DNA of 38,982 nucleotides from Erysipelothrix sp. (GTDB lineage Bacteria > Bacillota_I > Bacilli_A > Erysipelotrichales > Erysipelotrichaceae). Under the pieces are notes generated by a model. It saw only the letters and a program-made list of their open reading frames with translations. It searched no databases and was not told where the DNA came from. This document shows, one piece after another, positions 1-38,982 of the stretch (within the stretch, counting starts at the first letter, position 1; every line of letters starts with the position of its first letter). The translations under genes were made by a program, and so were the position numbers. The stretch is taken from positions 1 to 38,982 of the forward strand of contig DUUI01000056.1 of assembly GCA_012841625.1 (NCBI GenBank), written 5' to 3'.

Positions 1-81
1 TACAATCGTTTCAGGATTCATAGTACTTTGGGGTATATGACCCCACAAGACTTTGAGTTTCAGTATGTTCATCAACATTAA
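1..81 (+). CDS. IS3-family transposase OrfB, C-terminal fragment (cut by window edge)
   Basis: Frame 1 reads 26 residues to a TAA stop, beginning YNRFRIHSTLGYMTPQDFE. The pattern YN-x-x-R-x-HS-x-LGY-x-TP-x-x-FE is the hallmark C-terminal end of the DDE integrase domain of IS3-family OrfB proteins. The DDE residues lie upstream, outside the window. The fragment is too short to assign a subgroup. OrfA and the frameshift region cannot be seen. Confidence 0.85.
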   Translation, partial: YNRFRIHSTLGYMTPQDFEFQYVHQH

Positions 82-127
82 GGGAACACTATAAATTTAA
101 ATTGTCCGTTTTCTTGACATAGTACCA
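1..127 (+). mobile_element. Right end of an IS3-family insertion sequence
   Basis: The first 81 bases encode the C-terminus of an IS3-type transposase. About 46 bases later the sequence stops looking IS-like, at a terminus that reads TCTTGACATAGTACCA on the plus strand. IS3-family ends finish in CA, so I place the end at about 127, with a possible 3-base target duplication (TTG) just outside. The rest of the element, including its left end, lies beyond the window. The exact terminus is inferred, because no second copy is visible here for comparison. Confidence 0.75.
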
Positions 128-446
128 TTGTGTTTATGATGGACCAGAATACTAAAAATAAACCAATTGTTGAAAATATAAAATCATCATTTCTTAGAAA
201 TACAGTTGCTAGGACTAAAAATAAGATTAATTTTATGATATGAGTTATTTGGTTCCCCAAATCAATTCGTAAGATAAATTGACTTAAATGATACAACGAA
301 ATAGCACCAAAAAGAATGGCTAATGGAACTGTCAGAATATTCTGATTGATTAAAAAAGCTACACCAAACACAACCAACACAATACCAATTAGTATCTTGA
401 GATAGTTTGAAACAACTATTTTATTAACTTTATATTGCTGCATCAT
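78..446 (-). CDS. Small membrane protein, DUF308/HdeD-like, 3' end replaced by IS sequence
   Basis: 122 residues with about four hydrophobic segments (near residues 16-33, 38-56, 67-82 and 89-108), glycine-rich in the first hairpin as in DUF308/HdeD-type proteins. The resemblance is only in general pattern, so function is unknown. The last 16 codons (from MVLCQENGQF to the stop at 78) are read from the terminus of the IS3 element, so the native C-terminus is lost. The start lies 17 nt inside the 3' end of the 149-aa gene upstream, so the two are probably co-transcribed. The encoded product may be altered or inactive. Confidence 0.6.
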   Translation of the reverse strand: MMQQYKVNKIVVSNYLKILIGIVLVVFGVAFLINQNILTVPLAILFGAISLYHLSQFILRIDLGNQITHIIKLILFLVLATVFLRNDDFIFSTIGLFLVFWSIINTMVLCQENGQFKFIVFP

Positions 447-879
447 TTTTTAATTGACGATACAACTGAACGATCGCAATTAAGAAAACTACAAAATAGA
501 TGATAATAAAGGGAAACTGAATAGTGTGACTAACAAAATATAATCCCAAAAACAAAGCAAAATAAATAATCTTTGGCTCGTATTCTTTTAATATTTTATT
601 TAATTCATTTGAAGTTGTCGGTTGAGTTGGATTAGTTGTAAGATTTTTTGAAAATCTAAATTGACAATAAACATGTAATCCAAAACCCACAACAATGATA
701 ATTCCTTTTACGACCATATTAGTGACATCATTTGTAAAGTTAATTGAAACAACAAAAAACATCGTTAAGTATAGTAAAAGTGTTAAAAATCCAGCTGATC
801 TACGATACATTTGCTTGTTAATATTAAGTTTTTGGCCCTCGACTTCCTCAAGGGAAAATTTAGAAAAATAGTTTGACAT
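430..879 (-). CDS. Hypothetical membrane protein (149 aa, four helices)
   Basis: Two hydrophobic pairs (about residues 29-47 plus 55-72, and 102-118 plus 120-140) are separated by a polar linker of roughly 30 residues, with a polar N-terminus. I do not recognise the family. The start codon is preceded by TATAAT and exactly six bases (TGATTT), with no Shine-Dalgarno sequence, so the transcript is probably leaderless. It is divergent from mutY, with only 45 bases between the two ATG codons. The downstream gene (78-446) overlaps its 3' end, which suggests a two-gene membrane-protein unit. Confidence 0.65.
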   Translation of the reverse strand: MSNYFSKFSLEEVEGQKLNINKQMYRRSAGFLTLLLYLTMFFVVSINFTNDVTNMVVKGIIIVVGFGLHVYCQFRFSKNLTTNPTQPTTSNELNKILKEYEPKIIYFALFLGLYFVSHTIQFPFIIIYFVVFLIAIVQLYRQLKNDAAI

Positions 880-885
880 AAATCA

Positions 886-917
886 ATTATACACCAAATC
901 ATACTTTCTGATATAAT
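886..917. promoter_or_regulatory. Divergent promoter pair with start-proximal -10 boxes
   Basis: Minus strand: TATAAT at 891-886, then six bases, then the ATG at 879 of the 149-aa gene. Plus strand: TGATATAAT (extended -10, hexamer at 912-917), then seven bases, then the ATG of mutY at 925. Neither has a good -35 at 17 bases, and each promoter's upstream region overlaps the other's -10. Transcription should begin at or within a base or two of each ATG. Confidence 0.6.
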
Positions 918-924
918 CTAAGAC

Positions 925-1914
925 ATGAATTATAAAACATTTACAGAACCTTTAATTAATTGGTACCTTAAAAATCATAGACCACTTGTTTTCAGAGAAA
1001 CATCTGATCCTTATCATATTTGGGTATCAGAAATCATGGCTCAACAAACCCAAATAGCGACAATGTTGCCCTATTATGAAAACTGGATACAAAGATGGCC
1101 AAGTATTAATAAACTAGCAGAGGCTGATATTAATGATGTTTTAAAGGCATGGGAAGGCTTAGGTTATTATTCAAGAGCTCGTAATTTGCACAAAAGTGCT
1201 CAACTCTTAGTTGAAGAAAATAGTGCTCAGTTTCCAAGTTCAGTTGATGACATGATTAAACTTCCAGGGATTGGTGATTATACTGCCAATGCGATTGCAT
1301 CAATTGCGTATAAACAAAAAGCGATTGCTATTGATGGAAATGTAATACGAGTTATGTCTCGTGTTTTAGCTTCTGAAAAAGATTATTTAAAAGTTAAGAA
1401 TAAAAACGAATTAAAAGTGATTCTTTTAAATTTACTAGAGGATGCCAATCCTTCATACTTTACTCAAGCACTGATGGAGCTGGGTGCTTTAATCTGCCTT
1501 CCAACTAGTCCTAAATGCGATGAATGTCCTCTTAATCAATCTTGTCTCGCTTTTAAGACTAATACTCAAGATAACTATCCACTTAAGAAAGTTAAAAAGA
1601 AGAATCCAGTCCTTCATTATGATACATTTGTCATTATTAAAGATAAACAGATTTTAATGTCCAAAGATGATTCAGATGGTTTAATGAAAGGGTTAATACG
1701 CTTGCCTCAACAACCAAGTAAATTAAAACTGATCCCAATCATGACTTCAAAACATATCTTTTCACATAAAACATGGCTTATAAATGTTTATGATGATGTC
1801 TCATTTCTAAAAGAAAACCCACTGTATGAGTGGGTCAGTTTAGAATCTTTAAATAATTATTCAATTATTACTGCACATCGCGTAATCCTAACATCCTTAG
1901 GCCATTTAAAATAA
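925..1914 (+). CDS. mutY: A/G-specific adenine DNA glycosylase MutY
   Basis: 329 residues. MutY removes adenine mispaired with 8-oxoguanine in base-excision repair. The catalytic Glu is E36 in VSEIMAQQTQ. The helix-hairpin-helix is LPGIGDYTANAIASIA (about residues 113-128), and the catalytic Asp is D137 in IDGNVIRV. The iron-sulphur loop C191-x6-C198-x2-C201-x5-C207 is complete. A short C-terminal NUDIX-like domain (residues ~225-329) follows, as in other MutY proteins. There is no ribosome binding site, and a -10 box lies seven bases before ATG (leaderless candidate). The 3' end overlaps the convergent metal ATPase gene by 47 bases. Confidence 0.96.
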   Translation: MNYKTFTEPLINWYLKNHRPLVFRETSDPYHIWVSEIMAQQTQIATMLPYYENWIQRWPSINKLAEADINDVLKAWEGLGYYSRARNLHKSAQLLVEENSAQFPSSVDDMIKLPGIGDYTANAIASIAYKQKAIAIDGNVIRVMSRVLASEKDYLKVKNKNELKVILLNLLEDANPSYFTQALMELGALICLPTSPKCDECPLNQSCLAFKTNTQDNYPLKKVKKKNPVLHYDTFVIIKDKQILMSKDDSDGLMKGLIRLPQQPSKLKLIPIMTSKHIFSHKTWLINVYDDVSFLKENPLYEWVSLESLNNYSIITAHRVILTSLGHLK

Positions 1915-3727
1915 CAAGTATTGTTGAACCTTCATGAAAGACAACAGCCAAAGGTAATTGAACAATTTGAAGAACATTGGCCAAGATTAATAATGAAATA
2001 ACAGCTAAGGAGAAGACAACATTTTGCATCGCAATTCGTTGTCCTTTTTTTGATAAATTAAGTAGGTGCTGAAGATTGTTTAAGTTATCATTCATAAAAA
2101 CAACATCTGCAGTCTCTAGGGTTACATCAGTTCCGCCACCCATCGCAATCCCGACATCTGCAGTGGCTAATGCTGGTGAGTCATTGATTCCATCACCAAT
2201 CATTGCAACAACCTTCCCTGTTTCTCTTAATTCTTTCACTTTACTGACCTTCTCTTCAGGATATAATTCACCATAAGCCTTATCAATACCTGCCAATTTA
2301 GCAATGGCATTGGCTGTGTATTGATTATCACCACTCAACATATGAATTTCAATATTGTTTGTATTTAAGTATTGAATAGTTTCATCAACTTGATCCCGCA
2401 TAGTATCCATTAAACTTACAAAACCAATTAGGATCGAGTCCCTATAAATAGCAACAGTTGTATAACCATTTTCCGTGATTAGTTGTTGTTCTCTACATAA
2501 ATCACATTCTTTTTGGTCATAGAATCGACCTATTTGCCATAAATGATTATCATGCTCAACTGAAACACCTTGTCCAGGAACTTCTGTTGTTTCAATTGTT
2601 TCTAAATTGTTTACAACAATGTCCTTTAAATGATTAGTAATGGCCACAGCTAAAGGATGCGTAGATTGTTTTTCAGCCGCATACAAAATCTCTTTCACAT
2701 ATTCTTCATCAATATTATCCTCAAGCACAATCTGTATGACTTGGGGTGTCCCTTTAGTAATAGTGCCTGTTTTATCCATAACAATTGTATCCACTTTACT
2801 TAAGGTTTCAATATGAGTTGCGCCTTTTATTAATATACCATGTCGTGCTGCATTGGACATTGTCGCTAACATTGTCGGAAAAATGGATGCCACTAACGCA
2901 CAAGGACTTGCGACTACTAGTAAAACAATTCCTCGATAGAAAGATGTTTGCCAGTCCCATATGTTTAATAATGCTGGAATAATCATCATTGCGATTGACA
3001 TGAATAAAACAAGGTATACATATTTTTCTTCAAAATTTTCAATCCAAGATTGAGTTGGCGTTTTTTCACCCTGAGCCGTTTCAACAAACTTAACTATTTT
3101 TTGAACCATAGATTCAGAAGGATTCTTTTTAACAGTTACATAAATCGTTGATTCCTCATTAATCGAACCAGATAAAACTTCATCGCCTACCGTTTTATTT
3201 ACCGGTACAAATTCACCAGTTAATGCTGCTTGATTTAATGCAGTCGAGCCATGACTAATAACACCATCTGCTGGGATAACTGCTCCAACCTTAACAACGA
3301 CTGTCTCATTGAGCTGTAAATCACTGGCTGATATTTCTATCTCTTGATTATTTCTCAAAACTATTGCTGTTTGAGGGGCTAGGTTTAATAATGACTTCAA
3401 TTCTTTTTCAGATTTAGCCATTGAATATTCTTCCAGAACACCCGAAACGCCGAATATTAAAATTAAAATTGCTCCTTCTTGATAATTCTGAATAGCAAAA
3501 GCACCTAAGGCTGATAAAAGCATTAGTATTTCTACATTAAGTGATTTATTTTTAATTGTATCAGATATACCTTCAACTGCTTTAGCTCGCCCTCCTATTA
3601 AAAAAGCTAAAGCCCAAAGAGTTATTGTTATTGATGTGTCTTTGTTACTGCTCATGATCCAAGCAAATACAATAAAAACAAATGAAATAAGCATACTGAT
3701 TAAATTGAGTTTTAGTTTTCTGTCCAT
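1868..3727 (-). CDS. P1B-4 type heavy-metal efflux ATPase (Fe/Co/Zn class)
   Basis: 619 residues, a P-type ATPase that pumps metal ions out of the cytoplasm. Seen: actuator TGE (about 170-172), SPC in the sixth helix (274-276), phosphorylation motif DKTGT (D318), HP at 357-358, hinge GDGINDS near 510, and HEGST in the last helix (about 598). SPC plus HEGxT, rather than CPC, is the P1B-4 signature (CoaT, CtpD, PfeT/ZosA). In several members the physiological substrate is Fe(II). There is no N-terminal HMA domain. The upstream Fur/PerR-like palindrome supports an iron or peroxide link. The start has a TAGGAG ribosome binding site. The 3' end overlaps mutY on the opposite strand. Confidence 0.92.
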   Translation of the reverse strand: MDRKLKLNLISMLISFVFIVFAWIMSSNKDTSITITLWALAFLIGGRAKAVEGISDTIKNKSLNVEILMLLSALGAFAIQNYQEGAILILIFGVSGVLEEYSMAKSEKELKSLLNLAPQTAIVLRNNQEIEISASDLQLNETVVVKVGAVIPADGVISHGSTALNQAALTGEFVPVNKTVGDEVLSGSINEESTIYVTVKKNPSESMVQKIVKFVETAQGEKTPTQSWIENFEEKYVYLVLFMSIAMMIIPALLNIWDWQTSFYRGIVLLVVASPCALVASIFPTMLATMSNAARHGILIKGATHIETLSKVDTIVMDKTGTITKGTPQVIQIVLEDNIDEEYVKEILYAAEKQSTHPLAVAITNHLKDIVVNNLETIETTEVPGQGVSVEHDNHLWQIGRFYDQKECDLCREQQLITENGYTTVAIYRDSILIGFVSLMDTMRDQVDETIQYLNTNNIEIHMLSGDNQYTANAIAKLAGIDKAYGELYPEEKVSKVKELRETGKVVAMIGDGINDSPALATADVGIAMGGGTDVTLETADVVFMNDNLNNLQHLLNLSKKGQRIAMQNVVFSLAVISLLILANVLQIVQLPLAVVFHEGSTILVILNGLRMLGLRDVQ

Positions 3728-3741
3728 AAAATAACTCCTAT

Positions 3742-3795
3742 AATGATAATGATTATCATTTTCATTATTTTATAACATAATTAAGATAAATTCAA
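3742..3795 (-). promoter_or_regulatory. Promoter with Fur/PerR-type box for the metal ATPase
   Basis: A perfect 9-1-9 inverted repeat, AATGATAATGATTATCATT, lies at 3742-3760. It contains GATAATGATTATCATTTTC, matching 17 of 19 positions of the classical Fur consensus and also resembling a Per box. On the minus strand a promoter reads TTGAAT (3795-3790), 17 bases, TAAAAT (3772-3767), so the box covers the expected transcription start. This geometry suggests repression by a Fur-family regulator. Which member binds cannot be told from sequence. Confidence 0.8.
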
Positions 3796-3803
3796 TACCT
3801 AAA

Positions 3804-3834
3804 ATAAATAAGAACTCAATTTCTTAAGTTCTTA
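3804..3834 (-). terminator. Probable terminator after the 132-aa membrane protein gene
   Basis: Read on the minus strand, AAGAACT, a 10-base loop and AGTTCTT are followed by ATTTATTTT just after the stop at 3835. The stem is AT-rich and short, so termination may be partial. Confidence 0.55.
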
Positions 3835-4233
3835 TTACATACTATAATAAGCAGCGACTCCACCAAAGACTCTAAATGCGAGACTAAACAAGCCATTTAT
3901 ACTAAATAAGCTTCTTACATAACTCATAAAATATGGAATAACAGAAAAATTATACATAAATGATGGCATAAATACATCACTCACTATAATAGACAGTATA
4001 TAGACAGCCACAGCCAAGTATTTAAACTCTTTACCAATTCCATGACTAACATATTGTAATGCTTGTCCTACCGCATATCCAACTATCACATAGATAATGC
4101 TAAAGGTAATTGGCAACATAGCTTCAGCAAAATAATGGATTACTCCAATAACTATAGCAATAGGTATTCCAAATAATAAAGCTCTTTGAAAACGTTGTTG
4201 ATTATTCATAGGTCCTGGTTTAAATATATTCAT
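3835..4233 (-). CDS. Hypothetical membrane protein (132 aa)
   Basis: Four hydrophobic segments (about residues 18-34, 40-60, 72-90 and 108-130) after a short polar start beginning MNIFKPGPMNNQQRFQR. I do not recognise the family. The start has a GAGGTG ribosome binding site, and an extended -10 (TGATATAAT) sits about 27 bases upstream, just past the nagE terminator. It therefore has its own promoter and a short leader. A hairpin follows the stop. It appears monocistronic. Confidence 0.7.
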   Translation of the reverse strand: MNIFKPGPMNNQQRFQRALLFGIPIAIVIGVIHYFAEAMLPITFSIIYVIVGYAVGQALQYVSHGIGKEFKYLAVAVYILSIIVSDVFMPSFMYNFSVIPYFMSYVRSLFSINGLFSLAFRVFGGVAAYYSM

Positions 4234-4281
4234 GCTTACACCTCAATGGAAAAATTATATCATACTTAGCTACTTAAGCAG

Positions 4282-4304
4282 AAAAAAAGGAACCCGAAGG
4301 TTCC
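4282..4304 (-). terminator. Rho-independent terminator of nagE
   Basis: Minus strand: GGAACC, loop TTCG, GGTTCC, then seven T. A perfect six-pair stem with a stable tetraloop, 12 bases past the nagE stop. Confidence 0.93.
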
Positions 4305-4316
4305 GATTAACTTTAA

Positions 4317-5765
4317 TTAGACAAGTTTTTTAAATTCGTCGTAAACAAATTGTACTTGAGGACCAACAACAACTTGAACATTGTTTTTAGAAGGTCTAAT
4401 AATTCCAGAAACACGAGATTTCTTAATTTCGTTTTCATTAACAAGTAAATTGTCTTTTACATCAATACGTAAGCGAGTGATGCAGTGTTCAACGTGATCA
4501 ATATTGTCTTTACCGCCAAGACCAGCAAGAATTTGTTGAGCCATGGCTGTAAAGTCTGTTGAAGCAGCGTCTAATACTTCGCCTTCATTTTCATCTACAT
4601 CATCTTCACGTCCAGGAGTCTTCATATTAAATTTAGTGATGAAGAAGCGGAACACAAAGTAGTAAATTGCGAAGAATACGAGTCCTAATGGGATTAACAT
4701 CAGAATGTTAGTCGCAACAGGGATATTGAAACTTAAGAAATAGTCAATAAATCCTGCTGAGAATCCAAATCCAGCAATCCATTGGAATGTTGCAGCAATA
4801 AATACTGACACACCTGTTAACACAGCGTGCAATAGGTAAAGGACTGGTGATAAGAACATGAATGAGAATTCAAGAGGCTCTGTAACACCTGTTAAGAATG
4901 AAGCGAAAGCTCCAGCCATTAGTAATGATCCAGCAACCTTTTTCTTTTCAGGTTTAGCTGTGTGGTACATTGCTAGTGCAGCACCAGGAAGACCAAACAT
5001 CATAATTGGGAAATATCCAGCTTGGTACATACCAGTTGTAACACCTGGTAAAGTAGAAACAGTTCCACTCCAGAAGTTACCAATGTCGTTAATTCCAAAT
5101 CCATCAAACCAGAATACTGAGTTTAATGCGTGGTGTAATCCAGTTGGAATTAATAAACGGTTAAAGAATGCATAAATACCAGCTCCTAATGGACCCATTT
5201 CAGCAATGGAAGTACCGAAAGTAACTAGTGCTCCGTAAATTACTGGCCAAATAAAGTATAGGACACCTGATACGGCAAGCATTACGATTGAAGTTAGGAT
5301 TGGACCCAAACGACGTCCACTAAAGAAAGCAAGAGCGTCTGGAAGCTTCTTATCAGAAGCCCAGTTGTAACAAGCGGCCCCGACAATCCCCGATAAAATC
5401 CCGGTAAATGCGTTACTAATTTTCCCAAAACCTTCTGTAGCTAATACTTCACCGCCACCACGAAGTTGTCCAACAACTCCTTCTGATAGTAAAGTAGTAA
5501 CAACTAACATAGCAACTAGCCCAGAAAGAGCTGCGCCACCACTACCATCTTTAGATAATCCATAAGCTACCCCTACAGCAAAGATGATTGGAAGGTTGTC
5601 GATAACTGCGCCACCAGCTTTGATTAAGAATGCAGCTACTGGACTATTATCTCCCCAACCTGTTGGGTCAATCCAATAACCTATTCCTAACAAAATAGCA
5701 GCAACAGGTAATACAGCAACTGGATTCATTAAAGCACGACCCAGTCTTTGTAATTGTTTCATCAT
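4317..5765 (-). CDS. nagE: PTS N-acetylglucosamine-type permease, EIICB
   Basis: 482 residues, a PTS permease that imports and phosphorylates a hexose. The EIIC membrane domain (residues 1-~385) carries GLHHALNSVFWF and GINDIGNFW, motifs I associate with the GlcNAc branch (NagE/NagP) rather than PtsG. The EIIB domain follows, with the phosphorylated cysteine in HCITRLRIDV near residue 430. There is no EIIA domain, so a separate EIIA (Crr type) must supply phosphate. The strong ribosome binding site AGGAGGAGAG precedes ATG, and the second codon is also ATG. It is transcribed alone, with its own terminator. Glucose specificity is the main alternative. Confidence 0.88.
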   Translation of the reverse strand: MMKQLQRLGRALMNPVAVLPVAAILLGIGYWIDPTGWGDNSPVAAFLIKAGGAVIDNLPIIFAVGVAYGLSKDGSGGAALSGLVAMLVVTTLLSEGVVGQLRGGGEVLATEGFGKISNAFTGILSGIVGAACYNWASDKKLPDALAFFSGRRLGPILTSIVMLAVSGVLYFIWPVIYGALVTFGTSIAEMGPLGAGIYAFFNRLLIPTGLHHALNSVFWFDGFGINDIGNFWSGTVSTLPGVTTGMYQAGYFPIMMFGLPGAALAMYHTAKPEKKKVAGSLLMAGAFASFLTGVTEPLEFSFMFLSPVLYLLHAVLTGVSVFIAATFQWIAGFGFSAGFIDYFLSFNIPVATNILMLIPLGLVFFAIYYFVFRFFITKFNMKTPGREDDVDENEGEVLDAASTDFTAMAQQILAGLGGKDNIDHVEHCITRLRIDVKDNLLVNENEIKKSRVSGIIRPSKNNVQVVVGPQVQFVYDEFKKLV

Positions 5766-5824
5766 ATTTTTTCTCTCCTCCTATGATGTTCTGAAATCTT
5801 TTGTTTTTATATTACTTCCCAAAT

Positions 5825-5861
5825 AATATAAAAACCTGATTTATGTGAAATCAATTTTCAC
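5825..5861 (-). promoter_or_regulatory. nagE promoter with operator overlapping the -35 box
   Basis: Minus strand: TTGATT (5854-5849), 18 bases, TATATT (5830-5825). The 17-base inverted repeat GTGAAA-N5-TTTCAC (5845-5861) covers the -35 box, a repressor-like position. I cannot assign the regulator. It is not a clear cre site and not the B. subtilis NagR site. Confidence 0.6.
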
Positions 5862-5909
5862 TAAACACACAATATCACATTTTTATTTTCTAAACAACTA
5901 TTAACCTCC

Positions 5910-5954
5910 CTTTACTTAAGTAAAGATACCATTTTACGGTATTTTACTGGTAAA
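5910..5954. promoter_or_regulatory. Pair of TTTAC/GTAAA palindromes upstream of nagE
   Basis: CTTTACTTAAGTAAAG (5910-5925) is a perfect 16-base palindrome. TTTACTGGTAAA (5943-5954) repeats the same half-sites with a different spacer, about 33 bases away. They lie upstream of the predicted nagE promoter and could be distal operators. The remainder of 5766-6061 shows no gene. Confidence 0.45.
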
Positions 5955-6061
5955 TTAATGGGTAATATTAACTAAACTTTTAAATATGTTTACTCAATAC
6001 TCAGCTTATCGCTATCCTTCTGTACTAAATTAACTTTATGATTTTTATTCAACAGCAACAC

Positions 6062-6098
6062 AAAAAAAGTCTCAAACGAATCTATCGGATAAGAGACT
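6062..6098 (-). terminator. Terminator of the tex-hflX operon
   Basis: Minus strand: AGTCTC, a 19-base loop, GAGACT, then seven T, located 28 bases past the hflX stop. Confidence 0.85.
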
Positions 6099-6126
6099 AG
6101 TCACAAATTACATTCAAAATCATCAT

Positions 6127-7287
6127 TTATATGTCTTCTCTTGTATCGTAAATAGTGCTTACATTTTGTATTAATAAATTGTAGAGTTTCTTCATGTCAT
6201 CAGAATCAAGAGCAGAGCCTTTTAGAGTTATATCTGACTGAGTTAATCGATTAAAGGAATTAAAATCAATTAAGTCTATTTTATTAAAGTATGAGACTGT
6301 TACTTTAGAGTCTAAATCAAAATCCTTTAAAATACTTTGAACCGTCTCAATTTGTTGTTCCATCTGAGGGTTACTGGCATCAATCACATGAATCAGAATA
6401 TCAGCCTGTCTTACTTCTTCTAGGGTTGATTCAAAAGCAGCCACTAAATGAGTTGGTAAATCAGAAACAAAACCAACTGTGTCACTTATTAGAAATGGTG
6501 AGTCTTGATGATTTACACGTCTTGTAAATGGTTGTAAGCTCGCAAAGACCATGTCTTTTGTTTCCACTTTTAAAGTTGAGCGAGATATCTGTAGCATCGC
6601 ATTCAATATCGATGATTTACCAGCATTGGTATACCCCAATAGACACACTAAAGGGATTTGGGACTGTCTTCGTTTCAGCCTTGTTTGAAGACGATGTTTC
6701 TTAAGTGATTTAAGTTTCTTTTTATATGATGCAATTTCTCGCTGAATATGACGACGATCACTTTCAAGTTTAGTTTCACCTGGGCCTCTTGTTCCTATCC
6801 CACCGCCTAATCGTGATAGATATGGACTACGATTGACTAATCTTGATAAGCGATACTCATGTTGGGCTAGTGAGACTTGAAGCTTCCCTTCACTAGTGAT
6901 TGCCCTACTGGCGAAGATATCTAGAATTAACATTGTCCGATCGATGACTTTTATATTTAATGCTTCTTCCAAATTTTTTAAATGGCTCCCTGTTAATTCC
7001 ATGTTAAATAGCACAGACTCAGCTTTTGTTTCTTCAATACGTTCGATTAGTTCTTCAATTTTGCCCTGTCCAATGACAAAAGCGCGTTGATAAGCATCGC
7101 GTTTCTGACTTATTACTGAGACAACTTCGCCATTAGCTGCTTCAACTAATTCTGTTGTTTCTTCTAACTTTCTTTCAAAGTCTTTATCATATGGAAAGAT
7201 ATCAACTCCTACTAAAATGACTTTTTCTCTAATATTAAACCTCTTTCTCAAATGGATACTGTAGGTCAATCTGCCTGCGTACCTCAT
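6127..7287 (-). CDS. hflX: GTPase HflX (ribosome-associated); true start probably near 7233
   Basis: HflX is a GTPase that binds and can split ribosomes. Seen (numbering from 7287): N-terminal domain with the glycine-rich GGGIGTRGPGETKLE (161-175), a basic coiled segment, the G1 loop GYTNAGKSS (218-226) and DTVGF as G3. The ORF runs 386 residues from an ATG at 7287, but that ATG has no ribosome binding site and lies inside the upstream gene. AGAAAGAGG precedes an in-frame ATT at 7233, six bases away and one base after the upstream stop codon. That site also fits the usual HflX N-terminus (REKVILVG), so an AUU start is plausible. It is the last gene of the tex operon. Confidence 0.93.
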   Translation of the reverse strand: MRYAGRLTYSIHLRKRFNIREKVILVGVDIFPYDKDFERKLEETTELVEAANGEVVSVISQKRDAYQRAFVIGQGKIEELIERIEETKAESVLFNMELTGSHLKNLEEALNIKVIDRTMLILDIFASRAITSEGKLQVSLAQHEYRLSRLVNRSPYLSRLGGGIGTRGPGETKLESDRRHIQREIASYKKKLKSLKKHRLQTRLKRRQSQIPLVCLLGYTNAGKSSILNAMLQISRSTLKVETKDMVFASLQPFTRRVNHQDSPFLISDTVGFVSDLPTHLVAAFESTLEEVRQADILIHVIDASNPQMEQQIETVQSILKDFDLDSKVTVSYFNKIDLIDFNSFNRLTQSDITLKGSALDSDDMKKLYNLLIQNVSTIYDTREDI

Positions 7288-8215
7288 CCATAATATTTAA
7301 TACTCGTAATGATTCGCTATGCGTCATGGATTTAACTTTTAACTGATCGTTTTCAATCGCATCCACTGTTTCATAGACTTCATATTCATACCCTGTAATA
7401 TAATCGAAATTAATCTCTTCTAATACTTCATGTCCACTGTCCTTAACAATTGCTTTTTCCACTTTAGGAATGCCGTGCAGTTCAATTAAGCCATTTTCAT
7501 ACGATAAAGTACTAATATCACTCATAATAGATCCAATCGAGGACTGTAAGGTTGCTAGCATGCCATCAGTAAATTCTAATAAAATAACAACACTTTGGTC
7601 AACTCCTAACTCAGTATCTTTTGAGAGTGCTTTGATAGAGGTGACCTGTGTATCATTAAACATACAAGCCACTGTTATTGGATAGATTCCTACATCAAGT
7701 AAAGATCCTCCGGCTAGATTTGGATTGACCATCCTATCCACATCTTGTTTTTGAATGCCTAGAGATGCATGAACATTTAACAGTTTGCCAAGATTATGCT
7801 TAATCGGAAGTTCTTTGACAGTTTTTACAAATGGCATATAGCGAGGCCACGTTGCATCCACTAATAATGTTTCATTTTCATGTGCAATTATTAAAAGTTC
7901 TTCTAATTCTTTGGCATTAACACAAATTGGTTTTTCGCATAAGACTGAAATCTTGTTTTCCAAGAAATATTTACTCTGCGGAAAATGCGCAGTATGAGGT
8001 GTGCCGATATAGGCTAAATCTGTTTGATTGTCGTAAACAACATCTTCTAAGGATGTAAAGACTTTTTCTATCTTGTATTTTTGAGCAAACTCAGCACCTG
8101 TTTCTGCTTTTCGACTTACAACGCCGTATAAAATAATATCATCTGGTAACTGATTGATTGTTATGGCCATTTCCTTACTAATTTCGCCTGTCCCAATAAG
8201 TGTTACCCTAATCAT
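7235..8215 (-). CDS. Gfo/Idh/MocA family NAD(P)-dependent oxidoreductase
   Basis: 326 residues. The N-terminal Rossmann fold has VTLIGTGEISKEMA (residues 4-17) as dinucleotide loop, and CEKPICVNAKE carries the family EKP motif near residue 94. GGSLLDVGIYPI (about 169-180) begins the C-terminal substrate domain, with the conserved Asp and Tyr region. Such enzymes act on sugars, inositol, biliverdin or dihydrodiols. The substrate here cannot be told from sequence. The ATG overlaps the stop of the glyoxalase-like gene by four bases (ATGA), so translation is coupled. Confidence 0.9.
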   Translation of the reverse strand: MIRVTLIGTGEISKEMAITINQLPDDIILYGVVSRKAETGAEFAQKYKIEKVFTSLEDVVYDNQTDLAYIGTPHTAHFPQSKYFLENKISVLCEKPICVNAKELEELLIIAHENETLLVDATWPRYMPFVKTVKELPIKHNLGKLLNVHASLGIQKQDVDRMVNPNLAGGSLLDVGIYPITVACMFNDTQVTSIKALSKDTELGVDQSVVILLEFTDGMLATLQSSIGSIMSDISTLSYENGLIELHGIPKVEKAIVKDSGHEVLEEINFDYITGYEYEVYETVDAIENDQLKVKSMTHSESLRVLNIMDEVRRQIDLQYPFEKEV

Positions 8216-8577
8216 TTAGATGGGGTAATTTCTATCCAGTACCCATCTGGATCCTCTATAAAATATAATCCCATTTTTGGATTTTCATAACAAATAACAC
8301 CTAGGTCTTTATGAAACTTGTAGGCTGCAGGATAGTCATCAACCTCAAAGCATAAATGCGTTTCATTTTCTCCTAATTCATAGGGAGAATCAACATGATC
8401 ATTTAAATATGTTAACTCTATTTCGAAATCACCGACTTCATCTTTTAAAAACGTAATTGTGAAATCATCGTAAATACCCTGTTTCTTGACACTCATATTG
8501 AGTGCTTTTTCATAAAAATCAATTGACCTCTGTAAATCTTGGACATTGATATTCATGTGAACCATTTTAAACTTCAT
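8212..8577 (-). CDS. VOC-family protein, glyoxalase I (GloA)-like
   Basis: 121 residues from ATG 8577, chosen because AAAGGA lies seven bases upstream. The frame also extends to 8631, but that extension sits inside the preceding gene. It is a single vicinal-oxygen-chelate fold with the four metal-ligand positions of glyoxalase I: His in MVHMNINV, Glu in IELTYL, His in ETHLCFEV and Glu in WIEITP. This fits lactoylglutathione lyase or a related methylglyoxal-detoxifying enzyme. Low-GC Gram-positives often lack glutathione, so the thiol partner is uncertain. It lies between a membrane-protein gene and an oxidoreductase gene in the tex operon. Confidence 0.87.
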   Translation of the reverse strand: MKFKMVHMNINVQDLQRSIDFYEKALNMSVKKQGIYDDFTITFLKDEVGDFEIELTYLNDHVDSPYELGENETHLCFEVDDYPAAYKFHKDLGVICYENPKMGLYFIEDPDGYWIEITPSK

Positions 8578-8578
8578 A

Positions 8579-9268
8579 TTATCCTTCTTTCTTTTTTGTT
8601 TTGGTATAAAACTGGATAATGATAAAAACAATATAGATTACACTTATTATTATATATTCAATGACTGAAAAAGTATTGTATAGTGAATATTCAAATAAAA
8701 GTTGATGAACAATAAAAGTTAGCCCGATAAAATTGATGATGTTTTTTCGAGAATATACTGAATACAAAAGAATAAAGCCAGTTAAAATGGCTAAACTTGA
8801 AAGTAAATTATTAAACCAATTTTTACTAACTAGAAAATACATTAAACCATTATAAGTAATCAGGATAAATGGAATACTAAGTTTCAATGATCCGACAGCC
8901 TTAATTCGATCTAATCCTAATTTTACTCGAGGCAGTGACCAAGATGAGATCATTAATAATATAATATAATTGAGTGATAATAATAACGTTAGATATGACA
9001 AACCTTCATGTCTATTTTGTAATGATAAACTAAACAAAAAGTAGAAGAGTGAAAATCTAAGCCCTATTGTTATTGATTCCATTTTAACTTGTGACCCATA
9101 CCACAAGAGAACAGTAAAACTATGGAATAGTAAAACAATCCACTGCCATAGTTTAATTTCGACAATATAATTAACTAACAGTAAAAGACCAATGACGAGT
9201 GCCCAAGCAATAGTTCTTTTTAGCCAGTTATATTCTTTTAAGACTCTTTTACCCTTATTAAAAAACAT
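8579..9268 (-). CDS. Hypothetical polytopic membrane protein (229 aa)
   Basis: About seven to eight hydrophobic segments spread through the protein, with a basic N-terminus (MFFNKGKRVLKEY) and a basic C-terminal tail (YTKTKKKEG). I recognise no family motif. The ATG shares bases with the tex stop codon (TAATG), with AAGGA seven bases upstream, so translation is coupled to tex. It ends one base before the glyoxalase-like gene starts. Confidence 0.75.
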   Translation of the reverse strand: MFFNKGKRVLKEYNWLKRTIAWALVIGLLLLVNYIVEIKLWQWIVLLFHSFTVLLWYGSQVKMESITIGLRFSLFYFLFSLSLQNRHEGLSYLTLLLSLNYIILLMISSWSLPRVKLGLDRIKAVGSLKLSIPFILITYNGLMYFLVSKNWFNNLLSSLAILTGFILLYSVYSRKNIINFIGLTFIVHQLLFEYSLYNTFSVIEYIIISVIYIVFIIIQFYTKTKKKEG

Positions 9269-11433
9269 TAGACATCCTTCATAGTTAGTGAAATACGTTT
9301 CTTTTGGACATCCACTTCTAAGACTCTTACTTTCACGACTTGTCCGACTTGAACAACTTGCGTTGGATCTGAGATAAAGCGATTAGCTAATTGTGAGATA
9401 TGAACTAAGCCATCTTGATGAACACCTAAATCAACAAAGGCACCAAAGGCTGTCACATTTCGTATGACACCTGTTAAAACTTGATTTGGCTTTAAATCTT
9501 CTATACTCATTACTTCACGGATTAAAACTGGCGACGGGAAATCATCTCTAATGTCTCGTGCTGGGGTTGAAATCGCATCAACTATATCGGTTAATGTTTC
9601 ATAACCCACCTCATGAGTTTTTCCAAACTCTAATAAGTCTTTTTCGTTTACTTTATTTGGGTGATTAAATTTGAGGTTAAAGCTTTTAATCAGTGTTTTG
9701 GCTATCTTATAAGACTCTGGATGAACAAAGGTATTATCTAATTGTTCTTTAGGATTTTCAATACGCAAGAAACCAGCACATTGTTCAAATGCTTTTGCGC
9801 CTAATTGTTTAACTTTTTTAAGCTCATTTCGGCTTATAAACTGACCATTCTGTTCTCTATAATTGACGATATTACTAGCAATTGTTTTGTTGACTCCTGA
9901 AACATATGACAGTAATGATGGTGATGCAGTATTTAATGACACACCTATTTGGTTAACGACAGATTCAACGACACCCCCTAATAAAGTATCGAGTCGCTTT
10001 TGATTCATATCATGTTGATATTGCCCGACCCCGATTGATTTTGGATCAATTTTGACTAATTCAGCCAATGGATCTTGAACACGTCTGGCTAATGACACAG
10101 CACTTCTTAAATTTAATTCTAATTGAGGAAGTTCTATGCTTGAGATTGGGGAAGCGGAGTAAACAGATGCTCCTGATTCATCAACCATTAAATATGGAAC
10201 ATCTAGCTTATTTTCCTTTAGAACATCATTTAAGAATAGCTCAGTTTCGCGGCTTGCGGTTCCATTTCCTAAGACTATTAATTCAACATTTTGTTCTTTG
10301 ATGACTCTTATAACAGTATCTTTTGCTGTTTGTAATCGATTCTCAAATAAGATTGGAAAAATTAATCCTGCATCTAATACTTTTCCTGACTCATCAACAA
10401 TCGCCCATTTACAACCATTTCGATACCCTGGATCTAGGGCTAAAACGACCTTTGTTTTCATTGGAGGTACTAATAAAGCATTTCTTAAATTAACTGAGAA
10501 TAAATTGAGTGCTTCTTCATGGGCTTTAAGAGTTAAATCGTTTCTAAGTTCATTTTCAATTGAAGGTCTAATTAAACGTTTAAATGCATCATCAATAACT
10601 TCCATTAATAATTTATCAGCGAGTGATTCTTGTTTATTACATTTAAAATATGAGACTAAATGACGTTCCCATAAATGGTCGTCAAGTTCAATTGAGACTC
10701 TTAAAACATCTTGTGCTTCACCTCTGTTGATGGCTAAAACTCTGTGATTAGCCATCTTATTATATGGTTCACTATAGTTGTAATATAGTCTAAAGACAGT
10801 GTCTTCTTCAACTTTTGAAACAGTCTTAATTAATCCATGTTTACTGTATTCACGTTTTAGAGCATTTCGAATGTCAGCATTATCTGAGACTTCTTGGGCT
10901 AATATATCTTTTGCTCCTAAAAAGACATCTTCGATTGTTTCTAGTTTTTTTAGATTTTCAATTTCAGGTTGGTTCTCAAAATACTCTTTGGCTGATTGAT
11001 TAATATCACTATCACTTGCCTTGTCTTTAATCATATCAGCTAAAAACTGCAGACCTCGCTTGATGGCGACCCCGGCTCGGGTTTGGCGTTTTGGTCGATA
11101 TGGACGATATAAATCTTCTAATTCGCTTAAGGTTGTCGCTTTATTAATCTTTTCTTCTAGTTCTGAATCACTAATTTCTAAATCGTTTAATGTATTAAAA
11201 ATAGTAATACGTCGCTCTTGGACATTTACTTTTTGTTTGTAGTCATCTTCAATTTTTCGTAATTGTTCATCATCCATTGAACCAATTTGTTCCTTACGAT
11301 AACGAGCAATAAATGGTATTGTATTTCCTTCCTGTAGTAAATCTAAAAAGTTATTAATATGTTTTGCGCTTAGTGATAAATCACTCGCAATGTCTAATGC
11401 ATAGTCCGGTGTTTTTTTCTCTATAATTTTCAT
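9268..11433 (-). CDS. tex: Tex, S1-domain RNA-binding transcription accessory protein
   Basis: 721 residues from ATG 11433. Tex is a nucleic-acid-binding protein linked to transcription and toxin-gene expression. Seen: N-terminal Tex domain with IPFIARYRKEQIGSMDDEQLR, the YqgF/RNase H-like core (LALDPGYRNGCKWAIVD), helix-hairpin-helix repeats (near LLSYVSGVNKTIASNIV), and a C-terminal S1 domain (GVIRNVTAFGAFVDLGVHQD). The length is typical. A frame-open TTG lies at 11448, but TATAAT at 11445-11440 sits six bases before ATG 11433 and there is no ribosome binding site, so the mRNA is probably leaderless. It is the first gene of a five-gene operon ending in hflX. Confidence 0.95.
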   Translation of the reverse strand: MKIIEKKTPDYALDIASDLSLSAKHINNFLDLLQEGNTIPFIARYRKEQIGSMDDEQLRKIEDDYKQKVNVQERRITIFNTLNDLEISDSELEEKINKATTLSELEDLYRPYRPKRQTRAGVAIKRGLQFLADMIKDKASDSDINQSAKEYFENQPEIENLKKLETIEDVFLGAKDILAQEVSDNADIRNALKREYSKHGLIKTVSKVEEDTVFRLYYNYSEPYNKMANHRVLAINRGEAQDVLRVSIELDDHLWERHLVSYFKCNKQESLADKLLMEVIDDAFKRLIRPSIENELRNDLTLKAHEEALNLFSVNLRNALLVPPMKTKVVLALDPGYRNGCKWAIVDESGKVLDAGLIFPILFENRLQTAKDTVIRVIKEQNVELIVLGNGTASRETELFLNDVLKENKLDVPYLMVDESGASVYSASPISSIELPQLELNLRSAVSLARRVQDPLAELVKIDPKSIGVGQYQHDMNQKRLDTLLGGVVESVVNQIGVSLNTASPSLLSYVSGVNKTIASNIVNYREQNGQFISRNELKKVKQLGAKAFEQCAGFLRIENPKEQLDNTFVHPESYKIAKTLIKSFNLKFNHPNKVNEKDLLEFGKTHEVGYETLTDIVDAISTPARDIRDDFPSPVLIREVMSIEDLKPNQVLTGVIRNVTAFGAFVDLGVHQDGLVHISQLANRFISDPTQVVQVGQVVKVRVLEVDVQKKRISLTMKDV

Positions 11434-11439
11434 GAGTTT

Positions 11440-11445
11440 ATTATA
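11440..11445 (-). promoter_or_regulatory. -10 box of the tex operon (leaderless candidate)
   Basis: Minus strand TTGTATAAT, then AAACTC, then ATG. No Shine-Dalgarno sequence fits between the box and the start. The -35 region is weak. Confidence 0.55.
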
Positions 11446-11541
11446 CAAGGTTTTTAATAAAGAATCTTTCTTTTGTTTTAAGAAGTCCTTAAGAATTTCT
11501 TCATAATTAAAACTTAGAATTTAAACGAAGGAGATAAGAAC

Positions 11542-12306
11542 ATGACTATTCTAAAAGTAAATGATGTTACTAAAACATATAAAACAAAATTCACTAACAA
11601 AGCAGTTGAGGCTTTGAGAGGTGTATCTTTTAGTGTTCAAGAAGGAGAATTTATTTCAATTATGGGTGAATCAGGGTCGGGTAAGTCGACCCTTCTCAAT
11701 TGCCTAGCAACTCTAGATAAACCTACATCTGGTTCAATATTGCTACAGAGCCAAGACTTAACAACAATTAATGATAAACAATCAGCTCAATTTAGAAGAC
11801 AACAATTAGGCTTTGTTTTTCAAGATTTTAATCTACTTAACACATTGAGTGCTAAGGATAATATTTTACTACCGCTTGTTTTAGATAGAGGTCTAACTAA
11901 CAAAACTAAGGATAATCTGATGCAGTTAACTAAAACATTAAATATTGACAAGATTATTTCTAAATACCCTTATGAATTATCTGGTGGAGAAAAACAAAGA
12001 GTTGCGATTGCTAGATCATTAATCACCTCCCCTAAACTACTATTAGCAGATGAGCCTTCTGGTGCTTTAGACTTCAAGACATCGACCAATTTATTTGCTC
12101 TCTTTCAGAAGTTTAATAGTTTTAATCAAACGATTCTTATGGTGACACATTCATCACTGGCTGCATCTTATTCGAATCGTGTCCTTTTACTAAAAGATGG
12201 CCACATTGTTGATGAAATTAACAGACATAGTTTGTCAAATAATGAATTTCAAACACTCATTAATGATCGACTTTTAGCAGTTCAGGAGGTTCACCATGTT
12301 TTATAA
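11542..12306 (+). CDS. ABC transporter ATP-binding protein, BceA/MacB type
   Basis: 254 residues. Walker [10 protein letters not shown] (42-50), Q-loop FVFQDFNLLN (91-100), signature LSGGEKQR (146-153), Walker B LLLADEPSGALD (166-177) and switch His in VTHSS. The ADEPSGALD pattern is typical of the COG1136 group (LolD, MacB, BceA). The ribosome binding site AAGGAGAT is strong. Its last 11 bases overlap the permease gene, whose size and topology point to the BceAB class, which gives resistance to peptide antibiotics such as bacitracin. No BceRS-type two-component system is adjacent. It is divergent from tex. Confidence 0.92.
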   Translation: MTILKVNDVTKTYKTKFTNKAVEALRGVSFSVQEGEFISIMGESGSGKSTLLNCLATLDKPTSGSILLQSQDLTTINDKQSAQFRRQQLGFVFQDFNLLNTLSAKDNILLPLVLDRGLTNKTKDNLMQLTKTLNIDKIISKYPYELSGGEKQRVAIARSLITSPKLLLADEPSGALDFKTSTNLFALFQKFNSFNQTILMVTHSSLAASYSNRVLLLKDGHIVDEINRHSLSNNEFQTLINDRLLAVQEVHHVL

Positions 12307-14293
12307 AGTTAAGTTAGCTACTAATAATATCAAGGATAATCTTAAAACTTACTTACCGTTTATTTTTACTGGAGTAATGACTTATATTCTTTTCTCTAGC
12401 ATTAACAATTTAAAAGCGAATCCTTCTTTAGGACAATTCAAGGGTAGCAATACATTAGAGATTGTTTTGAATATTGGCCTACCTGTATTTTTATTTTTCT
12501 TTTTACTCATGTTTATTAATGTTAGTCGATTTACGTTTAAACTTAGAAGTAAAAGTTATGGCTTATATCATGTTCTAGGATTTTCTAAGAATGATATCTC
12601 TATGGTCTATTTAATTGAGACTGTGGGTATCTTTCTGATCAGCTCTATAGTAGGCTTTATTGTTTCGATTGGATTTGATCGAATACTCTTCTGGGCATAT
12701 CAAGAAATTAATCAATCGGAATTAATTATTCAGGTTGCTTTTAGTTTAGACGCTTTGGTTCAAACACTATCCAGTTTATTGTCTTTATTCTTGGTGTCAT
12801 CACTTGTTGTTCTTTATGTTATATATAAATCTAATTCTATGGATTTATTAAAGGATTCAGATGTTGGGGAGGAGCCTCCTTCTTATAATTTAATTATAGC
12901 GCTTGTGGGAATCATTCTTTTAATTGGTACCTATTATTATGCCTCAACGATAAAGAGAGGATTTCTTTCTGAGGAGAACATTTTAACTTTATTAATTACT
13001 ATTCTTAGTGCAATCATTGCGACCTATTTAATCTTTACGAGTTCTTCTGTTTTTATATTAAATAAAGTAATAAAATCTAAGAGAATTTTTTACCGGCCTA
13101 AGGCAATGGTTATTTTGTCTAATTTGTATTTTAGAATGAAGAAGAATGCTTTTAGTTTATCGAGTGTAACAATTTTAGCTACAATGGCTATTTTTACTTT
13201 TGCTGTAACGTCGATGTTATTTGTAAATTTGTATCGAGAACTTCCCCTTCCTGCTACTGATTTTACTTTAAAAACTTATGATAATGAAACTCTTGATTTA
13301 AATGGACAACTAGATTTAGTGGGTGAATTAGATTTAGTTGAATATGAAAACCTTTATTATGATGAGGCAAGACTGGAAATTCAGTACCTTAATTCACATA
13401 ATCTGAATGAGGATATTGGTTCCTCGATGACAACTTTTATGAGACTGTCAGATTATAATTTATTGTACAGTTCTAAAATCATCCTTAGTGATAACCAAAT
13501 TATCTTAGTTGCTCTTGATTATTATCAAAATCAATACGATGTAAGAAAAATTAAAATGTTGGACAAGATTTATACGATTACTAAATATGATAATCGAATG
13601 TTTGAAGATTATATCTTTGATTTGGCTACAATAGTGGTCGTGGATGATTCTGAGTTTACTGATTTAATTAACAAATTTAGTGTTGATTTAACTGATAATA
13701 AGCGTTTAACTGACGTTACGTATTCTCATTTCAATGTTGTTGATTCTAATAAAATGAGAGTCTCAAATGATGAGTATGAAGCGTTTGTTGAGGGTTTCAG
13801 TTTTGAAACTGAGATTGGGTATGGTCTGTCTTTTAATAGAATTAATCAAGGGAATATGAGAAATACTTATAGCTCTTTGCTTTTAGTTGGTTTTATTTTT
13901 ATTGTTATCTTTATTCTAAACCTGTTTATTACTCTTTATTTCAAATACTATCAAGAGGCTCTTGAAGATCGCAGACAGTTTAAAACTTTACAAAATGTTG
14001 GTTTAAGTTATGGTGAGACTAAAAAGACATTAACAAGCCAAATATCGCTTGTTTACTTCTTACCGCTGATCTTTGCGTTGTTTCATATCTACTTTGCGCG
14101 TAATGGACTCTTTGTTATTGGTTCGATGTTTGAGATTATTCCACCATCATATCAGGGTGATGTGTATTATGCTCATCAGAATGGTTCTTTAATTATTAGT
14201 ATTGTTGGATTTAGCGTACTTTACTTATTAATGTTCTTTGTGATTAAAAAGTTGGCTTATGGTCTTGTCATTTCGAAGGAAGAAGTACAATAA
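12296..14293 (+). CDS. BceB-type ABC permease (FtsX fold, large extracellular domain)
   Basis: 665 residues with about ten membrane helices. The first four fall in residues ~15-180, with the FtsX core LRSKSYGLYHVLGFSKNDI. A roughly 200-residue soluble domain (about 312-525) precedes the last three helices. This long domain between helices 7 and 8 is diagnostic of BceB-like permeases, where it senses peptide antibiotics bound to lipid-cycle targets. A second FtsX-like segment (YFKYYQEALEDRRQFKTLQNVG) follows. The ribosome binding site CAGGAGG lies in the end of the ATPase gene. Substrate is not determined. Confidence 0.88.
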   Translation: MFYKVKLATNNIKDNLKTYLPFIFTGVMTYILFSSINNLKANPSLGQFKGSNTLEIVLNIGLPVFLFFFLLMFINVSRFTFKLRSKSYGLYHVLGFSKNDISMVYLIETVGIFLISSIVGFIVSIGFDRILFWAYQEINQSELIIQVAFSLDALVQTLSSLLSLFLVSSLVVLYVIYKSNSMDLLKDSDVGEEPPSYNLIIALVGIILLIGTYYYASTIKRGFLSEENILTLLITILSAIIATYLIFTSSSVFILNKVIKSKRIFYRPKAMVILSNLYFRMKKNAFSLSSVTILATMAIFTFAVTSMLFVNLYRELPLPATDFTLKTYDNETLDLNGQLDLVGELDLVEYENLYYDEARLEIQYLNSHNLNEDIGSSMTTFMRLSDYNLLYSSKIILSDNQIILVALDYYQNQYDVRKIKMLDKIYTITKYDNRMFEDYIFDLATIVVVDDSEFTDLINKFSVDLTDNKRLTDVTYSHFNVVDSNKMRVSNDEYEAFVEGFSFETEIGYGLSFNRINQGNMRNTYSSLLLVGFIFIVIFILNLFITLYFKYYQEALEDRRQFKTLQNVGLSYGETKKTLTSQISLVYFLPLIFALFHIYFARNGLFVIGSMFEIIPPSYQGDVYYAHQNGSLIISIVGFSVLYLLMFFVIKKLAYGLVISKEEVQ

Positions 14294-14308
14294 ACAAAAA
14301 CTTTAGTG

Positions 14309-14314
14309 TATAAT
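14309..14314 (+). promoter_or_regulatory. -10 box of licT (leaderless candidate)
   Basis: AGTGTATAAT, then TAAAAT, then ATG at 14321. There are six bases between the hexamer and the start codon and no ribosome binding site. Confidence 0.55.
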
Positions 14315-14320
14315 TAAAAT

Positions 14321-15163
14321 ATGTTTCAAACCTATAAAATTAAGAAAATCTTAAACAACAATGTGGTCTTAGCGACTCGAGGGTTTGAAGAAGTTGTTGT
14401 CGTTGGTTTAGGCTTAGGACATAATTTAAAGCCCAAGGATGTTATTCCACAAAATATGATTGAAAAAGTCTTTGAGCTAAAGCGCGAGGACTTTTACAAG
14501 ATGCTTAGTCTGGCTCAAGAAATTGATGAAGATACTTTTAATATAGCCTATTATATTATTAAGCGTAATGAACAAATATTTGGTATGCCTTTGGATAATC
14601 ATGCTTATTTAGTTTTGATTGATCACATTAACTTTGCGATTGAGCGACATCAATCAGGCCAAGAAATCCAAAACTTATTAATAGAAGATTTACGTTTAAT
14701 GTATCCAGAAGAATTAAAAATGGCGACTGGAATCCTTCATGATGTTAATGGTACCTTTAAAGTTAATTTGCCTGAAGATGAGGCAGGTTTTCTGGTTATG
14801 CATATAATTAATGGTGTTAATCCAGATTTAGAGAATAAGTCTGCGCTCATGACTGATCTTGTTCTTGATTCATTAAATGTTATTAGAGATTTCTATTTAG
14901 TCTCTTTAAAACCTGAAGAATTATCGACTCAAAGAATCATGGTGCATATCAAATTATTGGTTCAGAGAATAATAACTGGCACGCAAGTTGACTTTAAGGA
15001 ACGGGTTCTTTATAATGTATTTGAGGATTTCCCGAAAGCGTATACATGCGCTTCGAGTGTCCAAAAATTTATCGAAGAGCGTTTAAAAGAAAAAATCAAT
15101 CAACAAGAAATGGTATATTTAACCATTCATCTCAATCGACTTGAGATGGTTCAAGGATTGTAA
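14321..15163 (+). CDS. licT: BglG/LicT-family transcriptional antiterminator of the trehalose operon
   Basis: 280 residues. RNA-binding CAT domain (1-~55, KIKKILNNNVVLA), PRD1 (~65-170) and PRD2 (~175-280). All four regulatory histidines are present: H102 in LIDHINFAIER, H161 in GFLVMHI, H209 in HIKLLVQR and H270 in TIHLNRL. Such proteins bind a RAT hairpin and stop terminator formation when the cognate sugar permease is busy. A RAT-like element overlaps this gene's own stop codon, directly before treP and treC, so its target is almost certainly the trehalose PTS. That is unusual, because these operons are commonly controlled by the GntR-type TreR. The start is probably leaderless. Confidence 0.93.
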   Translation: MFQTYKIKKILNNNVVLATRGFEEVVVVGLGLGHNLKPKDVIPQNMIEKVFELKREDFYKMLSLAQEIDEDTFNIAYYIIKRNEQIFGMPLDNHAYLVLIDHINFAIERHQSGQEIQNLLIEDLRLMYPEELKMATGILHDVNGTFKVNLPEDEAGFLVMHIINGVNPDLENKSALMTDLVLDSLNVIRDFYLVSLKPEELSTQRIMVHIKLLVQRIITGTQVDFKERVLYNVFEDFPKAYTCASSVQKFIEERLKEKINQQEMVYLTIHLNRLEMVQGL

Positions 15164-15179
15164 CCAAACGGGCAAGACC
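15155..15179 (+). promoter_or_regulatory. RAT (ribonucleic antiterminator) overlapping the licT stop codon
   Basis: The element begins GGATTGTAAC, has the loop AAAC, and ends GGGCAAGACC. It matches the known RAT pattern (GGATTGTTACTG, four-base loop, CAGGCAAAACC) but is about four bases shorter around the apical stem. Its last three bases are the first three of the terminator stem, so the two structures exclude each other. The TAA stop of licT lies inside it. Confidence 0.8.
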
Positions 15180-15225
15180 TTCTGTTGATTCACTTTAATA
15201 GTGAATCACGGAAGGTTTTTATTTT
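15177..15225 (+). terminator. Regulated terminator between licT and treP
   Basis: ACCTTC, internal bulge, GATTCACT, loop TTAAT, AGTGAATC, bulge, GAAGGT, followed by TTTTATTTT. The strong two-part stem ends transcription unless the overlapping RAT is held by the antiterminator protein. Confidence 0.9.
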
Positions 15226-15265
15226 CTAGGAACTTTTAAATGCTTGTAGAGAAAGGAGAGAGTAG

Positions 15266-16726
15266 ATGAGTAAATTCACTCAAGAAGCCACTCAATTAAT
15301 TGATTTATTAGGTGGCAAAGACAATGTTTCCGCTGCGACTCATTGCGTAACTAGATTGCGTTTTGTGCTCAATGATCCAAACAAAGCTGATATTACTAAA
15401 ATAGAAGCTCTTCCATCTGTTAAGGGTAGTTTTACCCAGGCAGGTCAGTTCCAAATTATTATCGGTAATGAGGTTGACCAATTCTATAATGAGTTCATGG
15501 CTCAAGCTGGTATGGAGGGAACTACAAAAGAAGGTGTTAAAACACAAGCGATGCAACACCAAAACCCAATTCAACGTTTAATGAGTAATTTGGCTGAAAT
15601 ATTTGCGCCAATTATTCCGGCGATCGTTGCGGGTGGTATGATTTTAGGGTTTAGAAATGTTCTTGAAGCTGTTCCAATGTTTACTGATGGTGGTGCGTTT
15701 GATATTGTTAATGGAACTCAAACAATCACCAATATTTCAGTCTTTTGGAATGGTGTTAACCACTTCTTATGGATATTAGGGGAAGCAATCTTCCACTTCT
15801 TACCTGTAAGTATTACTTGGGCTGTGACTCGTAAAATGGGTACTTCTCAAGTTCTTGGTATCGTCTTAGGGATCACATTAGTTTCACCACAATTATTAAA
15901 TGCTTATGGTGTCGCTGGTGGAGGAGAAATTCCAGTATGGGATTTCGGGTTTGCCCAAGTTAATATGATTGGTTACCAAGCACAAGTTATTCCTGCGATG
16001 TTGGCTGGTTTCACACTTGTTTATTTAGAGAGATTCTTTAAAAAGATTATTCCTAATGTAATCCAAATGATTTTTGTTCCATTATTCTCATTGCTAATTT
16101 CTGTTTTAGTAGCGCACCTAGTTTTAGGACCTATTGGTTGGACAATTGGTAAATGGATTTCAGATGCAGTCTATGCAGGATTAACTTCTAGTATTAGAGT
16201 CGTCTTTGCTGGAATCTTCGGATTCTTCTATGCACCTCTGGTTATTACTGGTCTGCACCATATGACAAATGCGATTGATTTACAATTAATGTCAGACTTT
16301 AATGGGACATTATTATGGCCAATGATTGCCTTTAGTAACATTGCTCAAGGTTCTGCGGTTTTAGGTATTTGGTGGTTACATCGCAAGAGTAATCCGGATG
16401 AGTCTCAAATCTCAGTGCCAGCGCTTATTTCATGTTACTTAGGGGTTACTGAGCCAGCTATGTTTGGTATTAACTTGAAATATTCTTACCCATTCATCTC
16501 AGCGATGATTGGATCAGCAATTGCTGCTGTTATTTCAGTTGGTACTGGATTAATGGCTAATTCAATTGGTGTTGGAGGACTTCCTGGCTTCTTAAGCTTC
16601 CCATTCAATAAATGGGGTATGTTCTTCTTGATTGCACTGATTGTGATTGTTGTTCCATTCGCTTTAACTGTTACTCTTGGTAAAAGACAAGAAGCTAAAG
16701 TAGTTGTAGCTGCTGCTGCTGAATAA
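15266..16726 (+). CDS. treP: Trehalose-specific PTS permease, EIIBC
   Basis: 486 residues. EIIB comes first, with the phosphorylated Cys27 in ATHCVTRLRF. The EIIC membrane domain (~105-475) carries GLHHMTNAIDLQL and VTEPAMFGINLKY, typical of the trehalose/sucrose branch and closest in my judgement to TreP. It imports trehalose as trehalose-6-phosphate. No EIIA domain is fused, so an EIIA encoded elsewhere is needed. The ribosome binding site is AAAGGAGAG. The treC gene starts one base after its stop. The RAT/terminator upstream makes expression depend on the LicT-type protein, which this permease probably phosphorylates in the absence of sugar. Confidence 0.93.
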   Translation: MSKFTQEATQLIDLLGGKDNVSAATHCVTRLRFVLNDPNKADITKIEALPSVKGSFTQAGQFQIIIGNEVDQFYNEFMAQAGMEGTTKEGVKTQAMQHQNPIQRLMSNLAEIFAPIIPAIVAGGMILGFRNVLEAVPMFTDGGAFDIVNGTQTITNISVFWNGVNHFLWILGEAIFHFLPVSITWAVTRKMGTSQVLGIVLGITLVSPQLLNAYGVAGGGEIPVWDFGFAQVNMIGYQAQVIPAMLAGFTLVYLERFFKKIIPNVIQMIFVPLFSLLISVLVAHLVLGPIGWTIGKWISDAVYAGLTSSIRVVFAGIFGFFYAPLVITGLHHMTNAIDLQLMSDFNGTLLWPMIAFSNIAQGSAVLGIWWLHRKSNPDESQISVPALISCYLGVTEPAMFGINLKYSYPFISAMIGSAIAAVISVGTGLMANSIGVGGLPGFLSFPFNKWGMFFLIALIVIVVPFALTVTLGKRQEAKVVVAAAAE

Positions 16727-16727
16727 G

Positions 16728-18374
16728 ATGAATATTCCAAATAAGTTTCAATCAGTTGTATACCAAATATATCCTTTGTCATTCAATGATAGCAATGGGG
16801 ATGGATTTGGTGATATACAGGGGATTATCGAAAAGCTCGATTACCTAGAAAAATTGGGTGTTGGTTATATTTGGTCAACTCCATTCTTTAAATCTCCTCA
16901 AAATGACAATGGTTATGACATTTCTAATTATTATGAAATTGAGCCACGTTTTGGAACTTTAGAGGATGTCGAAAGACTAATTGAAGAAGCTTCAAAAAGA
17001 GGTATCGGAATCATGTTTGATATGGTCTTAAATCATACTTCAACAGACCATGAGTGGTTCCAACAAGCACTACAAGGGGATCGTAAAAAACAAGACTACT
17101 ATTTCTTTAAAGACAAAGAGGAAATTGCTAATTGGCAATCAAAGTTTGGTGGCTCAGCCTTTAAATATGTTGAGGATTTAGATTTATATTATCTACACCT
17201 CTTTGATGTCACCCAGGCTGATCTTAACTGGGAGAATCCAGAAGTGTTTATGGAAGTATGTAAAATCGTTAATTTCTGGTTAGAAAAAGGAGTAAAAGGA
17301 TTGAGATTTGATGTTATTAACCTTATTTCTAAACCAGAGACTTTCGAAGATGATCATATTGGTGATGGCCGTCGTTTTTATACGGATGGACCTAAAATCC
17401 ACGAACATCTTCAGGAGTTAAACAAACACACCTTTGGTAAGTATGATGATGTTATCACGGTGGGTGAAATGTCGTCTACAACCATTGAGAATGGAGTTCA
17501 ATATGCTTCTGGGGACGAAAAAGAACTGTCCATGATCTTTAATTTCCATCATTTAAAAGTGGATTACAAAAATAATAATAAGTGGGCACTGAAACCCTTT
17601 GATTTCATTGAACTTAAAAAAATATTATCGGATTGGCAATTAGCCATGCAAGAGAATGATTCATACATGGCTTTGTTCTGGAGTAATCATGATCAACCTA
17701 GAGTTTTATCTAGATTTGGTGATGATCTAAATTATCCAGATGAGTCAGCTAAAATGTTAGCGACGACGATTCATCTAATGCGTGGGATGCCGTATGTGTA
17801 TCAAGGGGATGAGATTGGACTTCCTAATGCTAGATTTTCTAGTATTGATAACTATCGAGATGTAGAATCTCTTAATCATTATGATTTACTACTTCAAGAT
17901 GGTCATACAGAAGAGGAAGTAATTGAAATCATTGGTGAAAGATCACGAGATAATGGTCGGACCCCAATGCCTTGGACTAACAAAGAATATTATGGGTTTA
18001 GCACTAGTGAACCATGGATTAACTTTAGCCAGTCCCCCTCTCTTAAAACTGTTCAAGAACAAATTGACAATCCAGATTCAATCTTCTATTACACTCAAAA
18101 ACTAATACAACTTCGTAAAGAGTTGCCGATCATCTCTTTTGGACGAATTGAGTTTGAACTTCTAGAAGATCCAAATCTCTTTGTTTATAAGAGATATTAT
18201 GAAAATCAAGAATTACTTGTAATCAATAATTTCTATGCAAGTGAGGTCACTTACACTATTAGACATGTTGATGCAGAAATACTGATTAGTAATTATCCTG
18301 AACCAAAATTAGAACAACATTTAGTTCTAAAACCTTATCAGTCATTAGTATTATTAATGAATAAAGCGGACTAA
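16728..18374 (+). CDS. treC: Trehalose-6-phosphate hydrolase (GH13)
   Basis: 548 residues, cleaving trehalose-6-phosphate to glucose and glucose-6-phosphate in the cytoplasm. GH13 catalytic residues are visible: nucleophile D195 in GLRFDVINLI, acid/base E247 in TVGEMSSTT and D322 in SNHDQPR. The stretches HLFDVTQADLNWEN and FHHLKVDY closely follow B. subtilis TreA as I remember it, separating it from oligo-1,6-glucosidases. It directly follows treP with no evident ribosome binding site (TAAGATG), suggesting re-initiation after treP translation. The terminator stem overlaps its last codons. Confidence 0.95.
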   Translation: MNIPNKFQSVVYQIYPLSFNDSNGDGFGDIQGIIEKLDYLEKLGVGYIWSTPFFKSPQNDNGYDISNYYEIEPRFGTLEDVERLIEEASKRGIGIMFDMVLNHTSTDHEWFQQALQGDRKKQDYYFFKDKEEIANWQSKFGGSAFKYVEDLDLYYLHLFDVTQADLNWENPEVFMEVCKIVNFWLEKGVKGLRFDVINLISKPETFEDDHIGDGRRFYTDGPKIHEHLQELNKHTFGKYDDVITVGEMSSTTIENGVQYASGDEKELSMIFNFHHLKVDYKNNNKWALKPFDFIELKKILSDWQLAMQENDSYMALFWSNHDQPRVLSRFGDDLNYPDESAKMLATTIHLMRGMPYVYQGDEIGLPNARFSSIDNYRDVESLNHYDLLLQDGHTEEEVIEIIGERSRDNGRTPMPWTNKEYYGFSTSEPWINFSQSPSLKTVQEQIDNPDSIFYYTQKLIQLRKELPIISFGRIEFELLEDPNLFVYKRYYENQELLVINNFYASEVTYTIRHVDAEILISNYPEPKLEQHLVLKPYQSLVLLMNKAD

Positions 18375-18386
18375 CATCCGCTTTTT
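18363..18386 (+). terminator. Terminator of the trehalose operon
   Basis: AAAGCGGA, loop CTAACA, TCCGCTTTTT. A perfect eight-pair stem with a T tract. The treC stop codon lies in the loop. Confidence 0.93.
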
Positions 18387-18425
18387 AATTGTTTGGCATA
18401 CGATCAAGACCTGCTTGTTTGTTTC

Positions 18426-18498
18426 TTTATAAGCCTTAAAGAGTATAATGAATAATATACTACTAGTAATAACAATACTAATTATATAGGCTTATAAA
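18426..18498. repeat. 73-base inverted-repeat element before the amidohydrolase gene
   Basis: The perfect arms TTTATAAGCC (18426-18435) and GGCTTATAAA (18489-18498) flank 53 AT-rich bases. These include a nested repeat AGTATA/TATACT. It lies in the promoter region of the downstream gene. It could be an operator pair, a leader hairpin or a very small mobile repeat. Confidence 0.5.
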
Positions 18499-18549
18499 AA
18501 CCGCAGACTTTAGAGAGAATTCGATTATATTAGATATGGAGGACAATGA

Positions 18550-19722
18550 ATGTTATTAGAAATGCTTGATGCAAAACTTGAATCCAAAGAACAAGACATG
18601 ATTAAGATTAGAAGGTATTTACATGCTCATCCAGAGGTATCTTATCAAGAGAGAGAAACGAGTAAATACATCGCTCAGTTCTATCAGGATAAAGATGTTG
18701 AAATAACAACGAATGTGGGTGGATATGGTATTAAAGTTGTTATTGATACTAAAAGAGCTGGTAAGAATATTGCGATTAGAGCTGATTTTGATGCCTTAGC
18801 TATTCCTGATGAGACTGGTACTGAGTATGCTTCAATTTATCCTGGAATCTCTCATGCTTGTGGCCATGATGCTCATACCGCTTATTTAATGAAGTTAGCT
18901 GAAACATTTATTGAAATGAGGGATAACTTAGCGGGTAAAATCACGATTATTCACCAACCTGCTGAAGAGCTGCCACCAGGAGGCGCTCAATTTATGATTG
19001 AGGATGGTGTTTTAGAGGGTGTTGATGAAATTTATGGAATTCATGTGATGAGTACTATGGACTTTGGTAATATCTTCTACCATCATGGAAATACGATGCA
19101 AGCACGAGCAAAATTTGAAATCACTCTTAAGGGCAATGGAGGTCATGGGGCTAGCCCTCATGAAGCAAATGATAGTATCGTTGCGGCTAGTCATTTAGTG
19201 GTCGCACTACAGACGATTGTTAGTCGACGCTTGAATCCTTTTGAGTCTGGAGTTGTTACAATTGGTGAATTTAGAGGGACTGGACAATTTAATGTTATTA
19301 AAGATAGTGTTAAACTTGTTGGTGACGTTCGTTCAATGAGCTCTAAGACCGGTCAATTATTACAGCAACAAATTACACAAATAGTTCATGGTATTGGACA
19401 AACATTTGGTTGTGATGTTATTTTTGATTATAAAAACGACTACCCTGTTTTATTCAATAATCATGAACTAACAGATTCAGTCGTTACTATATTAAATGAG
19501 TATAAGATTGGTGAGGTTAAGGATAGCGGCTTATTATCCCCTTCTGAGGATTTTGCTTACTACTCACAGATTATACCAGCTTGTTTCTTTTTTGTTGGCG
19601 CAAAACCTAATGGCCCGTTCTACCCTCATCACCATCCAAAATTCAATATCGATGAACGTAGTTTATTAATCTCTGCAAAAGCGATGGGTCGGGTTGTATT
19701 AAGAGCTATGAATCTGATTTAG
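18550..19722 (+). CDS. M20-family amidohydrolase (N-acyl amino acid / hippurate hydrolase type)
   Basis: 390 residues. Metal-binding and catalytic motifs of the M20D group: RADFDALAIPDETG (77-90), HACGHDAHTAY (102-112, with the metal-ligand C104 and H106), QPAEE with E139-E140, and GIHV with a third His near 164. A dimerisation domain begins near residue 185 (GNGGHGASPHEAND), and a final HPKF supplies the last ligand region. Family members release amino acids from N-acyl, N-acetyl or indole conjugates. The exact substrate is unknown. The ribosome binding site is GGAGGA. Its stop lies 17 bases inside the convergent osmoprotectant permease gene. Confidence 0.92.
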   Translation: MLLEMLDAKLESKEQDMIKIRRYLHAHPEVSYQERETSKYIAQFYQDKDVEITTNVGGYGIKVVIDTKRAGKNIAIRADFDALAIPDETGTEYASIYPGISHACGHDAHTAYLMKLAETFIEMRDNLAGKITIIHQPAEELPPGGAQFMIEDGVLEGVDEIYGIHVMSTMDFGNIFYHHGNTMQARAKFEITLKGNGGHGASPHEANDSIVAASHLVVALQTIVSRRLNPFESGVVTIGEFRGTGQFNVIKDSVKLVGDVRSMSSKTGQLLQQQITQIVHGIGQTFGCDVIFDYKNDYPVLFNNHELTDSVVTILNEYKIGEVKDSGLLSPSEDFAYYSQIIPACFFFVGAKPNGPFYPHHHPKFNIDERSLLISAKAMGRVVLRAMNLI

Positions 19723-20329
19723 TTTTAAATCGTTTTTCGATGAGTTTCAAAATAGCATTAACGAGAATTGCTAATAGACCTGCTAAGATGCTGCCAACAA
19801 TAATTTTATCGTTATTTCGCGTGTTTAATCCTTCAAATATAATTCTACCTAGTCCACCAGCATTAATGCTTGCGGCAATGACAGTTATTCCAATCGTGGA
19901 TAGAATCGATAAGCGGATTCCTGTAAAGATTGAGTCTTTGGCTAATGGCAATTGGATTTTAAATAATATCTGGTGATTACTCATTCCCATCCCTTGTGCA
20001 GCTTCTATTATGGATGGTTCAATATTCATTAAACCGTCTAAAAAGTTGTTTAACAAAATATACTGTTGATAGATTACTAAAACAATAATAGCTGATGTTC
20101 GTCCTAAGCCAGTAAATGGAATCATTAATCCAAAGAATGCCAAGCTTGGAATAGAGAATAACATGGCTAAAAAAGCTTTTAATAATAATTGAACTGTTCT
20201 GTTTTTAATTGAAAAATAGGTTAACATTGATGCAAGAATAATCGAAAAGAAAAGAGTGATTAATACAATTTGAGTGTGTTGTGCTAATGCACTTACGATG
20301 TCGTCAAATCGATTAATTAAATAGTTCAT
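19706..20329 (-). CDS. opuCD: Osmoprotectant ABC transporter permease (OpuCD-like)
   Basis: 207 residues, about six membrane helices, with the binding-protein-dependent permease loop IEAAQGMGMSNHQILFKIQLPLA (residues ~113-135), which contacts the ATPase. It is a close relative of the permease encoded at 21956-22582, as expected for the paired OpuCB/OpuCD subunits. It is the last gene of the operon, starting with a four-base overlap. No terminator follows, and the 3' end runs into the opposite-strand amidohydrolase gene. Confidence 0.88.
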   Translation of the reverse strand: MNYLINRFDDIVSALAQHTQIVLITLFFSIILASMLTYFSIKNRTVQLLLKAFLAMLFSIPSLAFFGLMIPFTGLGRTSAIIVLVIYQQYILLNNFLDGLMNIEPSIIEAAQGMGMSNHQILFKIQLPLAKDSIFTGIRLSILSTIGITVIAASINAGGLGRIIFEGLNTRNNDKIIVGSILAGLLAILVNAILKLIEKRFKTKSDS

Positions 20330-21087
20330 CTTGTAAATACTTCCACTTGTTGTTTGGCAATTCCGATTAGTTTTCCGACAAACTCATTGCTGGGAGTGCT
20401 TATAATCTCTTTAGGTGTTCCAAACTGTTGTATTTTACCTTGATCCATTACCATGACGCGTGAGCCTAATAATAATGCTTCATTGACATCATGGGTTACA
20501 AAAAGAAAGGTTTTTTGAGCTGATTGGTGAATCTTTAATATATCTTGTTGTAAGCGTAATCGATTTATGGCATCAATTGAGGCGAATGGTTCATCTAGTA
20601 AAACCATGTTCGGATTGGCGGCTAAGCCTCTTGCTAATCCGACTCTTTGTTGCTCACCTCCAGATAGTTGATGAGGATAGCGATCCTTATATTCATTGTA
20701 ATCAAGACCGATCAATTCCATCATTTCGATAATACGAGATGTATTTGATTTTGTATCCTTTGTTTGTAGTTTCAATACCATTTCGATATTTTGATGAATC
20801 GTCATATGAGGAAACAAACCAACTTGTTGAATCACATATCCAATTTTACGTCTTAGCATGACTGGATCTTGTTTAGATATATCTTCGCCATAATACTCTA
20901 TTGTTCCAGATGTTGGTTCAATCAATCGATTGACCATTTTTAAAAGAGTTGACTTACCACTACCAGATGAGCCTAAGATTGTAATAAATTCACCTTCATA
21001 GATTAAAGCACTCACATCATCTAATGCTTCAATCTGACTATTTCGATAAACTTTTGTAATGTGTTTGAATTCTAAGGCTGTTTTCAT
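20326..21087 (-). CDS. opuCA: Osmoprotectant ABC transporter ATP-binding protein (OpuCA-like, no CBS domains)
   Basis: 253 residues. Walker A GSSGSGKST near 39-47, signature LSGGEQQR, Walker B MVLLDEPFASID, and switch His in VTHDVNEA. The DEPFASIDAINR form is typical of the OpuC/ProV group. It stops at about residue 250 without the C-terminal CBS pair found in many OpuCA proteins, which senses ionic strength in relatives such as OpuA. This system may therefore be tuned differently. Four-base overlaps on both sides (ATGA) show a tightly coupled operon. Confidence 0.9.
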   Translation of the reverse strand: MKTALEFKHITKVYRNSQIEALDDVSALIYEGEFITILGSSGSGKSTLLKMVNRLIEPTSGTIEYYGEDISKQDPVMLRRKIGYVIQQVGLFPHMTIHQNIEMVLKLQTKDTKSNTSRIIEMMELIGLDYNEYKDRYPHQLSGGEQQRVGLARGLAANPNMVLLDEPFASIDAINRLRLQQDILKIHQSAQKTFLFVTHDVNEALLLGSRVMVMDQGKIQQFGTPKEIISTPSNEFVGKLIGIAKQQVEVFTR

Positions 21088-21959
21088 TTATTCAATGACT
21101 CATAAAATTCTTTCGCAACATCTGTGTATTCTTGACTTTCAACATCGACTTTCGCATTTAGTTCAATTACTTTTTTTGTATCCAGTTGAGCTGAAATATA
21201 GTTTAGAATACTCTCAATTTCAGGATGTCTATCTAAAACTTCGCTATGAATAATTGGTGTTAAATGGTATGGTGGCCACACTTGTTTATCATCAACCATC
21301 ACTGTATAATCTGGGCTAATTAATGGCCCTTCAGTTGTATAGGCTGGGGCTGCATCTGCTTCATTAGCATCTAAGATATCATATTTAAGGGCATTGCTAT
21401 AGATAGTTGAAGACTTCCAATTAAATGGCCCATAAACTTCTTCCAAAGCTGGTAAAGCATCTTGGCGAACATCAAATTCACCTTGAGAAGCAAAGCGAAT
21501 TTCATGAGCATGTTCCTGCAAATCTGATAAAGTGACTATCCCAAACTGCTGAGCGATATCACTTCTTAAAACAATACCTTGTCCATCATTTGCTGTGGAC
21601 ATCTCTAACCATACGATATCAAATTCGTCCAAATAGCCTTGCTTAACGACATCATAAACTTCTTGAGGATCTGTAATTAAATCCCTCTTCAAATGAACTA
21701 GTAAACCTGTTCCAGTGTATTCAGGATATAGATCAATTTCATCGTTTATCATGGATGTGTGGATTAATGAACCAGCAATGTTGAATGTCCTTTCAACTTC
21801 AAAGCCATTCTCTTCTAATGCTAAAGCATAAAGTTCAGCTACAATATTACTCTCGGCAAATGATTTTGATCCAATACGGATAAGATTGTTTTCAGCACTT
21901 GGGGCTGAGCTACAAGCAGTTATTAATAGAACTAATAATATAACAATATATTTTTTCAT
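21084..21959 (-). CDS. opuCC: Osmoprotectant-binding lipoprotein (OpuCC-like)
   Basis: 291 residues. Lipoprotein signal with lipobox LITAC (Cys16) after a short hydrophobic stretch. The mature part is a two-lobed OpuAC/OpuCC-type binding protein: IRIGSKSFAESNIVAELYA near the start, DLYPEYTGTGLLVHL near residue 77, and several tyrosines in the binding cleft. Likely ligands are choline, glycine betaine or carnitine. Specificity cannot be read from the sequence. It sits between the first permease and the ATPase with four-base overlaps. Confidence 0.9.
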   Translation of the reverse strand: MKKYIVILLVLLITACSSAPSAENNLIRIGSKSFAESNIVAELYALALEENGFEVERTFNIAGSLIHTSMINDEIDLYPEYTGTGLLVHLKRDLITDPQEVYDVVKQGYLDEFDIVWLEMSTANDGQGIVLRSDIAQQFGIVTLSDLQEHAHEIRFASQGEFDVRQDALPALEEVYGPFNWKSSTIYSNALKYDILDANEADAAPAYTTEGPLISPDYTVMVDDKQVWPPYHLTPIIHSEVLDRHPEIESILNYISAQLDTKKVIELNAKVDVESQEYTDVAKEFYESLNK

Positions 21960-22582
21960 CGTAATTTCCTCCCTATCAATAGATATTGTAAAAACGATAT
22001 AAATAACCCACCTAAGATGGATAAGACTGCGACAAGTAAACCACCAGTTAATAACATCTCTTGTCGATTAAGATTAAGTCCTGTAAAGATGATATTCCCT
22101 AATCCCCCACCACCAATATAGGTTGCTAGAGTGGCAGAAGCAATAATTTGAACAAAGCTACTTGCAACTCCAGTAAAGATGGCTGGTAATGCTAAAGGTA
22201 TCTGAACTTTTTTTAATAATTGATCTTGACTTAAGCCCATACCTTGACCACTTTCCAAATATTGAGGATTAATATTAGTAAAACCATCAATTGTATTTAG
22301 GATGACTGGAACAATGCCAATCATCACTAAAGCGGTCACAGAAGGAATAATACCTGTCTTTAATAGTGGCAACATTAATAATAGTAGAGCTAAGCTTGGA
22401 ATTACTTTTAGTGTATTAAATACACCCAAAACTGCAGTTCCTATCTTAGGACGCTTATAAACAAAGTAACCAATAAGAACACCTAAAAGTGTACAAATCG
22501 CTAAAGCGAGTACACTCAGATAAAGATGTTCAGTAATTCCTTTGATAATAACTGATGTGTTACTTCTAATATAGTTAAGCAT
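21956..22582 (-). CDS. opuCB: Osmoprotectant ABC transporter permease (OpuCB-like)
   Basis: 208 residues, about six helices, with the permease loop LESGQGMGLSQDQLLKKVQIPLA (residues ~109-131). It is the first gene of the four-gene operon in the order permease, binding protein, ATPase, permease. The better known opuC order starts with the ATPase. The start has no ribosome binding site. TAGAAT lies six bases before ATG in the context GTGTAGAAT, matching the other leaderless candidates in this window. Confidence 0.88.
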   Translation of the reverse strand: MLNYIRSNTSVIIKGITEHLYLSVLALAICTLLGVLIGYFVYKRPKIGTAVLGVFNTLKVIPSLALLLLMLPLLKTGIIPSVTALVMIGIVPVILNTIDGFTNINPQYLESGQGMGLSQDQLLKKVQIPLALPAIFTGVASSFVQIIASATLATYIGGGGLGNIIFTGLNLNRQEMLLTGGLLVAVLSILGGLFISFLQYLLIGRKLR

Positions 22583-22588
22583 ACTATT

Positions 22589-22594
22589 ATTCTA
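22589..22594 (-). promoter_or_regulatory. -10 box of the opuC operon (leaderless candidate)
   Basis: Minus strand GGTGTAGAAT, then AATAGT, then ATG at 22582. The same GTGTA(T/G)AAT-N6-ATG layout is seen before licT and before the 149-aa membrane protein. Confidence 0.5.
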
Positions 22595-22603
22595 CACCAT
22601 CTA

Positions 22604-23520
22604 ACAACAAGATGCTTTAATGGTACTTGTTTAATATTTCGGATTTAATAGTCTCGCCGTGACCTTAGTAGGAGTATGAGACATAAACAAAAGACTTGTG
22701 TTTTGTTCTTTTTCTGCTGCGACTAAACCCCTAGTGTAAACATCATTATCAATTTTAAGAAAATTCGATTCTAATGTAACCAATTTAACAAGATTTGGTC
22801 ATTTTAAACTGATGATTTTGAGTCTTTAGGTTACATTTTCACGCTTTCTTGACAATAAATGGACCTAACCACTAAAAACCCTTCTGTTTATTGGGAATTT
22901 GAAATCAATGTTTTTGGTGACTTTAGATTGCCTTGACTTTAGTCAAGAATCACGTAGACAAAAAAGTTTTACTGAAGATGCGAATCATGATGCTAACGCA
23001 ATGAACAAGACAAAAATGTACAAGCCCGCTTGGGTTGCTGGTCGAAGTGAATAAATTGAGCATCATGGTCAAGAGAAACTTAAAGCAAAAAAATACGATT
23101 AATATCGTAAAATTTAGGAGTATTATTTTTGTGTTTCTTGACTCTGTATAGAGTGAGACAGGTAAATGGGGTGCATGTAGTACAAGAGATAATGAATTGT
23201 AGAAACTTGCGCCCGACCTTTTTCAAAGCTAGACCATCAATCAAACTTTGCTTTCTTTTGTCATTGTCCTTGTCTTTTTTTTCTATCCTAACCCCCCTAT
23301 TCTTTTATCGCTTTCCCCTGCCAAACTATCATCACTCACATCTGTCCCTCGCTTTTGAACTCTCGCCCTGTTCATATAAAATACATCCTAGTATTTTGTT
23401 TGATGTCAATAGCTTATATGGCGAGGGATTTAATTACTGTTACTTACGAGAAATATCAGGTTCTTCATGAACTAAAAACATACGAAAACAACTTTATTTA
23501 ATCATCACTTATGTTATTAT
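22604..23520. other. Intergenic region with many inverted repeats, no convincing gene
   Basis: Roughly 0.9 kb without a credible coding region. It holds many paired segments: GTCTC/GAGAC with an AACAAAA/TTTTGTT hairpin (about 22650-22710), AATGTAACC/GGTTACATT (22773-22837), CTTGACT-TT-AGTCAAG (22932-22947), CATGATGCT/AGCATCATG (22986-23067), TACGAT-TAAT-ATCGTA (23094-23109) and TCCCTCGC/GCGAGGGA (23345-23428). A pyrimidine-rich tract covers about 23262-23330. An open frame at 23129-23470 has no ribosome binding site and unnatural composition, so I do not call it. The region may be decayed foreign DNA, structured RNA or both. Confidence 0.5.
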
Positions 23521-23526
23521 TATACT
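23498..23526 (+). promoter_or_regulatory. Promoter for the bacteriocin-like locus
   Basis: TTAATC (23498-23503), 17 bases, TATACT (23521-23526). Transcription from here would give a leader of about 190 bases before the ATG at 23725. Confidence 0.45.
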
Positions 23527-23538
23527 AACATGTAACAA

Positions 23539-23621
23539 ACGATTAATTACTCATTGGAGTTAAGATCCATTGAAAACTATGACAGGAGTAATGCATATGA
23601 GTAATCCTTGGAATTAATCGT
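23539..23621 (+). promoter_or_regulatory. Leader hairpin containing a mini-ORF
   Basis: The left arm ACGATTAATTACTCAT (23539-23554) pairs with ATGAGTAAT (23597-23605) and AATTAATCGT (23612-23621), sharing the central AATT. The right arm holds a tiny reading frame, MSNPWN (23597-23617), with AGGAG eight bases before its ATG. The layout recalls leader-peptide attenuation, but no terminator is evident behind it, so the role is unknown. Confidence 0.4.
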
Positions 23622-23724
23622 CGATTAGTTTGAAACGATAATACTAACTGTCCAGTTGAAGAAATACAAAACATGTATAACCTGGGATATCAAAACAAAA
23701 ACAAAAATAGAAAGGAATAATCTT

Positions 23725-24308
23725 ATGAAAAAGATTAAGCTATTTTTACTTTTATTATCTTGTTTTGCTTTACTAACAGGATTTACACCCATCCCAATTC
23801 ATGCAAATCAAACTCTGATTATTACAGAGAAAAACATTCATGAACTTGATGAATTCGTAATTGTTAAAGATAATCAATTTGTTTTAGAACTACCAAGGAG
23901 TATTGTAATAAATACAGAATTAAGGAATTCTATAGAACTGTCAATTAAAAAACAAACGATTTTATAATTAAGAATGACTACGTAATTAATCCAGTAACAA
24001 AGATGGCCAAACCATTAGTTCAAATAAAGGCGTATGGAGTTAATAGTATCGGTCTACATTGGAATTATATTCAAATTAAAATGGATGCTGGTTTAGTTTG
24101 AACTATTTTGAGTACAGCTGCAGCAGGAGCATTGGCAGCATTTCGAGCACTAGTTGCATGGCTTGCCGCTAATCCAATAACTGGAGTTATCGCCGTTGCT
24201 GTAGTAACTTCTATTATAAATTCGTTGATAAGCGAAGGTATTAAAGATGGTGTTGAAATACACTACAATTATTTTTACTTCACTGTTACTTTTATTGGAA
24301 GACAGTGA
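23725..24308 (+). pseudogene. Secreted bacteriocin-like protein gene, broken by a frameshift and an in-frame TGA
   Basis: A signal peptide (MKKIKLFLLLLSCFALLTG, cleavage near IHA-NQT) leads into TLIITEKNIHELDEFVIVKD. The frame stops at 23967, but restoring one A to the A6 run at 23947-23952 joins it to IKKTNDFIIKNDYVINP and on to KAYGVNSIGLHWNYIQIKMDAGLV. A TGA follows at 24099-24101, then STAAAGALAAFRALVAWLAA and a C-terminus DGVEIHYNYFYFTVTFIGRQ. The repaired product is 194 residues: signal, polar region, hydrophobic glycine/alanine-rich helix, aromatic tail. I recall similar secreted Bacillota proteins of unknown role beside small membrane proteins, and a bacteriocin role is inference. The ribosome binding site AAAGGAATA is intact. 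Confidence 0.7.
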
Positions 24309-24328
24309 TTAAAACAAAAGGAGTTCTC

Positions 24329-24511
24329 ATGAAAAAAAATGTGTTTCTAATGATTTTATTTACTTGCTTTTTTGTGATCTTCTCATATGAACTATCCATA
24401 AAAGGCATTGATTTTAACAATTCGTTAGATTTAATTTACTTATTATTATCTATAATATCTCTTATAATTGTTTTAGGATTTATTATTGATTTTAAAAATA
24501 AAAAAAACTAA
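24329..24511 (+). CDS. Small two-helix membrane protein, possible immunity partner
   Basis: 60 residues: a first hydrophobic segment (about residues 5-20), a short polar loop (ELSIKGIDFNNS), a second hydrophobic segment (35-53), and a basic tail FKNKKN. The ribosome binding site AAAGGAG lies seven bases before ATG. It starts 20 bases after the broken secreted-protein gene and shares its terminator, so it was probably the second gene of that unit. Size and topology fit small immunity proteins of bacteriocin loci. No family motif is recognised. Confidence 0.6.
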   Translation: MKKNVFLMILFTCFFVIFSYELSIKGIDFNNSLDLIYLLLSIISLIIVLGFIIDFKNKKN

Positions 24512-24584
24512 TTATTCTTATCAAAAGAAAAGAATTATTAATAATGGAGTTATCAAACAAAAGGAGACAGAGTTAAAAAACTAG

Positions 24585-24625
24585 AAACCCTTATCCATTT
24601 TATATTGGATAGGGGTTTTATAATT
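24585..24625 (+). terminator. Terminator of the bacteriocin-like locus
   Basis: AAACCCTTATCCA, loop TTTTATAT, TGGATAGGGGTTT with one T-G wobble, then TTATAATTT. The stem has 13 pairs. An AAAGGAG sequence just before it has no start codon after it and looks like a remnant. Confidence 0.85.
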
Positions 24626-24660
24626 TAGACAATATGCAGGTCTTTCATTATTGAAGTATT

Positions 24661-24825
24661 TTACATATTCTCAATGAAGCTTTCGAAATCGTCAACCTTC
24701 CAATATTCAAAGTCACATACCATTACTGCTTTAATCCATCCGTAACTTGAACCCTTTTAATTCTTTTTATAAAGAACGGTTTGTATTTTCAGTTTCTCTT
24801 GTGTCAACATATCTTTTGATGACAT
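24661..24825 (-). pseudogene. 54-codon ORF interrupted by one in-frame TAA
   Basis: GGAGGAG lies immediately ahead of an ATG opening MSSKDMLTQEKLKIQTVLYKKN. Codon 23 is TAA. The same frame then continues KGSSYGWIKAVMVCDFEYWK and VDDFESFIENM to a natural stop. The continuous frame, strong ribosome binding site and protein-like composition on both sides of the stop suggest a small gene inactivated by one substitution, or a functional 22-residue peptide. The family is not recognised. It lies just behind the tRNA operon terminator. Confidence 0.5.
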
Positions 24826-24849
24826 AACTCCTCCGTGGTATAGAAACAC

Positions 24850-24881
24850 AAAAAAGCACTATCCAAGTAATTTGACAGTGC
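24850..24881 (-). terminator. Terminator of the tRNA operon
   Basis: Minus strand: GCACTGTC, a 10-base loop, GATAGTGC (one G-U pair), then six T. Confidence 0.87.
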
Positions 24882-24900
24882 AGAGTTTTATTAAAACTAA

Positions 24901-24974
24901 TGGAGCGGATGAGGGGAATCGAACCCCCGTAGTCAGCTTGGAAGGCTGAAGTTCTACCATTGAACTACATCCGC
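24901..24974 (-). tRNA. tRNA-Gly (TCC)
   Basis: Cloverleaf begins GCGGATGTAG. Anticodon loop CTTCCAA gives TCC. T-loop GGTTCGATTCC, with encoded CCA end. Last gene of the six-tRNA operon. Confidence 0.95.
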
Positions 24975-24979
24975 AATAA

Positions 24980-25055
24980 TGGTGACTCGTGCAGGAATCG
25001 AACCTGCGACCCACTGATTAAAAGTCAGTTGCTCTACCGACTGAGCTAACGAGTC
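24980..25055 (-). tRNA. tRNA-Lys (TTT)
   Basis: Begins GACTCGTTAGCTCAG. Anticodon loop CTTTTAA gives TTT. T-loop GGTTCGATTCC, with encoded CCA. Confidence 0.96.
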
Positions 25056-25059
25056 ATAA

Positions 25060-25134
25060 TGGCTGGGGCACCTGGAATCGAACCAGGGAATGTCAGAGTC
25101 AAAGTCTGATGCCTTACCGCTTGGCTATGCCCCA
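25060..25134 (-). tRNA. tRNA-Gln (TTG)
   Basis: Begins TGGGGCATAGCCAAG, the usual tRNA-Gln start. Anticodon loop CTTTGAC gives TTG. T-loop GGTTCGATTCC, with encoded CCA. Confidence 0.95.
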
Positions 25135-25141
25135 ACAAGAA

Positions 25142-25226
25142 TGGTGGGGAGAGACGGATTCGAACCGCCGAACTCGTAGAGAGTTGAGTTACAGTCAACC
25201 GCGTTTAGCCACTTCGCTATCTCCCC
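25142..25226 (-). tRNA. tRNA-Tyr (GTA)
   Basis: 85 bases with a long variable arm, as expected for bacterial tRNA-Tyr. Begins GGGGAGATAGCGAAG. Anticodon loop CTGTAAC gives GTA. T-loop GGTTCGAATCC, with encoded CCA. Confidence 0.96.
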
Positions 25227-25243
25227 ATACCCATAAATAAAAA

Positions 25244-25319
25244 TGGTGCCGACTATAGGACTTGAACCCACAACCTACTGATTACAAATCAGTTGCTCTA
25301 CCAATTGAGCTAAGTCGGC
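25244..25319 (-). tRNA. tRNA-Thr (TGT)
   Basis: Begins GCCGACTTAGCTCAA. Anticodon loop TTTGTAA gives TGT. T-loop GGTTCAAGTCC, with encoded CCA. Confidence 0.95.
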
Positions 25320-25330
25320 AAATAAATCAA

Positions 25331-25406
25331 TGGTGGAGGTTAACGGACTTGAACCGCTGACCCTCTGCTTGTAAGGCAGATGCTCTCCCAACTGAGCTAA
25401 ACCTCC
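25331..25406 (-). tRNA. tRNA-Val (TAC)
   Basis: Begins GGAGGTTTAGCTCAG. Anticodon loop CTTACAA gives TAC. T-loop GGTTCAAGTCC, with encoded CCA. First gene of the operon Val-Thr-Tyr-Gln-Lys-Gly. Confidence 0.95.
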
Positions 25407-25421
25407 GTTCGCTGCTAAAAT

Positions 25422-25450
25422 AATATACCATAGACGCAATTCTTAGTCAA
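25422..25450 (-). promoter_or_regulatory. Promoter of the tRNA operon
   Basis: Minus strand: TTGACT (25450-25445), 17 bases, TATATT (25427-25422). Near-consensus sigma-A promoter 15 bases before tRNA-Val. Confidence 0.85.
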
Positions 25451-25586
25451 CCAAAAAATCAACAATTTCAGATTTCTTTTAAAAACTACCATTAATTGAT
25501 GATTTGTTTGAATATAGTTGCCCTTTTCATCGTATTAAGAGTATAGGTTCTTATGTTATAATATGTCATGAGTGAGGACATAAATT

Positions 25587-26720
25587 ATGCAGCAAAAAGA
25601 AAGATTTAAACGTTTCATTAATTCAAGGATATTTATTGGTTTAATTACCATACTCTTAACATTATTAATCATTTTATTGACATCACAAGTCTCATTTATC
25701 TTTAGACCATTTCAAGTCTTTATTAATGTTGTCTCAATCCCGTTGATTATTTCTTTAATACTATATTATTTGTTTATGCCAATCATGAGATATTTGACCC
25801 AGCAAGGAACTACTAGAAATCAATCGATTTTCGTCGTCTTCTTACTCATAATCTTAATATTTTTTATTCTTTTAATTTGGATTATTCCAGTACTAAGAGA
25901 TCAAATCGGTTCTTTATTTAATGAGTTTCCAAACTATTATAATGCTGTATCAGAACAGATTAGTCATTTTATTAATTCTGATACCTATGTTCAGTTCTCA
26001 AGCTTTATTGAGTCTATGGTAATAACAATTGAAAATGCAATCGTAAATTACTCTGAAACATTCATCTCTAATACAGTCGCATCATTAGGGTCTACATTTG
26101 GGGCCATCGTTAGTATTTCTTTAGCCTTAATTACAGCACCTATTATGTTCTACTACCTACTAAAAGAAGATTACAAAATCCCTATTCAATTAATGAAATT
26201 TGTACCTACCAAAAATAGAGCCACAATCCGTCAAATGATTAGAGAAATTAACCAACAATTATCACTCTATATTCGAGGACAATTAATAGTCGCATTAGCA
26301 GTCGCCATCATGTTTATGATAGGTTATTCAATTATTGGACTACCCTATGCGATTGCTTTAGGAATTATTTCTGGTATTTTAAATATAATTCCTTATTTAG
26401 GATCATTCATTGCCATGATACCAGCTGTTATAATCGCTGTTGTCCATTCACCATTCATGGTCTTAAAAGTTCTAATTGTAGCCTTAGTTGAACAAACTCT
26501 AGAAGGACGAATTATCTCGCCAAAAGTCTTAGGCGATAATTTAAAAATTCACCCTATTGTTATATTAATAGTATTACTCACAGCCGGACAATTAAACGGA
26601 GTCACGGGAGTTATTATTGGGGTTCCAGTGTATGCCGTTATGAAAGTATTCTTACGCCATGGATTTAACTACTTTAAGAAGAGAACAAAACTATATGATG
26701 AACCAGTGGATAACCAGTAG
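25587..26720 (+). CDS. AI-2E family transporter (YhhT/PerM type)
   Basis: 377 residues with about seven to eight helices: two at the N-terminus (18-65), one near 78-103, and the rest after residue 155. Conserved family segments are visible: LSLYIRGQLIVALAVAIMF, GLPYAIALGIISGILNIIPY (the GLP and NIIPYLG signatures) and LEGRIISPKVLGDNLKIHP. The group was named for autoinducer-2 export, but many members are Na+/H+ or unknown exporters, so the substrate is open. The ribosome binding site is GTGAGGA, with TATAAT 30 bases before the start. The 3' end overlaps the phosphodiesterase gene, suggesting co-expression. Confidence 0.9.
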   Translation: MQQKERFKRFINSRIFIGLITILLTLLIILLTSQVSFIFRPFQVFINVVSIPLIISLILYYLFMPIMRYLTQQGTTRNQSIFVVFLLIILIFFILLIWIIPVLRDQIGSLFNEFPNYYNAVSEQISHFINSDTYVQFSSFIESMVITIENAIVNYSETFISNTVASLGSTFGAIVSISLALITAPIMFYYLLKEDYKIPIQLMKFVPTKNRATIRQMIREINQQLSLYIRGQLIVALAVAIMFMIGYSIIGLPYAIALGIISGILNIIPYLGSFIAMIPAVIIAVVHSPFMVLKVLIVALVEQTLEGRIISPKVLGDNLKIHPIVILIVLLTAGQLNGVTGVIIGVPVYAVMKVFLRHGFNYFKKRTKLYDEPVDNQ

Positions 26721-27417
26721 ACCCATAGCCCACAGAGGCTATCATTATCAAGGAATCTTAGAAAACTCAAAAGATTCTTTTTTACTAGCCATTAAGTACC
26801 GACTAAATATTGAATGTGATGTTCGATTAACCAAAGATAATATTGTCGTTGTCTTTCATGACAATGATTTACTACGATTATTTAATGTCGAAAGAAAAGT
26901 ATCAGATTTAACATTAATTGAAATGAAACAAATATCAGACAACCAAATATTATCCCTCCAAGAATTACTAGACTTAGTACAAGGTCAAGTTGGATTAGTC
27001 ATTGAAATAAAAACAGAATCCATCTTTCAATCATTTACAGAAAAAGTAATCACTGTTATGGATAATTACAACCACGCTTTTGCCCTAAAATCATTTAATA
27101 TGTTTTCTCTATTAAGAATTCAACGACTTAGACCTGACTTTTTAATAGGTAAAGTCCTTCAAAAAGATAAAAGCTTGAAAAATTTCTTTAACCAAGTCGC
27201 TGGTTTCTTTGTAACTGAAGATTTTAATTCAATTAGTTATCAAAGACCTGTTACAAGAAAAAGAAGTGTGCCCCAATTAAATTGGACCATCACTTCATTA
27301 GAAGATTTTAAAAAGGTAAAAGTACCTATTTTTGAGCAGATTCCAGAAGATGAACTGCTAACCATTTACAATCCTGACTTGTATGAGCTACTCGATGAAC
27401 CTGATTCTTTGGAATAA
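26695..27417 (+). CDS. Glycerophosphodiester phosphodiesterase (GDPD/UgpQ family)
   Basis: About 240 residues from ATG 26695. The frame is open to 26659, but that extension lies deeper in the transporter gene. The catalytic layout is complete: AHRGYH near the start, ENS for the first metal ligand, ECDVR with Glu and Asp, and FHDND with the second catalytic His. It hydrolyses glycerophosphodiesters to glycerol-3-phosphate plus an alcohol. No signal peptide is seen, so it is probably cytoplasmic. The last 92 bases overlap the convergent cupin gene, which makes its C-terminus antisense to another gene. Confidence 0.9.
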   Translation: MMNQWITSRPIAHRGYHYQGILENSKDSFLLAIKYRLNIECDVRLTKDNIVVVFHDNDLLRLFNVERKVSDLTLIEMKQISDNQILSLQELLDLVQGQVGLVIEIKTESIFQSFTEKVITVMDNYNHAFALKSFNMFSLLRIQRLRPDFLIGKVLQKDKSLKNFFNQVAGFFVTEDFNSISYQRPVTRKRSVPQLNWTITSLEDFKKVKVPIFEQIPEDELLTIYNPDLYELLDEPDSLE

Positions 27418-27604
27418 AGAGGCTATCCCCTTCTTGCAAGAAAACGCGATCACACTGTAACTCAATAATCGCTTCACCCTTAAGAAGATAAACCCATTCA
27501 TCATGGTCTTGATTATAAACATCAGACTCTGCTCCAAAAGAATCGATTTCTTCTATTAAAATTCGCTCATCCTCAAACAAAGAGGTAAAAATTTCTTTAG
27601 TCAT
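27326..27604 (-). CDS. Small cupin-domain protein
   Basis: 92 residues, a single cupin barrel. Motif 1 is DHDEWVYLLKGEAIIEL and motif 2 is LQEGDSLFIPKNQVHRV. The metal ligands look reduced relative to the canonical HxH-E-H set, with only one His in motif 1. It resembles small cupin proteins annotated as of unknown function. The start overlaps the PPK2 gene by eight bases, so translation is coupled. Its 3' third is antisense to the end of the phosphodiesterase gene. Function unknown. Confidence 0.82.
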   Translation of the reverse strand: MTKEIFTSLFEDERILIEEIDSFGAESDVYNQDHDEWVYLLKGEAIIELQCDRVFLQEGDSLFIPKNQVHRVAHTSQDCKWLAVHLLESAQK

Positions 27605-29054
27605 ATTTTTCTAAAAACTCACTAACATGTTTAATAAATACTTTTAGGACTTGAATTCGTGCATACTTCTTATTTTGGCCAGAAACCAAAATCCAAGGTG
27701 CACGATTTTTATGTGTTCTAACAACCATTTCATTCATCACATCTTCATACTCATAAAATTTATCATGATTGCGCCAATCCTCATCAGTCAACTTATAAGC
27801 CTTATCTGGATTATTTTGTCGACTTTCAAAACGCAGTCTCTGTTCTTGCTTATCAATAACAATTAAGAACTTCAAAACAAACATGTCAGAGCGAACAAGT
27901 GATTTTTCAAAATCTCTGATCTCCTTATACGCTTGTTGAGTCCGAACCAGTGCAGTAAACTCTTCTAAGCGCTCAACCATCACCCTTCCATACCAAGAAC
28001 GATCAAAGATAGTTAAATGACCCTTAGGAGGAAGTTCTCGATAAAAACGCCATAAATAGTGATGTGAAATCTCTTCCTTAGTCGGAGCAGCCGTTGTCGA
28101 CACCTGATACATCCGTGGATCCATCTGCCTTGTCAGACGCTTTATCGCACCACCCTTACCAGCTGCATCAGTCCCCTCAAAAATAATCACCCCAGATAAT
28201 TGTTTTTGATAAAGGGTATACAATAATTCCGAAGCTTCAGCCTGAAGATTATCTATTTGTTTGTCATATTCCTCATCACTAATTTCCTTGGTCAAGTCAA
28301 TTTCACTCACCGGATTGTTTTTTAGAGGCTTAAGATCAATCACAGGCTCTATTTGTTCTTTCTCAAAATGTATCTTCACCATATTTAAAGTAGACATTAA
28401 AACATAACGAGATGCTTCTTTAATATTATCAGTCAAGACAATTTGCCAAGGTGATAATTTAGTAGACGTTAATTGTAAAACTTTATCAAAATGATCAATA
28501 TATTTATCATAATTTTTTAGTTGCTCAAGATCCTTATCATCAACAAAGAAGTGTCTAAATTTATCACTATGGAGTTTTTCAACTCTCTCTTCCATTTTCT
28601 TTTCACTTTGAACTAAAAAGAATTTACAAAGAATAGTATTATCACTAATCAATAACTCTTCAAAGAACAGTAAATCCTCAATCGCTTTTTTAAGTTCCTT
28701 ACCCTTTAGTTTTAAATTATGAAATACTTCAAAATAAATTGAGCGATCAAAAACAACAACATTACCATTCTTTGGCATCTTCTTCATAAACCGCCATAAA
28801 AAAGGATATTTTTTATCTGAAGAAGATGGCATACTAGAACTATCAACTTTGAAATAACGTGGATCCATCTCTCGAATTAAATCCTTAATTACCTCAGAGC
28901 GTCCACTAGACTCAAACCCATCAATAAATATAACAAGAGACTGCCCCTTATCCATCAGTTCTCGTTGATATTTACCAAGTTCAGCCCCTAAGTCGCTACG
29001 CTTAACATCTTCAACAGCTAACTCCTTGAGTTCTTTTATATAGTTTTTTAACAT
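27597..29054 (-). CDS. pap: Polyphosphate:AMP phosphotransferase, tandem-domain PPK2
   Basis: 485 residues with two PPK2 domains, the arrangement of polyphosphate:AMP phosphotransferase, which makes ADP from AMP and polyphosphate. The C-terminal domain is canonical: Walker A FEGTDAAGKGGAIKRL (near 292), MDPRMYQV and lid/Walker B FDRSWYGRV. The N-terminal domain (Walker A IDGFESSGRSEVI at 44-56, FDRSIYFEV) lacks the Walker Lys and is probably structural, as in known tandem members. The ribosome binding site AGGAGAGA is strong. It is first gene of a unit with the cupin gene. Confidence 0.92.
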   Translation of the reverse strand: MLKNYIKELKELAVEDVKRSDLGAELGKYQRELMDKGQSLVIFIDGFESSGRSEVIKDLIREMDPRYFKVDSSSMPSSSDKKYPFLWRFMKKMPKNGNVVVFDRSIYFEVFHNLKLKGKELKKAIEDLLFFEELLISDNTILCKFFLVQSEKKMEERVEKLHSDKFRHFFVDDKDLEQLKNYDKYIDHFDKVLQLTSTKLSPWQIVLTDNIKEASRYVLMSTLNMVKIHFEKEQIEPVIDLKPLKNNPVSEIDLTKEISDEEYDKQIDNLQAEASELLYTLYQKQLSGVIIFEGTDAAGKGGAIKRLTRQMDPRMYQVSTTAAPTKEEISHHYLWRFYRELPPKGHLTIFDRSWYGRVMVERLEEFTALVRTQQAYKEIRDFEKSLVRSDMFVLKFLIVIDKQEQRLRFESRQNNPDKAYKLTDEDWRNHDKFYEYEDVMNEMVVRTHKNRAPWILVSGQNKKYARIQVLKVFIKHVSEFLEKYD

Positions 29055-29084
29055 AAATTGTCTCTCCTAGTATCTATTATAAAA

Positions 29085-29108
29085 TAAAAAAAGCGCTGAC
29101 GCACTTTT
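29085..29108 (-). terminator. Terminator of the GerMN-like lipoprotein gene
   Basis: Minus strand AAAGTGCG, short loop, CGCTTTTTTT with one bulged base. It overlaps the end of the gene at 29107 and lies before the PPK2 start region. Confidence 0.65.
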
Positions 29109-30147
29109 ATTGAGTAATTTGTAACAGTTCATTCTTCGTCATTTCTATAAATGGCCCTTGATACGCTTCACCCTCAACCCACAAATATATTTCATTCACT
29201 CCATATAAATACCCAACCGAACGTACAATGCTCTGTAACATTATTCTCTCCTGTTGTAAGCTTTCAATACCATTATAGATTTCATTATTAAAATCAACAT
29301 AAACACGATCATCAGACAGTTTTCTAGTCATTGAATTAATCTGCACAGACTCAGAAATAATACGGGCTCTAACAAGTTCTAGTTGTAAAAAGTCTTTTGC
29401 ATCCGAGTTCATGCTAATATCATTACTAATTAGCTCTTGACTCCACTTACCATCATCAAATAAGTAAATCATTATATTAAAATTAGTCGTTTGATTAATT
29501 CTTAATCTTTCAAGTGTATCAGTTATAGGATTAGAATTTATATTTTTAATTTGTTTAATAAGTCCCCTTTGATAGCCATAGTATTGAACACTCGTATCAG
29601 TCGTAACCTCAATACTAGAAACCCCATCAATCTCAAGATCTACTCCAGTAATAACAGCTTCTTGATTATCACTATTAACCCAAGACGTCCCAATTTCAAC
29701 AGGCCCTCTTAAATGAACCCCAACAAAACCAGTTTGGTTCAAATAATTCTCACGATACGTAATCCCCTCTTTACGAAATACGACACGAATCTCATTTTCA
29801 TCTTTTTCATACACATGAATATTATCTGTATCTCTTCTGCGCGTCGCAAACTGAATCCTAGTTTCATCACCATATTGAACAAAACTAGAAAACTCCTCAC
29901 CATCATCACTTTTATAGTATTTAACTATATCTCTATCAAATGGGAAATAATCATGAATATTAGTAGAATATGTCTTCATCGCGCTATCAGCTTGATCCAG
30001 CTTCGCATGAGCAGGAGTTTCCTCAATCGTATAGGATTCAATCACAGTATCTTCCTCAACCAGTTCAGCTTGACTAGATCCAGAAGAATTACAAGCAGAC
30101 AAAAAAAGAACCATAAATATTAAAATTGTCTTCCTCTTTATGCTCAT
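29107..30147 (-). CDS. Putative lipoprotein with C-terminal GerMN-like domain
   Basis: 346 residues. Lipoprotein signal with lipobox FLSAC (Cys19), then a Ser/Glu-rich linker and a beta-rich middle region (about 60-240). The last ~100 residues contain DDRVYVDFNNEIYNGIESLQ and VRSVGYLYGVNEIYLWVEG, which follow the GerMN domain pattern of spore-germination and cell-envelope lipoproteins. No other germination gene is near, and GerMN domains also occur in non-sporulating species, so a general envelope role is equally possible. The ribosome binding site is AAAGGAGG. It has its own promoter and terminator. Confidence 0.78.
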   Translation of the reverse strand: MSIKRKTILIFMVLFLSACNSSGSSQAELVEEDTVIESYTIEETPAHAKLDQADSAMKTYSTNIHDYFPFDRDIVKYYKSDDGEEFSSFVQYGDETRIQFATRRRDTDNIHVYEKDENEIRVVFRKEGITYRENYLNQTGFVGVHLRGPVEIGTSWVNSDNQEAVITGVDLEIDGVSSIEVTTDTSVQYYGYQRGLIKQIKNINSNPITDTLERLRINQTTNFNIMIYLFDDGKWSQELISNDISMNSDAKDFLQLELVRARIISESVQINSMTRKLSDDRVYVDFNNEIYNGIESLQQERIMLQSIVRSVGYLYGVNEIYLWVEGEAYQGPFIEMTKNELLQITQ

Positions 30148-30631
30148 GAAGCCTCCTTTGTTATACCTATAGTTTAATAATTTTTACTTATAATTACAAG
30201 TGACAGTTTAGTCACGCAACCAAAAAATACAGTTTATTTCCATAACAGCTAATTATACTTTCCCTTTTTCAAAGACAACCATCATCAATCCAATCGTATC
30301 AACTTTCTAGTACCTCGACTACCAAAAACGAAAATTAAGTACGCCTCACAATCCATTGATGATACTATTAACCATTCAAAATGATTTAGATTTTCTTCAC
30401 CAAAGAAGTGTCAAGGCCCTGTTGTATTTCATTAGATATTCAAAATAATCGCTATTTATGATATGATTAGCGCACAAAGACAAGTTTTTTTACCCACTTG
30501 AATTAGAATTTTATAAAATTAGTTATAACCGTTTTTTAACCTTTACAAACATGTACATCCGTTTTTTTTGCCAAGAACTATGGAAGTCACCATGTTTTTT
30601 TGTTCAATAATTTTGGATTGAGGTGATTGTT
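30148..30631. other. Intergenic region between divergent lipoprotein and dpp genes
   Basis: No gene seen. On the minus strand TTGTAA (30199-30194), 17 bases, TAAACT fits a promoter for the lipoprotein. Directly upstream is a GTGAC/GTCAC inverted repeat (30200-30215). The dpp side has four runs of six to eight T between about 30486 and 30607, spaced 30-45 bases apart, and no clear consensus promoter. Confidence 0.5.
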
Positions 30632-31621
30632 TTGAACAAATCTCTTCTTACTATTAATAATCTAAGCGTTACTTTTAAGCTCGATGAAAGAACCCTACCA
30701 GCACTTGATGGTGTCAGCTTTACTCTGGATAAAAAAGAAACACTAGGAATTGTAGGCGAAAGTGGGAGTGGTAAATCTGTCACTGCTCTAAGTATTATGC
30801 GTCTACTTCAAGAACCACCCGCAGAAATAACTTCTGGCGAAATATGGTTTAATGATGAAAATTTAATCGATAAAAATGAAACAGAAATGGGAGACATTCG
30901 TGGGAATAAAATCTCAATGATCTACCAAGAACCCATGTCGGCCCTAAACCCTGTTTTTACGATTGGTTATCAAATTGCTGAAGTATTTATGGAACACCAA
31001 AATAAAACAAAGAAAGAAGCCCTTGAACTTTCCATTGATATGTTAAGAAAAGTTCAAATTCCCAACCCTCAAACAGCCATTAATAAATATCCTCACGAGT
31101 TAAGTGGCGGAATGAGACAACGAGTCATGATTGCGATGGCACTAGCCTGTAATCCTGAAATACTCATTGCTGATGAACCAACCACTGCCCTCGATGTAAC
31201 TGTAGAGGCACAAATCCTAAAGCTTATCCGTGATATTAAAGAAGAACTTGATTCATCCATAATTTTTATCAGTCATGATTTAGGCGTTATCAGAGAAATT
31301 GCAGACAAAGTAATCGTCATGTACTGTGGCCGCATTGTTGAACAAGCAGATAGTGATTCACTCTTTGATGATGCCAAACATCCTTATACAAAAGGACTAA
31401 TAGGTGCCATCCCTCACTTACAGAAAAAAGGTGAGAAACTAAAAGAGATTCCCGGCAATGTTCCAGCACCTGACGAAATCACTAAGGGTTGTCGATTTAA
31501 AACACGATGTGAGTTTGTCTTTGATCGCTGTCTATGTGAAGAACCTGATCTCATTAAGGTCGATAATAATCTAGTCCGCTGCTGGCTGTATGAGAAACAA
31601 AGAGGTGATGACAATGTCTAA
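30632..31621 (+). CDS. dppD: Peptide ABC transporter ATP-binding protein (DppD/OppD)
   Basis: 329 residues from TTG 30632, chosen because GAGGTG lies six bases upstream. An in-frame GTG at 30623 overlaps that ribosome binding site. Walker [10 protein letters not shown], signature LSGGMRQR, Walker [15 protein letters not shown]. The C-terminal [14 protein letters not shown] region with later Cys is the cysteine-rich tail common in oligopeptide ATPases, which binds an iron-sulphur cluster in some. It is first of the D-F-A-B-C operon and overlaps dppF by eight bases. Confidence 0.92.
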
Positions 31622-32582
31622 AATATTAGAAGTAAATGACCTAAAGATGTATTTTTCCTATAAGAAGAACTTTATTGGACAAACGACTCAAACCCTTAAA
31701 GCTGTTGATGGAGTCAGCCTTTATATTGATGAAGGTGAAATATTAGGACTAGTCGGTGAAAGTGGTTGTGGTAAAACAACAACAGGTCGCAGCATTGTCC
31801 GACTCTTAAACCCAACTGATGGGAATATCATATTCTTAGGCGATGATATTACTCATAAGAATAAAAAAGAACTTCAAAGTATTTACAAAAATATTCAACT
31901 CATCTTTCAAGACCCCTACGCCTCACTCAATCCTCGTAAAAAAGTTGGAAAAGCGATTATGGAGGTTCTGAAGGTGCATGGTGAAAATGATAAAAATAAA
32001 CAAATTGAAAAGACCAAAGAACTTTTCTCAATGGTAGGTCTCAATGACCAAGCTATGGAAAAATATCCCCATGAGTTCAGTGGTGGTCAACGACAAAGAG
32101 TCATCATCGCACGCGCTTTAGCCGTCTCGCCAAAGTTAATTATTTGTGATGAACCAGTGTCTGCACTTGATGTGTCAATACAAGCACAGATAATCAACTT
32201 GCTCATCGAACTACGGGATAAGTTAGGACTTTCCTATTTGTTTATCTCACATGATTTAAGAGTCATTCAATACATTAGCGATCGAGTCAGTGTCATGTAT
32301 CTTGGTAAGATTGTCGAAGAAGCCACAACTGAAGCCCTTTTTAGTAACCCTTTACACCCATATACGATGGTACTTTTATCTTCAGTTAATGGTCAACACA
32401 AAGAACAACCACTTCTACCAGGGGAAGTTCCAAGTCCTGTCAATCCACCTAGTGGCTGTAGTTTTCGAACTCGTTGTCCATTTGCGATGGATATTTGTGC
32501 TCAAGAAACACCCGAATTACTGAACCAAAACAAGAACCATAAGGTTGCTTGTCATTTATATACAAAGGAGAATAACGAATGA
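31614..32582 (+). CDS. dppF: Peptide ABC transporter ATP-binding protein (DppF/OppF)
   Basis: 322 residues from ATG 31614, which has GAGGTGATG just upstream. The longer frame from 31590 lies in dppD. Walker A GESGCGKTT, signature FSGGQRQR, Walker B LIICDEPVSALDVS, and C-terminal cysteine tail CSFRTRCPFAMDIC. It pairs with DppD to power the transporter. Its TGA stop overlaps the ATG of the binding-protein gene (ATGA), which also shows that TGA is a stop in this organism. Confidence 0.92.
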   Translation: MSKILEVNDLKMYFSYKKNFIGQTTQTLKAVDGVSLYIDEGEILGLVGESGCGKTTTGRSIVRLLNPTDGNIIFLGDDITHKNKKELQSIYKNIQLIFQDPYASLNPRKKVGKAIMEVLKVHGENDKNKQIEKTKELFSMVGLNDQAMEKYPHEFSGGQRQRVIIARALAVSPKLIICDEPVSALDVSIQAQIINLLIELRDKLGLSYLFISHDLRVIQYISDRVSVMYLGKIVEEATTEALFSNPLHPYTMVLLSSVNGQHKEQPLLPGEVPSPVNPPSGCSFRTRCPFAMDICAQETPELLNQNKNHKVACHLYTKENNE

Positions 32583-34129
32583 AAAAAATATTAAAAGTTT
32601 TATCCGTGCTCATTGTCGCCCTATCACTAGTGGCCTGTTCCAATAATGTTCCAACAGATTCAAGTGAAAAAGTTTTGACAATTGGTTATGATCGCGACGC
32701 CGAACTATTAGACACTATCAAAACAGCCTGGTATTCCGATGCCCTTATTTATATTCACGATCGCTTAGTGACTCGTGACTATGACTTTAGTTATCAACCA
32801 GGTCTTGCCAAGAGTTGGGAAACCTCAGATGATGGCATTACATGGCGCTTTGTTTTACGTGATGATGTCACATTCCATGATGGCTCAGAGTTTACCTCAG
32901 AAGATGTGAAGTGGACACTAGATACAATCCTAGACCCTGAGACAGGATCACCATTCATGGGTGATTTAGCATCCATCAAATCAGTAGAAATCATTGATGA
33001 CTATACAATAGATATCATATTAAACTATCCATTCCCTAACCTACTCTTTAATCTAAGTACAACCGCCTCAGGGATTCATCCAGCTAATGCCTATGAAACC
33101 TATGGCGATGATTATGGAAAAAGAGTCATCATTGGATCAGGTCCTTATAAATTTGAGGGATGGGTATCAGGCGATAGAACAGTCTTAGTAAGAAATGAAG
33201 ACTATGCTTGGGGACCAGATTGGATGGAGAACCAAGGACCTGCCTTAATCGATAAGATTATCATGAAGGTCTTACCTGAAGAAAATTCTCGTATTATGGA
33301 ACTAGAAGTTGGTGGTATCCAAATATTACGAAATGTCCCAGAAATCTATGTCGATCAACTCAATGAAAATGATGAAGTCAGTATCTATCAAGAGCCTGCA
33401 ACTAAATTAGGCTATCTGGCATATGCAACCGACAAAGAACCATTTAATGATATTAAAGTGCGCCAAGCATTAAATCACGCAATTAATAAAGAAGACGTCA
33501 TTCAGTTTGTCTTTACAGGCATGGGAGAAGTCGCTCATGGATACTTACCTCCTGCCCTTTCTGATGAATACTTACAAGAAAGTGTTGACTTAGCCTATGA
33601 CTTTAATCCTCAAAAAGCAAAAGATCTTCTCACTGAGGCGGGTTATCCTGATGGATTAACATTATCTCTATCAGCTGATAATTCTTCAAAGATGAGTAAA
33701 CTTGCTGAAATCGTTCAAGTTCAATTAAAAGAAGTAGGCATTGAAACAGAGATTCGTTTGTATGACTCTTCAAGTTATGCCGACTTCCTAAGACAGGGAG
33801 AACAGGAACTATTTATTAATGAATATAGTTGGCCAAATGCTGATATCATCGATTGGTTCTTGCTCTCTGAAAGAATCCCTTATCCTAATCATTCAAAGTG
33901 GAATGATCCAACAACCGATGAAATGATTATGGATGCTGCACAAAGTTCCTCATGGGAAGAGCGTGCACAAGGTTATAAAGAAGTTCAAGAGTATTTGATT
34001 GAACAAGCAGTCTGGGTTCCTATCTACATCCCAATGAATACCATTGCGGCACGAGCTGAGGTGACTAATTTTAAGTATCATCCGTGGATGCTACAGTATA
34101 ATGATGGATTTGATATAGACATTGAATAA
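32579..34129 (+). CDS. dppA: Peptide ABC transporter substrate-binding lipoprotein (DppA/OppA)
   Basis: 516 residues. Lipoprotein signal with lipobox LVAC (Cys20). Family 5 solute-binding protein: DLAKSW-type motif as GLAKSWETSDDGITWRFVLR, DVTFHDGSEFTSEDVKW, and IGSGPYKFEGWVSGDRTVL. The mature protein has the length typical of dipeptide/oligopeptide or nickel-binding members. Ligand cannot be told from sequence. It lies third in the operon, with the ribosome binding site AAAGGAG inside dppF. Confidence 0.92.
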   Translation: MKKILKVLSVLIVALSLVACSNNVPTDSSEKVLTIGYDRDAELLDTIKTAWYSDALIYIHDRLVTRDYDFSYQPGLAKSWETSDDGITWRFVLRDDVTFHDGSEFTSEDVKWTLDTILDPETGSPFMGDLASIKSVEIIDDYTIDIILNYPFPNLLFNLSTTASGIHPANAYETYGDDYGKRVIIGSGPYKFEGWVSGDRTVLVRNEDYAWGPDWMENQGPALIDKIIMKVLPEENSRIMELEVGGIQILRNVPEIYVDQLNENDEVSIYQEPATKLGYLAYATDKEPFNDIKVRQALNHAINKEDVIQFVFTGMGEVAHGYLPPALSDEYLQESVDLAYDFNPQKAKDLLTEAGYPDGLTLSLSADNSSKMSKLAEIVQVQLKEVGIETEIRLYDSSSYADFLRQGEQELFINEYSWPNADIIDWFLLSERIPYPNHSKWNDPTTDEMIMDAAQSSSWEERAQGYKEVQEYLIEQAVWVPIYIPMNTIAARAEVTNFKYHPWMLQYNDGFDIDIE

Positions 34130-34149
34130 CTAGAAAGAAGGTCGAGGAA

Positions 34150-35076
34150 ATGTTGAAGTATACACTAAAAAAATTACTAGGAATCATTCCTGTGCTTTTT
34201 GTGACAAGTCTGATTGTTTTCTCCATCTTCTATTTTGGACCCGGCGATCCAGTGTCACGAATTGCGGGTCCTAATGTCACCACTGAAGTCTATCAAAATA
34301 TTATGGAGACCTATGGTTTAGATCAACCCTTTCTGATTCAGTATGGTAATTTTATTATGAGCGTCATCCAAGGCGATTTAGGAGTTTCTATTCTTCAACA
34401 ACGCCCAGTCATTGAGATGATTGCTGAGCGTGCAGCAGTGACCTTACAAATTGGACTAATCGGGTTTGCGATTACCTTTCTAATATCAATACCTATCGGT
34501 GTACTTGCGGCAATAAAAAAGAATACCATTGTTGATTATGCGTCCATGACGGGTATACTTTTTGGGCAAGCATTACCCACATTCTGGCTTGGTATGATGT
34601 TGCTATATTTCTTTGCCTATAGACTTAGATGGTTTCCAATATCAGGAGATGGGACATGGAGAACACTCGTCTTACCCAGTGTTGCGATTGGTTTAACGAA
34701 TGCTGCCGCAACCGCTCGTATGGTTCGTTCCAATATGTTGGAAGTACTTAATCAAGATTATATCAGAACCGCTAAGGGGAAGGGTCGATCAGAGAGAGTC
34801 ATTATTTATCGTCATGCTCTTAAAAACGCATTGATTCCAATTATTACAATAATGGGCTTGCGTCTGGGTTGGATTTTAGGAGGTTCGGTCGCTCTAGAGA
34901 TTATCTTTAGTATTCCCGGCTTGGGTCGACTTATGGTAGATTCAATCCTAGCAAGAGATTTCCCTGTTGTCATGGGGTCGATGATTGTTCTAACCGGAGC
35001 AATTGTACTCGCAAATGTTGTATCTGATATCTTATATGCGGTGGTCGATCCGCGCATTGGAAGGAGCACAAAGTGA
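34150..35076 (+). CDS. dppB: Peptide ABC transporter permease (DppB)
   Basis: 308 residues, six helices. Typical DppB start MLKYTLKKLLGIIPVLFVTS, PGDPVSR in the first periplasmic loop, and the ATPase-contact loop RTAKGKGRSERVIIYRHALKNA near residues 208-229. The ribosome binding site is AAGAAGG. Its stop overlaps the next gene by four bases. Confidence 0.92.
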   Translation: MLKYTLKKLLGIIPVLFVTSLIVFSIFYFGPGDPVSRIAGPNVTTEVYQNIMETYGLDQPFLIQYGNFIMSVIQGDLGVSILQQRPVIEMIAERAAVTLQIGLIGFAITFLISIPIGVLAAIKKNTIVDYASMTGILFGQALPTFWLGMMLLYFFAYRLRWFPISGDGTWRTLVLPSVAIGLTNAAATARMVRSNMLEVLNQDYIRTAKGKGRSERVIIYRHALKNALIPIITIMGLRLGWILGGSVALEIIFSIPGLGRLMVDSILARDFPVVMGSMIVLTGAIVLANVVSDILYAVVDPRIGRSTK

Positions 35077-35957
35077 ACTCAAAGGATAGAATTGATAATC
35101 TTGTAATTATTCAAGAATCTTCTAATGGACAATTTAAAATGTTTCTTAAACGATTCTTTAAACATAAGGGAGCCATCTTTGGATTAATAATTATTAGCCT
35201 TTTTATATTCATGGCAATCCTTGCCCCTTTATTAGCTCCCTATCAATATGATGCACCTAATATAAACTCAATTTTAGAGGCACCCTCATTGTCTCATCTT
35301 TTTGGAACAGATGAATTTGGTCGAGATATATTAAGCCGTATTCTTCATGGTTCACAAATTTCGTTGACAGTAGCATTGATTGCGGTTGTCTTTTCCTTGC
35401 TCATTGGAACAATTCTTGGTGCTATTGCAGGCTACTATGGAGGTAAGATTGATTTTATCATTAGCTCAATTACTGATATAGCCTATAGCTTTCCAACGAC
35501 ACTTTTAGCAATTGCCTTTATTGCGGTCTTAGGGCCAGGCTTAGAGAGTGTCATCATCGCCATCAGTTTAGCAAGTTGGGCAGGATACAGTAGAGTCGTT
35601 AGAGGACAATTCATTGCACTAAAAAATAGAGAATTTGTCGATGCCGCAAAAGTTTTAGGGTATAGCGATTTTAGGATTATGTTTGGACATATTTTACCTA
35701 ATGCATTAGCACCAATTATTGTAATGGCCACTCTAGAACTACCTAAAGCAATTGTCATAGAGGCTAGCTTAAGCTTCTTGGGTCTTGGGACTCAACCACC
35801 CTTACCAAGTTGGGGAGTTATTCTTGATAGTGGTAAGGGACTAATTGGACAAGCTCCATGGATTTCATTTTTCCCAGGTTTAATGATTTTGTTGGTCGTC
35901 TTAGGGTTTAACCTCTTTGGTGATGCCTTAAGAGATGTCTTTGATCCAACATCTTAA
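35073..35957 (+). CDS. dppC: Peptide ABC transporter permease (DppC)
   Basis: 294 residues. N-terminal OppC segment (HKGAIFGLIIISLFIFMAIL), HLFGTDEFGRDILSRILHG diagnostic of DppC, and the contact loop FVDAAKVLGYSDFRIMFGHI. It starts with GTG inside the end of dppB (GTGA overlap) and ends the operon before a terminator. Confidence 0.92.
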   Translation: MNSKDRIDNLVIIQESSNGQFKMFLKRFFKHKGAIFGLIIISLFIFMAILAPLLAPYQYDAPNINSILEAPSLSHLFGTDEFGRDILSRILHGSQISLTVALIAVVFSLLIGTILGAIAGYYGGKIDFIISSITDIAYSFPTTLLAIAFIAVLGPGLESVIIAISLASWAGYSRVVRGQFIALKNREFVDAAKVLGYSDFRIMFGHILPNALAPIIVMATLELPKAIVIEASLSFLGLGTQPPLPSWGVILDSGKGLIGQAPWISFFPGLMILLVVLGFNLFGDALRDVFDPTS

Positions 35958-35966
35958 AACTAAAAA

Positions 35967-36007
35967 AAGATGATTTGCTTATAAACAAACCATCTTCAGT
36001 ATTTTTT
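35967..36007 (+). terminator. Terminator of the dpp operon
   Basis: AAGATG-A-TTTG, loop CTTATAAA, CAAA-C-CATCTT, then CAGTATTTTTTATTT. Ten pairs with one mismatch. Confidence 0.75.
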
Positions 36008-36031
36008 ATTTATTTTTCTATTAAATTGAAT

Positions 36032-36061
36032 GGAGCAAAAGCTGTTTGTGCTCCTTTTTTT
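36032..36061 (+). terminator. Second terminator facing the end of the proV-like gene
   Basis: GGAGCA, 11-base loop, TGCTCC, seven T on the plus strand. The hairpin also lies just after the stop of the minus-strand ATPase gene, so it may serve both sides. The T tract favours the plus strand. Confidence 0.75.
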
Positions 36062-37235
36062 ATACAATAGATGACAGAACATGTGCCTTAGACACAATAC
36101 CCTTTAAGGTATTATCCTTGTCAACCACCGCTATTGGAAATGGCGTCGTTGAAGCTACTTCCATAATATCAGTTAGTAAAGTATCTGGTGCGGTTGTATT
36201 AATATCTCTAATCACAACATCACTCATAGTTAATTGATTCTTACTCCCTTCAATAGCATCATCAATTGTGACAACACCTTGAAGTTTCATTTTAGTATCA
36301 ACAACATAAGCACTTGATACCCCATTGGTTCGCATCATTTTGATGGCTAAATTTAAGCTATCCTTTAAATCAACAATACTGTTTGGGGTGATCATAACAT
36401 TCTTGACATGAATTACTTGCGCCTTATCAGCACTGTCAATAAATTGTTTAACATAATCATCTGCTGGGTTTTCACTCATCTCTTCTGGTGTGGCCACTTG
36501 AATGACTTCACCATCACGCATAATTGCGACACGATCACCAAGCTTAAAAGCTTCGTTTATATCGTGCGTAATAAAGACAATTGTTTTGTCTAGCTTACGT
36601 TGAATACTTAAGAGCTCAAACTGCATGTCTTGACGCACTAGCGGATCTAAGGCCGAAAATGGTTCATCCATCAGTAGAATTTCAGGATCATTTGCTAAAG
36701 CTCTAGCAATTCCTACTCGTTGCTTCATCCCACCTGATAGACTGCTAATCGGTTCATGATCATGACCATCTAAACCAACAAGACTAATCATTTCTTGGGC
36801 TTTGTCTCGTCTTTCTTCTTTAGCAATTCCCTTTATCTCAAGACCATACTCAACATTTCCAATCACATCACGATGTGACATGAGTCCAAATTGTTGGAAG
36901 ACCATTGAGATTTTGTTTTTTCTAAAGTGATTAAGTTCTTCACGATTGTATTCTCCAATATTTTGGCCCTCATAAAATATTTGACCAGATGTTGGTTTAT
37001 TTAATCGGTTGAAGCATCTAACGAGTGTCGATTTACCTGAACCAGACAAACCAATAATGACAAAGATTTCGCCAGGTTTAACCTCAAGATTTACATCCCA
37101 CAGAGCAACTATGACTTTTGTTTGTTCATAAATTTCATCTTTTGTTTTTCCTGCAAGCTTCATTGAGCGTGCTTTAGCTTTGTCTTTACCATAAAGTTTG
37201 GACAAACCTTTAACACTTAAAATACTATTATTCAA
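36060..37235 (-). CDS. proV: Glycine betaine/choline ABC transporter ATP-binding protein with CBS domains (ProV/OpuAA)
   Basis: About 391 residues. Walker A GLSGSGKST, signature LSGGMKQR, Walker B ILLMDEPFSALDPL. A tandem CBS region occupies roughly the last 120 residues (VKNVMITPNSIVDLKD to KAHVLSSIV), the ionic-strength sensor in relatives such as OpuA. The N-terminal SMKLAGKTKDEIYEQT insertion is typical of ProV/OpuAA. The start is taken as TTG 37235, with GAGGTG seven bases upstream. ATG 37241 touches that site directly, and the frame is open to 37283 inside the permease gene. It overlaps the permease gene by eight bases. Confidence 0.92.
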   Translation of the reverse strand: MNNSILSVKGLSKLYGKDKAKARSMKLAGKTKDEIYEQTKVIVALWDVNLEVKPGEIFVIIGLSGSGKSTLVRCFNRLNKPTSGQIFYEGQNIGEYNREELNHFRKNKISMVFQQFGLMSHRDVIGNVEYGLEIKGIAKEERRDKAQEMISLVGLDGHDHEPISSLSGGMKQRVGIARALANDPEILLMDEPFSALDPLVRQDMQFELLSIQRKLDKTIVFITHDINEAFKLGDRVAIMRDGEVIQVATPEEMSENPADDYVKQFIDSADKAQVIHVKNVMITPNSIVDLKDSLNLAIKMMRTNGVSSAYVVDTKMKLQGVVTIDDAIEGSKNQLTMSDVVIRDINTTAPDTLLTDIMEVASTTPFPIAVVDKDNTLKGIVSKAHVLSSIV

Positions 37236-38100
37236 CGTCATCCACCTCACTTCGTTTAACAAGTCCTTGGGTAATACGGTCAAGAATAACTGCCAATATA
37301 ACTACAGCTGAACCGGAAATTAATCCACGACCCATTTCTATTCGCTGAACCCCAATCAAAACTTCCATACCTAAACCTGTTGCACCAATCATGGACGCTG
37401 TAACAACCATTGACATAGCCATCATAAGAGTTTGGTTGACCCCTGTCATGATGGTTGGCAATGCTTGTGGTATTTGTACCTTTACAAGCGATTGAAGTCG
37501 AGTTGATCCAAATGCAATGGATGCTTCAACAACTTCTTTATCGATTTGACGAATTCCTAAGTTGGTTAATCGGATCATAGGTGCAACCGCATAAACGGTT
37601 GTCGCAATGATGGCTGGTGGTCGTCCCATTCCAAAGAAGAGCAGTGCCGGTATTAGATAAACAAAGACTGGCATTGTCTGCATCATATCTAGGATTGGTC
37701 GAGCGATTCGATCTAGTCGATCACTGGTTGATAAGAGTACTCCTATTGGGAATCCTAAAATCAGAGCAATGATGACCGATGTAATAATAATTGATAGTGT
37801 ATTATTCATTAGGTCCCATAAGCCAAAGACACCTATGAGTGAAAGCAACAGTCCATAGAGTAGTCCTTTTCTTAGTTTATTTGTGACTTTCCAAGTAACT
37901 AAAACAACTAATAAAATAAGGATAAACCACGGAATGTAGTTTAGTATATTGTTTATTGAATTGACTAGAAATCTTAAGCCATCAGATATTCCGCTAAAGA
38001 AGGCGTCATATCTGACGCCAAATTCTCTTACGGAACGGTCAATAGCATCTAAATCTAGATTAATTTCAAAGGGGAATTCATTTATCCAATTAAGATTCAT
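37228..38100 (-). CDS. proW: Glycine betaine/choline ABC transporter permease (ProW/OpuAB)
   Basis: 290 residues. An N-terminal segment with FGVRYDAFFSGISDGLRFLV precedes the core permease. About seven helices, with the ATPase-contact loop EVVEASIAFGSTRLQSLVKVQIPQALPTI near 193-221. MMQTMPVFVYLIPALLFFGMG is characteristic of ProW/OpuAB. The ribosome binding site is AAAGGA. It lies between the binding protein and the ATPase, all on the minus strand. Confidence 0.93.
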   Translation of the reverse strand: MNLNWINEFPFEINLDLDAIDRSVREFGVRYDAFFSGISDGLRFLVNSINNILNYIPWFILILLVVLVTWKVTNKLRKGLLYGLLLSLIGVFGLWDLMNNTLSIIITSVIIALILGFPIGVLLSTSDRLDRIARPILDMMQTMPVFVYLIPALLFFGMGRPPAIIATTVYAVAPMIRLTNLGIRQIDKEVVEASIAFGSTRLQSLVKVQIPQALPTIMTGVNQTLMMAMSMVVTASMIGATGLGMEVLIGVQRIEMGRGLISGSAVVILAVILDRITQGLVKRSEVDDVE

Positions 38101-38113
38101 GTTTTATTCCTTT

Positions 38114-38982
38114 TTAGCTATTAAGATAGTCTCTTAATGTTTGAGCATCTTCTGGTTGTAGCCAATCATCTAGTAGTGCATCATGTTCAGTTAAGAACCA
38201 TTCTACAGCTTCTTGAAAGTCGGCACTATTGTCCTGCATATACCCTAGGGCTTCTGAGGTCATTTGACTGGATGTGCGGTATTTAGAGAAGAACTCTATA
38301 AATTCTTCATTACCTGCTTCTGCGAAGTCATTACTGACTGCTGTTGTTACGTTAACGGGTGGGAATGCTCCAATACCATCTAAGAATGTCTCTTCATTGT
38401 ATGGATCATCTTCTAATAAAACCATGTCATAAAGCCCTAAGAGCCATGTTGGTTCCCAATAGTATGATGCGATTGCTTCACCGCGATCAATGGCCGCTGT
38501 GATGGCTGCTGATAAAGCAGCATCTGAGCCTGGTCTAAAGTAAACAAAGTTTTCATCTAGTCCATGATGCAGATATTTAGCATGTAGAATATCATCAACT
38601 TCCCATCCTGGGATTGCTCCATACATTCTTCCCATCTCTGGATTGTCATCATCTGGGAATATATGTGGGTAGTCTTTTAGATCCCAAATATATTGAAGAT
38701 CTGGAGCCATTGGCTCAATTCCTCGTTCTTCATCCCCTTCAATGACATATCTTGGTACATAAACACCTTGATAGTTATCGTCAAAGTTGACGCCAACTTC
38801 AATAAGTTTTCCTGCTTCAAGATCTTCTCCATAGGTTGGAATGTTGTCAGTCCATACTTCTGTGTGGGCATCGATGTCGCCAGCGATGATCCCTTCATGA
38901 GTTACAGGTGTTGAGCCTGGTACCTCACTCCAAGAGTAACCCCATATTTGTTGTGCAATAGTTCCTACGACAGCGTTATGGA
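38114..38982 (-). CDS. proX: Glycine betaine/choline-binding protein (ProX/OpuAC type), N-terminus beyond the window
   Basis: Partial: 288 residues to the window edge in one open frame, beginning HNAVVGTIAQQIWGYSW. An in-frame ATG at 38710 is internal. The OpuAC domain shows EGIIAGDIDAHTEVWTDN, VPRYVIEGDEERGIEPMAPD, GAIPGWEVDDI, ASYYWEPTWLLGLYDMVLL and NEEFIEFFSKY. Several Trp and Tyr residues could form the aromatic cage for quaternary amines. Ligand may be glycine betaine, proline betaine or choline. The order binding protein, permease, ATPase differs from the common OpuA order and recalls choXWV. The signal sequence is not visible. Confidence 0.9.
   Translation of the reverse strand, partial: HNAVVGTIAQQIWGYSWSEVPGSTPVTHEGIIAGDIDAHTEVWTDNIPTYGEDLEAGKLIEVGVNFDDNYQGVYVPRYVIEGDEERGIEPMAPDLQYIWDLKDYPHIFPDDDNPEMGRMYGAIPGWEVDDILHAKYLHHGLDENFVYFRPGSDAALSAAITAAIDRGEAIASYYWEPTWLLGLYDMVLLEDDPYNEETFLDGIGAFPPVNVTTAVSNDFAEAGNEEFIEFFSKYRTSSQMTSEALGYMQDNSADFQEAVEWFLTEHDALLDDWLQPEDAQTLRDYLNS

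Follow-up and report, generated by a model that had tools for sequence, protein, structure and literature searches.

Predicted leaderless mRNAs from extended -10 promoters as a minority class in an Erysipelothrix genome

The 38,982-nt stretch of Erysipelothrix sp. DNA analyzed here (the window) contains five gene starts at which a first-pass annotation had noted a -10 hexamer six or seven nucleotides before the ATG and no Shine-Dalgarno sequence. The question raised by these starts is whether they belong to leaderless mRNAs, to mRNAs with a very short or an ordinary leader, or to no class at all. Direct reading of the window confirmed the hexamer and its spacing at all five starts, exactly as claimed (TATAAT-N6/N7, or TAGAAT-N6), and the claimed lack of a Shine-Dalgarno sequence was likewise borne out, an AGGAGG-type site being absent at all five (Table 1). 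The putative promoter sequence is GTGTATAAT at both the 149-aa gene and licT, GTGTAGAAT at opuCB and TTGTATAAT at tex. The full-length relatives of the tex protein align with it from residue 1, and so do the relatives of the mutY protein.

Table 1. Coordinates of the five starts in the window, with their putative -10 elements and genes
Feature	Position	Strand	Remarks
149-aa gene, predicted leaderless	430-879	minus	Without family match; "membrane protein" is the label of the first-pass annotation
TATAAT -10 hexamer, 149-aa gene	886-891	minus	N6 to ATG 877-879; GTG directly before hexamer
Intergenic region, 149-aa gene/mutY	880-924		45 bp, divergent; both predicted promoters face to face
TATAAT -10 hexamer, mutY	912-917	plus	N7 to ATG 925; extended -10 TGA at 909-911
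mutY, A/G-specific adenine glycosylase, predicted leaderless	925-1914	plus	NCBIfam TIGR01084 equivalog above cut-off
tex-like gene, predicted leaderless	9268-11433	minus	721 aa, C-terminal S1 domain
TATAAT -10 hexamer, tex	11440-11445	minus	N6 to ATG 11431-11433
TATAAT -10 hexamer, licT	14309-14314	plus	N6 to ATG 14321
LicT/GlcT-type (BglG family) antiterminator gene, predicted leaderless	14321-15163	plus	
Betaine/choline-type ABC permease gene (opuCB), predicted leaderless	21956-22582	minus	Heads four-gene operon
TAGAAT -10-like hexamer, opuCB	22589-22594	minus	N6 to ATG 22580-22582; weakest of the five, one mismatch

Elsewhere in the window, about 2 kb (22631-24600) lack a confidently called gene; the ORFs there are all short, and two of them, at 23129-23470 and 23656-23967, match no Pfam family. 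The region possibly carries decayed or small secreted-peptide genes. Six tRNA genes (Val, Thr, Tyr, Gln, Lys and Gly) are clustered on the minus strand at 24901-25406.

The frequency of the layout at gene starts was assessed using a gene caller written for this analysis, which relies on coding potential and is blind to upstream sequence, the start codons being assigned by a simple caller. The window was sampled together with 390 kb taken from other contigs, which amounts to about 31% of the genome (the assembly comprises 85 contigs and is 97% complete), and expected numbers were derived from dinucleotide shuffles. At spacings of 0 to 11 nt before the 361 ATG starts, window included, exact TATAAT was found 0, 1, 0, 0, 0, 0, 9, 3, 2, 0, 0 and 0 times, respectively. 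Outside the window it occurs 6-8 nt before 10 of the 332 called ATG starts, compared to 1.34 expected (sd 1.07, maximum 4; Poisson p 1.5e-6). Under a relaxed criterion the numbers are 22 of 332 and 8.5 expected (Poisson p 8e-5), such that an estimated third of the relaxed candidates are chance hits. Of the 29 ATG starts called within the window, 4 have exact TATAAT 6-8 nt upstream (0.11 expected), and relaxed candidates are more frequent than elsewhere (6/29 vs 22/332, p 0.017), the window having been picked for the feature. At least one of the six, a glyoxalase-like ORF at 8212-8556, looks miscalled, since its domain match begins upstream of the start. With the window counted in, the surplus over the chance expectation comes to about 19 of the 361 ATG starts, which puts the class at about 5% of ATG starts.

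A count over the whole genome gave 65 occurrences of TATAAT-N6-ATG, compared to 31 per spacing at N9-12 (p 2.7e-6), an excess whose size varies with the background spacing chosen; the N9-12 spacings served as the control because a reversed-pattern control is confounded by promoter richness. The genome-wide excess, which the first-pass annotation had proposed as its own check, was thus observed both for the pattern as such and at called starts. A blind count of TATAAT-N6-ATG over the whole window, with one mismatch allowed, gave no excess (21 found vs 31.8 expected) because coding DNA dominates; the TATAAT-ATG signal is visible only when tied to real gene starts.

Examination of the 28 candidates reveals TGn before the hexamer in 14, compared to 10% of the plus-strand TATAAT occurrences in the sample (p 1.5e-6), together with a -35 region about as poor as background; to judge from the sequence, this is the extended -10 pattern. 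In the survey by Zheng et al. (PMC3160421), a strong TG peak is reported for Lactococcus, where it is suggested to replace the -35 element. TG lies directly adjacent to the hexamer in only 5 of the 28. The sequence GTGTA(T/G)AAT, which the first-pass annotation had taken to be common to three starts, is indeed spelled as described at the 149-aa gene, licT and opuCB, but it is not a shared motif, TGn-TATAAT being commoner, and GTGTATAAT is ruled out on the same counts as a distinct motif of the genome. In the window, mutY has TGA-TATAAT and the other four starts have GTG or TTG directly before the hexamer, which is a local variant. The candidates are enriched at divergent starts (16/81 vs 12/280, p 3e-5) and have mixed functions with no obvious theme (response regulator, thymidylate kinase, TruB, LytB, NUDIX, sortase, MatE and others). 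A search with the primary sigma factor gave a single match in the genome. After the start codon, the candidates are somewhat richer in A than the Shine-Dalgarno genes (fraction 0.49 vs 0.44), and the downstream fold showed no clear difference between the two groups.

The two modes of initiation which the first-pass annotation had suspected do appear to coexist, with a predicted leaderless set beside a Shine-Dalgarno majority. Shine-Dalgarno (GGAGG-type) sites precede 58% of the ATG starts in the sample outside the window, and all 22 relaxed candidates from that sample fall among the 140 starts without such a site. The 16S rRNA gene, sought for its anti-Shine-Dalgarno tail, was not found in the assembly.

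The best explanation, which we consider very probable on the strength of these sequence patterns, is a minority class of leaderless mRNAs transcribed from extended -10 promoters. The housekeeping sigma factor would recognize these promoters, often of the form TGn-TATAAT and without a good -35 element, and transcription would begin at the A of the ATG or no more than about a base away from it. In Mesoplasma florum, 6 or 7 nt separate the -10 box from the mapped transcription starts, some of which are on start codons (PMC7745072); this distance would place +1 on the A of the ATG here. The resulting mRNAs would carry a 5'-terminal AUG with no room for a Shine-Dalgarno site. Judging from the leaderless mRNAs studied so far, they would probably be started by 70S ribosomes recognizing the 5' AUG, a mode of entry reviewed in PMC9031893; most other genes would have ordinary Shine-Dalgarno leaders. 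A second promoter further upstream could also yield a leadered mRNA from some of the candidate genes.

The layout was also compared in relatives. In a congener (G001), identity to the counterparts here is 55% for mutY and 27% for the small divergent partner gene; the gap between them is 46 bp, with TATACT-N7-ATG for mutY and TATAAT-N6-ATG for the partner (L102, 2306-2351). The mutY genes of G009 and G013 also have TATAAT-N6-ATG, and in several further genera of the family the hexamer lies at 6-7 nt with one mismatch; in those genera the start codon is less certain. A homologue-like divergent ORF (MENYFSS...) adjoins mutY in G009, where the partner gene seems leadered. The divergent arrangement of mutY and the 149-aa gene is thus conserved, with 45-46 bp between the two starts; the two predicted promoters therefore overlap and might be mutually exclusive. 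Of the 12 sister-family genomes displayed, 10 (L112, L117, L120, L121, L123-L127 and L130) show TATAAT-N6/7-GGTGAT-N3/4-ATG at mutY; the leader predicted there would be about 9-10 nt long, with the Shine-Dalgarno sequence itself at its 5' end.

Conservation of the layout at orthologous starts, found for mutY and the 149-aa gene, does not extend to tex in the two nearest relatives: tex is predicted to be leaderless here and in Neofamilia massiliensis (TATAAT-N7), and leadered in G001 and G009. The tex protein is 59-62% identical to those of G001, G009 and N. massiliensis, a member of the Clostridia, and only 42-46% identical to those of other members of its own family. The primary sigma factor of Neofamilia is no closer than those of other Clostridia, and in view of this discrepancy horizontal transfer of tex appears likely.

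Could the pattern have arisen otherwise? TATAAT-like hexamers may lie near some ATGs by chance in AT-rich DNA, and five such cases picked by eye, in a window selected by the reader and without excess in the blind count, would fit that account. The gene-level excess outside the window, the spacing-specific excess genome-wide and the conserved layout at mutY and its partner nevertheless make chance improbable and already disfavoured for the class; among the five starts, opuCB is its likeliest case. Slightly less improbable, but still unlikely, is that the -10 elements are real and that transcription starts a few bases downstream, or translation at a later start codon, giving a very short leader rather than none. 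The spike at exactly 6 nt argues against such a leader, as does the alignment of the mutY and tex relatives from residue 1, even though spacings of 7 to 8 also occur and a leader of about 9-10 nt, starting with GGTGAT, is predicted for mutY in the sister family.

We regard as least probable of all that the mRNA is leadered and that the AT-rich stretch before the ATG serves in translation, as a signal related to S1 or to structure, and not as a promoter. An AT bias at -20 to -10 can stem from a Pribnow box but also from S1 binding (Nakagawa 2017, PMC5397173), but the spelling, fixed spacing and TGn extension seen here are those of a promoter. Moreover, the starts of the 149-aa gene and mutY are only 45 bp apart, and a long leader would therefore begin at or inside the neighbouring gene.

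The distribution of the predicted leaderless class was followed by counting TATAAT-N6-ATG in related genomes. Within the family, a Bonferroni-significant N6 excess was found in 7 of 36 genomes, the strongest in G018 (65 vs 11, 5.9-fold) and G015 (50 vs 12.5, 4.0-fold), compared to 2.1-fold in the genome under study. None of the 24 genomes of the sister family has a significant excess (totals of 2572 vs 2631 expected). The gene-level sample of G018 agrees (8 vs 1.4) and that of G011 points in the same direction (6 vs 2.0), and the samples of G007, G037, Clostridium sp. MD294 and Neofamilia show no excess; G050 and G024 were left out of this comparison, having few called genes. Across the order, mutY is predicted to be leaderless in part of the family and to have the 9-10 nt GGTGAT mini-leader in the sister family. 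The class may have expanded in some genera of one Bacillota family, the sister family showing no overall excess, with the mutY promoter kept beside the start order-wide; we offer this as a tentative and rather doubtful scenario, which, if true, would suggest that certain genes are under selection for an initiation that is leaderless or nearly so. To us, the most interesting outcome is the excess restricted to certain clades, together with the very short predicted 5' ends of mutY across the order. The excess and the mutY comparison provide concrete cases for studying gene shifts between leaderless and leadered starts. In practice, starts of this kind may be misplaced by gene finders that depend on Shine-Dalgarno sites.

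The first-pass annotation considered such layouts less expected in Bacillota, a view which the literature does not support. In the survey by Zheng et al. (2011, PMC3160421), leaderless genes are reported in 56 of 209 Firmicutes genomes, with a mean of 4.2% and a concentration in Lactobacillales and Mycoplasma. Documented cases include Lactococcus, Streptococcus, Oenococcus-Leuconostoc and Mycoplasma (PMC6431027 and PMC3160421), and mapped transcription starts in streptococci gave 8.6-9% leaderless mRNAs (PMC6431027).

The Firmicutes "TA-led" genes of that survey resemble the present candidates in the position of TAtAAT, about 12 bp before the start codon, in their minority share and, in low-GC genomes, in a TG peak before the hexamer; both sets are predictions, and the lineage studied here is not named in the passages considered. 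Like the streptococci, of whose mRNAs about 9% are leaderless, this low-GC genome combines a minority (here a predicted one) of leaderless mRNAs with a leadered majority, and leaderless status is conserved between species, but the streptococcal data come from dRNA-seq (PMC6431027), whereas ours are predicted from sequence. In Actinobacteria and Deinococcus, the -10 hexamer is likewise placed such that the mRNA begins at the start codon, although group averages there are about 20-40% (PMC3160421), compared to about 5% here. The phenomenon is therefore already known in Bacillota, and the present analysis contributes a further lineage in which a predicted leaderless class is well supported, together with its distribution.
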